This document shows, in pieces, positions 1 to 64,000 of a stretch of DNA of 64,000 bases. Source of the stretch: Aquamicrobium sp. (lineage in GTDB: Bacteria > Pseudomonadota > Alphaproteobacteria > Rhizobiales > Rhizobiaceae); contig JAHHDT010000001.1 of NCBI GenBank assembly GCA_019739225.1, positions 310,001 through 374,000 on the forward strand, written 5' to 3'. Numbering within the stretch: the first letter of the stretch is position 1; every line of letters starts with the position of its first letter. A program made the position numbers and the translations under genes. The notes beneath the pieces are model-generated. The model had not been told where the DNA came from and did not search any database. It saw nothing but the letters and a program-made list of their open reading frames with translations.

Positions 1-864
1 CCCTTGACCAACCCCTACGTGTTGATCCTGCCGGGGTTCCTGCTCGCCGCGTTCATCATCCTGTGGCCGCTCTTCCAGCTCGGCACGATCTCGGTCAACG
101 ACGTCAACCGCTTCGGCCAGTTGCGCGGCTTCAACGGCTTCGACAACTACATGGCCGTGTTCCGGGACCCGGATTTCCTCGGCGCCCTGTGGCGCACCTT
201 CATCTGGACGGGCGGCATCGTCATTGGAGCACTCATCATCTCTGTGCCCGTGGCCATGATCCTGAACGAGGATTTCTACGGCCGCTCGGTGGCGCGGGTG
301 ATCATCATGCTGCCATGGGCGGTTTCGCTCACGATGACAGCCATCGTCTGGCGCTGGGCGCTCAACGGCGAAAGCGGCATGCTCAACTCAGGTCTCAGGA
401 ACCTGGGCCTGATCGACCAGAACATTCAGTGGCTGGCGCGCGCCTCGACCGCCTTTCCGGTGCAGATCATGATCGGCATCCTGGTGACGATCCCGTTTAC
501 GGTGACGATCTTCCTGGGCGGGCTGTCATCGATCTCCGACGACCTTTACGAGGCAGCCAAGCTCGAAGGCGCCTCTCGCTGGCAGACCTTCCGCGAGATC
601 ACGCTGCCGCTCATGCGCCCGTTCCTGAACATCGCGATCGTGCTCAACATGATCAACGTGTTCAATTCCTTCCCGATCATCTGGGCGACGACGCAGGGCG
701 GTCCGGCCAATTCCACCGACATTCTCGTCACCTATCTGTACCAGCTCGGGTTCAGCCTCGGAAAGCTGGGCGAGGCATCGGCGCTGTCGATCATGATGTT
801 CGGGCTGTTGCTCGCCTTCACCGTCGTCTACGTCTCGCTCGCCATGCGGAGGGAGCGCGCATGA
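1..864 (+). CDS. ABC transporter permease, MalF/UgpA class (5' end probably outside window)
   Basis: Inner-membrane permease of a binding-protein-dependent importer of the sugar (MalF/UgpA) class. The visible protein has about six hydrophobic segments and the cytoplasmic EAA loop that docks on the ATPase, seen as [20 protein letters not shown] at about residues 180-200. The frame is open to base 1; a TTG at 4 is the first possible start in the window, but family members usually have a few more N-terminal residues, so the true start is probably upstream. Its stop overlaps the next permease start (ATGA at 861-864), showing translational coupling. The substrate cannot be told from the sequence. 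Confidence 0.9.
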
Positions 865-1685
865 GTGCGAAGCTCAAGAAGTCGCTGCTTTTCTGGCTGC
901 TGCTCTCGCCGCTGGTGGTACTGATCCTGTTCCCGTTCGCGGTCATGTTCATCACCGCGATCAAGCCGGCAAACGAGGTGCTGTCGCCCACATGGTGGCC
1001 GCGCGAAGAAGCCTGGCGCAACTTCATCGACATGTGGGCCGCCACCAATTTCGGCAACGCCCTTTGGAACTCGGTTTACGTGGCAGTGCTTTCCACGGTG
1101 CTGGCGCTGCTGGTCTCGATCCCGGCAGCCTACGCCATGAGCCGGTTCAGGTTCGCAGGGCAGGGTGCCTTCCGGCAGTTCCTGCTCGTGTCGCAGATGC
1201 TGTCGCCGATCGTGCTCGTCATCGGCCTGTTCCGCCTCGTCGTCTGGCTGGGTCTGCTCGACAACGTCAATTCGATCGTCTTCGTCTATGGCGCCTTCAA
1301 CGTCGCCTTCACGGTTTGGATGCTGCAGAGTTACTTCTCCACCATCCCGAAGGACCTGGAGGAGGCGGCCTGGATCGAGGGCGCCAGCCCTGCGCGGGCG
1401 CTTGCCATGGTGTTCCTGCCGCTGGCGCTTCCGGCGATCACAGTGACGGCGATCTTCTCTTTCATCAACGCCTGGAACGAGTTCGTCATCGCGCTCACCA
1501 TGCTCAGGCGGCAGGAAAGCTACACGCTGCCGATCCAGATTTTCTCGCTGGTGGCGGGTCGTTACACGGTCGAATGGCATCACGTCATGGCCGCGACCTT
1601 CGTCGCCACCATCCCAGTCGCCATCGTCTTTGCCTGGCTGCAGCGCTATCTGGTGCGTGGGCTGGCGATTGGCGCGGTCAAATAG
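861..1685 (+). CDS. ABC transporter permease, MalG/UgpE class
   Basis: Second permease of the same importer, 274 residues, with a hydrophobic first helix after MSAKLKKS and about six membrane segments. The EAA motif reads [20 protein letters not shown]. The ATG overlaps the stop of the upstream permease by 4 bases, so the two are made as a pair. The binding protein and ATPase are not in the window and presumably lie upstream. The RidA and M81 genes follow in the same direction, suggesting one catabolic operon. The class imports sugars, glycerol phosphates or related polar compounds; the exact substrate is unknown. Confidence 0.92.
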
Positions 1686-1715
1686 GCCGGTTCAGGCCGA
1701 CAAAGGAGCAGACAT

Positions 1716-2081
1716 ATGACCAAGCAGTGCTTCGGCACCTCCCACGTGCCGCTTTCTCCCGCCGTGCGCGCCGGCGATTTCGTATTCGTGTCGGGCCAGG
1801 TACCCGTCGGGGCCGATGGTATCGTCGTCAAGGGCGGCATTACCGAGCAGACCGAACAGGTGTTGACCAACGTGAAGGCCGCGCTGGCGCTTGCCGGCTG
1901 CGCGATGGAAGACGTGGTCAAAACGACGGTCTGGATCGAGGATGCGCGCGACTTCGGCGCCTTCAACGCCGTCTACGCAAAACACTTCCCGAAAGATCCT
2001 CCAGCCCGCACCACGGTTGAATCGCGCCTGATGATCGACATCAAGATCGAGGTCGAGGCCGTCGCCTACAAGCCGCTCTGA
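1716..2081 (+). CDS. RidA family protein (YjgF/YER057c/UK114)
   Basis: A 121-residue member of the RidA family, of normal length. Family members hydrolyse reactive enamine/imine intermediates such as 2-aminoacrylate, and some act in dedicated catabolic pathways. The C-terminal signature PPARTTVE with the conserved Arg98 is present. A clear AAAGGAG lies about 8 bases before the ATG. It sits 30 bases downstream of the permease pair and 31 bases upstream of the M81 gene, so a role in removing an imine product of the imported compound is reasonable, but that is inference. Confidence 0.9.
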   Translation: MTKQCFGTSHVPLSPAVRAGDFVFVSGQVPVGADGIVVKGGITEQTEQVLTNVKAALALAGCAMEDVVKTTVWIEDARDFGAFNAVYAKHFPKDPPARTTVESRLMIDIKIEVEAVAYKPL

Positions 2082-2112
2082 GCGCGGCGCCAAACTACCG
2101 GAACATCATCGC

Positions 2113-3579
2113 ATGCGTGTCTTCACCGCGTCGCTCGCCACCGAGACCAACACCTTTTCGCCGATCCCGACCGACAGGCATGCGTTCGAGATGGCCTTCT
2201 ATGCCGGGCCCGGCGCGCACCCCGACACACCGACGCTGTGCTCGGCGCCAATCCCGGTCCTGCGGCGCAGGGCAAGGGAGGAGGGGTTCACACTGATCGA
2301 GGGCACCGCCACCTGGGCGGAGCCCGGCGGCTATGTGCGGCTCGACGTCTACGAAGCCCTGCGCGACGAGATCCTCGACCAGTTGCGGGCAGCCATGCCT
2401 GTCGATTGCGTGGTGCTCGGTCTGCACGGCGCCATGGTCGCGCGCGGACTGGACGATTGCGAGGGCGATCTGCTGGCGCGCGTCCGAGAGATCGTCGGCC
2501 CCGACGTCGTGGTGGCGGCCGAGCTCGACCCGCACAGCCACCTGACGCCGAAGCGCGTGGCCGCGGCCGATATCCTCGCCGCCTTCCTCGAATTCCCGCA
2601 TACGGACTTCGTCGAGCGCGCCGAGCACGTGGTGGACCTTGCCCTGCGCGCCACGCGCGGCGAAATCCGACCCGTCATTTCCACCTTCGACTGCCGGATG
2701 ATCGACGTCTTCCCGACCAGCCGCGAACCCACGCGCTCTTTCGTCGATAGCATGAAGGCGTTGCAGGGCAGGGATGGTATTCTCTCCGTATCCCTGATCC
2801 ATGGCTTTATGGCCGCCGATGTGCCGGAACTCGGCACGCGCATGCTGGTGGTGACCGACAACGCGCCTGAAACCGGCGCAGCGCTTGCCGAAAAACTCGG
2901 TCTCGAAGTTCGCGCCATGCGCGGCAGGACGATCATGAACAGCCTGACGGTCGACCAGACGGTCGAGCGCGCCAAACGGGCCGGCGGCAGCGGCAAGCCG
3001 CTGGTCATCGCCGACATGTGGGACAATCCGGGCGGCGGCACCGCCGGCGACAACACGGCGCTGCTGCACGCGCTTGCCGCCAGCGGCATCGACCGCATCG
3101 GCGTCGCCACGATCTGGGATCCACAGGCGGTCATCTTCGCGCATGGCGCGGGCGAGGGCACGTTGCTGGAGATGCGTATTGGCGGAAAGGCCAACGCCGC
3201 CAGCGGCCAGCCCTTCGACGGTCTGTTCGAAATCCGCAAGCTGGCGAAGGAAGGATGGCAGACCTTCGGCACCAGCCGGGTCACGCTCGGGCCGGCCGCG
3301 CTCGTACGGCTCGCCGGCACCGAGATCGACATCATCCTCAACACCAACCGCACGCAGACCTTCGAGCCCGACATCTTCAGCAATCTCGGCGTCGATCCGC
3401 TCGAAAAGCAGGTGCTGCTGATAAAATCGACCAACCACTTCCATGCCGGCTTCGCGCCGATAGCGGAAGAGATCGTCCACGCGGCCGTCGAGGGCTGCTA
3501 TCCGAGCAACCCGAAGACGGCGGGCTACCGCAAACTCTCGCGGCCGATATGGCCGATCAGCGACAAGGCGTTCGAATAG
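2113..3579 (+). CDS. M81 family metallopeptidase (MlrC-like)
   Basis: A 488-residue protein of the M81 family, whose founding member MlrC acts on linearised microcystin fragments. Most bacterial members have unknown natural substrates and are often encoded beside ABC importers. The N-terminal domain (about residues 1-290) contains SLATETNTFSP, the acidic/histidine motif AELDPHSHLT and FLEFPHTDFVERAEH, which hold probable zinc ligands. The C-terminal domain follows ADMWDNPGGGTAGDNT. Length is normal and no frameshift is seen. With the permeases and RidA upstream it probably hydrolyses the imported compound. Confidence 0.88.
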   Translation: MRVFTASLATETNTFSPIPTDRHAFEMAFYAGPGAHPDTPTLCSAPIPVLRRRAREEGFTLIEGTATWAEPGGYVRLDVYEALRDEILDQLRAAMPVDCVVLGLHGAMVARGLDDCEGDLLARVREIVGPDVVVAAELDPHSHLTPKRVAAADILAAFLEFPHTDFVERAEHVVDLALRATRGEIRPVISTFDCRMIDVFPTSREPTRSFVDSMKALQGRDGILSVSLIHGFMAADVPELGTRMLVVTDNAPETGAALAEKLGLEVRAMRGRTIMNSLTVDQTVERAKRAGGSGKPLVIADMWDNPGGGTAGDNTALLHALAASGIDRIGVATIWDPQAVIFAHGAGEGTLLEMRIGGKANAASGQPFDGLFEIRKLAKEGWQTFGTSRVTLGPAALVRLAGTEIDIILNTNRTQTFEPDIFSNLGVDPLEKQVLLIKSTNHFHAGFAPIAEEIVHAAVEGCYPSNPKTAGYRKLSRPIWPISDKAFE

Positions 3580-3675
3580 CGCTGAGAGAGCGGGCCGATG
3601 GTGGATGTGGTGCTGATGGACGGCTGAGCGGCCTCGGTGTACTTGTGGGCCGCTTGATGGTGGAGGCAGAGCAGC

Positions 3676-4068
3676 ATGGACATTTTCACCGGCGGCTGCC
3701 TGTGCGGCAAGGTTCGGCTGACGGCGACAGGACGTCCGTACCGGGTCGGAATCTGCCATTGCCTCGACTGCCGCAAACATCACGGCGCGCTTTTTCACGC
3801 ATCGGCGATCTTTCCCTCAGATGCGGTGACGGTCGAAGGCGAAACGCGCGACTATGCGGGGCGTCATTTCTGCCCGGAATGCGGGTCCTCGGTTTTCGGG
3901 CGTAGCGCCGACGAGATCGAGATGAACCTGGGCTCACTCGACGCACCTGACCAACTGGTTCCGACCTATGAACTCTGGACTGTCCGTCGAGAGGCGTGGC
4001 TACCGCCGTTTCCGGTTATCAGACGATACGAGCGCGATCGCAATGGTACGGGCCGCAGCGAGGAGTAG
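3676..4068 (+). CDS. GFA family protein (glutathione-dependent formaldehyde-activating enzyme fold)
   Basis: A 130-residue zinc protein of the GFA (Mss4-like) family. The zinc ligands are visible as CLC at residues 8-10, CHCLDC at 27-32 and CPEC at 66-69, the usual pattern. The founding member was described as speeding addition of formaldehyde to glutathione, but most homologues are uncharacterised, so I give only the family. It lies 96 bases after the M81 gene on the same strand and converges on the metallo-beta-lactamase gene. An AG-rich stretch (GGCAGAGCAG) stands upstream of the ATG; no strong ribosome-binding site is seen. Confidence 0.88.
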   Translation: MDIFTGGCLCGKVRLTATGRPYRVGICHCLDCRKHHGALFHASAIFPSDAVTVEGETRDYAGRHFCPECGSSVFGRSADEIEMNLGSLDAPDQLVPTYELWTVRREAWLPPFPVIRRYERDRNGTGRSEE

Positions 4069-4209
4069 GCGAGACAGCGGCGGATCAAGCAAAGCAGTAT
4101 CGCATCGCTGATACGTCCAAACCCCATAAACAAAAGTCGCATAAGATGGATTATGGAACTTGCGTCGATATGGGAAATCGTATACCCGCAGCCTGAACGC
4201 AAAATCAAA

Positions 4210-5028
4210 TCAAAGGCTTGAGGCCGAAATCTCGATCACCATGCCATCAAACGCCGGCTCGACTTGGTCAGGCGTTTCGGCACGCACGGCTTCGTAGTCC
4301 AGCGGTATGTGCATATGCGTCAGTACCGCGCGCTGCGGCTGGAGGCGTTCGATCCACTCCAGCGCCTGCGCCAGCGACAGATGGCTGGGGTGCGGCCGGT
4401 ATTGCAGCGCGTCTACCACCAGCACCTCGAGGCCTTCGAGCTGGGCCGCGGTTTCCTCGGGAAAGTCGCTGACGTCGGAACAATAAGCGAGCCCGCCGAT
4501 GCGGAAACCGAGCGACAGGATATCGCCATGCACCAATGTGAGTGGCAGAAACGTGATCGGACCGCCGGCACCGTCGATGGTGAACGGCGTGTCGTGTGCG
4601 ATCACGTGCGGCGTAACGATCGGCGGATAGGAACTGCCGGGCGGCGTCTCGAAGCAATAGCCGAACGCGTCGCGCAGCCTTTCGAGCGTTGGCTTGTCTG
4701 CGTGGATGTTGATGCGATGGCGCTGCACCAGGAAATAGCCACGCAGATCGTCGATACCGTGGATATGGTCGGCATGCGGATGCGTATAGACGACAGCGTC
4801 GAGATGCGTCGCACCCGCATCCAGCATCTGCTCGCGGAAATCCGGCCCGGTGTCGATCGCGACGCGGGTTACTTCACCAGATTCTGAAATACGTTCGACG
4901 AGCGCCGCTGCACGCCGTCGGCGGTTCTTGGGATTGGAGGGATCGCAATTGCCCCAGTCACCGACGATGCGCGGCGTGCCTGGCGACGAGCCGCATCCGG
5001 TGATGACGAGGCGCAGGCGATCGGCCAT
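4210..5028 (-). CDS. MBL-fold metallo-hydrolase (PhnP/RNase Z-like)
   Basis: A 272-residue metallo-beta-lactamase-fold hydrolase. The metal motif HPHADH lies at residues 83-88 and later ligands appear in LTHMHIPLDYE near the C-terminus. An early IDTGPDFREQ fits the PhnP-like group of phosphodiesterases. I chose the ATG at 5028, 4 bases after the tatD stop; a longer frame to 5091 would overlap tatD by 59 bases. It is the last gene of the tmk-holB-metG-tatD run, a conserved order in this group. Its substrate is unknown, though nucleotide or nucleic-acid phosphodiesters are the family norm. Confidence 0.87.
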   Translation of the reverse strand: MADRLRLVITGCGSSPGTPRIVGDWGNCDPSNPKNRRRRAAALVERISESGEVTRVAIDTGPDFREQMLDAGATHLDAVVYTHPHADHIHGIDDLRGYFLVQRHRINIHADKPTLERLRDAFGYCFETPPGSSYPPIVTPHVIAHDTPFTIDGAGGPITFLPLTLVHGDILSLGFRIGGLAYCSDVSDFPEETAAQLEGLEVLVVDALQYRPHPSHLSLAQALEWIERLQPQRAVLTHMHIPLDYEAVRAETPDQVEPAFDGMVIEISASSL

Positions 5029-5032
5029 GTCC

Positions 5033-5812
5033 CTATGGCCGTGGTGTTTTCGAGAAGAGACGGAAGAAGTTTTCCGTCGTGATTTCGGCAATCTCGCTCT
5101 CCGTAACTCCGACAGCCTTCGCCAGAACGGCCGCGGTCTCCTTCACATAGGCCGGCTCGTTGCGTTTTCCCCGATAAGGCTGCGGCGCAAGGTAAGGCGC
5201 GTCCGTTTCCACCAGAAGCCTGTCGCGCGGGACGTGTGCCGCGATCTCCCGCAGCTCGTCCGAGCGTTTGAATGTAAGGATGCCCGAGAACGATACGTAA
5301 CCGCCGAGCGCGACGCCGGCTTCCGCCAGCCCGCGGCCGGATGAAAAGCAATGGAGAACGAAAGGGAAGGTCCCCTTCCCCATTTCGTCCTCCAGAATCG
5401 CCGCGACATCGGCGTCGGCGTCGCGCGCATGAATCACAAGCGGCAGGCCGGTGATGCGCGCCGCCGCGATGTGCGTGCGGAAACCCTTCGCCTGGGCGTC
5501 GCGCGGTGCCTTGTCGTAAAAGTAATCGAGCCCCGCTTCGCCGATGGCGACCACCTTCTGATGCTGCGCCAGCCGCACGAGCTCGTCGGCCGTCACGTCA
5601 AGCTCTTCCGCGGCATTGTGCGGATGCGTGCCGACCGAGCAATAGACCTGCTCGTAGGCCTCGGCGATCGCCAGCACCTGTGGGAACTTCTTCACGCGGG
5701 TCGAGATCGTCACCATGCGGCCGATGCCGGTTTCCAGCGCGCGCGACACGATCGCGTCGCGCTCCTCGGCGAAATCCGGAAAGTCCAGATGGCAGTGGCT
5801 GTCGACAAGCAT
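5033..5812 (-). CDS. tatD: TatD family hydrolase (metal-dependent deoxyribonuclease)
   Basis: A 259-residue TatD/YcfH-type TIM-barrel metal hydrolase. Metal ligands are seen as HCH at residues 6-8 of MLVDSHCHLDF, the Glu of VVAIGEAGLDY, the His of FVLHCFSSG and the Asp of VETDAPYLAP. Family members act as 3'-5' exonucleases in DNA repair or turnover. The start at 5812 places the universal N-terminus correctly; a start at 5848 would add 12 residues overlapping metG. It begins 10 bases after the metG stop and is followed closely by the MBL hydrolase, in one operon. Confidence 0.93.
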   Translation of the reverse strand: MLVDSHCHLDFPDFAEERDAIVSRALETGIGRMVTISTRVKKFPQVLAIAEAYEQVYCSVGTHPHNAAEELDVTADELVRLAQHQKVVAIGEAGLDYFYDKAPRDAQAKGFRTHIAAARITGLPLVIHARDADADVAAILEDEMGKGTFPFVLHCFSSGRGLAEAGVALGGYVSFSGILTFKRSDELREIAAHVPRDRLLVETDAPYLAPQPYRGKRNEPAYVKETAAVLAKAVGVTESEIAEITTENFFRLFSKTPRP

Positions 5813-5822
5813 CGGCGATCGC

Positions 5823-7373
5823 TCAGGCTGCGGTTTCCGGCTCGACATAGCGCGGGAAAACCGGCTGCGGCGCGGGCAATTCGTCGCCCGACGTCAGCGC
5901 GAACGCGTCCGCCAGATGCGCGAAGTCGCGCTGGTCCGCCGGCACGGCAAGCAGGTCCAGCAGCTTGGCTGCCGAAGCCGGCACATAGGGCTGGCAGAGG
6001 ATAGCCACGCGGCGCACGGTCTCGGCCGTGGTCCACAGAACAGTTTCCATGCGCTCGGGATCCGTCTTGCGCAGCGCCCAAGGCTCCTGTCCCGCGAAAT
6101 AGCGGTTGGCCTCCGCCACGACCGCGAACACGGCCGCCAGTGCCTGGTGGATCGCCTGCACACCCATCGCCTTGCGCGCCGTCGCCAACGCTTCGTCGGC
6201 CATCGCCAGCATTGCGGTATCGACGTCCTGCAGCGCGCCTTTCTGCGGCACCACGCCGCCGCAGTTCTTGGCGATCATCGACAGCGAGCGCTGCGCCAGG
6301 TTGCCAAGGTCGTTGGCAAGATCGGCATTGGTACGGTTCACGATCGCGTCGTGGCTGTAGTTACCGTCCTGGCCGAACGGCACCTCACGCAGCAGGAAGT
6401 AGCGCACCTGGTCGAGCCCGTAGTGGTCGACGAGCGCAAATGGATCGATCACGTTGCCGACCGACTTGGACATCTTCTCACCGCGGTTGAATACAAAACC
6501 GTGGCCGAAGACGCGCTTCGGAAGCTCGATCCCGGCCGACATCAGGAACGCCGGCCAGTAGATCGTGTGAAAGCGCGTGATGTCCTTGCCGATGACATGA
6601 AGGTCAGCCGGCCAGAAGCGCCAAAGATCAGCGTTTTCATCGGGATACCCGACACCCGTAATGTAATTCGTCAGCGCGTCGACCCACACATACATCACGT
6701 GTTTCTCGTCGCCAGGCACCGGAATGCCCCAGTCGAAGGTCGTGCGCGAGATCGACAGGTCCTTCAGGCCCGATTTGACGAAGCTGACGATCTCGTTGCG
6801 GCGCTCGACCGGGCCGATGAAGTCGGGGCGCTCCTCGTAAAGCTTGAGCAGCCGGTCGCCATAAGCCGACAGGCGGAAGAAATAGCTCTCCTCCTCCACC
6901 CACTCGACGGGTGTTCCCTGCGGGCCGTAACGCACGCCGTCGTCTCGCAGCTCGACCTCGTCCTCGTCGTAATAGGCTTCGTCGCGCACCGAATACCAGC
7001 CGGCATAACCGCCCTTGTAGATGTCGCCGTTATCCGCCATCGCCTTCCAGATCGCCTGGGAGGAGCGGTAATGGCGTTCTTCGGTGGTCCGAATGAAGTC
7101 GTCGTTGGATGCGCCGAGCGCTTCGGCCATGCGCTTGAACTCCGCCGCGTTGCGGTCGGCCAGCTCGCGCGTCGACACGCCTTCCTTGCGCGCGGTTTGA
7201 TACATCTTGATGCCATGCTCGTCGGTGCCCGTCAGGAAGAACACATCCTTGCCGTCGTGACGCTGGAAACGCGCAAGCGCATCGGTCGCGATCAGCTCGT
7301 ATGCATGGCCGATATGCGGTTTTCCGTTCGGATAGGAAATGGCAGTCGTGATGTAATAGGTCTGGCTTGGCAT
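5823..7373 (-). CDS. metG: Methionine--tRNA ligase
   Basis: Class I aminoacyl-tRNA synthetase that charges tRNA-Met. The 516-residue protein carries the HIGH-type motif in [11 protein letters not shown] near residue 20 and KMSKS followed by VGNVIDP near residue 300. The connective peptide reads [19 protein letters not shown], with none of the knuckle cysteines found in zinc-type enzymes, so this is the short zinc-free form lacking the C-terminal EMAP-like dimerisation domain. I chose the ATG at 7373 (MPSQTYYIT); the longer frame runs back toward holB and is not homologous-looking. holB lies 65 bases upstream and tatD follows directly. Confidence 0.96.
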
Positions 7374-7438
7374 GGGAGGTCCGGCGATCGGTTTCTGGCG
7401 GTCAGATAGCGCATCGCAAGGGCAATGGCTATCCCGGT

Positions 7439-8494
7439 TCAGGGATTGGCGGCCCGCCACATTCGTTGAAGCAGCCCGCTGACATGCTGCTTCTTGTCGA
7501 GATTGTAGGTCTCGGTCTCTGCAATGGCCTGCTCAGCCTCGCGCCACAGCTCCGCAAGGCCGTCTGCACGGGCGCTGTCGCCGGCCAGCGCCGCGCCCCT
7601 GGCCTGTTCTGCGATTGCTTCCAGTGCATGCTGGTTGAAGATGGAGAACTGGACGGCTGCATCGCGACCGCTGACCGCCTCGGCCACGCGCCATGCGTCG
7701 CCATAGGCATAAGGCCGAGAGCGGAGAATACCGGACACCGCATCGGCGATGTCGAGCCCGCCATACTCGGTCAGCAGCAGCGCATCGCGCACACTCCCCC
7801 CTGCCCGGGCTGCCAGCGCCGCACGGCCCGCTTCATCATCCGGCACGGTGGTCTGCGAGGCGTCGAGCACCTGCAGCAACGTTGCCGGCTCAAGCGGCTT
7901 GAACTTGATCGTCTGGCAGCGCGAACGGATCGTCGGCAGCAGGCTACCCAGCGAATGCGCAATCAGGATGAAGAGCGTGCGCGGCGGCGGCTCCTCAAGA
8001 TTCTTGAGCAAGGCATTGGCGGCATTGGTGTTCATGTCGTCGGCAGGGTCGACGATGGCGATGCGGTACGCGCCGTCATGCGCTGTCATCGAAAGGAACC
8101 GGTTGATCTTGCGAATCTCGTCGACGGTGACCACGGATTTGAAACCCTTGGTCTTGTCGTTGACGGGCCGCGTCAGGTGCAGCACGGCCGGGTGCGACCC
8201 TTGCGCGATCTGGCGGAACAGCGGCGACGATGGGTCACGCTGCGAGAAGCCCGGTGGCGCCTCGGCGGCTACTGTGTTTGCCAGCAGGTGCTGGGCGAGA
8301 TGGAACGCAAAGGTCGCCTTGCCGATGCCGGGCGGTCCGGCAAGAAGCAGGGCATGGTGCAGCTTGCCCGCGCGGTATGCGGAGGCGACCTGCACAATCG
8401 CCTCGTCATGGCCGACCAGCAGCGGGTTCTCCGCAGGCTCGGCGATACCGGGAATCGTGTCGAACTGTTCCGGGGCGAGACGCTCGAAGCTCAT
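7439..8494 (-). CDS. holB: DNA polymerase III subunit delta'
   Basis: Clamp-loader subunit delta', 351 residues. The AAA+ P-loop GPPGIGKAT is at about residues 53-61 and the clamp-loader SRC motif appears in [14 protein letters not shown] near residue 180, which supplies the arginine finger to the neighbouring gamma/tau subunit. The ATG overlaps the stop of tmk (ATGA at 8491-8494), the usual coupled arrangement of thymidylate kinase and delta'. metG follows on the same strand. Confidence 0.95.
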
Positions 8495-9153
8495 GCAGCG
8501 CCCTCCTCCGCCATCTCGCTACGCAATACGAGGGGGTGAACCGCCTCGGCGATTGCGGCGGCAACCTCTTGCGGCGATTGCCCTGCGTCGATCACCACAC
8601 AGCGCTCGGGCTCGGCCCTGGCAATGTCCAGGAACGCCTCGCGCCGCCGCCGGTGGACCTCCAGCGTTTCCTTTTCATAGCGGTCCGCGCCATCGCTTCC
8701 GCGCCGCGCTGTGGCCCGACGCAACCCTTCTTCGGCGTCGAGGTCGAGAATGATTGTCAGGTCCGGCACCATGCCGTTGATTGCGACCTTTTCCAGTGCT
8801 CGCATGAAACCGGCATCGAGATTGCCGGTCACGCCCTGGTAGACGCGGCTCGAATCCATGAAGCGGTCGCACAGCACGACCGCACCGCGCGCGACGGCCG
8901 GACGTATCACCTGCTCGACATGGTCGGAACGCGCGGCAGCGAACAGCAAAGCCTCCATCCCGGGCCCAAACGGTTCGGCCGCGCCCGACAACAGCACATG
9001 GCGCACGGCCTCTGCACCAGGCGAGCCGCCTGGCTCGCGCGTCACCAGAACCTCCAGACCGGTGCCTCGCAACGCCTGTGCCAGGGTGACGATCTGGGTC
9101 GATTTCCCGGCCCCCTCCCCGCCCTCGAAGGTTATGAAGATACCGCGCGCCAC
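8491..9153 (-). CDS. tmk: dTMP kinase (thymidylate kinase)
   Basis: Phosphorylates dTMP to dTDP in dTTP synthesis. The 220-residue protein has the P-loop GGEGAGKST at residues 11-19, the [11 protein letters not shown] segment and the CDRFMDSS (DR[FY]) motif. Length is typical. Its stop overlaps the holB start by 4 bases. dac ends 114 bases upstream, so it may be cotranscribed from there or have its own promoter in that gap. Confidence 0.96.
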
Positions 9154-9267
9154 GTCCGCCTTTCAGCCGTTGGTCCTGGATCGGCAACACACCGCCGACT
9201 CCGCCTTTGCGACCTCACATAGGCCACGGAGGCGGGAATATCCATCGGCCATTGTCCGGATCGAGGT

Positions 9268-10428
9268 TCAGCGCAGCCACCCGATCAGCAGTTCCTCGAC
9301 GGCGTCGAGCGCACGCTGGTGAAGAGCGCCGGTCGCCACGTTCTCGGCAGCGAATAGCGGTGTCTCCTGGCTCATCGTATCGCCGATCCACACCCTCAGC
9401 GTGCCGATAGGCGTCCCCTCTTCCACAGGCGCGACGATCGGTCCCTCGTAGACGATCCGCGCAATCAGCCGGTCGCGATTTGTCACGGGCACGAAGATCG
9501 AGATCGGCCCGTTCGCGCGCAAGGCCACGCCACCCTTCGCCCCGCCAAAGGTCTTGGCCTCGCCAACCACCTCGCCAGCTTCATAAAGCGCGAGCTTTTC
9601 GAAGGCCCGCATGCCCCAATCGAGTATCCGCCGCGATTCTTCCGCCCGCTGGTTGTCGCTCTCCATGCCGCTCAGCGCGACGAACAATCGGCGGTCGTCG
9701 CGGCGTACGGATCCGACGATCGCATAGCCCGACTCTTCCGTGAAACCCGTCTTGAGCCCGTCGGCACCGATGTTCAGCCCCAGCAACGGATTGCGGTTGC
9801 GTTGCAGGATCTTGTTCCAGGTGAACTCGCCCTGGCTGTAATAACGGTAGAACTCGGGATATTCGCGCCAGATGTGCTGAGCCAACATCACAAGTTCGCG
9901 CGCCGTAACCACCTGGCCTTCGGCCGGCAAGCCGGTCGAATTGCGGAATACCGATTTGCTTAAACCGATCTCGCGCGCTCGTTCGGTCATGAGCTGGGCG
10001 AAATTCTCCTCGGAACCCGCCATCCCCTCCGCGATGATGATGCAGCCGTCATTGGCCGACTGCACGATCACGCCCTGGATCAGGTCCTCCAGGCGGATAG
10101 ACGAGCCAAGTTCGGCAAACATGGTGGACGTTCTTGATGGCGCTCCACCGGTACGCCAGGCATTCTCCGACACCTGAAATTCATCGTCGAGCGTCAGCCG
10201 GCCCAATTTGATGGCGTTGAAGACCACTTCCATGGTCATCAGCTTAGCCAACGAAGCCGGCGGAAACAGCGCGTCGGCGTCCTTCGCAAACAGAACCGTG
10301 CCGGTGTCGGCATCAATCATGAAGGCCTGCTTGGCCTTGGTTTCGAAAAGCTGCGCTTGGGCGCCGGCGCATGCAGCCAGCAGCCAAAACCCAATCAGGC
10401 AACTGCGGAACCCCGCGAGCCTCATCAT
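9268..10428 (-). CDS. D-alanyl-D-alanine carboxypeptidase (DacF/DacC family, PBP)
   Basis: Periplasmic low-molecular-weight penicillin-binding protein that trims the terminal D-Ala from peptidoglycan peptides. From the ATG at 10428 the protein has 386 residues, with a Sec signal peptide (MMRLAGFRSCLIGFWLLAAC then AGAQAQ). The catalytic SxxK is S59-L-A-K62, followed by SxN in VQSANDGC and KTG in DGLKTGFTEES. The C-terminal part matches the PBP5-like domain that ends in an amphipathic anchor. A longer frame to 10539 lacks homology-like sequence. rlpA lies just upstream on the same strand. Confidence 0.94.
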   Translation of the reverse strand: MMRLAGFRSCLIGFWLLAACAGAQAQLFETKAKQAFMIDADTGTVLFAKDADALFPPASLAKLMTMEVVFNAIKLGRLTLDDEFQVSENAWRTGGAPSRTSTMFAELGSSIRLEDLIQGVIVQSANDGCIIIAEGMAGSEENFAQLMTERAREIGLSKSVFRNSTGLPAEGQVVTARELVMLAQHIWREYPEFYRYYSQGEFTWNKILQRNRNPLLGLNIGADGLKTGFTEESGYAIVGSVRRDDRRLFVALSGMESDNQRAEESRRILDWGMRAFEKLALYEAGEVVGEAKTFGGAKGGVALRANGPISIFVPVTNRDRLIARIVYEGPIVAPVEEGTPIGTLRVWIGDTMSQETPLFAAENVATGALHQRALDAVEELLIGWLR

Positions 10429-10596
10429 GCCAACAACCCTGATCAAACCCTTGCGACGAGCGAAGCTAGAGCATCGGACCTCGAATTGGAACCGGTCGCT
10501 CGCGCCGACATGCCGCCAGATGGAATGGCGATCGCGCATGCCATATTAGACCCTTGCAGCAACCAGACGCGTTAATGAACGATAGCGCGCCCGCCC

Positions 10597-11811
10597 TTAT
10601 TCGCGCACGGTCATTGCATCGCTGGCGCCGGCTGCCCAGGCGGCCTCGAGAAGGTTGTCGGTGGACAGCCGACCGTCCGAGCGCAGGCTGACCACAAAGC
10701 CGTCCCCGCTCCAGTCGGTCTCTATTGTCGCGTCGCCGGCAGATGCGAGAGAGCGAGCCATCGCTTCCGCCTTGGCCTGGCTTGCATAGGTGCCGACCGC
10801 GACATAGTCCGTGGCCGAGGGCGCCGCCACATATCGCCTGTTCAGCGCCGCTACCACGGCTGCATTATCGGGTGCGTTGCCGGCAAAATCTGAGACCACC
10901 TGCGCGGCGCGCTTTACGCGCTCGTCGGCATAGGCAAGCGCCTGGCTTGCTTGCTCCGCGCCCAGCCGTCTCGCAAGCCCGACACCGGGCCGCTCGGGCG
11001 CTATCGGACCGAAAGCCGGCAATATCGGATCACCGGCCGCTGCCGCGACGGGCTCCCGAACCACCTGCTGCCCCGGGAATACCGGCGCGGCCGCCGCGGA
11101 AATCGTCGGGGTTGGCCCGTTCATGGCGATCATCACGCCGGTCGGCAGACCATCCGACGGATCAGGCCCGGCACCACCGGGTCTGTAAGATGCCATCAGG
11201 AAAGCGTCGTCCTGCCCGTGCAGCGGCGCGCGCCCGACATATTCAACATCGACCTTGGCCACGCCTTTTTGCGTGTAGTCGAGCAATTCGGCGGCCCGGC
11301 GCGAAAGGTCTATGATCCGGCCATGCGCGAACGGGCCACGATCGTTGACGCGAACGATGACGGACGAGCCATTCGCCCGGTTGGTGACGCGAGCATAGCT
11401 GGGCAACGGCATCGTCGGATGCGCTGCCGTCAGATGCGTCATGTCGTAAATCTCGCCATTGGCCGTAAGCCGGCCATGGAAGGCGTCGCCATACCAGGAT
11501 GCCATGCCCGCGTTGCGATAGCCCGGGACTTCCTTGGGGTGGTACCACTTGCCCTTGACCTTGTAGGGCTTGCCGACCTGTTCGCGTCCGCCGCCTCTCG
11601 GCAGGCCCGAACGCTTCATCGACACCCTTGGGCTCGCCTTCACGCCATATTCCGACTCGGCGAAATATTCCTTGGTCGCAGTACGCTTTGCCGAAGTTGG
11701 CTGTGGTCCTGAAGTGGAACATGCTGCCAGCGCCAGAGCCGCAACGGCAGTCGTGACGAGCCCCAGGCCGCGCACCCCATGCCCTGCGGGCGCAGTTGCC
11801 TTGTCTTTCAA
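10597..11811 (-). CDS. rlpA: RlpA-like lipoprotein with DPBB and SPOR domains
   Basis: Envelope protein of the RlpA family; studied members are septal lytic transglycosylases acting on glycan strands lacking stem peptides. I see a signal with lipobox LAAC near residue 30, a double-psi beta-barrel around GMASWYGDAFHGRLTANGE to VIVRVNDRGPFAHGRIIDLS, a low-complexity linker, and a C-terminal SPOR domain (YVAVGTYASQAKAEAMARSL onward). I chose the TTG at 11811 because GAGGGG lies about 9 bases before it and the signal peptide then starts properly; a TTG at 11922 gives 37 more residues. It precedes dac, another wall enzyme. Confidence 0.9.
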   Translation of the reverse strand: MKDKATAPAGHGVRGLGLVTTAVAALALAACSTSGPQPTSAKRTATKEYFAESEYGVKASPRVSMKRSGLPRGGGREQVGKPYKVKGKWYHPKEVPGYRNAGMASWYGDAFHGRLTANGEIYDMTHLTAAHPTMPLPSYARVTNRANGSSVIVRVNDRGPFAHGRIIDLSRRAAELLDYTQKGVAKVDVEYVGRAPLHGQDDAFLMASYRPGGAGPDPSDGLPTGVMIAMNGPTPTISAAAAPVFPGQQVVREPVAAAAGDPILPAFGPIAPERPGVGLARRLGAEQASQALAYADERVKRAAQVVSDFAGNAPDNAAVVAALNRRYVAAPSATDYVAVGTYASQAKAEAMARSLASAGDATIETDWSGDGFVVSLRSDGRLSTDNLLEAAWAAGASDAMTVRE

Positions 11812-12142
11812 CGTCCCGGACCCCTCATGCGAAACAACACCGCGTTCAGGCCACTCCGCGCCGCTGCGCGGCTTAACCGATTGCGATGTGTGATGACACC
11901 CACGCGCAAATTGCGCACGCAATGCTTATTACCATGTTAACCGATTGTGACGCGATACTGGCAAGATTATGGCATCTCCCCGGCAAATGGCGAGATGCCA
12001 CCTGCAGCACATGTCGGGTTCGAAGGTAAGCCACGGAACGTGCCTGGCACTTTCCGGAAGAGCTATGCGGTCATCACGCCCAGCCCCGGCAACATGCCGG
12101 CTACGATGCTTTGGTCAGATGAGGTGCGCTTGGGGAGCAACC
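11812..12142. other. Intergenic region upstream of rlpA
   Basis: About 330 bases between the rlpA start and the small gene ending at 12143, both on the minus strand. It should hold the rlpA promoter. A 111-codon plus-strand frame at 11947-12282 crosses it, but its translation has no recognisable pattern and no good ribosome-binding site, so I do not call it. I see no RNA gene or repeat here. Confidence 0.5.
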
Positions 12143-12340
12143 TCAACTGCCCTCTTCGTCTCGCCAGCGCTGCGCCAGTATCTTTTTCGCCGTTCGCAAC
12201 TCGCGAAGAGTGCGTGCGAGAGATTGCCTTACGCTCTCGAGTTCCGGGGCCGACAAACGTTTTGCCAGACCTTGGGCCGTGACGAGCAGACCCTCCACAT
12301 CTTCGAGGCGCGAGACTTTGTCTTGGTGGAATTTTGGCAA
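12143..12340 (-). CDS. Small charged helical protein of unknown function
   Basis: A 65-residue frame that I do not recognise. The translation is rich in Arg, Lys, Glu and Leu with heptad-like spacing (LESVRQSLARTLRELRTAKK), predicting one long helix or coiled coil, and has no membrane segment. It starts with TTG, but GGAAAGG stands 8 bases before it, a good ribosome-binding site. It is flanked by rlpA (same strand) and the divergent LOV kinase. Amino-acid composition looks like a real protein rather than a shadow, yet the case rests on the ribosome-binding site and composition alone. Confidence 0.5.
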   Translation of the reverse strand: MPKFHQDKVSRLEDVEGLLVTAQGLAKRLSAPELESVRQSLARTLRELRTAKKILAQRWRDEEGS

Positions 12341-12493
12341 ATGTCCAGCCTTTCCAAGCCAGACGAACGGCCCACCCGCGGAAACGTTCCCCCTTTTCGG
12401 CTGCCTTGAATGCCCATGCCGCCCATTCGCAAAAGAACGTGAAAATGGAACGACTTATGAAACCGCATGGCCTTCGTGTGCCTTATTGCGTAA

Positions 12494-12543
12494 GTGATGG
12501 AAACCGGCATCTCGGAGAGTGATGGAAACCGGCATCTCGGAGA
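12494..12543 (+). repeat. Exact 25-bp tandem duplication across the LOV-kinase translation start
   Basis: Two identical 25-base units, 12494-12518 and 12519-12543, directly abut. Each unit begins GTGATGGAAACC and ends CTCGGAGA, and a partial third unit (GTGATGGA) follows at 12546. Each full unit carries a GGAGA Shine-Dalgarno sequence and an ATG. The second unit supplies GGAG six bases before the ATG at 12549; the first supplies GGAG four bases before the in-frame ATG at 12522. The ATG of the first unit (12497) is in another frame. Confidence 0.95.
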
Positions 12544-12548
12544 ATGTG

Positions 12549-14027
12549 ATGGACAAGCGGGAAGAAGGCAGGATCGAGAAGGAGTTGCACCAGGTTGCAG
12601 CGTCCACGGATCCTTTTGCCGCGGCGGTGCGAACCACCCGTATGCCGATGTTGATCACCGATCCCCATGGGCCGGACAATCCGATTGTCTTTTCCAATGA
12701 CGCATTTTCGCGGCTGACCGGCTACAGCCGCCAGGAGACCCTGGGCCAGAACTGTCGTTTCCTACAGGGCGACGGGACCAATTTCGACGACGTCACGAAG
12801 GTCAGGAACGCTATCGCACGCCGCGAGGCTATCGAAATTGACCTTCTCAACTATCGCAAGGACGGCAGCAGCTTCTGGAACCGCCTTCTGATTTCCCCCG
12901 TGTTCGACGACGGCGGTGCCCTGACATACTTCTTTGCCAGCCAGTTCGACGTCAGCCCGGAACGGAACCGGCTTGCGGAACTGCATACCTCTCATGAAGT
13001 TCTGGAAAACCAGATCGAAAAGCGCGTTCTCGATCTGACTGCCTCGGAGAACCGCCTGCGGTTCATTCTGAAAGCCGCCGGGATGGGCACATGGACGCTC
13101 GACATCAATGCAAAGCGGCTCGTCTGCTCGCCCCAATGCAAGGAAAACTTCGGGCGGCCACCAGAAGAGCCTTTCACCTATGGCGAACTTGAAGAGGCCA
13201 TTGATCCATCGGACATCGAGGGGTGGAAGGAGGCGCTTGCCAACGCAGCGAAACACCGCAGGGAACTCCAGGTTGAATGCCGCGTCCGTACACCCGACGG
13301 CGATCGCCGCTGGATCGAGATCCGGGGCCAGATGGTTTCGACCGGTGATGGCGCGTCGCCCATCATGACCGGGATCACGCAAGACATCACCGAGCGCAAG
13401 GAGGCCGAGGAACATCGCAAGCTTCTTGCCCGCGAACTGAACCACCGCGTCAAGAACACCCTGGCGACGGTCCAGTCGGTGTTTGCCCAATCTCTTCGTT
13501 CGGCCAAGAACCTGGACGAAGCAAGGGCAATTGCTTTCGGGCGCATTCAGGCCATGTCGACGGCCCAGGACATCCTGACACAGGAAGGCTGGAGCTCGGC
13601 AGACCTGCGCACGGTTGTCGCCGAAGCACTCACCCCGTTCAACGGTGCCGACATTCGCTTCGGTGGGCCTCGCGTCGTCCTGACCGAGCAAGCCGTTTCG
13701 GCGTTCTCCCTGGCCCTGCACGAACTGGCCACGAATGCGTCCAAGTACGGTGCGCTTTCCGCTTCCGGCGGCTCCGTTACGATTCATTGGGAGATCGAGC
13801 GCAACGGTCACCGCACGCTCAGGTTCTACTGGAGCGAAATGGGTGGCCCCGAAGTCCGCGAGCCTGCAACGAGAGGCTTCGGCTCCAAGCTCATCGAGGG
13901 CGTGCTGGCAACCGCTCTGGGTGGCAGCGCTGCGATGACGTTCAGGAGTTCAGGCCTGCTGTTCGAAGTGGAAGCTGCTCTCCCGGACGACAGCGATCAA
14001 GCTCCTTCGTCGAACCCGCACGATTAG
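12549..14027 (+). CDS. LOV-PAS sensor histidine kinase of the HWE family
   Basis: Predicted cytoplasmic blue-light receptor kinase, 492 residues, resembling the Brucella LOV histidine kinase in architecture. The LOV domain (about 25-135) has GQNCRFLQG with the adduct-forming Cys69, flavin-contacting Asn in LLNYRKDGSSFWN and the conserved Gln in FASQFDVS. A short coiled coil leads to a second PAS domain (about 165-285). The kinase core has phospho-acceptor His299 in ELNHRVKNTLATVQS, the N-box LHELATNASKYG and the W-x-E of FYWSEMGGP that defines the HWE group. I prefer the ATG at 12549 (GGAG at 12539-12542); in-frame starts at 12519 and 12522 exist within the duplication. No response regulator is adjacent. 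Confidence 0.93.
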   Translation: MDKREEGRIEKELHQVAASTDPFAAAVRTTRMPMLITDPHGPDNPIVFSNDAFSRLTGYSRQETLGQNCRFLQGDGTNFDDVTKVRNAIARREAIEIDLLNYRKDGSSFWNRLLISPVFDDGGALTYFFASQFDVSPERNRLAELHTSHEVLENQIEKRVLDLTASENRLRFILKAAGMGTWTLDINAKRLVCSPQCKENFGRPPEEPFTYGELEEAIDPSDIEGWKEALANAAKHRRELQVECRVRTPDGDRRWIEIRGQMVSTGDGASPIMTGITQDITERKEAEEHRKLLARELNHRVKNTLATVQSVFAQSLRSAKNLDEARAIAFGRIQAMSTAQDILTQEGWSSADLRTVVAEALTPFNGADIRFGGPRVVLTEQAVSAFSLALHELATNASKYGALSASGGSVTIHWEIERNGHRTLRFYWSEMGGPEVREPATRGFGSKLIEGVLATALGGSAAMTFRSSGLLFEVEAALPDDSDQAPSSNPHD

Positions 14028-14278
14028 CGACGGCAACGGATACGGCGCCCAAACCTACCCAGCGACCTCCGGGGCATGAGAGACGCCGCGATCGCGCTGA
14101 TGCCCGGCCTTTGCAGCCCTTTGACGGTTGGAGTGCAGGTCGACGCCGCAGAGCAAGTTGACGCTGCGATCCGGACGGCTATAAGCGCAGGTGCGCAGCG
14201 CAAATCCTTGCCAACTGCGCAACAGCAGACACCGAACCAGTACCGCCGGAGCCGGAAGGCTCGATGATTTCAAAGTTC

Positions 14279-14368
14279 GGAGGGATGGCCGAGCGGTTTA
14301 AGGCACCGGTCTTGAAAACCGGCGAGGCAGCGATGTCTCCGTGGGTTCGAATCCCACTCCCTCCGCCA
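14279..14368 (+). tRNA. tRNA-Ser (anticodon UGA)
   Basis: A 90-base class II tRNA. The acceptor GGAGGGA pairs with TCCCTCC, the anticodon stem CCGGT/ACCGG encloses loop CTTGAAA giving anticodon TGA, a long variable arm follows (GCGAGGCAGCGATGTCTCC region), and the T arm is GTGGG-TTCGAAT-CCCAC. The 3' CCA is encoded at 14366-14368. Confidence 0.97.
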
Positions 14369-14663
14369 TCGCCCTCTTGGCCCATGTATCGGTACAACGT
14401 TCGTAAAGTTATGGCGGTGCCTTGGTTCCAGCCGACGAGCTACAATAACCAACCCCACACAATGCCAAACTGATTGGGAGTTGGAATTTTTGGAGCGGTT
14501 TGGCGACCGCTCATGAAGGGCGGGTTTGCTCTGATGCTGGAGGGGAACCGGAACTTTCCGTCCGGCACGCCAACCCGCAATGGCCGAACACGAACAAGAA
14601 CCGCGTTCTCACGCGGAAAAATCCGGGCTCGGCGCCTCACAAACTCTCAATTCAGGAGAGTGA
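14369..14663. other. Intergenic region between two tRNA genes
   Basis: About 295 bases between the plus-strand tRNA-Ser and the minus-strand tRNA-Leu 3' ends. No credible protein gene is seen; the frames here are reverse translations of tRNA. A short hairpin (CCGCG at 14601-14605 pairing with CGCGG at 14612-14616), followed on the minus strand by TTCTTGTT, could terminate the tRNA-Leu transcript. A second inverted repeat, GAGCGGT/ACCGCTC, lies near 14492-14512. Confidence 0.4.
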
Positions 14664-14748
14664 TGGTGCGGTCGAGAAGACTCGAACTTCCACGGGTTGC
14701 CCCACAGCGACCTCAACGCTGCGCGTCTACCAATTCCGCCACGACCGC
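14664..14748 (-). tRNA. tRNA-Leu (anticodon GAG)
   Basis: An 85-base class II tRNA on the minus strand. The acceptor GCGGTCG pairs with CGACCGC, the anticodon stem CAGCG/CGCTG encloses loop TTGAGGT giving anticodon GAG, and the T loop TTCGAGT is present. The encoded CCA lies at 14664-14666. It reads CUC/CUU leucine codons. Confidence 0.97.
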
Positions 14749-14922
14749 ACGTCACGAAAGGGCCGGTCGGAACCGGCTCGGCGCATGTAGCAAATCAGTA
14801 TGCGGGGCACAAGTGCGTCGACAGCGATTTGCGTACAATTACGAAAGCCGGACAATGTTCTGCGAAACTGGACCTTTTTCCCCCGATCCCCCATATCAAA
14901 GGGAGCCTCAGGACAGCCAGCC

Positions 14923-15717
14923 ATGATCGAACGAAACCGGATGCAAGCCTTGTTCCTGCCTACCCTCGACGGCCCTCCTGTAGAGTGGCGAATCGAGCCG
15001 GGCCTGACGGACTACGAGACCGCCCTTGCGGTGATGGACGAGCGCGCCGCAGCTATCCGGGAGGCTGGCGCACCGGAGCTCGTCTGGCTGGTCGAGCATC
15101 CCCCGCTTTACACCGGCGGCACCAGTGCCGATCCGAAGGATCTGCTCGACAAGAACCGCTTTCCCGTCTTCGCGACCGGCCGTGGCGGCGAATATACCTA
15201 TCACGGCCCCGGCCAGCGGGTGGCCTATCTCATGCTCGACCTGAAACGGAGGCGTGAAGATGTCCGTGCTTTTGTCGCGGCACTCGAAGCCTGGATCATC
15301 GGCTCACTCGCACGCTTCAACGTGACGGGAGAGCGCCGCGAAGACAGGGTCGGCGTTTGGGTCACACGGCCCGACCGGCCGCCCCTGCCCGACGGAAGCC
15401 CCGCCGAAGACAAGATCGCCGCCATCGGCATTCGCCTGCGCCGATGGGTCAGCCTGCACGGCATCGCCGTGAACGTCGAACCCGACCTGTCGCATTTCGG
15501 CGGCATCGTACCCTGCGGCATCGCAGGTTACGGCGTGACCAGCCTGGTCGACCTCGGACTGCCGATCACCATGCAGGATTATGACGTCGCCCTGAAGGCG
15601 GCGTTCGAAGACGTTTTTGGCCCCGCGGCTGCCTCGCCAAGCCCTCACATGGAGCCGATGAGCAAAGCCATCGCGGTGACAAAGGCGCTCATGGTGACGA
15701 GCGAGAGGACATCCTGA
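14923..15717 (+). CDS. lipB: Octanoyltransferase LipB
   Basis: Transfers octanoate from acyl carrier protein to lipoyl domains, the first step of lipoate synthesis. From the ATG at 14923 the protein has 264 residues. The [16 protein letters not shown] motif lies near residues 87-102, the catalytic Lys164 is in [11 protein letters not shown] and the catalytic Cys198 is in VPCGIAGYG, the standard dyad. AGGAC stands about 10 bases before the start. The 3' end overlaps, on the opposite strand, the 28-codon frame at 15645-15731. Confidence 0.95.
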
Positions 15718-15731
15718 ACGAACTCGGCCAT
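15645..15731 (-). CDS. Candidate 28-residue membrane microprotein, antisense to the lipB 3' end
   Basis: A short frame with a strong translation signal: AGGAGAGAGAA directly before the ATG at 15731 and TGA at 15645-15647. The product begins MAEFVQD and continues with about 21 mostly hydrophobic residues (Val, Leu, Ala, Met, Phe) to its end, enough for one membrane helix. A sigma70-like promoter with a LexA-like box lies upstream at 15760-15788. Size, single helix and likely SOS control recall SidA of Caulobacter, a 29-residue inner-membrane division inhibitor; homology is not shown. The antisense overlap with lipB constrains the sequence, so a chance frame cannot be excluded. Confidence 0.5.
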
Positions 15732-15759
15732 TTCTCTCTCCTGTATTCGTTGTGTATCC

Positions 15760-15788
15760 TTTATGTTTCTCTTTTGTTCTCATGTCAA
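15760..15788 (-). promoter_or_regulatory. Predicted sigma70 promoter with LexA-like box for the microprotein
   Basis: On the minus strand TTGACA (15788-15783) and CATAAA (15765-15760) are separated by 17 bases. Inside the spacer the plus strand reads GTTT-CTCTTTT-GTTC at 15765-15779, which matches the alphaproteobacterial SOS box GTTC-N7-GTTC with one mismatch. A LexA dimer there would block the promoter. Transcription would start near 15753, about 22 bases before the ATG. Confidence 0.5.
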
Positions 15789-15797
15789 GCGAGAACA
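15775..15797. repeat. Inverted repeat TGTTCTC-N9-GAGAACA over the promoter -35 region
   Basis: Perfect 7-base arms at 15775-15781 and 15791-15797 enclose the -35 hexamer of the microprotein promoter and share GTTC with the LexA-like box. A second short palindrome, TGACG-AAG-CGTCA, follows at 15798-15810. The arrangement looks like an operator. Confidence 0.6.
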
Positions 15798-15900
15798 TGA
15801 CGAAGCGTCAGCATGGACGTGCCTACCTCATATGCGTGCCATTACTGACCGGCACAGGCTTCTGAATTCAGTTCGCGGGACGGTGCGGAGACAACGGCAA

Positions 15901-15938
15901 TACTGCCGTAACGAGTGCTGTTGGCCGCAGCGGCAGTA
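15901..15938. repeat. Inverted repeat downstream of the gamma carbonic anhydrase gene
   Basis: TACTGCCG (15901-15908) and CGGCAGTA (15931-15938) pair, with an inner GCTG/CAGC stem. It sits just past the stop of the minus-strand gene ending at 15943. No strong U-run follows on either strand, so a terminator role is uncertain. Confidence 0.35.
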
Positions 15939-15942
15939 AGGA

Positions 15943-16470
15943 TCAGACCTCGTTCAGCCCGTTCCTGAAACGGCGCGCATTGGCGACATAACTTTCCGCG
16001 GAAAGCCGCAGGCGCGCTGCTGCTTCACCATCCAGCTCGCGGGCGACCTTGGCCGGCGCACCGACGATGAGCGAATTGTCGGGGAACGTCTTGCCTTCGG
16101 TTATCAGCGCGCCTGCCCCGATCAGGCAGTTTCGCCCGATGCGGGCGCCGTTGAGGATGATCGCCCCCATGCCCACGAGGCTGTTGTCGCCGATCGTGCA
16201 GCCATGAAGAATGGCCCTGTGCCCGATCGTGCAGCCCTGCCCCACGGTGAGCGGGAACCCCATGTCGGTGTGCAGGACGCAATGTTCCTGAACGTTGGAT
16301 CCGTCGCCGATTGCGATCAGTTCATTGTCGCCACGCAGCACCGCGCCGAACCATATGCCGACCGCGCGACCGAGCCTGACCTTGCCTATCAGCGTCGCAT
16401 CCGGCGCGATCCACGTTGTCTCTTCATCGTCGATCTGCGGTGCGTGGCCATCGAGCGCGTATACGGGCAT
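15943..16470 (-). CDS. Gamma carbonic anhydrase family protein
   Basis: A 175-residue left-handed beta-helix protein built of hexapeptide repeats. The three zinc histidines of the family are in place: His67 (CVLHTD), His84 and His89 (GHRAILHG). Many close relatives (YrdA, PaaY type) have weak or no carbonic anhydrase activity, and some are ferripyochelin-binding-like or thioesterase-linked, so only the family is called. A small membrane protein gene lies 24 bases upstream on the same strand. Confidence 0.9.
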
Positions 16471-16494
16471 GTCTTTCCTCCGAACGGGTACGCA

Positions 16495-16821
16495 TCACCC
16501 TAGGAGCCTCGACACGAGGAGCGCAAGCTCGACTGTGAGAACGCCGAGCGCCATCGCCCATATGCCGGCGCCTACGCCACAAAGGACGGCTGCCGTCCAG
16601 TCGATTGCCCCCGCGCGCCTTGCAGCGATCGCCTCGTTGGTGAGCATGAACGGGCCGGCTGCAACCATCAGCGCGAGCGAAACGGCGAATCGCTCCCGCC
16701 TGACGAAAGGCGGGTGAAACCCAAGCCGACGGCCGGCGGCGAGTTCGAAAATCGCCCCCGCCAGGCCGCACAAGGTCAATCCGACAGCAAAAGCATAAGC
16801 CATGAGAGCAAGCGAGTGCAT
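16495..16821 (-). CDS. Small membrane protein (DUF6949-like)
   Basis: A 108-residue hydrophobic protein with three likely membrane helices: about residues 6-28, 45-65 and 78-105. A basic loop (RRLGFHPPFVRRER) lies between helices 1 and 2. I associate it with the rhizobial DUF6949 family from memory; function is unknown. It ends 24 bases before the carbonic anhydrase start, so the two are probably cotranscribed. The longer frames running upstream in this region look like shadows. Confidence 0.75.
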   Translation of the reverse strand: MHSLALMAYAFAVGLTLCGLAGAIFELAAGRRLGFHPPFVRRERFAVSLALMVAAGPFMLTNEAIAARRAGAIDWTAAVLCGVGAGIWAMALGVLTVELALLVSRLLG

Positions 16822-16951
16822 CGTTTACGCTCCATTTACCATGAGGAAGCGATCTTCCCGAGACGGTACCGGCACCGCAGCAAGAAAGGTGCCAGGCAGG
16901 CTGTTCCGTCACGGGACGGACAACGCAAACGGGCGACGAGAGTGCGCTGAC

Positions 16952-17677
16952 ATGGTCCAAGGTTCACAAGGCGTCGAGGCCAGCCCGCCTCGTTCCCGCT
17001 TCATGACGCGGGTGTTCCTGGCCTTTTTGGCTCTGGCCGTTCTGTCCGCCGTCATCAGCGTGGCCGGCAAATGGTGGGGCCGCTCGATAGCCATGGCCGG
17101 CCACACCGACGACACGACCATTCATGAGGTCGTGATCGGCAATAATGTCCTTGCCGTCCCGGCCAACATGATCCGTTTCGAAACCGCCCGCCGCAGCGGG
17201 GTCACGGCGCGCCTCGACCTCTACGCGCGATGGCCGCAGATGGACGGCTACAGCAATGCCGTGCGCGACGACTTCAATCATGCCGGGGACACGCGCAACA
17301 TCCTGTTTCTGTCCTTCGACGAGCCCATCATGTCACGTGACATGAGCGGCAGGCTCCAGCCGATCTATCGGGCCCTGGTCGACGGCGCAGGCCGCGCCGG
17401 ACCGGGCGGCCTCACCGTTTATCGGTTCACCGAAAAATCAGGCTATGTCGATGAAGTGCTCGTCGTCGGCGACGAAGACGGCCCTGCCCCCTTCGTCGCG
17501 CGCTGCCTGTCGGGGTCGGCTGCGCGTGAGTCGCTTGCCCCGTGCGAGCGCGACATCCACATTGCCGACGGCTTGAACCTAACCTACCGCATGCCTGCGG
17601 AGCTTGCAGGATCATGGCGCGAGGTGGACGCTGCGGTGAAGAAGTTGGCGGCCGGTCTGCTGCAGACCGGCCAATAG
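16952..17677 (+). CDS. Conserved hypothetical membrane-anchored protein
   Basis: A 241-residue protein I cannot assign. After a short basic N-terminus (about residues 1-18) there is one hydrophobic helix (FMTRVFLAFLALAVLSAVIS), then a soluble, probably periplasmic region with a Cys pair near the C-terminus (VARCLSG and LAPCERD) that could form a disulfide. Nothing enzymatic is evident. I use the ATG at 16952; the frame stays open to 16802, but the added sequence is low quality. The gene converges on the DUF3126 gene with 4 bases between their ends. Confidence 0.7.
   Translation: MVQGSQGVEASPPRSRFMTRVFLAFLALAVLSAVISVAGKWWGRSIAMAGHTDDTTIHEVVIGNNVLAVPANMIRFETARRSGVTARLDLYARWPQMDGYSNAVRDDFNHAGDTRNILFLSFDEPIMSRDMSGRLQPIYRALVDGAGRAGPGGLTVYRFTEKSGYVDEVLVVGDEDGPAPFVARCLSGSAARESLAPCERDIHIADGLNLTYRMPAELAGSWREVDAAVKKLAAGLLQTGQ
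17650..17672. terminator. Perfect hairpin at the convergent gene ends
   Basis: GGCCGGTCTGC (17650-17660) and GCAGACCGGCC (17662-17672) are exact inverted repeats with one base between them, lying in the last codons of the plus-strand gene and facing the minus-strand DUF3126 gene. It could act on both transcripts. No U-run follows, so Rho-independent termination is not established. Confidence 0.4.
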
Positions 17678-17681
17678 CGGC

Positions 17682-17891
17682 TTAGGCCAGATCGACGTCG
17701 AGAATCGCCATCGAGAAATTATAGGAGAGGTCGCCGTCGTCATCGTCCCGGAAGATGATGCCGAGAAACTCGTCGCCGATATAGAGCTCGCACGAATCGT
17801 CCTTGCGGGGACGCGCCTTCACCTGAAGCTGCGGGTTCTGGAACGTGCGCTTGAAATAGGCGTCGAGTTTCCTGATTTCTTCGGGTTTCAA
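17682..17891 (-). CDS. DUF3126 family protein
   Basis: A 69-residue protein of the alphaproteobacterial DUF3126 family, function unknown. The family core is plain: KPEEIRKLDAYFKRTFQNPQ followed by LYIGDEFLGIIFRDDDDGDLSYNF. I chose the TTG at 17891 because it gives the usual family N-terminus and has GGAGAGC upstream; a frame to 17954 adds 21 unlike residues. It lies downstream of cysE on the same strand. Confidence 0.85.
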   Translation of the reverse strand: MKPEEIRKLDAYFKRTFQNPQLQVKARPRKDDSCELYIGDEFLGIIFRDDDDGDLSYNFSMAILDVDLA

Positions 17892-18003
17892 ACCTGCTCT
17901 CCAGTGGGCTCTCTGCTTGCGTTGCAGCGCTTCTGACACGCCGAACACGACCATGTAAAGCCCGCGCCGGAGCTTTCAAGTTGCCTGAACGGAAAACCCC
18001 GTA

Positions 18004-18825
18004 TCAGCTTTCGGCGGCAAGTAGCTGGTCCATCGCGCGCGAAGGCTCGTCGCATCCGGCCTCACCGACCACACGTGCAGGTACGCCCGCCACCACCTTG
18101 TTCGGCGGAACCGGCTTGAGAACGACCGAGCCAGCGGCGACTTTCGCGCAATGGCCGATCTCGATGTTGCCGAGGATCTTCGCGCCGGCCCCTATCAGGA
18201 CGCCATGGCGAATCTTCGGATGTCGGTCGCCCGATTCCTTTCCCGTTCCGCCCAGCGTCACCCCCTGAAGGATCGACACGTTGTCTTCCACCACGGCCGT
18301 GGCGCCAACGACAAGCCCGGTAGCGTGGTCCACGAAGATGCCCTTGCCGATCGGCGCCGCCGGATTGATATCCGTGCCGAACACTGCCGACGAGCGGCTC
18401 TGTAGATAAAGCGCAAAATCCTTGCGGCCGCTGTTCCACAGCCAGTGCGCCAAACGGTGCGTCTGGATCGCATGGAAACCCTTGAAGTAGAGCACCGGCA
18501 TCAGGAACCGGTCGCAGGCCGGGTCGCGGTCGTAATAGGCCTGGATGTCGACGCGAACCGTCGTGCTCCATTCCGGCGTCTCGCGCACCATCATCGCATA
18601 GGTCTGGCGGATCAGGTCGGCCCCGACATCGGGATGATCGAGCCGTTCCGACAGACGATGGATGACCGCGCCTTCGAGACTGTCGTGGTTGAGAATGGTG
18701 GAATAGAGAAACGCCGCCAGGAGCGGGTCGCGTTCAACCGCTTCCGTCGCTTCACGCCGTACCGCCGACCAGATCGGATCGACCGGCTGGATCGCCTCGG
18801 ATCGCGCCACGCTGCTGCTGCTCAT
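18004..18825 (-). CDS. cysE: Serine O-acetyltransferase
   Basis: Makes O-acetylserine from serine and acetyl-CoA, the carbon skeleton for cysteine. From the ATG at 18825 the protein has 273 residues, with the N-terminal helical domain (about 1-150) and then the left-handed beta-helix containing GKGIFVDHATGLVVGATAVV, with catalytic His, and GVTLGGTGKESGDRHPKI. GGGAGG stands about 6 bases before the ATG. The extreme C-terminus ends LLAAES and lacks the usual terminal isoleucine that inserts into cysteine synthase, so complex formation may be weak or absent. Confidence 0.94.
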   Translation of the reverse strand: MSSSSVARSEAIQPVDPIWSAVRREATEAVERDPLLAAFLYSTILNHDSLEGAVIHRLSERLDHPDVGADLIRQTYAMMVRETPEWSTTVRVDIQAYYDRDPACDRFLMPVLYFKGFHAIQTHRLAHWLWNSGRKDFALYLQSRSSAVFGTDINPAAPIGKGIFVDHATGLVVGATAVVEDNVSILQGVTLGGTGKESGDRHPKIRHGVLIGAGAKILGNIEIGHCAKVAAGSVVLKPVPPNKVVAGVPARVVGEAGCDEPSRAMDQLLAAES

Positions 18826-18935
18826 CGGGGCCTCCCGTGTCAAACGCCTTGCTTTGAGCCGGTGCGAACCATAATCCCTTTGCGGTGTCAAATGAACCGC
18901 ATTTTCCTGAACGCGCGTTCAATGGGATTGGTCGC

Positions 18936-19739
18936 ATGCCGGATCACGTAATCGCGCAAACCGAGTTTCTCAACATGTCTCGCGCCGAAAACGGCGTCGT
19001 GACCGTTACGGTCGAGAGACCCGCCCGCAAGAACGCCATGTCGCAGGCGATGTGGCGGGCCATGACATCCCTGTTTGAAGGGCTGGCTGGCGATTCCACC
19101 ATACGTGCCGTCATTCTCAACGGCGCCGGGAGCGACTTCTGTGCCGGGGCGGACATTACCGAGTTCGATACCGTTCGCGGCAGTGCGGAAAAGGCGCGCC
19201 AATACGAAGCCGAAAATTCCGCCACCTTCGCCGCCATCCGGCACTGTCCTGTTCCAACAATCGCGGCGATCAGGGGCATCTGCTTCGGTGGCGGGTTCGG
19301 CATGGCGGCTGCGTGCGACCTGCGGATCGCGTCCACCACCGCGCTGTTCAGCGTTCCGGCCGCCCGGCTCGGTCTCGCCTATCCTGTCGATGCCATGGCC
19401 GACATTGTTCAAGCGCTCGGGTCGCAACTGGCCAAATACCTGACTTTCTCGGCTGCGCGCCTCGACGCGCAAGCCGCATTGGACGCAGGGTTCCTGCTGG
19501 AGATCGTGGAACCTGGCGGCCTCGACCTGCGCGCGACCGAGCTCGCGGCAACGATAGCGGCCAACGCACCGCTGTCCGTGAAGGCATCCAAGGCCTCGAT
19601 CCGTGCAACGCTGACAGGCAGCGCAGCGGATGCGGCCGTTGCGAGTAAGCTTGGCGACGAGACATTTGAAAGCGCCGACTATGCCGAGGGCCGACTGGCC
19701 TTCCGTGAAAAGCGAAGAGCGCTTTTTCAGGGCCGTTGA
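18936..19739 (+). CDS. Enoyl-CoA hydratase/isomerase family protein (crotonase)
   Basis: A 267-residue crotonase-fold enzyme. The oxyanion-hole motifs are GSDFCAGADITEF and GICFGGGFGMAAACDLRIAS. The usual catalytic glutamates of hydratase are not both obvious (LGLAYPVDAMADIV where many have an acidic residue), so it may be another crotonase such as an isomerase or hydrolase. I chose the ATG at 18936; a GTG at 18885 and an ATG at 18975 are alternatives. The gene diverges from cysE. Confidence 0.85.
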   Translation: MPDHVIAQTEFLNMSRAENGVVTVTVERPARKNAMSQAMWRAMTSLFEGLAGDSTIRAVILNGAGSDFCAGADITEFDTVRGSAEKARQYEAENSATFAAIRHCPVPTIAAIRGICFGGGFGMAAACDLRIASTTALFSVPAARLGLAYPVDAMADIVQALGSQLAKYLTFSAARLDAQAALDAGFLLEIVEPGGLDLRATELAATIAANAPLSVKASKASIRATLTGSAADAAVASKLGDETFESADYAEGRLAFREKRRALFQGR

Positions 19740-19839
19740 ACGCGGCGGGTGGTTCCTGCCAGAATGTTGTCAGCATCCCGACTTGCCCGAATGGCGGTTT
19801 TCGGGTGGATGAAGCGATGACCGCTCGTAAGCTCCAGCC

Positions 19840-21030
19840 ATGACGATTCTCGTTTCCAACCGCCAGGCCCGCCGCCATCTTCTTGCCCTTTGCGGCCTCG
19901 ATGGCAGCCGGACCGGCCCGATGCGCAAGGATGAATTGGCCGCGACCATCGCCGACCTGGGATTCGTCCAGGTCGACAGCGTCAACGTGCTCGAGCGTGC
20001 GCATCACCACATCCTCTTCTCGCGTAGCCAGACCTACCGCCGCCGCGATCTGCGGACGCTGGTGGAAAAGGACGGCGCGCTGTTCGAGAACTGGACCCAC
20101 GACGCGTCGATCATCCCCAGCGCCTTCTTCCCCTACTGGCGGCACCGCTTCGAGCGGGAGAAGCAGCGGCTGCGCACACGCTGGAAGGGCCATTTCGGCA
20201 CTGAAGGCTTCGACGACGACCTCACACGCGTGCTTGCTCACATTGCCGACAACGGCCCGGCCATGGCGCGCGACTTCGAGGGCGACAAGCCTTCCTCCGG
20301 CTGGTGGGACTGGCATCCCTCCAAGGCCGCGCTCGAGTTCCTGTGGCGCACCGGCGACCTCGCCATCGCCCGGCGCGAGGGGTTCCAGAAAGTCTACGAC
20401 CTGACCGAGAGGGTGATCCCCGACGATCACCGGCGCGACGAAGTCGAGCACGATGCCTTCGTCGACTGGGCATGCAGGCAGGCGCTCATGCGCCTCGGCT
20501 TTGCCACTCGGGGCGAGATCGCTGCGTTCTGGGCACTTCTGACGCCGGCCGAAGTCGACGAATGGATCGCCAGGAATCGCGACGAACTGGTGCCGGTCCG
20601 TGTGGAGAGTGTCGGCGACGGCAAGCCCCGCGTCTGTTTCGCGCTGCCCGGCGCGGCAGAGGCTGCGATTGAGGCTAACGAAGTGCAGGATCGTGTACGC
20701 ATCCTGAGCCCGTTCGACCCGCTGTTGCGCGACCGTGCACGCGCAGAGCGGCTATTCGGCTTCTTTTACCGCATCGAGATCTTCGTGCCCGAAGCCAAGC
20801 GACAATATGGCTACTACGTCTACCCCGTGCTGCGCGGCGAACAGGCGGTTGGGCGCATCGACGTCAAGGCCGAGCGCGAGAGCGACGCGCTCGTCGTGCG
20901 GGCCTTCTGGCCGGAAGCCGGTGTGCGCAATTCCAAGGCGCTTATCTCGAAGCTCGAGGCAGAGCTCGAACGCCTGCGCCGGTTCGCCGGCGTTGGCCGC
21001 GTCGAATTTGTCGACGGATGGATGCGATGA
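19840..21030 (+). CDS. YcaQ/AlkX-type winged-helix DNA glycosylase
   Basis: A 396-residue protein of the HTH_42 family, which includes AlkZ and the E. coli YcaQ (AlkX) interstrand-crosslink glycosylases. The catalytic Q-x-D motif is Q44-V45-D46 in LGFVQVDSVNVLERAHHHILFSR; AlkX members have Q-x-D where AlkZ has Q-x-Q. Length is typical and no truncation is seen. The stop overlaps the ATG of the next gene by four bases, so the pair is coupled. The likely role is repair of alkylated or crosslinked DNA. Confidence 0.9.
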   Translation: MTILVSNRQARRHLLALCGLDGSRTGPMRKDELAATIADLGFVQVDSVNVLERAHHHILFSRSQTYRRRDLRTLVEKDGALFENWTHDASIIPSAFFPYWRHRFEREKQRLRTRWKGHFGTEGFDDDLTRVLAHIADNGPAMARDFEGDKPSSGWWDWHPSKAALEFLWRTGDLAIARREGFQKVYDLTERVIPDDHRRDEVEHDAFVDWACRQALMRLGFATRGEIAAFWALLTPAEVDEWIARNRDELVPVRVESVGDGKPRVCFALPGAAEAAIEANEVQDRVRILSPFDPLLRDRARAERLFGFFYRIEIFVPEAKRQYGYYVYPVLRGEQAVGRIDVKAERESDALVVRAFWPEAGVRNSKALISKLEAELERLRRFAGVGRVEFVDGWMR

Positions 21031-21596
21031 GCACGCATGTCATCTTCTGGCGCCGGATCGACGTGGAGGGTCACGATTGCGGTAGGCTTTCGCCGGTCGA
21101 TGACGGTTGGTCGATCGAAGGCGTCGCCACCTTTCTCCACGAAAGCAAGCCAACCTGTCTGCGGCACCGGGTCTCCTGCGATACGGGATGGCGCACGCGC
21201 AATGCGACCGTTTCCGGATGGCTGGGCGACAAGCCGATCGAGCTGGAGATCGGGCGCTCGGCGAATGGCGCATGGCAGCTCAACAGCGTCGATCAGGATG
21301 CTCCGGCCGAACTTGTCGACCTCGACCTCGGCTTCACCCCGGCAACCAACATCCTGCCGATAAGGCGTCTCGCACTTTCGGTCGGGCAGGAGACGGCCGT
21401 CCCCGCCGCCTATCTCGCCTTCCCTGCGCTGCACCTGGAACAGCTCGACCAAAGCTATCGACGCCTTGGTGACTCGAATTACGCCTACGCCGCACCGCGC
21501 TTCGACTATGAAGCAACGCTGGAGGTGGCGGAAACCGGCTTCGTCACCCTCTATCCCGGACTTTGGGAGGCTGTTGCTCCCGTTGATGCGTCTTAG
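21027..21596 (+). CDS. Putative glycolipid-binding domain protein (DUF1089)
   Basis: A 189-residue protein matching the putative glycolipid-binding family (PF06475, formerly DUF1089) by its repeated beta-strand pattern: VIFWRRIDVEGHDCGRLS, DTGWRTRNATVSGW and LDLGFTPATNILPIRRLALSVGQE. The name of the family rests on one structural inference; function is unknown. The ATG overlaps the stop of the glycosylase gene (ATGA at 21027-21030). A large palindromic element follows the stop. Confidence 0.82.
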   Translation: MSTHVIFWRRIDVEGHDCGRLSPVDDGWSIEGVATFLHESKPTCLRHRVSCDTGWRTRNATVSGWLGDKPIELEIGRSANGAWQLNSVDQDAPAELVDLDLGFTPATNILPIRRLALSVGQETAVPAAYLAFPALHLEQLDQSYRRLGDSNYAYAAPRFDYEATLEVAETGFVTLYPGLWEAVAPVDAS

Positions 21597-21708
21597 ATAG
21601 CGGCAAGGCGGCGTTTTCGCCGGGCCCCGCTAAAGCGTGTCGCTGCCGATGGTATTCAGATAGGAGCTCTACACCTGTGTCCCGTCGATTCGCGTCGAAC
21701 CCCTCAGC

Positions 21709-21789
21709 GACGTCATCCTCGGGCTTGTCCCGAGGATCTACTGCTCTTACAGGTTGGCAGATCCTCGGGACAAGCCCGAGGATGACGTC
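21709..21789. repeat. Nested palindromic intergenic element
   Basis: Two exact 31-base arms (21709-21739 and 21759-21789) form an inverted repeat around a 19-base spacer. Each arm is itself a hairpin: CCTCGGGCTTGTCCCGAGG, with 7-base stems and a 5-base loop. It lies between convergent genes and resembles the dispersed palindromic repeats of rhizobial genomes. It may also stop transcription from both sides. Confidence 0.9.
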
Positions 21790-21821
21790 GTCAATATGAA
21801 GCCGACAACGCGCAACACGCT

Positions 21822-22688
21822 TTAGGCCGCCGCGCGGTCGCTCAGGAAGTCCAGCACCGCCGCGCTGAACACGTCGTTCTTGTCGCCGGCCACCATGTGC
21901 CCTGCCCCGCCGACATCGACATAGCTCGCCGACGGCGCGGTTTCGACGAATTCACGGGCATATTCCTCATGCACCAGCTCCGACTGCATGCCGCGTACCA
22001 GCAGCACAGGCAGGTGCAGTTCCGGCAGGCCGTCGATCACTTCCTCCATGGTCTCGCGCGCATGCAGGTTTATGTTGCGCTCGCTTGTCATGAAGGCGGG
22101 GTCCCAGTGCCAGCGATAGCGGCCGTCCGATCCCAGCCGCAGGTTCTTGCGCAAGCCGTCGAGCGAACGCGGGCGCTTGCGGTTGGGCAGATAGCCGGCG
22201 ATTGCCTCGGCTGCTTCCTCGAGCGTCGCGAAGCCCTCCTCCATCCGCTCGCCCATGAAACCCTGGATCTTGGCAACACCTTCCGGATCCATGCGCGGGG
22301 TGATGTCAACCAGCACGAGCGAATCGAGCAGCGGCCCGTGCCGCGTCTCCGCGATCAGCATCGAAAGCCCACCAAGCGAGGCGCCAACGGCCGCCGGCGT
22401 TGCGTGAAATCGCTCCTTCGTCTGGCGCACGAGCGCCACGGCATCGGCGCCATAGTCGGCAAAGCTGTAATTGCCGCTCGGCACCCATTCGCTTTCGCCA
22501 TGCCCGCGCAGGTCGACAGCGATGGCGCGCATGCCGTTCTCGGCAACGCGCCTTGCCGTCGCGTCCCAGGCGCGGCGGGTCTGTCCGCCCCCATGCAGGA
22601 AGAGCACCGGCTGTCCGTGTCCGTCCCAGAGGTCGGCGACGAGCCGGTTGCCCTCCGCGCCTGCGAATTCGATCGGTGTTGGTGTCAT
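21822..22688 (-). CDS. Alpha/beta hydrolase
   Basis: A 288-residue alpha/beta hydrolase. The nucleophile is Ser104 in VGASLGGLS, the oxyanion region is FLHGGGQTRRAWD, and the catalytic His is in GGAGHMVAGD near the C-terminus. A cap domain lies about residues 130-210. The substrate is unknown; esterases, C-C hydrolases and haloperoxidase-like enzymes share the fold. Its ATG overlaps the stop of the preceding hydrolase (22685-22688), so two related hydrolases are translated together. Confidence 0.88.
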   Translation of the reverse strand: MTPTPIEFAGAEGNRLVADLWDGHGQPVLFLHGGGQTRRAWDATARRVAENGMRAIAVDLRGHGESEWVPSGNYSFADYGADAVALVRQTKERFHATPAAVGASLGGLSMLIAETRHGPLLDSLVLVDITPRMDPEGVAKIQGFMGERMEEGFATLEEAAEAIAGYLPNRKRPRSLDGLRKNLRLGSDGRYRWHWDPAFMTSERNINLHARETMEEVIDGLPELHLPVLLVRGMQSELVHEEYAREFVETAPSASYVDVGGAGHMVAGDKNDVFSAAVLDFLSDRAAA

Positions 22689-23455
22689 GTAATCGGATGG
22701 TCCTTCAGGAATTCCAGGACCTTAGCTTTCCATGAGCGGTCGCCGACGGCCAGCATATGGTCGCGCCCTTCGATATCGAAAGCTTCGGCATCCGGCAGCA
22801 GCGCGGCAAGTTTCTGCGCAGAGCCGGCAATGTCGTCCTTCGTGCCGACGCCGATGAGCACGGGCTGGCGGATGCGGCCAAGCTCGTCCTCGGCGACCAA
22901 CTCGCGCGACGTCTCGATGCAGGCCGCAAGCGCTTCTCGATCGCTCTTTGTCTGGTCCGCGAAGGTGCGGAACATCCGGCCGCGCGGATGGCTGATCGCC
23001 TCTGGGTCGGGCGCGACAAGCGCCTCGGCGATCGGGTCCCAGTCGCCGACCCCGTCGACCATGCCGTAGCCCAGTCCGCCGAGGATCAGCGTTGCGACTT
23101 TCTCCGGGTGCGCCAATGCGAGGAAGGTCGAGAGCCGCGCGCCCATCGAATAGCCGAACACATGCGCCTGGCCGATGCCGAGGTGATCGAGCAGCGCGGC
23201 GGCGTCCTCGGCCATGACATCGGGAGTATAGTCGGCGGGATCGTAGCTCTTGGTCGAGCGACCATGGCCGCGATTGTCGAGCGCGATGGCGCGATAGCCC
23301 GCTTCCGTCAGCGTTTTCACCCAGCCGGGGGCAACCCAGTTGACGTGATGGCTGGACGCGAAGCCATGGATAAGGAGCACGGGCTCGCCGGAGCCGCTCG
23401 CAGGCTCCCGGTCGATGAAGGCGATCTCGAAGCCGTCGTGTGAAAAGGTCTGCAT
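22685..23455 (-). CDS. Alpha/beta hydrolase
   Basis: A 256-residue alpha/beta hydrolase with LLIHGFASSHHVNW, nucleophile Ser103 in FGYSMGARLS and catalytic His in GRDHMLAVGD. I use the ATG at 23455 with GGAGA about 11 bases upstream; a TTG at 23464 adds three residues. The gene is in a minus-strand run after the double cold-shock gene and the DUF192 gene, and overlaps the next hydrolase gene. Substrate unknown. Confidence 0.88.
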   Translation of the reverse strand: MQTFSHDGFEIAFIDREPASGSGEPVLLIHGFASSHHVNWVAPGWVKTLTEAGYRAIALDNRGHGRSTKSYDPADYTPDVMAEDAAALLDHLGIGQAHVFGYSMGARLSTFLALAHPEKVATLILGGLGYGMVDGVGDWDPIAEALVAPDPEAISHPRGRMFRTFADQTKSDREALAACIETSRELVAEDELGRIRQPVLIGVGTKDDIAGSAQKLAALLPDAEAFDIEGRDHMLAVGDRSWKAKVLEFLKDHPIT

Positions 23456-23481
23456 GAAAGGCAATATCTCCGCAGCGCGGC

Positions 23482-23988
23482 TTAACCTGCGCCCGCGACC
23501 CTGTCGATGAGCGGATGGCGTATGCGCACGCCATCGGAAATGCCGGTCTTTTGCGCCGTGCCGCGTTTCAGTTCAAGCACGAACCGAACCGGCGCGCCGG
23601 GACCAATGGAAGCAAGTGAGAACGGTTCGCCGGGCAGCACCGCCGCAACGAGTCCGTCATCACCGATGAACACAAGATCCAACGGCATCGGCGTGTTCTT
23701 CATCCAGAACGACACGCGGCGCGTCTGCTCGAATACGAACAGCATGCCATGCATGTCGCCCATGCTGGTGCGAAACATCAGTCCGGCGGACCTTTTCAGG
23801 TCGGTGTCCGCCACCTCGATCGTGAAGCTTTGCTCGCCGCCTTCAGCCTCCGCCACAAGCGCGTCCGGGCTGGTCGGCAGCATCATCGGTTGCCCTTCGG
23901 CAACCGGAATCTCGCTCAACGCCTGCGGCGCCCCCATGGCAAGAGACGCAGCAATGAAAATCAGAAATATTCGGGCGAAACGCAACAT
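23482..23988 (-). CDS. Exported DUF192 domain protein
   Basis: A 168-residue protein with a Sec signal peptide (MLRFARIFLIFIAASLAMGA) and a DUF192 domain, seen in RSAGLMFRTSMGDMHGMLFVF, FWMKNTPMPLDLVFI and the C-terminal VRFVLELKRGTAQKTGI. Function is unknown; family members are small, mostly exported or membrane-linked. I chose the ATG at 23988, which has AGGA upstream, over 24030, which would spoil the signal peptide. It follows the cold-shock gene by 38 bases. Confidence 0.88.
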   Translation of the reverse strand: MLRFARIFLIFIAASLAMGAPQALSEIPVAEGQPMMLPTSPDALVAEAEGGEQSFTIEVADTDLKRSAGLMFRTSMGDMHGMLFVFEQTRRVSFWMKNTPMPLDLVFIGDDGLVAAVLPGEPFSLASIGPGAPVRFVLELKRGTAQKTGISDGVRIRHPLIDRVAGAG

Positions 23989-24026
23989 GGACCATCCTGC
24001 CTGCCGGTGGCCGGAAGGATTTGGCA

Positions 24027-24620
24027 TCAATGCGCGACCGGCAGGGTCCCCATATCGGGGTGAATTTCGGCGGCCATAAGGCCCTTGTCCCCCTTACCGA
24101 AGCGCACCAGCACCACCTGGCCGGGACGCAGCTCGGTCAATCCGTAGCGCCGCAGGGTTTCCATGTGGATGAAGATGTCCTCGGTGCCCTCACCGCGCGT
24201 CAGGAAGCCGAAACCCTTGGTGCGATTAAACCACTTCACCAGCGCCCGCTCGAGGCCACTCTCGGCCGTCACGCTGACATGCGTGCGCTCCAGCGGCTGT
24301 TCGGCCGGGTGCACGGCATTGGTGTTGTCCATGGAGAGGACTTTGAAAGCCTGAAGGCCTCGTTCGCCCCTGCGAACGAGGCAAACCACGCGCGCGCCTT
24401 CAAGCGCAGTCTGGAAACCGTCCTTGCGCAGGCAGGTCACATGGAGGAGCACATCGCCCATCCCCACCTCGTCCGGCAGGATGAACCCGTAACCCTTGGC
24501 GACATCGAACCACTTGATCGCACCCGAAATTTCAGCGAGCGCTACCTCATCTCCGTTATCCGGACCCAAGGTTTCGTCAATGGCCGCGTAGCGCCTCTCT
24601 GAAGAGGCCTTGTCCCCCAT
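24027..24620 (-). CDS. Double cold-shock-domain protein
   Basis: A 197-residue RNA/DNA-binding protein with two cold-shock domains joined by a linker. The first (about 30-95) has the RNP1-like KGYGFILP, the second (about 125-190) has KGFGFLTRG and DIFIHMETL. Tandem-CSD proteins are common in alphaproteobacteria, where some respond to cold or stationary phase. The N-terminal 28 residues are acidic and outside the folds. A possible promoter (TTGCTA, 18 bases, TTATCC) lies upstream at 24666-24695. Confidence 0.92.
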   Translation of the reverse strand: MGDKASSERRYAAIDETLGPDNGDEVALAEISGAIKWFDVAKGYGFILPDEVGMGDVLLHVTCLRKDGFQTALEGARVVCLVRRGERGLQAFKVLSMDNTNAVHPAEQPLERTHVSVTAESGLERALVKWFNRTKGFGFLTRGEGTEDIFIHMETLRRYGLTELRPGQVVLVRFGKGDKGLMAAEIHPDMGTLPVAH

Positions 24621-24665
24621 CCCGACACACCTTTCTTCAATTCAGCCAAGTGATTCTGATCGACA

Positions 24666-24695
24666 GGATAACACCGTGCAATCGTGGGTTAGCAA
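24666..24695 (-). promoter_or_regulatory. Possible promoter of the cold-shock gene
   Basis: On the minus strand TTGCTA (24695-24690) and TTATCC (24671-24666) are 18 bases apart, about 45 bases before the ATG at 24620. Each hexamer keeps four of six consensus bases. Confidence 0.4.
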
Positions 24696-24841
24696 GAGCC
24701 GCTTAGCATTTTTCAACATTTCGCGGCCGACAATACTGTGGTTTGTCTTCGTTAAGCCCCACCTGTCAGGCTGACGGTTGCCCCCGGTGCCGGCCTGCTC
24801 CATATCATGCCTGCAAACACGACCCACCCACAGGAACAATC

Positions 24842-25282
24842 ATGCGCTATCTGCACACCATGGTCCGCGTGAAGGACGTAGACGCTTCGCTCGATTTCTA
24901 TTGCCGCAAGCTGGGCCTCAAGGAAGTCCGCCGCATCGAGAATGAACAGGGGCGATTCACGCTCATCTTCCTGGCGGCGCCGGAAGACGAACAGGCCGGC
25001 ATCGCCGACAAGGCGCCGCTGGTCGAACTCACCTATAACTGGGATACGGAAGACTATCAGGGCGGACGCAATTTCGGCCACCTGGCCTATGAGGTCGACG
25101 ACATCTACGCCACCTGCCAGCACCTCATGGACAATGGCGTGACGATCAACCGCCCGCCGCGCGACGGCAACATGGCTTTCGTCAGGTCGCCGGACGGCAT
25201 CTCGATCGAATTGCTTCAGAAAGGTCCGGCCAAGCCCAAGGCCGAACCCTGGGCCTCGATGGAAAACACCGGTAGCTGGTAG
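24842..25282 (+). CDS. gloA: Lactoylglutathione lyase (glyoxalase I)
   Basis: Converts the methylglyoxal-glutathione hemithioacetal to lactoylglutathione. The 146-residue protein has the glyoxalase I pattern [20 protein letters not shown] with metal ligand His5, then the Glu in LVELTYNWD, His in NFGHLAYEV and Glu in SIELLQ. Length is typical for the nickel-type bacterial enzyme. AGGA stands 7 bases before the ATG at 24842. The gene converges on a J-domain gene. Confidence 0.94.
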
Positions 25283-25295
25283 GCAACTGTCTTGC

Positions 25296-25323
25296 GAGCA
25301 GCGCGGTGCAAGCCGCGCGGCTC
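25296..25323. terminator. Hairpin between convergent gloA and J-domain genes
   Basis: GAGCAGCGCGG (25296-25306) pairs with CCGCGCGGCTC (25313-25323) with one mismatch around a 6-base loop. It lies just after the gloA stop, where a shared terminator would be expected, but only a short T-rich tail (TTG) follows. Confidence 0.4.
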
Positions 25324-25341
25324 TTGCGGCACCAATAGAGA

Positions 25342-25818
25342 TCAGCGCTTGGCGCGCTTGGCCTCGTCGATCAGCATGTTGGCGATCTGCATGCGCAACG
25401 CGGCGCGTTCTCGCAACTCTTCCGGCATTCGGTCGGGATGATAGCGCAACGCAAAGCTGCGCCGCGCGCGGTCGAGTTCGTCCGGCTTGCTCTTGGGTCC
25501 GATGCCCAGTTCGCGTGAAATCGAATCAGGGTCGAGGAAGAAGAGATCTTCCAACGCAGGTTGCAGATTGGCCGGGTTCTGCGGCGCCTGCTTTGGCTTC
25601 TTCGGCTCGGACTGTTCGGCGTTGTCGCCGTATTCGCGTATCGCGCGATCCGGAAAGAGCGCGAGGTTTTCCGCCTGCAAACGCTCTATCTGGGCCAGCA
25701 TATCGACGCGCAACGACGGCGCCACGCCACCCTCCGGTTCGTCGGGTTCGGCATCGGCCGTAGCGGCAAGCAACTGATCGAGCAGCGCGCCAAAATCAAG
25801 TTCCGCATTTGCGCCCAC
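25342..25818 (-). CDS. J-domain-containing protein
   Basis: A 158-residue protein with a C-terminal J-domain: the HPD motif is at residues 127-129 in ALRYHPDRMPEELRERAALRMQ. J-domains stimulate the ATPase of DnaK-type Hsp70 proteins. The N-terminal 100 residues are acidic, low in complexity and unlike DnaJ. It starts with GTG, and GGGAGA 6-7 bases upstream supports this start. It is not a full DnaJ since the Gly/Phe and zinc regions are missing; its client is unknown. Confidence 0.82.
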   Translation of the reverse strand: MGANAELDFGALLDQLLAATADAEPDEPEGGVAPSLRVDMLAQIERLQAENLALFPDRAIREYGDNAEQSEPKKPKQAPQNPANLQPALEDLFFLDPDSISRELGIGPKSKPDELDRARRSFALRYHPDRMPEELRERAALRMQIANMLIDEAKRAKR

Positions 25819-26027
25819 CGAAGTCTCCCGTTCCCAGGCGTTAGCGACTGTCGTTCACGCTAAGCGCGTCCGGTTAAAAAGGTTCCCTCAAATTGCCGCG
25901 GATTTTCGCGACCGGTCACTTTGCGTGGCGATCGACAGCATGGCAGCCATGCACATGCTGCACTGCACAATCCGAATGAAGGCATCTATATTCAGACATC
26001 GGGAGGACAAACCGAAGGGAGCCTGAC

Positions 26028-26201
26028 ATGGGGTTCTTCACTGAGTTCTTCGTCCGCCCTCGCCCGCAAGAGGCTGAACGGTACCGCGCAACGCTTGCCC
26101 TGCTGGAATCGATGAGCCCCGCAGACCGGGCTGACATCGGCATCAAACCGGCTGATTTCCCGAGGATCGCAAGGGAAGCGGCCAGAAGGCAGCTATCCTA
26201 G
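26028..26201 (+). CDS. Small DUF1127-like protein, 57 residues
   Basis: A short frame with good translation signals: GGGAG about 7 bases before the ATG at 26028, and TAG at 26199-26201. The product starts MGFFTEFFVRPRPQEAERYR and its second half, ESMSPADRADIGIKPADFPRI, strongly resembles the DUF1127 pattern (a 'D-IG-I---D-PR' motif) of small Arg-rich proteins, some of which bind RNA or affect phosphate and nitrogen responses in alphaproteobacteria. The first third is unusual for the family. It lies alone between the J-domain gene and a secreted-protein gene. Confidence 0.7.
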   Translation: MGFFTEFFVRPRPQEAERYRATLALLESMSPADRADIGIKPADFPRIAREAARRQLS

Positions 26202-26264
26202 GTAAGAGCCTTCTTCTCCTCTCGCAGGGGAAGCGTTACTCTCCGTCAACCACGGAGACCGACG

Positions 26265-27299
26265 ATGTTTCGCCCAGCTCTTGCCTGCATCCTTGCCGCG
26301 ACAGCGTTTCCGGCGGTCGCCCAGGATGCGGATTATATCGACGACCGTTCCAGCCCGGCTGCGCTGATGCGCTCGCTCTACAACGCGATCAACAGGCGTG
26401 AATATGCCCGCGCGTGGAGCTACTTCGCCCAACCGCCAGCCGCCGATCTGGAGGCCTACGCCGCAGGCTATGCGGACACACAGAATGTGGAGCTGATCAC
26501 CGGACTGGCGCGTGAGGAAGGCACCGCCGGAAGCATTTATTACCAGCTTCCGGTTGCGATTCGCGCGCAGGCTGGCGACGGCTCAGCCCAGGTTTTCTCC
26601 GGCTGCTACACGATGCGTTTGCAGGACCCGTCCGTGGCCGGTGACGCTTTCGAGCCGATGCAGATCGAAAGTGCGGGGCTGCGCCCGAGCGACGCCGACC
26701 TCGGCGAAGCGCTGCCACGCAAATGCGGCGACGGAGAAGAACTGCCTCAGCTCGATCCGGTGGCAGAGCGCGCCAAGGCCATATTCGACAGCGCGGCGAT
26801 CGACAAATGCGACATCGCCCCGGCATTCGACGCGAAAGACGCGGAACCGGACAGCTACACGCTGACCTTCCGCTACGAATATGACGACGACGATCAGCCG
26901 GAACGCACGGCGCGAATGTTCCGGTTCCTGTGCTACCGCGGCGCCTACAACGAATCGCACCTCTACTATCTCTTTACCGAAGAAGACGGCGTCCAACCGT
27001 TACATTTCGCCAAGCCGGCGTTCGACATTCACTATGTGGACGACGACCGGGAAGGCGCGGTGGACCACATTGCCCTCGAAGGATTCAGCGCGACTGCCGA
27101 CCTCGTCAATTCGGCCTTTGACCCGGCGACGCTGACAATCACGGAATTTTCGAAATGGCGCGGCGTGGGCGATGCCGGCACGTCAGGCACCTGGCAATTC
27201 AAGGCAGGAACCTTCAGGCTCGTTCACTACGCGGTGGACGGCTCCTATGACGGCGATATCAATCCGGAAGTCATCGTCGACTACGAATCGGCTCCTTAG
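26265..27299 (+). CDS. Secreted conserved hypothetical protein (DUF1176-like)
   Basis: A 344-residue exported protein. A Sec signal peptide (MFRPALACILAATAFPAVAQ) is followed by a helical region (about 25-110) and a beta-rich C-terminal half with acidic stretches (YEYDDDDQPERTARMFRF). The end, TFRLVHYAVDGSYDGDINPEV, resembles the DUF1176 C-terminus. Several cysteines (SGCYTM, RKCGDG, DKCDIA, FLCYRG) could form disulfides. Function unknown. It converges on the DUF1330 gene. Confidence 0.7.
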   Translation: MFRPALACILAATAFPAVAQDADYIDDRSSPAALMRSLYNAINRREYARAWSYFAQPPAADLEAYAAGYADTQNVELITGLAREEGTAGSIYYQLPVAIRAQAGDGSAQVFSGCYTMRLQDPSVAGDAFEPMQIESAGLRPSDADLGEALPRKCGDGEELPQLDPVAERAKAIFDSAAIDKCDIAPAFDAKDAEPDSYTLTFRYEYDDDDQPERTARMFRFLCYRGAYNESHLYYLFTEEDGVQPLHFAKPAFDIHYVDDDREGAVDHIALEGFSATADLVNSAFDPATLTITEFSKWRGVGDAGTSGTWQFKAGTFRLVHYAVDGSYDGDINPEVIVDYESAP

Positions 27300-27308
27300 C
27301 CGGCGCAC

Positions 27309-27731
27309 TCACTCCCCGAAGCCCTGCCCCGCTTCGCGCGGGTTGAGCCGGATCAGGCGCGAATCGAGCACAGCCGCCTGCCGGTGGATCACAGCCTTCT
27401 GGTAGTCGGGGTCCTTGACCATCTCCACGAAAGCCGCGCCGGACGGGTATTCGGCGATGAAGCAGCGGTCCCAACGCTCATCCGCAGGACCGATCAGCAT
27501 CAGCCGGAAATCGCCCGACCATGCGATACGGCCGCCAACATGGCGGAAGATCGGCCCGCTCTCGCGACCGTAGGCGGCGTAGGCTTCCGCCCCCGTCGCC
27601 GCGCGACCGTCTGGATACACAGCCTTGTCACGCAGCCGCACGAGGTTCAGCATATGGATCGGCCCCTCCTCCGCCAGCCGACGAAACGCGCCGAACGTTT
27701 CCCGCGTCGGGTCGACATATCCTTCGCTCAT
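27309..27731 (-). CDS. DUF1330 domain-containing protein
   Basis: A 140-residue ferredoxin-like dimeric alpha+beta barrel protein of the DUF1330 family, shown by PIHMLNLVRLRDKA, AYAAYGRESGPIFRHVGGRIAWSG and FIAEYPSGAAFVEMVKDPDYQKAVIHR. Function is unknown. It follows, on the same strand, the secreted hydrolase gene by 33 bases. Confidence 0.85.
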   Translation of the reverse strand: MSEGYVDPTRETFGAFRRLAEEGPIHMLNLVRLRDKAVYPDGRAATGAEAYAAYGRESGPIFRHVGGRIAWSGDFRLMLIGPADERWDRCFIAEYPSGAAFVEMVKDPDYQKAVIHRQAAVLDSRLIRLNPREAGQGFGE

Positions 27732-27764
27732 GCGGATGCTCCTCCACTTGCAGCCAAATGATCA

Positions 27765-28661
27765 TCACCGCGATGCATCCATCCAGTTCAGCGCGCCGCG
27801 CCAGTCGGACATGCGGATAGGCGTGCCGTGGCTGCCGGTCTCGAAGCGTACGAAGCGCGCCGGATAGCCGGGTGATTTCTGCAGGATCGACCGGAAAAAG
27901 TGTTCCTGCTGTTCAACGGGGAAAACCTTGTCGTCTCCACCGTGACCGAAGAACAACGGCACCTTGCGCTTGAAGGCGCGGCTGGAAAGAAAGCCTTCGT
28001 CCCAGTGCGAGCCGAGCAGGAGCAGCCCGCCAAGGCGTGGCGCCACGCGCTCGTTGTCGGCAAGCCGCCAGCAGATACCTCCACCCATCGAACCGCAGGC
28101 AACGAATACCGGTGCCTGGGGCGAGTGCGCGGCATAAAGCGAGATCAGGCTCGCGACCTGGCGCGCGCCCGTCGCTCCGAAATCCGAAAAATCGGTGGTG
28201 AGGTAAAGTCCACCGTTGCGCACAGCCAGGTTCTTGATCCGGTTGAAATTGCCGCCGAAGGTGAAGTCGTCCATGCCCTGGCGACGGTTGCCGCCCTGCC
28301 CGTACAGATAGACCACGATGAACCGCGCATTCTGCTGCCGCCCGACAGCCATGTGCGGCATGCGCGCGACTTCGGTCGTAGCCAATAAATCCTGCTGATC
28401 CCGCCTCACGGAGAGATCGACATATCGGCCGTTTACCCGCCGCTCCGGTATCTCGTCACGTTGATTGATGTCGCGCTTGGAACGGTAGTCGACCGTTATG
28501 TAGCGGCCGTCGTCTGCCCGCGTGAGAACGCGCGGATAGGCGAAAAGATCGTCCTTGAAAGGTGCCAGCAATTCGGCTTTCGCGATGGAGAATGACGGCA
28601 ACGCGCAGCAAAGCGCGATCACCAACGTCCTAAACAGGCTGGGAAGGCGGAATGGACTCAT
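27765..28661 (-). CDS. Exported alpha/beta-hydrolase-like protein
   Basis: A 298-residue protein with a signal peptide (TLVIALCCALPSFSIAKA) and a C-terminal alpha/beta hydrolase fold: the nucleophile elbow is ACGSMGGGICW, an Asp is in FGHGGDDKVFP and the His is in ETGSHGTPIRM. The N-terminal 100 residues are unlike known hydrolases. I use the ATG at 28661; the codon before it is GTG. It lies at the end of the molybdenum accessory run but is probably unrelated in function. Confidence 0.78.
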   Translation of the reverse strand: MSPFRLPSLFRTLVIALCCALPSFSIAKAELLAPFKDDLFAYPRVLTRADDGRYITVDYRSKRDINQRDEIPERRVNGRYVDLSVRRDQQDLLATTEVARMPHMAVGRQQNARFIVVYLYGQGGNRRQGMDDFTFGGNFNRIKNLAVRNGGLYLTTDFSDFGATGARQVASLISLYAAHSPQAPVFVACGSMGGGICWRLADNERVAPRLGGLLLLGSHWDEGFLSSRAFKRKVPLFFGHGGDDKVFPVEQQEHFFRSILQKSPGYPARFVRFETGSHGTPIRMSDWRGALNWMDASR

Positions 28662-28702
28662 CACGCGACTCTAAGCGAAGAAAGACGCGCGAGGCCAGAG
28701 CA

Positions 28703-30310
28703 TCAGTCGGCAGGTTCGCCGCCTGCCAGCGCAAGCGCCTCCGGCGTGTCGATGTCGAGGCTCGCGGCAGCACCGATCTCGACGTCAATCACAGGCAGTT
28801 CGCTGCTTTCGACGATCTGTCGCGCACCGGTGTCGCCCTCCAGCTTGGCTACCGCCTCAAATAGCGATCGCGGCAGGATCACGGGATTGCCGCGCTTGCC
28901 CGCATGGGTCGCGCGAACGATCGCATTGCCGCGCTCACCGACAAACGCCTGCACGAGCTTGTCGATGTGGGCGGACGTCACCTCCGGCATGTCGCCAAGC
29001 GCCACAAGGGCACCCGCGACATCTTGCGGGAGTGCGGCAATGCCGGTCTTGAGCGAAGAGGCCAGGCCGGTCGCGTAATCGGCATTCTCGACCAAGTGCA
29101 CATCGAGGCCTTCCAGAACGGATCTCACGCGCGCGCCCTCATGCCCGGTCACGGCGACGACACTGCGCACCGCCGAACCTGCCAGGGCTTGAGCGGCATG
29201 GCGAACGAGCGGCTGGCCGGAGATTCGCGACAGCAGCTTGTTGGGGCCGCCCATGCGCTGGCCACGCCCGGCCGCCAGCAGCACCGCATCCACGACGAGC
29301 CTGGGTGCCGCGCGCGGCTCGCGCGGCTGCGGACGCGTCTCGATCTCCATCAGAAGGCCGCCGACGCCCATGCCAGCGATGTCGGCGTCGTCGACAGGGA
29401 TGCCCGCCACCAGACGGTCGAGCACCCAGTCGAAACCGTTGAGCTTCGGACTGCGCGCGCAGCCGGGCGCCCCGATGATCGGCCGCCCGTCCAGTTCGCC
29501 AAGCACCAGCAGGTTGCCGGGATCGACTGGCATGCCGACGCGCGTCACGATGCCGCCCGCGCCCGCGATCGCCGCCGGGATGACGTCGGCCGCATCCGAC
29601 ACCGCCGAAGCCCCGAATACGATGACCATGTCGGCTTCGTCCTTGAGTGCGGCAATCGCGCCGGCAACCTCATCCTCGTCATGCGGCGTCCGCAGCTCAC
29701 GCACGATGGCGCTGCCAGAGCGTGTGAGCCTCTGCGCCGTCAGCCTTGTGGTCTTGTCGAGCACACTTGCCTTGACCGAGGGCAATACGGTCTGCACGAG
29801 CCCCACGCGCTTGGGCTGGAAGCCATGCAGTCCGATGACACCCCCGCATCTTGCAATGTCGGCCGCGCGTTCGACCAGTGTTCCGGCCACCGCGAACGGG
29901 ATGATCTTCACCGTGGCCAGCATCTGCCCGGCGCTCACGGGCGCGAACTCAGGCAGCGTGGCAATCGTGATCGCCGGATCGATCGCGTTGATCGCATCGA
30001 CGGCGGCGCGGTCGACGACCAGCAGTCCGGCTTTTTCGGCATGCAGGTTGACGCGGCCGGTCGCTGCGCGCCGCACTTCGATGCCCGGTGCGGCAAGGCC
30101 GGCGGCGATCTGCGTCGCAGCGGCATTTTCGTCGAGGTCGCCGGGTTCCAGCACCGCCGCGATTATCTGTTTCAGGCCCGCCACCTTCATGGCAGCGACA
30201 TCGTCGGCGCCGAGTACAGTTGCCTTGCGCCAGCTCCGACCTTCCACAGCTACGGAATGGGCGAGTACCGCGCCTTCCGCTTCATCGATGCTGACCGGCC
30301 CAAATTTCAT
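28703..30310 (-). CDS. Fusion of molybdopterin-binding (MoCF) domain and MocA/MobA-like nucleotidyltransferase
   Basis: A 535-residue two-domain protein. The N-terminal half (about 1-330) is a MoeA/MogA-like molybdopterin-binding domain with VIVFGASAVSDAADVIPAAI. The C-terminal half (about 340-535) is a nucleotidyltransferase with VDAVLLAAGRGQRMGGPNK and the metal-binding LVALGDMPEV, as in MocA, which adds CMP to molybdopterin for xanthine dehydrogenase and CO dehydrogenase-type enzymes. The ATG overlaps the stop of the XdhC gene (30307-30310). It is therefore probably a molybdenum cofactor cytidylyltransferase serving a hydroxylase. Confidence 0.88.
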   Translation of the reverse strand: MKFGPVSIDEAEGAVLAHSVAVEGRSWRKATVLGADDVAAMKVAGLKQIIAAVLEPGDLDENAAATQIAAGLAAPGIEVRRAATGRVNLHAEKAGLLVVDRAAVDAINAIDPAITIATLPEFAPVSAGQMLATVKIIPFAVAGTLVERAADIARCGGVIGLHGFQPKRVGLVQTVLPSVKASVLDKTTRLTAQRLTRSGSAIVRELRTPHDEDEVAGAIAALKDEADMVIVFGASAVSDAADVIPAAIAGAGGIVTRVGMPVDPGNLLVLGELDGRPIIGAPGCARSPKLNGFDWVLDRLVAGIPVDDADIAGMGVGGLLMEIETRPQPREPRAAPRLVVDAVLLAAGRGQRMGGPNKLLSRISGQPLVRHAAQALAGSAVRSVVAVTGHEGARVRSVLEGLDVHLVENADYATGLASSLKTGIAALPQDVAGALVALGDMPEVTSAHIDKLVQAFVGERGNAIVRATHAGKRGNPVILPRSLFEAVAKLEGDTGARQIVESSELPVIDVEIGAAASLDIDTPEALALAGGEPAD

Positions 30311-31017
30311 TCCGCAGCCGCAGCCTCGGCACGTTCGGTGCCGCGCGTGCGCAGGGCCTGCACGATCTGGGCCAGCACCGCGACCGCGATCTCTGCCGGG
30401 CTCGAGGCAGCGATGTCCATACCGATCGGCGCGTGTATTCGATCGATCTGAGCCTGCGTTGCTCCCTGCGACAGCAGTCGCTCCACCCGCCTGGCGTGCG
30501 TCTTGCGGCTGCCGAGCGCGCCGACATAGAAGCATCCGGCCTCGAGCGCGGAGAGCAGCGGAAAGTCGTCGATCTTGGGATCATGCGTCACTGCCGCCAA
30601 GGCCGTGAACGCATCAAGAGGCTTTCTTCCCAGCACATCCTGCGGCCACTCGGCATGCAGCTCTACCTCCGGGAACCGCTCCGGTGTGGCAAACGCGGTA
30701 CGCGGATCGATGATTTCGACATCGAAGCCGGCCAGACGCGCCATTGGCGCCAGCGCCTGGCTGATATGCACCGCCCCGACGACGACGACACGCGGCGGTG
30801 GCAGATGTGCATTCAGAAACAGTGTGCGCCCATCGACCTCGATCGCCTGCGAACGCCCCGTGCGAAAGGCTTGCCGCGTCGCCTCGCCAAGCTCGCCCGC
30901 GACAGTATCGCTCTCGCGCACCACGCGGCCGGAGCCGTCTGCGAGATCCGTCACGAGAATTGCGGCCCTGCGGGCGCGGCGCTCCGCATTCAATGTGTTG
31001 AGGACGGTCGGGTCCAT
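30307..31017 (-). CDS. XdhC family protein, Rossmann-domain part
   Basis: A 236-residue XdhC/CoxF-type protein. XdhC binds molybdenum cofactor and inserts the sulfurated form into molybdenum hydroxylases. The core is a Rossmann domain: RVVVVGAVHISQALAPMARLAGFDVEIIDPR, then AVTHDPKIDDFPL and ALGSRKTHARRVERL. The N-terminal region is short and lacks the SGGC motif, which is found instead in the small upstream protein. It overlaps the downstream fusion gene by four bases and follows its partner by 3 bases. Confidence 0.88.
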   Translation of the reverse strand: MDPTVLNTLNAERRARRAAILVTDLADGSGRVVRESDTVAGELGEATRQAFRTGRSQAIEVDGRTLFLNAHLPPPRVVVVGAVHISQALAPMARLAGFDVEIIDPRTAFATPERFPEVELHAEWPQDVLGRKPLDAFTALAAVTHDPKIDDFPLLSALEAGCFYVGALGSRKTHARRVERLLSQGATQAQIDRIHAPIGMDIAASSPAEIAVAVLAQIVQALRTRGTERAEAAAAE

Positions 31018-31020
31018 GCT

Positions 31021-31359
31021 TCAACCCAGACGCTCGACGAAGACCCTGATGCGGCCACCGCAGGACAGCCCCACCTGCCAGGCCGTCTCATCGGCGACGC
31101 CGAATTCCAGCATGCGCGGCGTTCCGGAAAAGATGATGTCGACCGCCTCCGCCACCACGGCACCCTCGACGCAGCCGCCAGACACCGATCCGTGGAAATT
31201 GCCGTCTGCGTCGATCACGAGGTGGCTGCCGGCCGGACGGGGCGCGGAGCCCCAGGTCTCGACGACCGTGGCGATCGCCACGTCCTTGCCTTCGTTCTTC
31301 CATTCCTCGGCGATCATCAGGGGATCGCGTGTTTCGTCGGGTGTCGCAACCTGTGTCAT
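31021..31359 (-). CDS. XdhC/CoxI domain protein, N-terminal part
   Basis: A 112-residue protein with the XdhC/CoxI domain: EDVAIATVVETWGSAPRP-like sequence, then GSVSGGCVEGAVV with the conserved Cys, and GLSCGGRIRVFVE with a second Cys. These residues are usually the first half of a single XdhC protein, so here the function is split over two coupled genes. It probably takes part in loading sulfurated molybdenum cofactor. VWA gene lies 24 bases upstream. Confidence 0.86.
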   Translation of the reverse strand: MTQVATPDETRDPLMIAEEWKNEGKDVAIATVVETWGSAPRPAGSHLVIDADGNFHGSVSGGCVEGAVVAEAVDIIFSGTPRMLEFGVADETAWQVGLSCGGRIRVFVERLG

Positions 31360-31383
31360 TGGAAGCCTCCAACCATAATATGG

Positions 31384-32631
31384 TCACGCGGGGGCCGGCC
31401 TGCCAAGACCCAGCCATTGCCGTGGGTCTGCTTCGCGCGAGCGGGAGGCCGAAAGCGCCTGTACCAGGTCGGAAAGCGCCTCCAGCGAATGGACGGGCCG
31501 GAACTCGTCGACATGCGGCAGCATCGCCCGCACGCCCCGCGCACGCGCCTCGAACCCGTCGAAACGCAGCAGCGGATTAAGCCATATAAGCCGCCGGCAG
31601 GATCGTTTCAGCCGCGCCATCTCCTGTTCGAGCAGCACGGTATCCTCGCGCTCCAGCCCGTCGGTTATGAGTAGCACGATGGCGCCCTGCCCCAGCACGC
31701 GTCGCGACCATTGATGGTTGAATGTCCGCAGCGTCTCGCCGATGCGGGTACCGCCGGACCAGTCCTTCACCGACGCCGCGCATTCGGCCAGTGCCTCGTC
31801 GGGATCGCGCCGACGCATCTGCCGCGTCAGGTTCGTCAGCCGCGTCCCGAAGACGAATGTATGCACCCGGCTGCGGCTTTCGCTCAGCGCATGCAGGAAA
31901 TGCAGGAAAATGCGGCTGTACTGGCTCATGGAGCCGGAAATGTCGGCCAGCACGACCAGCGGTGGGTGGATCTCGCGCACCGATCGGAATTTCGGCGGGA
32001 TCAGGTCGCCCCCGGTCCTCAGCGCTGCGCGCATCATCGCGCGCGCATCGTGGCGCGCCCCATGCGGGTCGGGCCGGAAGCGTCGGGTCGCGACGCGGTC
32101 ATGTGGCAGTTTCAGCCCGGCGATAACGCGTTTGGCTTCCGCCAGCTCGCGCGCCGTCATCTGCGCGAAATCCTTCTGTCGCAGGATTTCGTTACCCGAC
32201 ACGGTGAAACGCGCATCGACCTCGATTTCCGGTTGTTCCTGCACCGGCTGGTTCTTGCGATGGCCTTCGAACAGCGCATCGGCCACCCGCGTTTCCGCAG
32301 CACGGCTCTTCTCCCGTTCGCGGCTGTCAGGCGCCATCGGAGAGAACATCGCGATCATCTTTTCGATCAGCTCACGCGATTTCCAGAAAAGCCGGAACGC
32401 CTCGTCGAAGGTTGCGTGATCCTCGCGCCGGTTCACCAGCACGGAATGCAGCGTCCAGTAGAAATCGTCGCGACCACCTATCCCGGCGGCAAGCACGGCC
32501 TCGATGGCGTCTTTAACGGCCGCCGGGCCGACTCGCATGCCCGCCTTGCGCAGGGCGCGGGCGAAATAGACGATGTTGTCGGCGATGCGCCCCTGTGGGT
32601 CGGCCGTCGCGGGTGTCGTCGTCTCGGCCAT
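31384..32631 (-). CDS. VWA domain-containing CoxE-like protein
   Basis: A 415-residue protein of the CoxE type. The von Willebrand A domain in the C-terminal half has the MIDAS motif DISGSMS, with the later Thr/Asp residues in SGGTRIGETL and ITDGLERED. The N-terminal part is helical. CoxD (AAA+) and CoxE (VWA) act together in maturing the copper-sulfur-molybdenum centre of CO dehydrogenase in Oligotropha. The gene starts 6 bases after the MoxR gene, the normal order. Confidence 0.9.
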   Translation of the reverse strand: MAETTTPATADPQGRIADNIVYFARALRKAGMRVGPAAVKDAIEAVLAAGIGGRDDFYWTLHSVLVNRREDHATFDEAFRLFWKSRELIEKMIAMFSPMAPDSREREKSRAAETRVADALFEGHRKNQPVQEQPEIEVDARFTVSGNEILRQKDFAQMTARELAEAKRVIAGLKLPHDRVATRRFRPDPHGARHDARAMMRAALRTGGDLIPPKFRSVREIHPPLVVLADISGSMSQYSRIFLHFLHALSESRSRVHTFVFGTRLTNLTRQMRRRDPDEALAECAASVKDWSGGTRIGETLRTFNHQWSRRVLGQGAIVLLITDGLEREDTVLLEQEMARLKRSCRRLIWLNPLLRFDGFEARARGVRAMLPHVDEFRPVHSLEALSDLVQALSASRSREADPRQWLGLGRPAPA

Positions 32632-32637
32632 CGGAGG

Positions 32638-33567
32638 CTATTCCGCCGCGGCCAGCTCGGCCTTCACTTCGTCGAGGATGCGGCGTCCCTCGCCCTGCCC
32701 GATGCGGGCGATGTCGTCCTGATATTTCAGCAGTACCCCGATCGTGTCCGAGACGGTTTCCGGATCGAGCGCCACTTTGTCGAGCTCGGTCAGCGCGCCG
32801 GCCCAGTCCAGCGTTTCGGCAACGCCTGGAGCCTTGAAAAGGTCGATCTGGCGAAGCTTCTGGACGAAGGAAACCACTTCGGCCGAAAGCCTCGCATTGG
32901 CATGCGGCACCTTGCGATGGACGATTTCCAGCTCGCGCGCAGCGTCCGGGTAATCGACCCAGTGGTAGAGGCAGCGCCGCTTCAGCGCGTCATGAATCTC
33001 GCGCGTGCGGTTTGTGGTGATGATGACCAGCGGCGGCTCCGCAGCGCGGATCGTGCCCAGTTCCGGAACTGTCACCTGCCAGTCGGAGAGGATTTCCAGC
33101 AGGAACGCCTCGAAGGCCTCGTCGGTGCGGTCGAGCTCGTCTATCAGGAAGACGGGTGCCGCACCCTTGTCGCCCGTCAGCGCGTCGAGCACCGGACGGC
33201 GGATCAGGTATTTCTCGGAAAAGACGTTGCGCTCCATCGCCACGCGGCTCGTCTCGCCGGTTGCTTCCTCCATGCGGATTTCGATCATCTGCGCGGCGTA
33301 GTTCCATTCATAGACCGCCGACGAGACGTCGAGCCCCTCGTAGCACTGGAGGCGGATCAGCCTGCGGCCCAACGCCGACGACAGCACCTTGGCGATCTCG
33401 GTCTTGCCGACACCCGCCTCGCCTTCCAGAAACAGCGGCCGCTGCATGCGCAGGCTCAGGAACAGCACCGTCGCCAGAGCGCGGTCGGCGACATAATCCG
33501 CGCCGGCAAGCATCTCGACTGTCTCGTCGATCGATCCCGGCACCGGGCGCGGCTTTGTATCGGCCAT
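32638..33567 (-). CDS. MoxR-type AAA+ ATPase (CoxD-like)
   Basis: A 309-residue AAA+ ATPase of the MoxR/CoxD type. Walker A GEAGVGKTE is at residues 49-57, Walker B is VFLIDELDRT, and sensor 1 is IITTNRT. MoxR ATPases with VWA partners remodel metalloenzymes during assembly. Placed before the CoxE-like gene and the XdhC pair, it is probably the chaperone for a molybdenum hydroxylase. The flavin reductase gene ends 17 bases upstream on the same strand. Confidence 0.92.
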   Translation of the reverse strand: MADTKPRPVPGSIDETVEMLAGADYVADRALATVLFLSLRMQRPLFLEGEAGVGKTEIAKVLSSALGRRLIRLQCYEGLDVSSAVYEWNYAAQMIEIRMEEATGETSRVAMERNVFSEKYLIRRPVLDALTGDKGAAPVFLIDELDRTDEAFEAFLLEILSDWQVTVPELGTIRAAEPPLVIITTNRTREIHDALKRRCLYHWVDYPDAARELEIVHRKVPHANARLSAEVVSFVQKLRQIDLFKAPGVAETLDWAGALTELDKVALDPETVSDTIGVLLKYQDDIARIGQGEGRRILDEVKAELAAAE

Positions 33568-33583
33568 GGTCTCTCCGAAGGGC

Positions 33584-34081
33584 CTAACCGAGGACGCGGT
33601 AGGCGCGTTGATGATAGATCAGCGGATCAAGGCTATCGCCGATCCGCACACCTGTCACCTTGCCGAACAGCACGCGATGCGTGGCGAAGTCCTTCGCCTC
33701 GACAAGCTGGCAATCGAACGTGGCGAGCGCGCCGGGCAAGACAGGAGCGCCCGAGGCCTCGGTTTCCCACTGAGCCAGCGCGAAGCGTTCCTCCTGCGAC
33801 AGGCCGGTAAGGCCGGAGAACGCGTCGGCGAGCGGTCGCTGTTCCGTGGCCAGCGTGTTCAGCGCGAAAACGCCGTTCTGTGCAAAGCAGTCATTGTCCG
33901 TCTTGACGCGATTGAGGCAGACCAGGATCGTCGGCGGATCGTCCGAGACGGAGCATGCGGCGATCACCGTCACGCCGCGTCGCCCGTAAGGGCCGTCGGT
34001 CGTCACCACATGGACCGCACCCGCAAAACGGCTCATCGCCTCGCGATAAAGCCGTGGCTCGACAGCATTCTTCTTCAGCAC
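33584..34081 (-). CDS. Flavin reductase family protein
   Basis: A 165-residue FMN-binding split-barrel reductase of the HpaC/RutF type: FAGAVHVVTTDGPYGRRGVTVIAACSVSDDPPTILVCLN, then the NGVFALNTLA segment and the HRVLFGKVTGVRIGD strand. Such proteins supply reduced flavin to monooxygenases. The start is uncertain: I take a GTG at 34081 that gives MLKKNAVEPRLYREAM; a TTG at 34138 and an ATG at 34036 are other options. No flavin monooxygenase is nearby. Confidence 0.82.
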   Translation of the reverse strand: MLKKNAVEPRLYREAMSRFAGAVHVVTTDGPYGRRGVTVIAACSVSDDPPTILVCLNRVKTDNDCFAQNGVFALNTLATEQRPLADAFSGLTGLSQEERFALAQWETEASGAPVLPGALATFDCQLVEAKDFATHRVLFGKVTGVRIGDSLDPLIYHQRAYRVLG

Positions 34082-34240
34082 CGCGTTTCCCGCATTTTCA
34101 TCCTGACTGCATATAGGTTTCGGCGAGGATGCAACCAAGCCGCACCGGCCCCTGCCCCGCTCTAGCCTGTTGCGCCCTCACCCGCCAGCCTTTACCAAGT
34201 TGACGCACTTTCCACGAACTGACGGCGTCGGCAAAGCTTC

Positions 34241-35305
34241 ATGCGTCATCCGGTCCAATCCCTGCTTCTGGCTTGCGCGTTAGCGCTTGCGGGCAGCGGC
34301 TATGCGGCGGCGGAGCGGATCGGGCTTGCCGCACCGCTCGAGGGGCCGCTCGCATTATTGGGCCAGCAGATGCGCGATGGCGCGGAGATCGCCGCACGCC
34401 TTGGCGGACATCAACTGATCGCGGAAGACGATGCCTGCGATGCACCCGGCGGGGAGCGCGCCGCGCGCGCCTTCATAGAGGCAGAAGTCCAGATCGCCGT
34501 CGGTTTCCTGTGCTCGGAAGCGCTCGAGGCGGCATTGCCGCTGCTGCGCAAAGCCAGCATCCCGGTCGTATCCTCCGGCGTGCGAAACAATGGAATCACC
34601 GACCGACGCACCCGCGAGGACTGGCTCGTCTGGCGGGCAGCGCCTCGCGCCGATGCCGAACTCGCCGCAGTTGCAGACATTCTCGTGTCGCGCTGGCGCG
34701 ACGAACTTTTTGCCATCGTCGACGACGGGACCATCTATGGCAGGGAACTGGCCGAGTCCCTGCGGCTCGCCGCGGAATTGGCAGGCCTGCAACCCGTATT
34801 TTTCGACACATTCCGTCCCCAGTCGGACAATCAGGTCGGCCTGGTCGCGCGGCTGCGCCGGGCAGGTGCCACTCACATCTTCGTCGGCGGTGAGCGCGAC
34901 GACGTCGCCATCATCGAGCGCGATGCCTCAGGCCTCGACTACGAACCGACGATTGCCGGCGGCGATGCGTTGCGCGCTGCCGGCGAGATTCCATTGGCCA
35001 CCGGAACGCTCATGATTGGTCTGCCGGAATGGGCCGAGATGCTGGACGAGGAAGCGGTCGAGCGCTTCACGGAAGCAGGCGTCATTCCAGAAGGTTACCT
35101 GGTTCCCTCCTACATCTCCGTTGAGATCGCCGCGCAGGCCATGGCGACCGCCGACGCCGCGGACAGGCCGATTGCCGATGTCTTGTCTACCGGCAGTTTC
35201 GATACGCTCATCGGAACTCTGTCCTTCGACGACAAGGGCGATCTGTCCGAGAACCTGTTCCAGCTCCTTCGCTACGACGGCGAGCGCTTCCTTCCCGTAG
35301 AGTGA
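34241..35305 (+). CDS. Periplasmic type-1 binding protein (branched-chain amino acid ABC class)
   Basis: A 354-residue exported protein with a Sec signal peptide (MRHPVQSLLLACALALAGSG). The rest is a type 1 periplasmic-binding fold of the LivJ class: RIGLAAPLEGPLALLGQQMRDG, VGFLCSEALEAALPLLRK and IVDDGTIYGRELAESLRLAA. No permease or ATPase gene of the class is adjacent, so it is an orphan in this window; it may serve a transporter encoded elsewhere or act as a sensor. The P1 peptidase gene begins 4 bases downstream. Confidence 0.85.
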   Translation: MRHPVQSLLLACALALAGSGYAAAERIGLAAPLEGPLALLGQQMRDGAEIAARLGGHQLIAEDDACDAPGGERAARAFIEAEVQIAVGFLCSEALEAALPLLRKASIPVVSSGVRNNGITDRRTREDWLVWRAAPRADAELAAVADILVSRWRDELFAIVDDGTIYGRELAESLRLAAELAGLQPVFFDTFRPQSDNQVGLVARLRRAGATHIFVGGERDDVAIIERDASGLDYEPTIAGGDALRAAGEIPLATGTLMIGLPEWAEMLDEEAVERFTEAGVIPEGYLVPSYISVEIAAQAMATADAADRPIADVLSTGSFDTLIGTLSFDDKGDLSENLFQLLRYDGERFLPVE

Positions 35306-35309
35306 CTGC

Positions 35310-36323
35310 ATGCCTTTCCGGACCGGACCGAAAAACCTCATCACGGATGTCGCCGGGTTGCGCGTCGGCAATGCGGCGGACGGGCGCCTCAAGAGCGGTG
35401 TAACCGTCGTCGTTCCCGACCGCCCGGCCGTCGGCGCCGTTCAGGTTCTGGGCGGCGCGCCGGGCACGCGCGAAACCGATGCGCTGGAGCCGCATAACTC
35501 GCTGAAGGAAATCCATGCACTGGTCCTTTCAGGCGGCTCGGCCTTCGGGCTGGACGCGGCCTCAGGCGTGCAGGCCGCACTTCGCGAGGACGGAGTTGGC
35601 GTCGAGGTGCGCGGCCAGCGCGTCCCCATCGTGCCGGCTGCCATCCTGTTCGACCTGATCAATGGCGGCGACAAGGATTGGGGCCGCTACCCGCCTTATC
35701 GCGACCTCGGCTATGCGGCGGCACGCAACGCATCCGTCGATTTTGAGCTCGGCAGCACGGGTGCCGGCTGCGGCGCACTGTCCGCTGGCCTCAAGGGCGG
35801 GCTCGGCTCGGCCTCGACGGCGCTCGCAAACGGCATCACGGTCGGCGCTCTGGTCGCGACCAATCCCGTCGGGTCCGTCACAGTCGGCCATTCGGCGCAT
35901 TTCTGGGCGGCCCCCTTCGAGATCGGCGAAGAGTTCGGCGGACTGGGCCTGCCCTCGCCGCTGCCGCCAGACGCAGCCGACATACGCTGGAAGTTCGACG
36001 CGGAACCGCAACCGGGCGGCAACACCACGATTGCGGTCATCGCCACCGATGCGGTCCTCACCAAGGCGGCAGCCAAGAGGCTCGCGGTTGCTGCCCACGA
36101 CGGTTTCGCGCGCGCCATCTGGCCTGCTCATACGCCAGCCGACGGCGATCTCGTCTTCGCGCTTTCGACCGGCGCCAGCGGCATCGAGCTGGATGAACTC
36201 GGCGCAATGGAGCTTTCCGCGGTGGCAGGCGCGACGATGGCCCGCGCGATCGCGCGCGCTGTTCACGCCGCCACCCCCGCCGAAAACGATCTCTTTCCCG
36301 TCTGGAGCTCGCGCCGCGGCTGA
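35310..36323 (+). CDS. P1 family peptidase (DmpA/NylC-type N-terminal nucleophile hydrolase)
   Basis: A 337-residue member of the P1/DmpA family, which includes aminopeptidase DmpA, beta-peptidyl aminopeptidase BapA and nylon oligomer hydrolase NylC. These proteins cut themselves to expose a new N-terminal Ser or Thr. The expected site here is Asn238/Thr239 in PGGNTTIAVIATDA, as in NylC. Other family motifs are ITDVAGLRVG, LSGGSAFGLDAASG and GSTGAGCGAL. It follows the binding-protein gene by 4 bases, suggesting cotranscription. The substrate is unknown. Confidence 0.9.
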   Translation: MPFRTGPKNLITDVAGLRVGNAADGRLKSGVTVVVPDRPAVGAVQVLGGAPGTRETDALEPHNSLKEIHALVLSGGSAFGLDAASGVQAALREDGVGVEVRGQRVPIVPAAILFDLINGGDKDWGRYPPYRDLGYAAARNASVDFELGSTGAGCGALSAGLKGGLGSASTALANGITVGALVATNPVGSVTVGHSAHFWAAPFEIGEEFGGLGLPSPLPPDAADIRWKFDAEPQPGGNTTIAVIATDAVLTKAAAKRLAVAAHDGFARAIWPAHTPADGDLVFALSTGASGIELDELGAMELSAVAGATMARAIARAVHAATPAENDLFPVWSSRRG

Positions 36324-36383
36324 ATGGCTTGCCGTCGGCGCATTTGCGGGCCATCCTCATCCTGAAACCCGATGGAGACCCCG

Positions 36384-37109
36384 ATGAGACTGTTCGCAGC
36401 CATTGCCATCTTTGCCGCCACGCAGTTCTGTGCCGTATCGGCGCGCGCCGGGGACACGGCCGAACTCAACATTCTCGGCTTCACCGCAAATGGCGGCGTT
36501 TTCGCATTCGAGGAGTTCGGCATCCAGGATGGCTCCGGCTTCCCCTATGCCAACCGGTTCTACATCGACACGGCGACGGACAGCTTCCTGCCCGGCACAC
36601 CGATCCGCGTGCGCATCGATGACGAAACCGCGTCCCTCGACGATGCGCGCGCGCAGGCGCGTTCGCAGGGCGAGGCGATCGCATCGCAGGCCGAGCTCCA
36701 GGCCAATCGTGGCCTCACCGCGGGTGCCAGCCCGGTCACGGAATTGTCCGGCGACCCTCACCGTATGGCGGTCAATCCGCGCGCTGTCTTCCCGGCAATC
36801 GATACGCCGCTCGAGCTGCGCCTCGAGGAATTCGCGCTTGAAGGTCCTGAACTCTGCGAATCCTTCGGCACCGTGATGGGCTACCGCCTGATCCGGGTCG
36901 GCGTCGCGCCCGGCGAGGCGGCTTCGCTGCTGCATGAGGACACATCCATTCCTTCCAGCCGCAACTGCCCGCTCGGCTATAGCATCGGAGCAGTCCAGAC
37001 CTTCTTCCCCGAGGGCGGCGATCCGGTCTTCGCAGCGCTGATCGCTGTCCGCTCCGTCGGCTTCGAGGGACCGGATCACCGCTGGATAGCGGTGCCGGGC
37101 AAACTCTGA
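36384..37109 (+). CDS. Secreted DUF2259 domain protein
   Basis: A 241-residue exported protein with signal peptide MRLFAAIAIFAATQFCAVSA. The mature part has the DUF2259 pattern NILGFTANGGVFAFEEFGIQDGSGFPYA, a rhizobial family of predicted secreted proteins without known function. GGAG lies six bases before the ATG at 36384; an ATG at 36372 is a less likely start. The gene is between the P1 peptidase and purB, all on the plus strand. Confidence 0.82.
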   Translation: MRLFAAIAIFAATQFCAVSARAGDTAELNILGFTANGGVFAFEEFGIQDGSGFPYANRFYIDTATDSFLPGTPIRVRIDDETASLDDARAQARSQGEAIASQAELQANRGLTAGASPVTELSGDPHRMAVNPRAVFPAIDTPLELRLEEFALEGPELCESFGTVMGYRLIRVGVAPGEAASLLHEDTSIPSSRNCPLGYSIGAVQTFFPEGGDPVFAALIAVRSVGFEGPDHRWIAVPGKL

Positions 37110-37186
37110 GCGAACTGTCGCGTTGAGGAATCCGCGCGGCTCTGTTAGGGAGCGCGCATCCTTCCCACGCAGTCAGGACGAGCCTC

Positions 37187-38494
37187 ATGATCCCGCGCTA
37201 TTCGCGACCCGAAATGGTTTCCATCTGGTCGCAGGAAACCAAGTTCAGGATCTGGTTCGAGATCGAGGCCTACGCCTGCGAAGCGCTGGCCGAACTCGGT
37301 GTGATCCCCAAGGAAGCAGCCAGGACCATCTGGGAAAAAGGCGGCGCGGCGAAGTTCGACGTCGAGCGCATCGACGAGATCGAGCGCGAGACCAAGCATG
37401 ACGTCATCGCCTTCCTGACCCACCTTGCCGAATTTGTCGGTCCGGATTCGCGTTTCATCCATCAGGGCATGACGTCGTCCGACGTGCTCGACACCTGCCT
37501 CTCGGTGCAGCTTTCGCGCGCGGCCGACCTGCTGCTGGCCGATCTCGACGCACTGCTGGCAGCGCTCAGGAAGCGCGCTTTCGAGCACAAGGACACCGTC
37601 ACAATCGGCCGCAGCCACGGCATCCATGCCGAGCCGACGACCTTCGGCGTCAAGCTGGCGCAGGCCTATGCGGAGTTCGAGCGCTGCCGCGAGCGCCTCG
37701 TCCATGCCCGGGCCGAAATCGCCACCTGCGCCATTTCCGGTGCGGTCGGCACTTTCGCCAACATCGATCCGCGCGTCGAGGAACATGTCGCCGAAAAGCT
37801 CGGTCTGACGCCGGAGCCGGTGTCGACCCAAGTCATCCCCCGCGACCGCCACGCGATGTTCTTCGCCACGCTCGGCGTCATCGCCTCGTCGGTCGAGCGG
37901 CTGGCAACCGAAATCCGCCATCTGCAGCGGACGGAAGTGCTTGAAGCCGAGGAATATTTCTCGCCGGGCCAGAAGGGCTCGTCGGCCATGCCGCACAAGC
38001 GCAATCCGGTCCTGACCGAGAACTTGACCGGCCTCGCCCGTCTGGTGCGCGGCATGGCGCTGCCTGCGATGGAAAACGTGGCGCTCTGGCACGAGCGCGA
38101 CATCTCGCATTCGTCGGTGGAGCGCATGATCGGGCCGGATGCCACGATCACCCTCGATTTCGCGCTGGCGCGGCTGACAGGGGTGGTCGAAAAGCTCCTT
38201 GTCTACCCGGACAACATGCTGAAAAACATGAACAAGTTCCGCGGGCTGATCCACTCCCAGCGGGTGCTGCTGGCGCTTACGCAGGCAGGCGTTTCACGCG
38301 AGGATTCCTACCGTCTCGTCCAGCGCAACGCGATGAAGGTGTGGGAGCACGGGGCGGACTTTCTCGAGGAGCTGCTGGCCGACGCCGACGTTCGCGCCGC
38401 ACTGCCGGAAGACGTCATTCGTGAGAAATTCGACCTCGGCTACCACACCAAGCACGTGGACACGATTTTCAAGCGCGTTTTCGGCGAAAGCTGA
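37187..38494 (+). CDS. purB: Adenylosuccinate lyase
   Basis: Splits adenylosuccinate to AMP, and SAICAR to AICAR, in purine synthesis. The 435-residue protein has the fumarase/aspartase-superfamily signature GSSAMPHKRNP near residue 265, plus TSSDVLDT and GRSHGIHAEPTTFG with the catalytic His. Length is normal. It stands upstream of a palindromic repeat and about 3 kb before purC, so the purine genes are loosely clustered here. Confidence 0.96.
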   Translation: MIPRYSRPEMVSIWSQETKFRIWFEIEAYACEALAELGVIPKEAARTIWEKGGAAKFDVERIDEIERETKHDVIAFLTHLAEFVGPDSRFIHQGMTSSDVLDTCLSVQLSRAADLLLADLDALLAALRKRAFEHKDTVTIGRSHGIHAEPTTFGVKLAQAYAEFERCRERLVHARAEIATCAISGAVGTFANIDPRVEEHVAEKLGLTPEPVSTQVIPRDRHAMFFATLGVIASSVERLATEIRHLQRTEVLEAEEYFSPGQKGSSAMPHKRNPVLTENLTGLARLVRGMALPAMENVALWHERDISHSSVERMIGPDATITLDFALARLTGVVEKLLVYPDNMLKNMNKFRGLIHSQRVLLALTQAGVSREDSYRLVQRNAMKVWEHGADFLEELLADADVRAALPEDVIREKFDLGYHTKHVDTIFKRVFGES

Positions 38495-38509
38495 GGACTG
38501 CACCGCCGG

Positions 38510-38679
38510 CCTTCGAGGCTCGCTCAGCTCGCACCTCAGGATGAGGGATGTTGTGCATCAACCCCGGCAAACTCGCGGGCTTGAGGGCCGTTTTGTCTAT
38601 ATGCATCGACCCCGCCACGTTGCGGGTTCGACAAACCACCTTCCTCATCCTGAGGTGCGAGCGCAGCGAGCCTCGAAGG
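38510..38679. repeat. Long inverted-repeat element (MITE-like)
   Basis: Arms of 37 bases at 38510-38546 and 38643-38679 are inverted copies with two mismatches, both ending in CCTTCGAGG at the outer edges. The 96-base core carries a smaller inverted repeat (TTGTC near 38592, GACAA near 38630). It lies between convergent purB and the VOC gene and has no coding potential. The arms resemble dispersed 'CCTCATCCTGAGG' repeats common in rhizobial genomes. I cannot show transposition. Confidence 0.8.
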
Positions 38680-38712
38680 ACGCACGATGTATTTTTTCTC
38701 GCCGGGGCAGAA

Positions 38713-39609
38713 TCACCTGGCCGGCAGCACCCTGATTTCGTTGCCCCAAGGGTCGCGCGAAGCGGTTTCCGCGGTCGCATCCTTCGATAACAGCTCCACG
38801 AAGCCAAGCCCGGTTCGATCCATTTCACGCGGCCCCGCGCCCCTGCTCTGCCAGGAATTGGCGCCGATATGGTGATGATAGCCGCCTGACGACAGGAACA
38901 CCGCCTGCCCGCCAAGGCTCTGCATCGTGTCGAAACCCTGCTCGTCCCTCCACCATTGCTCGGCTGTCGTGGCGTCGCCGACACGCAGATGCACATGGCC
39001 GACCACGGTTCCGTCAGGCGCAGCCTTCCATTCGGGCTCGTCGCTTGAAAGTTCGCCCATGAGATTGGCGACGTCGAGGGCATCGGTAGCCATCCGCACC
39101 GACGGACCGTCGAAAATCCAGCTTTCGCGCGGCCGGTCGGCATAAATCTCGATGCCGTTGCCTTCGGGGTCGGTCAGGTAGATCGCCTCGCTCACCAAGT
39201 GGTCGGAGGCACCGTCCACCGGAATGCGTGTCTCGATGGCATGTCGGGTCCAGCGAGCCAGCTCCTTGCGTGTCGGCAGCAGGAAAGCGGTGTGAAACAG
39301 TCCGGCGGAACGCGGATCATCCTGACGCAGCGCCGACGATTCCTCGATTTCAAGCAATTCACGATCGCCGGCGCCAAGCACGACGACATTGCCGGCACGG
39401 CGAAGCTCCGTGAGGCCGAGGACCCATTTGTAGTAATCGGCAACGCGCGAGCCGTCGCGCGCCATCAGTCCGACGCGGCCGATACTCACCGGTGTGGTAG
39501 CCGCAAAGGGAAGGTTTTCCATTGCTGTCTCCGTTCGGGCCGGCAAGGCGCTTGCTGTGACCGCAAGCGCGGCGATGCCACCCGTCATCTGGCGTCTCGT
39601 GAGTTTCAT
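38713..39609 (-). CDS. VOC family dioxygenase-like protein with possible Tat signal
   Basis: A 298-residue protein with two glyoxalase/dioxygenase (VOC) modules, like extradiol dioxygenase CatE. Likely metal ligands are in the second module: His in GHVHLRVG, His in GYHHHIG and Glu in GFVELLS. The first 28 residues look like a twin-arginine signal (KLTRRQMTGG, then a hydrophobic stretch to PAR), unusual for this family. An internal ATG at 39522 (MENLPFAAT) has GGAG six bases upstream and would give a cytoplasmic form. Substrate unknown. Confidence 0.82.
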   Translation of the reverse strand: MKLTRRQMTGGIAALAVTASALPARTETAMENLPFAATTPVSIGRVGLMARDGSRVADYYKWVLGLTELRRAGNVVVLGAGDRELLEIEESSALRQDDPRSAGLFHTAFLLPTRKELARWTRHAIETRIPVDGASDHLVSEAIYLTDPEGNGIEIYADRPRESWIFDGPSVRMATDALDVANLMGELSSDEPEWKAAPDGTVVGHVHLRVGDATTAEQWWRDEQGFDTMQSLGGQAVFLSSGGYHHHIGANSWQSRGAGPREMDRTGLGFVELLSKDATAETASRDPWGNEIRVLPAR

Positions 39610-39750
39610 CCGTCAATTTCCCGCGAGACGTTGTTGGTCGCAGCAAAGATCGTGCACCGGCATGGGATGCGCAAGCATGCTTCCGGCGACACGCCGTTCA
39701 CCGACAGCCGACTGTTGCAACCGGCCGGCAGGCTCGCTACATGGCCGCCC

Positions 39751-40299
39751 ATGAAGGTCAAGGACGCAGACATACTCATCATACCGGGCTACACCAATTC
39801 GGGGCCCGACCACTGGCAATCGCGCTGGGAACAGAAGCTTTCGACGGCCCGCCGCGTCGAGCAGGCAGAATGGTCCAAGCCAGTGCGCGACGACTGGGTG
39901 GCGACGACGGCCCGCGCCATCGACGAGGCCGATCGCCCCGTCGTGCTGGTCGCCCACTCGCTCGGCATTCCGACGGCAATCCATGCGCTTGCCGAAAGCG
40001 GCAAGGCGGTGGCCGGCGCGTTTTTCGTCGCCCCGCCCGATGTCGCCAACCCGTCGATCCGGCCGAAGCACCTGATGACGTTCGGACCCTATCCGCGCGA
40101 CCCGCTGCCGTTTCCGTCGATAACCATCGCCAGCCGAAACGACCCGTTTTGCAAGTTCGAGGTTGCCGAGGACATCGCGGCCGCCTGGGGCTCGCTGTTC
40201 ATCGACGCCGGCGAAGCCGGGCACCTCAATGCGGAATCGGGCCATGGCCCCTGGCCGGAAGGCTCGATGACCTTCGCGCATTTCATGTCCAGGCTCTGA
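39751..40299 (+). CDS. RBBP9/YdeN-type serine hydrolase
   Basis: A 182-residue alpha/beta hydrolase of the RBBP9/YdeN family (often called esterase of unknown specificity). The start pattern DADILIIPGYTNSGPDHWQSRWE is diagnostic, the nucleophile is Ser70 in VAHSLGIPTA, an Asp is in SRNDPFCKFE and the His is in GEAGHLNAESG. I use the ATG at 39751. The gene diverges from the VOC gene and converges on the HpcH aldolase gene with two bases between stops. Confidence 0.9.
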   Translation: MKVKDADILIIPGYTNSGPDHWQSRWEQKLSTARRVEQAEWSKPVRDDWVATTARAIDEADRPVVLVAHSLGIPTAIHALAESGKAVAGAFFVAPPDVANPSIRPKHLMTFGPYPRDPLPFPSITIASRNDPFCKFEVAEDIAAAWGSLFIDAGEAGHLNAESGHGPWPEGSMTFAHFMSRL

Positions 40300-40301
40300 G
40301 C

Positions 40302-41072
40302 CTACTTGATCGATGCCCGCGCGGCGTCGATCAGCGCGCTTGCGCCCAGCGCCATGTAGCGCGCCTCATTGCCCATCGCGATCAGCCTGAAGCCCATTTC
40401 GACATAGCGGCCGACAAGCGTCGGATCGACGACGTAGATGGCGGCATGCTTGCCGGCGGCGCGCGTGCGCTGCCCGATGTCGCCGATCGCCTGCATCATG
40501 TCTTCGAGGCCGGGGTTCATCGTCTCGCCATTGCTCCAGGCGATCGAAAAGTCGGACGGCCCGACCAGAATTCCATCGATGCCCGGCACGGCCAGAATGT
40601 CGTCCAGGATGGCGAGTGCCTCGCGCGTCTCGATCATCGCAAGCGCAAGCGTGTCGGAATTGGCATTCGCCAGCCACCCAGACGAGTCGCCGGCCTTGCG
40701 TCGCGAGATCGCATAGTTCGGCCCCCAGGATCGCTGGCCGACCGGCGGGTATTTCATCGCCGCCGCAAAAAGCCTCGCATCCTCCAGCGAATTGACCATC
40801 GGCGCGATCACGGCCTCGGCCCCGAAATCGAGCGCGCGGCTGGCCATGTCGAATCGTCCTACGGGTATGCGCACCAGGCCCGGCTTGCCGGCGGCCGTCA
40901 CCGGCAGCAGCGCGCGCAGCACGCTGTCCTCGTTATGACCGCCATGCTGCATGTCGAGTGTCACCGCTTCAAACGGCCCACCAACCAGAGCCTCCACGGT
41001 GAAGGCGTCGGGAACACCGGACCAGGCGGTGAATACGGTTTCGCCTGCTGCCAGGCGCGATGCGAGCGACAT
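40302..41072 (-). CDS. HpcH/HpaI family aldolase
   Basis: A 256-residue class II aldolase of the HpcH/HpaI type, related to 4-hydroxy-2-oxovalerate/heptanedioate aldolases. The metal and substrate region is seen in GLVRIPVGRFDMASRALDFGAEAVIAPMV, LAMIETREAL and DGILVGPSDFSIAW. These enzymes split 2-keto-3-deoxy acids to pyruvate or related products. The physiological substrate cannot be told here. The gene lies past the zeta-subunit terminator, so it is transcribed separately from it. Confidence 0.9.
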   Translation of the reverse strand: MSLASRLAAGETVFTAWSGVPDAFTVEALVGGPFEAVTLDMQHGGHNEDSVLRALLPVTAAGKPGLVRIPVGRFDMASRALDFGAEAVIAPMVNSLEDARLFAAAMKYPPVGQRSWGPNYAISRRKAGDSSGWLANANSDTLALAMIETREALAILDDILAVPGIDGILVGPSDFSIAWSNGETMNPGLEDMMQAIGDIGQRTRAAGKHAAIYVVDPTLVGRYVEMGFRLIAMGNEARYMALGASALIDAARASIK

Positions 41073-41132
41073 GAATGAGAAGTCCCCGTGGCGTGAATGC
41101 CGATTGAACCAGATCGCCGGCGCCCGGGCAAA

Positions 41133-41160
41133 GAAAAACCGCCCGGCAGGCGGGCGGTCT
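41133..41160 (-). terminator. Rho-independent terminator after the zeta subunit gene
   Basis: ACCGCCCG (41138-41145) pairs with CGGGCGGT (41151-41158) around loop GCAGG. On the minus strand the stem is followed by TTTTT (41138-41134). It lies 22 bases beyond the stop of the gene ending at 41182 and upstream of the aldolase start. The plus-strand reading also ends in TCTTT. Confidence 0.85.
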
Positions 41161-41181
41161 TTCAGGAATTGCTATCGTGGG

Positions 41182-41502
41182 TCAGGACTTTTGTACGTGC
41201 TCGATCGCCTGGTCGAGCAGTTCGTCCATGGTGCGGCGAATCTGGTGATCGGACTGGTCGACACCCGCGTCGTCGAAATCCTTGCGCACCTTGCGGAAAA
41301 CGTCGTGATCGCCGGCTTCCTCGAAGTCCGAGTTGATCACTTCCTTGGCATAGGCCTCGGCGGCGTCACCCGTCTTGCCCAGCTTCTCGGCCGCCCATAG
41401 GCCCAGCATCTTGTTGCGGCGGGCCATGGCGCGAAACTTCAGTTCCTCGTCGTGGGCGAACTTGTTTTCGAATGCTTTCTCGCGGTCGTCCATGCTGGCC
41501 AT
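41182..41502 (-). CDS. F1-ATPase inhibitor zeta subunit (DUF1476)
   Basis: A 106-residue helical protein of the DUF1476 family, identified in Paracoccus as the natural inhibitor (zeta) of the F1Fo-ATPase that blocks ATP hydrolysis. The N-terminal inhibitory segment [39 protein letters not shown] is complete. Start may be MASMDD or MDD. It is alphaproteobacterium-specific, supporting the taxonomic call. A terminator follows directly. It diverges from purC. Confidence 0.93.
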
Positions 41503-41761
41503 GGGGCATCCTCCGGCTGGGCGTCGAATCCGGACGCCGAATTATGTTCCCGTTCCTCAAACCAAATGGCTGCCCCGCGGTCAATACGCAGTTGGCCTTC
41601 GCCGCTGCGGCATTTGGCGTTGGATAGGTCGACAGCCGGGGAAATGCCGATTGAGGAAACCGTGCGATTGCGCTAGAGAGCCGCTATATTCCGCAAGCCC
41701 GAGCCACGCGGGCCTCGCAACAGGAGCCCTGCCCCGCACGGCTCGCAAGACAGAGATCGCC

Positions 41762-42553
41762 ATGAACCGTCGCCGACGCATTTACGAAGGCAAGGCAAAG
41801 ATCCTCTATGAAGGACCCGAGCCTGGCACCCTGATCCAGTTCTTCAAGGACGACGCCACCGCCTTCAACAAGAAGAAACACGAAGTGGTCGACGGCAAGG
41901 GCGTGCTCAACAACCGCATTTCCGAGCACATCTTCACCCATCTCAACCGCATCGGCATACCGACTCACTTCATCAAGCGGCTCAACATGCGCGAGCAGTT
42001 GATCAAGGAAGTCGAGATCGTCCCGCTCGAGGTGGTGGTGCGCAACATCGCCGCCGGCTCCCTCGCCAAGCGGCTGGGCATCGAGGAAGGCACGGTACTG
42101 CCGCGCTCGATCATCGAATTCTACTACAAGGCCGACGCGCTGGACGACCCGATGGTCTCCGAAGAGCACATCACGGCATTCGGCTGGGCGAGCCCTCAGG
42201 AAATCGACGACATCATGGCGCTCGCCATCCGCGTCAACGACTTCCTGTCCGGGCTCTTCCTCGGCGTCGGCATCCAGCTCGTTGACTTCAAGGTCGAGTT
42301 CGGCCGCCTCTACGAAGGCGACATGATGCGGATCATTCTCGCCGACGAGATTTCGCCCGATTCGTGCCGTCTCTGGGACACCGCCACGAACGACAAGCTC
42401 GACAAGGACCGTTTCCGCCGTGACATGGGCGGCCTCGTCGAAGCCTATCAGGAGGTGGCCCGCCGCCTCGGCATCATGAACGAGAACGAGCCGCCGCGCC
42501 CGACAGGACCTGTTCTCGTCTCGTCCAAGCCCGACAAGGGCAGCGTCCACTAA
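41762..42553 (+). CDS. purC: Phosphoribosylaminoimidazole-succinocarboxamide synthase
   Basis: SAICAR synthetase of purine synthesis, 263 residues. The signature residues lie in [38 protein letters not shown] and [14 protein letters not shown]. The start ATG at 41762 follows a 260-base region that separates it from the zeta gene and should contain its promoter. purS follows by 20 bases, the start of a purC-purS-purQ operon. Confidence 0.96.
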
Positions 42554-42573
42554 CCGCCGGGAAACGTGCAGAT

Positions 42574-42816
42574 ATGATCAAGGCCCGAGTGACCGTCACC
42601 CTCAAGAACGGCGTCCTCGACCCGCAGGGCAAGGCAATCGAGGGCGCGCTCGGCGCGCTCGATTTTTCCGGCGTCGCCTCGGTGCGACAGGGCAAGGTCT
42701 TCGACCTCGAACTGGAAGGCGCCGACCGCTCCAAGGCCGAGGCCGACCTCAAGGCGATGTGCGAGAAGCTGCTCGCCAACACGGTGATCGAAAACTACCA
42801 GGTGGAGCTCGCTTGA
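42574..42816 (+). CDS. purS: Phosphoribosylformylglycinamidine synthase subunit PurS
   Basis: An 80-residue PurS protein, which bridges PurL and PurQ in the three-part FGAM synthase. The pattern [29 protein letters not shown] is typical. It precedes purQ by one base, so the two are closely coupled. Confidence 0.95.
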
Positions 42817-42817
42817 G

Positions 42818-43486
42818 GTGAAAGCCGCCGTCGTTCTTCTCCCCGGCCTCAATCGCGACCGCGACATGATCGCGGCATTGACCAAGATCGGCGGCAAGCC
42901 GCCCCGGACCGTCTGGCAAACCGACACCGAGATCCCGGATGTCGACCTGATCGTGATTCCCGGCGGCTTCTCCTTCGGCGATTACCTGCGCTGCGGCGCG
43001 ATCGCCGCGCGCATGCCGGTCATGCGCGCCGTCGCCGAACAGGCGAAACGCGGCGTCATGGTGATGGGCGTCTGCAACGGCTTCCAGATTCTGCTCGAAG
43101 CCGGCCTGCTGCCGGGTGCATTGATGCGCAACGCATCGCTGAAATTCGTCTGCCGCGAAGTCAAGCTTCAGGTCGCAAACGCCAACACCGCTTTTACGAG
43201 CGGCTACGCACCGGGCCAGATCATCCGCTGCCCCGTCGCGCATCACGACGGCAACTATTTCGCCGATCCGGAAACGCTCGCCCGCATCGAGGGCGAAGGC
43301 CAGGTCGTGTTCCGCTATGCCGAGGGCACCAACCCGAACGGCTCGATCAACGACATTGCCGGCATCGTGAGCGCGACCGGCAACGTGCTGGGCCTGATGC
43401 CGCACCCCGAAAACCTGATCGAGGCCGCGCACGGCGGCAACGATGGGCGCGCGCTGTTCGAAAGTGTGCTGGGAGCCGCTGCGTGA
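42818..43486 (+). CDS. purQ: Phosphoribosylformylglycinamidine synthase subunit PurQ
   Basis: Glutaminase subunit of FGAM synthase, 222 residues, class I amidotransferase. The nucleophile Cys is in [13 protein letters not shown] near residue 86, the His in [14 protein letters not shown] and the Glu that follows complete the triad. It starts with GTG at 42818, one base past the purS stop. Its stop overlaps the GTG start of the lipoprotein gene by three bases. Confidence 0.95.
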
Positions 43487-43881
43487 GGTTGGCCGCCGGC
43501 GTCGCTGTTCTGACCATGCTCGCGCTGGCCGCCGGCTGCCAGTCGCAATCCAGCCAGCCAACTGCACCGAGTACGGGCAAAAGTGCCGCTCTTCGCAACA
43601 TGGAGCAGGTGGCGATTGCAGCCCATCGTTGCTGGTTTGCCAGCGGCGATCCGACGTTCCGCGACTACAGCTTTGCAAACGAACTCAACTCGTTCAGCGG
43701 CAGGCCTCGCTTCCTGCTGGTTCCCAAGGGCAATTTCGGCGGCAAGCCGCTGCTGGTGGTTCAGGCGGAAGGCAGCGCCGGCGCCGTCACCACCTTCGGT
43801 CCGCTGCTTGAACAGCAGGACGGCTCGCGTATCGCGGGCGACGTGCGCCGCTGGTCCGGCGGCGACAGCGCCTGCGCCTAG
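43483..43881 (+). CDS. Putative lipoprotein
   Basis: A 132-residue lipoprotein: signal peptide [19 protein letters not shown] with lipobox LAAGC at residues 15-19. The mature part has [20 protein letters not shown] and a beta-rich C-terminus. No known domain is evident. The GTG start at 43483 overlaps the purQ stop, so it is coupled to the purine genes, but a role in purine metabolism is doubtful. A similar arrangement occurs in other rhizobia, from memory. Confidence 0.75.
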
Positions 43882-43897
43882 GCAGGCCGTACACCGC

Positions 43898-44143
43898 CTA
43901 GTCCCAGATTGTCCGTCTGGCTTCCTTCGCCGCATCTAGGCGCGACACGCCGATATCCCTCAGTTGCGCATCGGTCATCTCCAGCAGCAGACGACGGCTG
44001 CGCTGACGCTCGGCGCGAACGCGAATTTCCCGTATCGCGCGCCAGAAGGCGCCGGCGGCCCGGCGCAGATAGTCCTGCCTCCAGCGGCGCAGAGTGACGA
44101 TCTCCGACGCATTGTCCTTCTGCATTGCATGAATTGTCTTCAT
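43898..44143 (-). CDS. DUF1127 family small Arg-rich protein
   Basis: An 81-residue DUF1127 protein with the classic motif RSRRLLLEMTDAQLRDIGVSRLDAAKEARR. Small DUF1127 proteins in alphaproteobacteria have been linked to RNA binding and to phosphate, carbon and stress responses. The N-terminal extension MKTIHAMQKDNASEI is variable. The gene diverges from the MocR gene across 90 bases containing the palindrome CTTGGTCCAAG and the MocR promoter. Confidence 0.88.
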   Translation of the reverse strand: MKTIHAMQKDNASEIVTLRRWRQDYLRRAAGAFWRAIREIRVRAERQRSRRLLLEMTDAQLRDIGVSRLDAAKEARRTIWD

Positions 44144-44153
44144 TGTACCAGTC

Positions 44154-44164
44154 CTTGGTCCAAG
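44154..44164. promoter_or_regulatory. Palindrome CTTGGTCCAAG in the divergent DUF1127/MocR promoter region
   Basis: An exact 11-base palindrome between the two divergent starts, close to the DUF1127 gene. It is a candidate operator for the neighbouring MocR-type regulator, but MocR sites are more often direct repeats, so the assignment is open. Confidence 0.3.
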
Positions 44165-44233
44165 CCGCGTTTGATGGCCCGAAGCGGTATTTGGATTGAC
44201 TCTTTATGGGGTGCAATATACTAAATTGACACC

Positions 44234-45637
44234 ATGACAAATTGGATCCCTGACCTGTCGCACGGCTCCGGCCCGCTCTATGCACGGCTCGCCGACCGCA
44301 TCGAGGCCGATATCGGCCAGGGCGTCCTGCCGGCCGGTGGCAAGCTGCCGCCGCAGCGCGACCTCGCCTACGATCTCGGGGTGACAATCGGAACCGTGGG
44401 CCGTGCCTATGGTCTGCTGCGCGAGCGCGGCCTTGTCAGCGGCGAGGTCGGGCGCGGCACATATGTTCTCGGTCATGGCGAGCCGGCGACGGTTCCGATA
44501 GCGGCCCCCTTCGGCGGCACACGCAGCGCCATTCCCGGCGACGACAAGCTGCGCATGGACAGCACCGCAGCGCCCGAGGTGGGCCAGGCGTCGATCATCG
44601 GCGAGCTTGGCCACCAGATCGTCCGTGAGCATCCCGATGCCATCGTGAACTACGTGCGGGCCCCTGCTCCCGATTGGCTCGACGCGGGAACCCGCTGGCT
44701 GGCGACGGGCGCGTGGAGGCCATCGCCGGAAACGATCGTGCCCACCCTTGGCGGCCATGCGGGGATTCTCGCCGTGATCGCCGCCGTGACGGCGCCGGGC
44801 GACCGGATTGCGTTCGACCAGCTCACCTATTCATCGATCGCGCGCAGCGCCAACCTCATCGGCCGGCGCATAGTATCAATCGGTGCAGACGGGGATGGTA
44901 CCGACCCCGGCGATTTCGAGCGGCTCTGCGCGCAGCAGCACCCGAAGCTGGCCTTCCTGATTCCCGGCCTGCACAATCCGACGCTGACGGTCATGCCCGA
45001 AAGCCGCAGGCGGGCGATCGTTGAAATCGCACGCAAGCACAATGTCTGGCTGGTGGAAGACGCCATCTACGCGGCCCTGCTCGACGATCAACCCGCCTCG
45101 ATCGCCGAGTTGGCCCCGGAGCGTACGTTTCACGTCGGCGGCCTGTCCAAGACGGTCGCGGCAGGCGTTCGCGCCGGCTGGGTCGCGTGCCCGCCGCACA
45201 TGGCTCCGCGCGTCCAGGTCGCCTACAAGATGCTGACCGGCGGAAACCCGTTTCTGATGTGCGAGCTTGCGGCGCGCCTCGTGCTTTCGGGTGAGGCCGA
45301 TGCAATCCGCTCGCGCGTCTCCGCAGAGCTTCAGCTGCGCGAAAAGCTCGCCCGCGAGCGCCTTGCCGGTCACGACTTTGCCTCCCACGATCACGCGCCG
45401 TTCCTGTGGCTGAAACTGCCCGAGCCGTGGCTGTCCGGAACCTTCCGACAGGCTGCCGCCAACGAGGGCGTGCTGATCGACGACGAGGACGAATTCAAAA
45501 GCGGCCGCACCGAGCAGGTTTATCATCGGGTGCGCGTCGGCTTTTCGTCGCTTCCGCGCGCGGACGCCGAGGACGGTTTTGACCGACTGCGCTCGCTGCT
45601 GGACAATCCCATGGCAGGTTACGACAGCTACGGCTGA
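44234..45637 (+). CDS. MocR-type regulator (GntR winged helix fused to aminotransferase domain)
   Basis: A 467-residue MocR/PdxR-type transcription factor. Residues 1-80 form the GntR winged helix ([45 protein letters not shown]). Residues 110-460 are a fold-type I aminotransferase domain with the PLP lysine in [15 protein letters not shown]. Such proteins respond to PLP or amino acids. The -10-like TATACT (44217-44222) lies only about 11 bases before the ATG and no Shine-Dalgarno sequence is seen, so the mRNA may be nearly leaderless. It is not next to a pdx gene; the target is unknown. Confidence 0.92.
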
Positions 45638-45774
45638 ACGCCCCGCACCCAGACGCTGCAATTTCTGCGGGTTTCGACGTTTTTCGGCTCCAGACGACTG
45701 TATCCTTGCAGCCGCACGCGCTATGGGGAGCCCTGAGACTCATCAGGCCTTCTCACCGGAACCGACCGCTGCCT

Positions 45775-47976
<2,202 letters not shown>

Positions 47977-47990
47977 ACGGGGTATTTGCA

Positions 47991-48224
47991 ATGGCAATGG
48001 ACGCGCACGAGATCGAACGGCTGATCAAGGAAGGCATTCCGGACGCCGTCGTCACGATCCGCGATCTTGCCGGCGATGGAGACCACTATGCCGCAGAAGT
48101 CGTCGCCGAAAGCTTCCGTGGCAAGAGCCGGGTGCAGCAGCACCAGATGGTCTACGAGGCGCTGAAAGGCAACATGGGCGGCGTTCTGCATGCCCTGGCC
48201 CTGCAGACCAGCATACCCGACTGA
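47991..48224 (+). CDS. BolA family protein (IbaG-like)
   Basis: A 77-residue BolA-like protein of the short BolA2/IbaG group, with KEGIPDAVVTIRDLAGDGDHYAAEVVAESFRGKSRVQQHQMVYEALKG, including the conserved His-rich RVQQHQMVY. Such proteins bind CGFS monothiol glutaredoxins and a [2Fe-2S] cluster. grxD follows 87 bases downstream, matching the known BolA-Grx4 pairing, so the pair probably acts in iron-sulfur sensing or transfer. Confidence 0.93.
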   Translation: MAMDAHEIERLIKEGIPDAVVTIRDLAGDGDHYAAEVVAESFRGKSRVQQHQMVYEALKGNMGGVLHALALQTSIPD

Positions 48225-48311
48225 ACATTGCGCCCCGCACGCTTGTGCAATAGATAGGGGCAAGCCAAACATTCCGCCGGGCCTTGAACCCGGCCAGAAA
48301 GGACGAGCCAG

Positions 48312-48647
48312 ATGAGCGAGATCGCCGGATTCATCGACAACGAAGTCAAGAGCAACGACGTGGTGCTTTTCATGAAGGGCACGCCCGGCTTCCCGCAGTG
48401 CGGCTTTTCGGGTCAGGTAGTGCAGATTCTCGACTACCTCGGCGTCGACTACAAGGGCGTCAACATTCTGACGTCCGACGAACTTCGCCAGGGCATCAAG
48501 GACTATTCCAACTGGCCGACGATCCCGCAGCTTTATGTGAAGGGCGAATTCGTCGGCGGTTGCGACATCATCCGCGAGATGTTCCAGGCCGGAGAGCTTC
48601 AGGGCTTCATGACCGAAAAGGGCGTCACCGTCCGCGGCGCAGCCTGA
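48312..48647 (+). CDS. grxD: Monothiol glutaredoxin Grx4 type
   Basis: A 111-residue monothiol glutaredoxin. The active site is CGFS (Cys30-Ser33) in [12 protein letters not shown], and the glutathione-binding [19 protein letters not shown] is complete. It binds a [2Fe-2S] cluster with glutathione and serves iron-sulfur assembly or sensing. It follows bolA and is ended by the hairpin terminator at 48699-48730. Confidence 0.96.
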
Positions 48648-48698
48648 CGCGCCACTAATTATACCCGAATCCCGGCTTTCCGGGGTTCCACGACGAGC

Positions 48699-48730
48699 AT
48701 GCGCCGGTCCGCCGGCGCATTTCTTTTTTC
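48699..48730 (+). terminator. Rho-independent terminator after grxD
   Basis: ATGCGCCGG (48699-48707) and CCGGCGCAT (48712-48720) form a 9-base stem with loop TCCG, followed by TTCTTTTTTC. It separates the purL-bolA-grxD transcript from the MFS transporter gene starting 24 bases later. Confidence 0.88.
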
Positions 48731-48753
48731 GATCATCGTCTGGAACAATTGCC

Positions 48754-49995
48754 ATGGACCAAACAACCTCGACGGCGCCAACGCCGGCGCTCGCCATCCC
48801 GCGCTGGGAACTCATCGCCATCGCCGCCGGGCTCATGGCGCTCAATGCCCTTGCCATCGACATCATGCTGCCTGGCCTGCAGGAGATCGGCGCCAGCCTG
48901 GGCGTTGCCGACGAAAACGCGCGCCAGTACGTCATCACCGCCTACATCACCGGTTTCGGCCTCGCCCAGCTTTTCTTCGGTCCGATCTCCGACCGCTTCG
49001 GGCGCCGCACACCGCTGCTTGTGGGCCTGTTCGTGTATGTCGGGGCGGCAGCAGTCTGCGTATTCGTACCCAGTTTCGCCGGCCTCCTGGCGATGCGTTT
49101 CATTCAGGGCCTGGGCGCTGCCTCGACCCGCGTCATCGCGATGTCGGTCGTTCGCGACGTCTATGGCGGTCGCGCCATGGCCGAAGTGATGTCGCTGGTG
49201 TTCATGGTGTTCATGATCGTGCCGGTGATCGCCCCGGGCATCGGGCAGGTCATTATGCTTTTTTCAGAATGGCACATGATCTTCGTGTTCATGACGGTCG
49301 TATCGCTTGCGATCACGCTTTGGGTGCTGTTCAGGCTGCCCGAGACCCTTCATGACGAATTCCGCCGCCCGTTTACGGCCAGGGTGATCGCCGACGGTTT
49401 CCGCATCGTGCTCACCAACCGCCCCGCGATCTGCTACACGATCGCGCTCACCGCGATCTTCGGCGCGCTGTTCGGCTTCATCAACTCGTCCCAGCAGATC
49501 TATGTGGGGATTTACGACGTCGGCGCGATGTTCCCGATCTATTTCGCCGCCGTTGCCGGGCTCATGGCAGTCTCGTCGTTCCTCAATTCGCGGTTGGTCG
49601 GCCGTTTCGGCATGCGACGGCTGGCGCATGGGGCCTTGCTGGGCTTCACGGCAGTAACCGGTTTCGCCTTCGTGCTCACCCTGTTCGGCTCGATGCCGTT
49701 GTGGGCCTTCGTGACGATTTTCGCGCTGGCGATGGTGCAGTTTGCCTGGATCGGCGCGAACTTCAACGCTTTGGCAATGGAGCCGCTGGGCCATGTCGCC
49801 GGCACGGCATCATCGGTTCAGGGCTTTTTGCAGACAGTCGGCGGTGGGCTGATCGGTGCGGCGATCGGCCAGGCGTTCGACGGCACGGTCATGCCCATGG
49901 CGGCAGGCTATTTCTTTGCCGCCGCCTTCGCGCTAGTCATGGTGCTGATCGCCGAGAAGGGGCGGCTGTTCCAGGCGCAGAATCAGCCCATTTAG
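48754..49995 (+). CDS. MFS transporter, Bcr/CflA family
   Basis: A 413-residue 12-helix exporter of the drug/H+ antiporter Bcr/CflA family. Family marks are [24 protein letters not shown] in helix 1, the loop 2-3 motif [18 protein letters not shown] and [29 protein letters not shown]. It exports small toxic compounds in known members; the substrate here is unknown. Its stop overlaps the ttcA stop on the other strand by four bases. Confidence 0.93.
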
Positions 49996-50846
49996 CTGCC
50001 GCCGAGCGCGGCGAAATCGAACAAAGTGCGGTCGAGCAGATGGCTTGGCCGCACATGGCCGAGCGCCCGGATCATCGTGTCCTTGCGCCCCGGCATCCGG
50101 CGTTCGATATCCTCCAGCATCGCTTTCATCGCGTTGCGTTGCAGCCCGTCCTGGCTGCCGCACAGGTCGCAGGGAATGATCGGGAACGCCATCGCCTCGG
50201 CGAATCGCGCCAGATCCGCCTCGGCGCAGTAGGCGAGCGGCCTCAGGACGGCGAGGTCTCCCTCGTCATTGACGAGCTTCGGCGGCATCGCTGCCAGCCG
50301 CCCGCCGTGAAACAGGTTGAGGAAAAAGGTCTCCAGAATGTCCTCGCGGTGGTGCCCCAGCACCAGCGCGGCGCATCCCTCCTCGCGCGCAACACGGTAG
50401 AGATGCCCTCGCCGCAACCGCGAGCACAGCGAGCAATAGGTGCGGTTTTCCGGAATCTTGTCGGTGACGATGGAATATGTGTCCTGATACTCGATCCGGT
50501 GCTCCACACCGATGGACGTGAGGTAATCCGGCAGGATGTTCTTGGGAAAATTCGGCTGACCCTGGTCCAGATTACAGGCCAGAAGCTCGACGGGCAGCAG
50601 ACCGCGCCATTTGAGATCGAGCAACATCGCCAGCAGGCCGTAGGAATCCTTGCCGCCCGAAAGCGCCACCAGCCAGCGTTCGCCCGGCTTCACCATCGAG
50701 AAGTCTTCGAGAGCCTGTCGCGTATCGCGCAGCAGCCGCTTGCGCAGCTTATTGAACTCGACCGACGACGGCGCATTGCGGAACAGGGCGAAATCGGCCG
50801 TGGCGCTTTCCTCGGGTTCCTGCTGTTTCAATTCGAGCGTCTGCAT
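49992..50846 (-). CDS. ttcA: tRNA 2-thiocytidine(32) synthetase TtcA
   Basis: Adds sulfur to C32 of certain tRNAs using ATP and an iron-sulfur cluster. The 284-residue protein has the PP-loop SGGKDS at residues 63-68 and cluster cysteines C138-S-L-C141, with a further Cys pair in [12 protein letters not shown] use the ATG at 50846 with GAGG upstream; a GTG at 50879 adds 11 residues. Convergent with the MFS gene, overlapping by four bases. Confidence 0.94.
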
Positions 50847-50981
50847 ATCGCCTCGGGGCCGTTCGTCTGATTGGGCCACAAAGCACAGCCGTCCGCGCCG
50901 TGCAACGCGGGAGACGGTTGTTGCGGGGATAGCTGGCCGCTGTTAAGAGCCCCGGACGAAGCCTCTGGAAACAAATCCCGC

Positions 50982-52007
50982 ATGGCCAAAGCATCGCAAT
51001 CCCCCGCCCTGTCCGTCATCGTGCCGGTGCTCAATGAGGAAGACGCGATTCCCGCGTTCCTCCAGCGCACAGTGCCGATTCTGGAGGCGGTTTGTCGCGA
51101 CAGGCTCGGCGGACGTCCTTATGAGATCGTCTTTATCGACGACGGCAGTTCGGACGACACCGCCCGCATCGCGATCGAGGCTGGCGAACGCAATCCGTCC
51201 ATCAAGCTCATTCGTCTGTCGCGAAGCTTCGGCAAGGAGGCTGCTCTGGCGGCAGGGTTGAGCCACGTGGACGGTGACGCTGTGATCCCGATGGACGTGG
51301 ACCTGCAGGATCCGCCGGAGGTCATCCCCGCGATGGTGGATGCCTGGCTGGAAGGCGCCGAGGTCGTCAATGGTGTGCGTGCCAGCCGGCGCGAGGACAC
51401 ATGGTTCAAGCGTTCGACGGCAAGGCTGTTCTACAGGCTCTACAACGCTGCTTCCGACATTCCCATCAAGCGCAATGTCGGCGATTTCCGGCTGCTCGAC
51501 CGGGCTGTAGTCGATGCATTGAACACGCTTGCAGAGGGTTCGCGCTTTACCAAGGGCCTCTACTCATGGGTCGGCTATCGCAATGTCGATGTGGAATATG
51601 AGCGCCCTGCCCGGCTGCATGGCGAAACCAAGTGGTCGTACCGGCGGCTGGTCCGCTTCGCGCTCGACGGGCTGATCGCCTCGACCACCGCCCCGCTGCG
51701 CATCTGGAGCGTTGCCGGGCTGCTGATCGGCCTCGGTGCCTTCATCTACGCGGGATTTCTCATCGTCCGTACGATGATCTGGGGCGCGGACGTGCCGGGC
51801 TACGCCTCGACAATGGTCGTCATACTGCTCCTCGGCGGCCTCAACCTTCTGTCGCTGGGCATCATGGGCGAATATGTCGGCCGTATCTCGCAGGAGGTGC
51901 GCGGCCGCCCGCTCTACGTCGTGCGCGACGTTCACGGCATTCCATCTTCTGAAAAACCCAGGTCGCGCGCGCGGGTCCGCAAGCCGGAAAAACAGAGCCA
52001 ACGATGA
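50982..52007 (+). CDS. GT2 family glycosyltransferase (polyprenyl-phosphate sugar transferase type)
   Basis: A 341-residue membrane glycosyltransferase of the DPM1/GtrB group. The GT-A domain has LSVIVPVLNEEDAIPAFL, IVFIDDGSSDDT, MDVDLQDPPEVIPAMV (DxD-like) and the GETKWSYRRL motif. Two C-terminal membrane helices (about residues 235-255 and 270-295) follow. It transfers sugar to polyprenyl phosphate. The GT39-like gene converges just downstream and could use the lipid-linked sugar, so the two may glycosylate lipid A or another envelope component. Confidence 0.92.
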   Translation: MAKASQSPALSVIVPVLNEEDAIPAFLQRTVPILEAVCRDRLGGRPYEIVFIDDGSSDDTARIAIEAGERNPSIKLIRLSRSFGKEAALAAGLSHVDGDAVIPMDVDLQDPPEVIPAMVDAWLEGAEVVNGVRASRREDTWFKRSTARLFYRLYNAASDIPIKRNVGDFRLLDRAVVDALNTLAEGSRFTKGLYSWVGYRNVDVEYERPARLHGETKWSYRRLVRFALDGLIASTTAPLRIWSVAGLLIGLGAFIYAGFLIVRTMIWGADVPGYASTMVVILLLGGLNLLSLGIMGEYVGRISQEVRGRPLYVVRDVHGIPSSEKPRSRARVRKPEKQSQR

Positions 52008-52040
52008 ACGGCTGGCCGAGGCGATATCGGTGACGAAACG

Positions 52041-53609
52041 TCAGCCTTCCGAGGCAGGTTCCGCCGTCTCGGGATAGCGGAAGAAAACGGTGTAAACCCA
52101 GCGCGACGGCCCGCCTGAACCTTCCAGTGCGGGAATGGTCAGCTCGGCAGTCGAATCGACACGCCCCAGAAACCCCGCGGCGGCGGCATCGCAGCCACTT
52201 GCGTCCGATGGCGCACGGCAGATGAAGACGGCGCCCTGGCGCTCGATGTCTGCCTGCGTCACCCACGGCGACGTATCAAGGTTGCCCTCGACCGCATAAG
52301 GCGTGTCGGAAGCGTAAAAAGACAGGCTGTTGGCCAGGAAATCGACCGGCGATGCTGCAATAGCAAGCCGCGAGCCCGTTTCCTCATGCCAGCGCTCCTG
52401 CACCATGCCCGCAAGCTCGGCAACCGGCTCCACGGTGTTGGACGTCGCGCGCTCCAGCAGGTCGCCACGCAGCCATGGTGTCGCAGCCGCCATGGCTGCG
52501 CAGAAGACGATCACTGCAGCGGGCGCCGCATACCAGATATGAACGGCGTTGCCCGGCGCGACCGCGAGCGCGAGCAGGATCGGCACGGTGAAAAAGAACG
52601 GTATCACCCACAGCGAGGACAGCTGCGCGCTGAGCACAAGAGCGAAAACGATGGTCAGCACGAGCGAACCGGGGCCGATGAAAAGCAGCGCACGCCCCTG
52701 CACGGTCGCGGGCAGGCCGCGCCAGCCTTCCGGCATCGAGATGATCGCCCGGCTGGGCCGCTTGCGCCAGTAGAGAAGCGCAACGATCACGCCAGGCAAC
52801 GAATAGAGCAGGAACGCGATGAAGAAGTCCGCAGCACTGCCCACCGCCGATGTGAAGGTTCCGTCGCCCTGCTCGGCGGCGTATGTAACGGTCCGGAAGC
52901 CCGATTGCACCACCCACCATGCGTGCGGCGCGACCACGAGCGCACCGATTGCCGTTGCTGCCCACGGCAGCGCCGTCTTCAGCAAGGGCCTCGTCTCGCG
53001 ATCCCAGATCATGTGCGCGGCAAGCGCGGCAGCGAGCACCAGCGAGTGGTATTTCACCAGCATCGCCAGCCCGCAGAACAGCCCGGTCAGGCAGGCGTCC
53101 AGCAGTCGCTGCTTCTCGATCGTCCGCAGATAGAACAGGAATGCCAGCGTCCAGAAGGGCATCATGCCCGCATTGGCGTTGTAGTCCAGCGCGTGAAAAC
53201 TGAGCGGCGGCAGCACGAAGATCATCGCTACCGCGATGACCTGCTGCCATTCCGTCAGGAACCGCCGCGACACGAGCCACATCGCCCATGCCGTCACGGC
53301 CATGTTCACGGTCGAAAGAAGATAATAGGCCGCGTTGGTGCGCGGAAATATCTCGAACCAGAGCGCTGTGATCCAGCCGAAGAGCGGCGGATGCTTCTGG
53401 TAACCGAGCTGCCAGGTGATGCCCCAGGCAAAATTCTCGACCATGTCGCCGTGGCGGTCGAGATTGTACTGGGCGAAGTCGCGCTGGATGGTCCAGAAGC
53501 CGACATAAACGGCCAGCAGGACCAGCACCCACAACGACACACCACCCGGAGGGCTCGAAAGCCCTCGGGCGCCGATGGCGGAGACCCGTTCGGTGCGTGG
53601 TTCCGCCAT
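52041..53609 (-). CDS. GT39/ArnT-like membrane glycosyltransferase
   Basis: A 522-residue integral membrane protein with about 11-12 helices, of the PMT/ArnT family, which uses polyprenyl-phosphate sugars as donors. The N-terminal first loop NLDRHGDMVENFAWGITWQLGYQKHPPLFGW contains the acidic residues and His-Pro-Pro typical of the family. The last 120 residues are a soluble periplasmic region with a Cys pair (FICRAPSDASGCDAA). Acceptor unknown. It converges on the GT2 gene and lies next to rpsD. Confidence 0.9.
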   Translation of the reverse strand: MAEPRTERVSAIGARGLSSPPGGVSLWVLVLLAVYVGFWTIQRDFAQYNLDRHGDMVENFAWGITWQLGYQKHPPLFGWITALWFEIFPRTNAAYYLLSTVNMAVTAWAMWLVSRRFLTEWQQVIAVAMIFVLPPLSFHALDYNANAGMMPFWTLAFLFYLRTIEKQRLLDACLTGLFCGLAMLVKYHSLVLAAALAAHMIWDRETRPLLKTALPWAATAIGALVVAPHAWWVVQSGFRTVTYAAEQGDGTFTSAVGSAADFFIAFLLYSLPGVIVALLYWRKRPSRAIISMPEGWRGLPATVQGRALLFIGPGSLVLTIVFALVLSAQLSSLWVIPFFFTVPILLALAVAPGNAVHIWYAAPAAVIVFCAAMAAATPWLRGDLLERATSNTVEPVAELAGMVQERWHEETGSRLAIAASPVDFLANSLSFYASDTPYAVEGNLDTSPWVTQADIERQGAVFICRAPSDASGCDAAAAGFLGRVDSTAELTIPALEGSGGPSRWVYTVFFRYPETAEPASEG

Positions 53610-53634
53610 CGATTGTCCTTCGCTTGAGGGACGC

Positions 53635-54252
53635 TTAGCGGGAATAGAACTCGACGACGAGGTTGGGTTCCATCTGCACCGCGAACGGCACGTCGGCCAG
53701 GCCCGGCACGCGATTGAAGGTTGCGACCATCTTGTTGTGGTCGACCTCGATGTAGTCCGGCACGTCGCGCTCAGCGAGCTGAACCGACTCCAGCACGATG
53801 ACGAGCTGCTTCGACTTCTCGCGAACCTCGATCACGTCGCCCGGCTTGCAGCGGTAGGAACCGATGTTCACCCGACGGCCGTTGACGTTGACGTGGCCGT
53901 GGTTGACGAACTGGCGCGCCGCGAAAATCGTCGGCACGAACTTCGCGCGATAGACGACCGCGTCCAGGCGCGATTCGAGCAGGCCGATGAGGTTGTCCGG
54001 CGTATCGCCCTTGCGGCGGTCGGCTTCCTCGTAGGTCTTGCGGAACTGCTTTTCGGAGATGTCGCCGTAATGGCCCTTCAGCTTCTGCTTGGCGCGGAGC
54101 TGCAGGCCGAAGTCGGACATCTTGCCCTTGCGGCGCTGGCCGTGTTGGCCGGGGCCGTATTCACGACGGTTGACCGGGGACTTCGGGCGGCCCCAGATGT
54201 TCTCGCCCATGCGGCGATCGAGTTTGTACTTGGCGGATTCGCGCTTGCTCAT
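53635..54252 (-). CDS. rpsD: 30S ribosomal protein S4
   Basis: A 205-residue primary 16S rRNA-binding protein. The N-terminus [44 protein letters not shown] is typical of alphaproteobacteria and lacks the zinc cysteines of some S4 proteins. The S4 domain (RNA-binding, about 93-155) reads [40 protein letters not shown]. It is encoded alone, away from the alpha operon, as usual in this group. Confidence 0.97.
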
Positions 54253-54273
54253 CGCATTTCCTCAAAAGATGCG

Positions 54274-54295
54274 ACCCGATGTTCACACATCGGAT
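54274..54295 (-). promoter_or_regulatory. Hairpin in the rpsD mRNA leader
   Basis: GATCCGATG and CATCGGGTC on the minus strand pair around a 6-base loop (CCGATG 54276-54281 with CATCGG 54288-54293 as core), about 20 bases before the rpsD ATG. It could be a feedback site for S4 or a stabilising element; no U-run follows, so it is not a terminator. Confidence 0.35.
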
Positions 54296-54421
54296 CAAGG
54301 AAACGCGCCCTCCTCTGGCCCCCTTTTTCGGAGCCTGACAGGGCATCCCACGCACGCTTTGCGAAGATGCCCACGGGACACGTCAGTGAACCGCCGGACA
54401 TTGCTGCCCGGCGCTGGCGGT

Positions 54422-54450
54422 GGGATATGACAAAGCCGGCTGTTTGTCAA
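54422..54450 (-). promoter_or_regulatory. Candidate rpsD promoter
   Basis: On the minus strand TTGACA (54450-54445) and TATCCC (54427-54422) are 17 bases apart. Transcription would start near 54415, giving a leader of about 160 bases with the hairpin at 54276-54293. Confidence 0.5.
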
Positions 54451-54521
54451 CGCGCCGCGCGCGTGGCGCAATCGAGCATTTCGCCATTGCAGTTCGCGGC
54501 CGGCGATCCTACACTTTTACC

Positions 54522-54659
54522 GTTCTCAGGGCGGGGTGGAAATCCCCACCGGCGGTATGCGGCGATTGCCGCGAGCCCGCGAGCGCCTTCCACAAGGAAG
54601 GGTCAGCAGATCAGGTGAGATGCCTGGGCCGACGGTCATAGTCCGGATGAAAGAGAACG
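54522..54659 (+). ncRNA. FMN riboswitch (RFN element)
   Basis: The conserved RFN blocks are in order: TCTCAGGGCGGGGTGGAAAT, CCCCACCGGCGGTA, then GCCCGCGAGC, GGTCAGCAGAT, GCCGACGGTCATAGTCCGGA and the closing AAAGAGAAC that pairs with the first block (GTTCTC with GAGAAC). It lies 80 bases before the ribH start. Flavin mononucleotide binding should lower ribH expression; whether by translation or by termination is not clear, since no strong terminator follows. Confidence 0.95.
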
Positions 54660-54744
54660 CACGGTCGAGGCTGGCGCAATGCGCGTGGTCGCCGCCGTTC
54701 GTGATCGCCTTGGGTGACGTGTCTGTTTGCCAAAGGAGATCATG

Positions 54745-55209
54745 ATGACACCCACCCGCTATGCCTTCATCAAAGCCAACTGGCACGCCGATATTGTCGA
54801 GCGTGCGCTGGAAGGTTTCTGCGAACTCGTCCCCGCCGAGCAGGTAGACGTGTTCGACGTGCCCGGCGCCTTCGAAATGCCGCTGCTGGCGCGCGATCTT
54901 GCCGCCAGCGGCCACTATGCGGCCGTCGCAGCGGCCGCGTTCGTTGTCGACGGCGGCATCTATCGCCACGAATTCGTTGCCCAGGCCGTGGTCGACGGGC
55001 TGATGCGCGCCGGCATGGACACCGGCGTTCCGGTGCTCTCGGTGTCGCTGACCCCGCATCAGTATCAGGAGACCGATCACCATCGGCAGATCTACCGCGC
55101 GCACTTCGTCGAGAAGGGTCGCGAGGCGGCCCGGGCGGCCTTGATGATCGGCAAGACCCGCGCAGCACTGGCCGCTCGGGGTCAGGTGGTGGAGGATGTC
55201 GCCGCCTGA
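54745..55209 (+). CDS. ribH: 6,7-dimethyl-8-ribityllumazine synthase, type II
   Basis: Condenses the pyrimidinedione and dihydroxybutanone phosphate to lumazine, the riboflavin precursor. The 154-residue protein is of the RibH2 type known from Brucella and Mesorhizobium, which forms decamers: [52 protein letters not shown] and [28 protein letters not shown] lies 6 bases before the ATG at 54745 (another ATG is at 54742). It is controlled by the FMN riboswitch upstream. Its end overlaps murI on the other strand by 28 bases. Confidence 0.95.
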
Positions 55210-55994
55210 AGCCCGAAGCCTCGCACCAGCTTCGCGACGGACGGCGCCGGAGACTGCGAGGTGAAGACGGCTATGTCCGGCTGCTCCGGCAATCCGTTCC
55301 GGTGCGGCCGGTCATCCCGCTCGAGCAGCGACAGGGCTCGGCGGGCTATTGCCTCGGCCGGATCGATCCAGTCGACCGGCCACGGCGCCGTCTTGCGCAT
55401 GCGATTCACGAGAAAGGGATAGTGCGTGCAGGCCAGCACGACGATATCCGTGCGCCTGCCGCCCTCCTCCATGAAGCATGGGGCGATTTCGGCACGCACG
55501 GCCTCCTCCGCGACAAAACCCTCGCGCATATAAGTCTCGGCCAAGGCGGCGAGCCGGACGCTGCCGACCAGCCGGACATGGCATTTGGCTGCCCATTCAT
55601 GGATGAGGTCGCGGGTGTACTGGCGCTTCACAGTGCCCGGCGTTGCGAGCACCGAGACCAGCCCGGAGCGGGTCCGCTCGGCTGCCGGCTTGATCGCCGG
55701 AACGGTGCCGACAAACGGCGTATCTGGGAATGCCGCCCGCAGGTCTGCAAGCACCAGGGTCGAAGCCGTATTGCAGGCGATCACCGCGATTTCCGGATCG
55801 TGCTCGGCAATCAACCTTGAGAACAGTTCGACGATTCGCGCCCGCAGGGCGGCCTCTTCCCAGTCGCCATAGGGAAACCCGGCATCGTCGGCGACATAGA
55901 CGAAGCGGCGGTCCGGCATCAGCACCCGCGCCTCGCGCAACACCGTTAGCCCGCCGACGCCCGAATCGAACAGCAGAACCGGGCGCTCACTCAC
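55182..55994 (-). CDS. murI: Glutamate racemase
   Basis: Makes D-glutamate for peptidoglycan. From the GTG at 55994 the protein has 270 residues, with [15 protein letters not shown], the first catalytic Cys in [15 protein letters not shown] and the second in [19 protein letters not shown] at 56000, or a longer frame to 56075, are alternatives; GGAGAG stands just upstream. It overlaps the trmJ stop region by 8 bases and converges on ribH with a 28-base overlap. Confidence 0.93.
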
Positions 55995-56847
55995 AGTCAC
56001 GCTCTCCGCTTTTCGCGCCGTCGGCTGCATGGGTCTTGGCGTCGGCCGTCGCCTTGCGCTCGGGATAGGCAGCACCGCGCGGCTCCTTCGGCGAGAAATA
56101 GTCGAGCGAGGAGATCACGCCGCGCAGCACCTTGATCTCGGCTTCGGCAAAGCCGGGGCGTGTCAGAACCGCGCGCAGATTGTCCACCATCTTCGGCTTC
56201 TTGGTCGGCGGACGGAAATAACCGCGCACCGACAGCGCCTCTTCCAGATGGTCGAAAAGCCCCTGAAGCGAAGCCTTGGGTGCAGGTTCCATGCGCGGCC
56301 CTTCGAACGCGGTCTGCGTCTCGCTCTCCAGGCCCGATTTCATCCATTCATAGGACATCAACAGCACCGCCTGCGCGATGTTGAGCGACGCGAAGGCTGG
56401 ATTCACCGGAAACGTCACGATCTCGTCCGCAAGGCCGACTTCGTCGTTGTAAAGCCCGAACCGCTCCCGCCCGAACAGGATGCCGGTCTTCTGGCGACCC
56501 ACGAAACGCTCGCGCAGGATCCGGCCGGCCTCCACCGGTCCGCGCACCGGCTTGAAGCCATCGCGCTCGCGGGCCGTGGTGGCGATCACGTAGTTCAGGT
56601 CGGCAATGGCCTCCGGCAGCGACGCAAACACGCTCACGCCGTCGATCACGTGGTCGGCCTTGGATGCGGCAGCACGCGCCTTGTCACTGGGCCAGCCGTC
56701 GCGCGGATTGACGATGCGCAGCTCCGCGAGGCCAAAATTGGCCATGGCGCGCGCAACCATGCCAATATTCTCGCCGAGCTGCGGCTCGACGAGCACGATC
56801 GCCGGTCCCTCCTGGATCAACTGTTTCTCGCGCGCGGTGCCTGCCAT
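55987..56847 (-). CDS. trmJ: TrmJ-like tRNA/rRNA 2'-O-methyltransferase (SpoU family)
   Basis: A 286-residue SPOUT methyltransferase of the TrmJ (YfhQ) type, which in E. coli methylates the ribose at position 32 of tRNA. The knot motifs are [38 protein letters not shown] and [29 protein letters not shown] lies five bases before the ATG at 56847. The C-terminal extension is acidic and variable. murI overlaps its stop, so the two are coupled. Confidence 0.9.
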
Positions 56848-56907
56848 TGTTCTCCCCGGGCTGAAAGCCTGCTCCAGTGGCACAGTTTGACGGAAAACGG
56901 AACGGGC

Positions 56908-57801
56908 TCAGCCAAGGATGAACCGCCGCATCGCGTCCGCCACCGTGTCCGGCTTCTCGTGCAGCACCCAATGGCTTGCGCCGGCAATCCGCTGCACGGT
57001 CAATCGCGGAGCAAAGCGATCGAGCCCTTCGAGACAGACCGGAAGCAACGCCTGATCCGCCTCTCCCCACAGCACCAGATGCGGCATCGGCACCGCGAAT
57101 TGATCCTCCGGCATATCCAGAATCATCGCGTGATCGGGCGTCTCGCCGGGCGTCGGCACAACGAGGGGCGACGCGCGATACCAGTTCAGCATGCCGGTCA
57201 GCGCGCCCGGCTGTCGCCAGGTTTCGCGATAGGCCGCCTTCATCGCATCGTCGAAGAAATCGGCCGCGGAAAATCCCTCGACCATGCGGATCAATCGGCG
57301 AAAATCGTCCTGCGACAGAAGCGCCTCCGCGTCTTCGGCGCGCAGCCGATGGATATACTGGCTGGCCTGCCGCTGGGCCTCGTCATCGAGCAACGCGCGT
57401 TGAAAGCAAACCGGATGCACGCCATTGGCGATCACCAGATGCGAAACGCGGTCCGGATAGGCCATCGCATAGGCATAGGCGACCGATGCACCCCAGTCAT
57501 GGCCGGCAAGCACGAAGGGTCGATCCGGCGAAAGCCTGTCTGCAAGCGAGGCGAGATCGCCGACCAGATGCTTCACGCGATAGCGCTCGACGCCTTCCGG
57601 CTTCGATGAAAGGTTGAAGCCCCGCTGATCGGGGGCTGCCACGCAAAAATCATCGGCCAGCGCAGCCATGACGTCGGCCCAGGCCGCCCAGTATTCGGGA
57701 AAGCCGTGCAGGCAGATCACCAGCGGCGCGTCCGGTTCGCCCGCCATCGCCACGTTGAGCGAGACGGCACCGGCATCGTGTTGCAGGAAGCGGAATTCCA
57801 T
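56908..57801 (-). CDS. Epoxide hydrolase-like alpha/beta hydrolase
   Basis: A 297-residue alpha/beta hydrolase with an Asp nucleophile (Asp102 in [10 protein letters not shown]) and the HGFPE oxyanion motif at residues 32-36, the pattern of epoxide hydrolases and haloalkane dehalogenases. The catalytic His is in [16 protein letters not shown] stands 5-6 bases before the ATG at 57801. The substrate is unknown; the cap-domain tyrosines expected of epoxide hydrolases (HRL, YRET) are in reach but not proven. Confidence 0.88.
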
Positions 57802-57944
57802 TCGTTTCCTCCACATGTCACGCGGATCGCATTCGATCCGCCGCATGGCTTTGCCTTCCCGCCGCCCGATGTTATAGGGGCCGCATTTCCAGTTCGAAAC
57901 CTGCGGGACGTTCCGTCCCCTCTCCCAGAAACGAGGCATTTCCT

Positions 57945-59159
57945 ATGGCGAAGATCAAGGTGGAAAATCCGGTCGTCGAGCTCGACGGCGACGAGATGAC
58001 CCGCATCATCTGGCAGTTCATCAAGGACAAGCTGATCCACCCCTATCTCGACCTTGATCTCGAATATTACGATCTGGGCATGGAAAACCGCGACGCCACC
58101 GACGATCAGGTGACGATCGACGCGGCAAACGCCATCAAGAAGCACGGCGTCGGCGTCAAGTGCGCCACCATCACGCCCGATGAGGCGCGCGTTGAGGAAT
58201 TCGGCCTCAAGAAGATGTGGCGCTCCCCGAACGGCACCATCCGCAACATCCTCGGCGGCGTCATCTTCCGCGAGCCGATCATCTGCAAGAACGTGCCGCG
58301 CCTCGTCCCCGGCTGGACCAAGCCGATCGTCGTCGGCCGTCACGCCTATGGCGACCAGTACCGCGCGACCGACTTCAAGTTCCCCGGCAAGGGCAAGCTG
58401 ACGATGAAGTTTGTCGGCGAGGATGGCCAGGTCATCGAGCACGAAGTGTTCGAAGCGCCGGCAGCAGGCATCGCCATGGGCATGTACAACCTCGACGAAT
58501 CGATCCGCGATTTCGCCCGCGCCTCGCTGAACTACGGCCTGCTGCGCGGCTGGCCGGTCTATCTGTCGACCAAGAACACCATCCTCAAGGTCTATGACGG
58601 CCGCTTCAAGGACATCTTCCAGGAGATCTACGAGCAGGAGTTCGAGGCCGCCTTCAAGGAAAAGAAGATCTGGTACGAGCACCGCCTGATCGACGACATG
58701 GTGGCTGCAAGCCTCAAGTGGTCCGGCGGCTACATCTGGGCCTGCAAGAACTACGACGGCGACGTTCAGTCCGACACGGTCGCGCAGGGCTTCGGCTCGC
58801 TCGGCCTGATGACCTCGGTGCTGATGACCCCGGACGGCAAGACGGTTGAGGCGGAAGCCGCCCACGGCACGGTGACCCGCCACTACCGCCAGCACCAGAA
58901 GGGCGAGGAGACCTCGACCAACTCGATCGCCTCGATCTTCGCCTGGACGCGTGGCCTCGCCCACCGCGCCAAGCTCGACGGCAATGACGAGCTCAAGCGC
59001 TTCGCCGACACGCTGGAGACGGTCTGCATCCAGACGGTCGAATCCGGCTTCATGACCAAGGATCTCGCGCTGCTGATCGGCGCCGATCAGCCTTGGCTGT
59101 CGACAACCGGCTTCCTCGACAAGATCGACGAGAACCTCCAGAAGGCGATGGCGTCGTAA
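57945..59159 (+). CDS. icd: NADP-dependent isocitrate dehydrogenase
   Basis: Tricarboxylic-acid-cycle enzyme converting isocitrate to 2-oxoglutarate. The 404-residue protein is of the eukaryote-like homodimeric type ([43 protein letters not shown], with [12 protein letters not shown] near residue 305) and not the E. coli phosphorylatable type. An intrinsic terminator follows at 59183-59212. Confidence 0.96.
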
Positions 59160-59182
59160 GCGACGACCCACGATATTTGCGG

Positions 59183-59212
59183 AAAGGGCGGCCTCATGCC
59201 GCCCTTTTCTGT
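59183..59212 (+). terminator. Rho-independent terminator after icd
   Basis: AAAGGGCGGC (59183-59192) pairs with GCCGCCCTTT (59198-59207) around loop CTCAT, and TTCTGTTT follows. Confidence 0.85.
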
Positions 59213-59462
59213 TTCAGGCCGTGCAGCTGCGGTTGGCTTGACTTGTGGCGGTTAGGACCGGCAGGCGGCTGTGTCGCTCAGCCGGTCTTGTGCGACAGGA
59301 AACACCTGCCCTCATCGCACATTCTGCTCCGGTCGCGTGAGCCGAAGCACGGCACGGCTCATCACGTATCGCGCTAGCCACGCTTCTTTCGCTCAAGATA
59401 ATGGTAGGGTGATCGCCGTGGCCTAAGCAACCTGCGGCGCGGAAACAATCAGGCAAAGCCCC
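59213..59462. other. Intergenic region between icd and the next membrane gene
   Basis: About 250 bases with no credible gene. A long minus-strand frame (59214-59597) crosses it, but its translation lacks patterns of a real protein and overlaps the plus-strand gene. An inverted repeat GTGAGCCG/CGGCTCATCAC lies near 59336-59366. The promoter of the plus-strand gene at 59463 should be here. Confidence 0.45.
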
Positions 59463-59813
59463 ATGAACTGGCGTGATATCGTTGGCCTGACATGGCGCCA
59501 GCACAGGGCGCTCGGCATCGCGTTCGTCATAGCCGGGGCGTTGACCCTTTTCTTCCTGGGCCGCACGATCGTCTTCTACACTTACTGGGCTACCCATCGC
59601 GAGGTGCCAATCGAAGACTGGATGACGGTCGGATACATCGCCCGCTCCTACGACATCGACCGCAGCCAGCTTCGCGGCATGCTTGGCCTTGAGGCGGACG
59701 AGCCGGACAGAAGAACCCTTGCTCGGATCGCCGATGATCGCGGGATGCCGGTCACCAAGCTGATCGACGAGATCGAAGCGGCTATAGCGCGCGCGAAAGC
59801 CGAAGCGTCGTGA
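59463..59813 (+). CDS. Hypothetical membrane-anchored protein
   Basis: A 116-residue protein with one membrane helix (about residues 17-39, LGIAFVIAGALTLFFLGRTIVFYTYW) and a C-terminal, probably cytoplasmic, helical segment (RTLARIADDRGMPVTKLIDEIEAAIARAKAEAS). I do not recognise a domain. Its stop overlaps the GTG of the DedA gene (59810-59813), so it may work with DedA. Confidence 0.72.
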   Translation: MNWRDIVGLTWRQHRALGIAFVIAGALTLFFLGRTIVFYTYWATHREVPIEDWMTVGYIARSYDIDRSQLRGMLGLEADEPDRRTLARIADDRGMPVTKLIDEIEAAIARAKAEAS

Positions 59814-60442
59814 TCGATCTGGTGACTGATCTGTATGTTTCCTACGGCCTCGTGGGCATGGCGGTCACGCTGGCCGTTGCACAGTTCGGACTGCCACTGC
59901 CGACATCGATCGTGTTGATGAGCGTCGGCGCTCTGCTGGCCGCATCGGACCTCAATGCCCTCGAGGCCTTCGGATGGGCAATCGGTGGCGCTGTCGCCGG
60001 CGACCAGGCTGGCTATCTCACCGGGCGACTACTCGGTGGCAGGCTCGAAAGGTTTGCCGGGCACAGCGATTACATTGCCTCTGGACTTTCCACCACCAGG
60101 GAGTTCTCCCGTCGATGGGGTCGCGCCAGCGTCTTCCTGAGCCGCTGGCTGGTCAGCCCGGCAGGGCCATGGATCAATCTGACCAGCGGAGCTGCCGGCA
60201 TGCCATGGCCTGCCTTCACCCTATGGGGTCTCGGCGGTGAGGCGATCTGGGTGGCAGCGTACCTCACGCTGGGCTTTCTTTTCAGCAGCTACATCTCCGG
60301 AATCGCCGAAATGATCGCCAATGCTGGCTGGGCCATCGCTGCGCTTGTCGTGACAGTTTTCATCGGCTGGCGGCTGTGGCACAGGATCGCCGCGGCAAGC
60401 ACAGACCAAGGTCCAGAAAACTTGGACCCTGGCCCGGCATGA
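59810..60442 (+). CDS. DedA family membrane protein
   Basis: A 210-residue DedA/SNARE-associated protein with about five membrane segments. Family features: FGLPLPTSIVLMSVGALLA, the GDQAGYLTGRLLG segment, and SRRWGRASVFLSRWLVSPAGPWINLTSGAAGM with the functional Arg and Pro-Gly residues. Members help lipid scrambling or undecaprenyl-phosphate recycling and proton homeostasis. It starts with GTG overlapping the stop of the previous gene, and converges on alaS. Confidence 0.9.
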   Translation: MIDLVTDLYVSYGLVGMAVTLAVAQFGLPLPTSIVLMSVGALLAASDLNALEAFGWAIGGAVAGDQAGYLTGRLLGGRLERFAGHSDYIASGLSTTREFSRRWGRASVFLSRWLVSPAGPWINLTSGAAGMPWPAFTLWGLGGEAIWVAAYLTLGFLFSSYISGIAEMIANAGWAIAALVVTVFIGWRLWHRIAAASTDQGPENLDPGPA

Positions 60443-60457
60443 CGGTGTAGACGAGAC

Positions 60458-63121
<2,664 letters not shown>

Positions 63122-63235
63122 GCTCATGCCTTCGTGAAGGGGCCGCAACCCGCCGCGGCCTTGGATCGGATGTGGGTTTGGCTTTTAGCGCTGCCGAATC
63201 CGACTGTCCAGAAATCCCGCACAAACCAGCCACGA

Positions 63236-63272
63236 CAACGAAACAACCGCCGGCAGGGTCTGCCAGCGGTTG
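63236..63272 (-). terminator. Hairpin after recA
   Basis: On the minus strand CAACCGCTGGCA and TGCCGGCGGTTG pair (one wobble) around a 5-base loop, followed by TTTCGTTG. It lies about 30 bases beyond the recA stop at 63304 and before alaS, and may terminate recA transcription; the U-run is imperfect. Confidence 0.5.
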
Positions 63273-63303
63273 CGTTGACCGTAACAAATGGCGGGTAGCC
63301 GGC

Positions 63304-64000
<697 letters not shown>

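Follow-up and report, generated by a model that had tools for sequence, protein, structure and literature searches.

A 28-codon frame opposite the 3' end of lipB in Aquamicrobium sp. looks, judging from its sequence and that of its homologues, like a real and old gene with relatives in other alphaproteobacteria. It is likely to be a relocated member of a group of alphaproteobacterial LexA-controlled single-helix microproteins, and would act as an SOS division inhibitor of the SidA type. The first-pass annotation of the window, i.e., the whole stretch of 64,000 nt that was analysed, had presented the frame as a candidate in one genome. This had to be corrected, as the peptide belongs to a family that is widespread. 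The locus is considered significant because the peptide is conserved in the family, a perfect LexA-type box precedes it in 128 of 136 homologous regions, and pN/pS and omega are low (0.32 and 0.20).

The gene lies on the minus strand at 15645-15731, with its ATG at 15731-15729 and its stop ending at 15645. Homologues and purifying selection mark it as coding. The product consists of an acidic short N-terminus followed by one hydrophobic helix, the single hydrophobic stretch in the 28 codons. The frame, promoter and ribosome binding site were found on the minus strand as first described. The -35 hexamer TTGACA (15783-15788, minus strand) and a -10-like hexamer CATAAA (15760-15765, minus strand; 4/6) are 17 nt apart, and the spacer contains GAACAAAAGAGAAAC. 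This LexA-type box GAAC-N7-AAAC, at 15779-15765 on the minus strand, reads GTTT-N7-GTTC on the plus strand and is, as had been claimed, one base off the alphaproteobacterial motif (GAAC-N7-GAAC). A strict sigma-70 scan lists no promoter at the gene because CATAAA lacks the final T. The Shine-Dalgarno sequence AGGAG (15738-15742, minus strand) stands 6 nt before the ATG, and the leader, counted from a predicted transcription start at about 15753 to the ATG, measures about 22 nt. The peptide had no match in Pfam (E<=1), NCBIfam (E<=10) or PHROGs (E<=1). The convergent lipB gene, encoding lipoyl transferase (Pfam PF21948), occupies 14923-15717 on the plus strand. The same-strand upstream neighbour (15943-16470, minus strand) encodes a hexapeptide-repeat protein (Pfam PF00132), gamma carbonic anhydrase-like by eye. 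As for the argument that the line-up of these signals makes chance less likely, it fails in the window taken alone and holds by comparison across relatives. Boxes with at most one mismatch number 38 in the window against 48.7 expected, which is chance level, so that the window by itself gives the box no significance.

Conservation was assessed in 199 genomes of the same family. BLAST with the peptide gave a match in 93 of them at E<=10. A profile including diverged members matched 182 at E<=0.05, although with E-values taken per genome about 10 of the 199 could pass this threshold by chance; at E<=0.001, 166 were matched (counted from the result table). The same profile found 173 of the 186 good genomes. 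Eight of the 17 genomes left without a profile match measure 2.0 Mb or less. Four positions, M1, D7, S10 and F17, are invariant in 36 aligned sequences. For 73 distinct sequences of 28 codons, the pooled pN/pS ratio is 0.32, and omega has a median of 0.20 and stays below 1 in all 2248 usable pairs (of 2628). Judging from these substitutions, the selection acting on the microprotein is purifying. Searching phage and plasmid records by tblastn with the consensus peptide gave no match, and a 28-residue query may be beyond the reach of that search.

The control region is conserved as well. Upstream regions were picked by peptide match and not by promoter, and the counts leave out matches first found by the profile search described above. 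Distinct regions with a length of 100 nt or more numbered 143; seven of them (six prophage-like copies and one that lies within a longer frame, all without a box) were kept apart. Among the 136 distinct chromosomal regions that remained, a perfect GAAC-N7-GAAC box is present in 128, with the window among the eight exceptions. TTGAC occurs in 116, a Shine-Dalgarno-like motif in 129 and the ATG in 135. An earlier count on regions of at least 60 nt, including duplicates and prophage-like copies, had given a perfect box in 131 of 147. Of these 131 perfect-box regions, counted with duplicates, 77 continue with a third half-site at an unchanged pitch of 11 bp (e.g., L012 and L038), which may offer room for two LexA registers. 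The Caulobacter LexA motif, given as GTTC-N7-GTTC in an excerpt of the source (PMC12700426), is the reverse complement of GAAC-N7-GAAC. In the source genome, the same kind of box precedes lexA, uvrA/ssb, dinB and imuA-like genes, all named by eye. Two boxed loci of that genome carry imuA-like genes by eye (L244 and L249), and two further DnaE-type polymerase matches exist besides the main dnaE (L397 and L398), which suggests two mutagenesis cassettes.

The family can also be reached without its protein sequence. A pattern describing the promoter only (TTGAC-N4-13-GAAC-N7-GAAC-N10-40-GGAG), and hence blind to the product, occurred at 43 places in 150 genomes of the order (reversed control 10) and at 52 distinct places in 240 genomes of the class (reversed control 9). 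Forty of the 43 order places and 50 of the 52 class places (54 rows, two nested) were examined, with other GGAG sites at the same loci as background. At 31 of the 40 order places, against 0 of 507 background sites, and at 15 of the 50 class places, against 4 of 557, an ATG opens a frame for 22-48 residues that include a membrane-type helix. At a further 15 of these 50 the gene is lexA by eye, which makes an unplanned positive control. Genes of fewer than 40 codons can thus be found through the promoter architecture of their regulator, and no protein query is needed. In the order, one family (f22; L301-L304) shows the same promoter architecture before peptides of 24 residues, in which the F and W of the remaining peptides are missing. 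In the class, the pattern also stands before a 208-residue protein, glutathione S-transferase-like by eye (f55; L339 and L340). Another family (f89; L332 and L333, context L382) has a boxed 28-residue membrane peptide that is not beside dnaE and looks different in sequence; it is possibly an unrelated SOS peptide. A search with CcrM as query reached a best identity of 78%, in a family holding 4 genomes, and a looser promoter pattern run alongside it was uninformative (9 rows vs 10 in the reversed control).

Comparison of the peptides themselves points in the same direction. The best match of profile A1, which represents the window family, outside that family is a boxed, dnaE-linked peptide (L120, E 0.0016). 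Against 16 promoter-found peptides of other families A1 scored 31.5, where the maximum of 200 column shuffles was 25.5; when the comparison was restricted to the nine that came from outside the order, the score was 22.6, which one shuffle in 200 also attained. For the order, common descent has good support; for the class as a whole it is probable. Outside the order a class-wide HMM gave weak matches only, and the class-wide claim therefore rests on the promoter search and synteny.

The gene neighbourhood was studied in 34 context loci of 7.5-12 kb each, chosen for spread and not at random, with the prophage loci (L390-L395) left out. The microprotein gene adjoins dnaE in 26 of them, the commonest site seen. 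On the other side, lolC-lolD are found in 22 of these 26 loci; in one (L379), other genes intervene. In five more loci (L389, L402, L416, L417 and L418), the gene is flanked by lolC-lolD and, on the opposite side, by lipB; the first three share one more gene between lolC-lolD and lipB. In the remaining three (L382, L412 and L414), neither dnaE nor lolCD/lipB stands beside the gene. The window holds none of lolC, lolD and dnaE. The dnaE of the source genome lies about 65 kb from the window copy, and no perfect box was found in the 10 kb around it. The window gene is most likely a relocated copy from a family whose usual place is between lolD and dnaE. The simplest path would lead from lolD-[gene]-dnaE through lolD-[gene]-lipB to [gene]-lipB. 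The peptide was detected, with a score of at least 26 bits, in 52 of 80 named lipB loci, including loci of Mesorhizobium, Aquamicrobium, Aminobacter and Pseudaminobacter. One of the related loci (L033) likewise has a hexapeptide-protein gene as upstream neighbour, plus lipB.

A second copy, with neither box nor TTGAC, is present in six genomes (G008, G025, G050, G059, G133 and G142). All six carry a boxed chromosomal copy too, with one mismatch in G025 and perfect in the other five. Ten neighbours were scanned in four of the six contexts (L390, L391, L392 and L395), L393 and L394 being outside the scan. All four contexts contain phage-type genes, the matches being an integrase and a weak repressor match (L390), a repressor, exonuclease VIII and RecT (L391), a CI-like repressor, RecT and a tail-fibre-like protein (L392), and a phage-type regulator and a nucleotide phosphatase (L395).

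By analogy with SidA, the following course of events is proposed. LexA, bound to the box between the -35 and -10 hexamers, would exclude polymerase and keep the promoter shut. Upon DNA damage, LexA would be cleaved and the promoter released. Since the leader is short and the ribosome binding site strong, synthesis should be fast, and a quick burst of the 28-residue peptide would follow expression. The peptide, almost all membrane helix, would then enter the inner membrane and, like Caulobacter SidA, keep the machinery that builds the septal wall (FtsW/FtsI/FtsN) inactive until the damage has been repaired, thereby blocking division at this target. Of the possible actions, SidA-like inhibition of the septal synthase is the best supported.

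Several other readings were weighed against this one. The gene overlaps the 3' end of lipB by 73 nt (15645-15717) and extends 14 nt beyond the lipB stop. A frame arising by chance opposite a constrained coding end would fit the lack of significance of box and promoter within the window. In relatives, however, the start, ribosome binding site, box and helix run, whose conservation had been proposed as a check, are conserved where lipB cannot explain it. The peptide persists where lipB does not overlap it or is no neighbour at all. At L033 and L073, matching DNA runs to 2789 and 2792, past the lipB stops at 2723 and 2711 and into the peptide gene. Judged by these alignments, lipB is not the cause of peptide conservation, because only 2 of the 52 peptide-carrying named lipB loci show an overlap, of 4 and 17 nt; in 40 the gene lies at least 300 nt from the lipB stop and in 10 at 11-179 nt. 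The chance frame was rejected as having a negligible probability, given the omega of 0.20, the 182 of 199 family matches and the 128 of 136 perfect boxes. The antisense arrangement first described is real in the window but is no general feature, being confined to the window lineage. The 73-nt overlap appears to have come about late, when the lipB stop shifted into a gene that was already there. In this lineage, the SOS transcript might also serve as an antisense RNA lowering lipB, besides or instead of encoding the peptide. The tail-to-tail overlap would allow it, as would the only terminator-like site on the minus strand of 15300-16000, which lies about 215 nt past the microprotein stop and inside lipB, although a single such site against 0.8 expected is no more than chance. 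Nevertheless, it is the peptide that is conserved and not the overlap, seen only in the window and the two lipB loci mentioned, and such a role is very improbable.

The lasting neighbourhood with lolC-lolD, in 22 of 26 dnaE-adjacent loci and five further ones, could point to a small subunit or regulator that the SOS response adds to some other membrane system, e.g., lipoprotein export. The gene has its own LexA promoter, though, and kept it after parting from lolCD in the window lineage, so this role is improbable. The main rival is a LexA-controlled peptide that, as TisB or DinQ do in E. coli, lowers the membrane potential and either slows growth or brings about persistence, with no specificity for the divisome. 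TisB and DinQ have fewer than 30 residues each, and E. coli type I toxins have long leaders and are controlled by antisense RNA. The size class, the single helix and the SOS control would all agree with such a toxin, DinQ being described as an SOS-regulated toxic single-transmembrane peptide in an excerpt of its source (PMC3567139). The long leader of that design is, in contrast, missing here, and about 22 nt from predicted start to ATG leave no room for leader or antisense-RNA control. Moreover, the conserved acidic residue 7, F17 and a frequent W at 23-24 suggest a specific partner. A toxin of this kind is considered unlikely, and division inhibition in the manner of SidA is preferred.

Excerpts of the cited papers describe SidA as acting on FtsW with some FtsN contact and leaving Z rings undisturbed (PMC4211646), and a low-confidence model of SidA on FtsW has been reported (PMC13396833). 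In Caulobacter, sidA is CCNA_02004 (PMC10769358), CCNA_02005 is a nucleoside hydrolase (PMC3667746), dnaE and lexA are CC1926 and CC1902 (PMC1839093), and lexA is also CCNA_01979 (PMC11535069). The lexA tags differ by 77, which would put dnaE at about CCNA_02003; by this locus-tag arithmetic, which is not a map, sidA seems to adjoin dnaE. In the literature excerpts covered, which did not extend to the original SidA paper (Modell 2011), no report of SidA relatives outside Caulobacter was found. A broader proposal, to which slightly less than even credence is given, is that SidA, far from being peculiar to Caulobacter, is one branch of a LexA-controlled checkpoint peptide that is ancient and class-wide, is located between lolD and dnaE and was overlooked for being shorter than 40 residues; some rhizobial prophages would carry unboxed copies of it, perhaps halting host division on their own schedule. 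For alphaproteobacteria without SulA, the division stop after DNA damage has, to our knowledge, been worked out mainly for Caulobacter. With a family member in most genomes of the rhizobial family, usually at dnaE, the question becomes testable in symbionts, some of which become long polyploid cells in nodules.

The likeness to SidA in size, topology and control, pointed out in the first-pass annotation, bears up, and may be extended by the usual place of the family beside dnaE. Like SidA, the microprotein is a predicted single-helix membrane peptide (28 codons here, about 29 residues in SidA). A predicted LexA-type box sits in the promoter, with one mismatch in the window and perfect in 128 of 136 relatives, and the family is most often found beside dnaE, where the locus tags also place sidA. 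The window copy differs in its place next to lipB, with dnaE about 65 kb away. Judged solely by position, size and control, the two are probably homologous. YneA, SosA and ChiZ are larger proteins with extra parts. According to excerpts of the literature, YneA of Bacillus, SosA of Staphylococcus and ChiZ of Mycobacterium are likewise membrane-anchored, damage-induced division inhibitors, but they belong to other phyla, and SosA has an extended region (PMC13396833). DidA of Caulobacter crescentus is also described as a DNA-damage-induced single-helix inhibitor of the late divisome, but it has 71 residues, is SOS-independent and acts on FtsN (PMC4211646).
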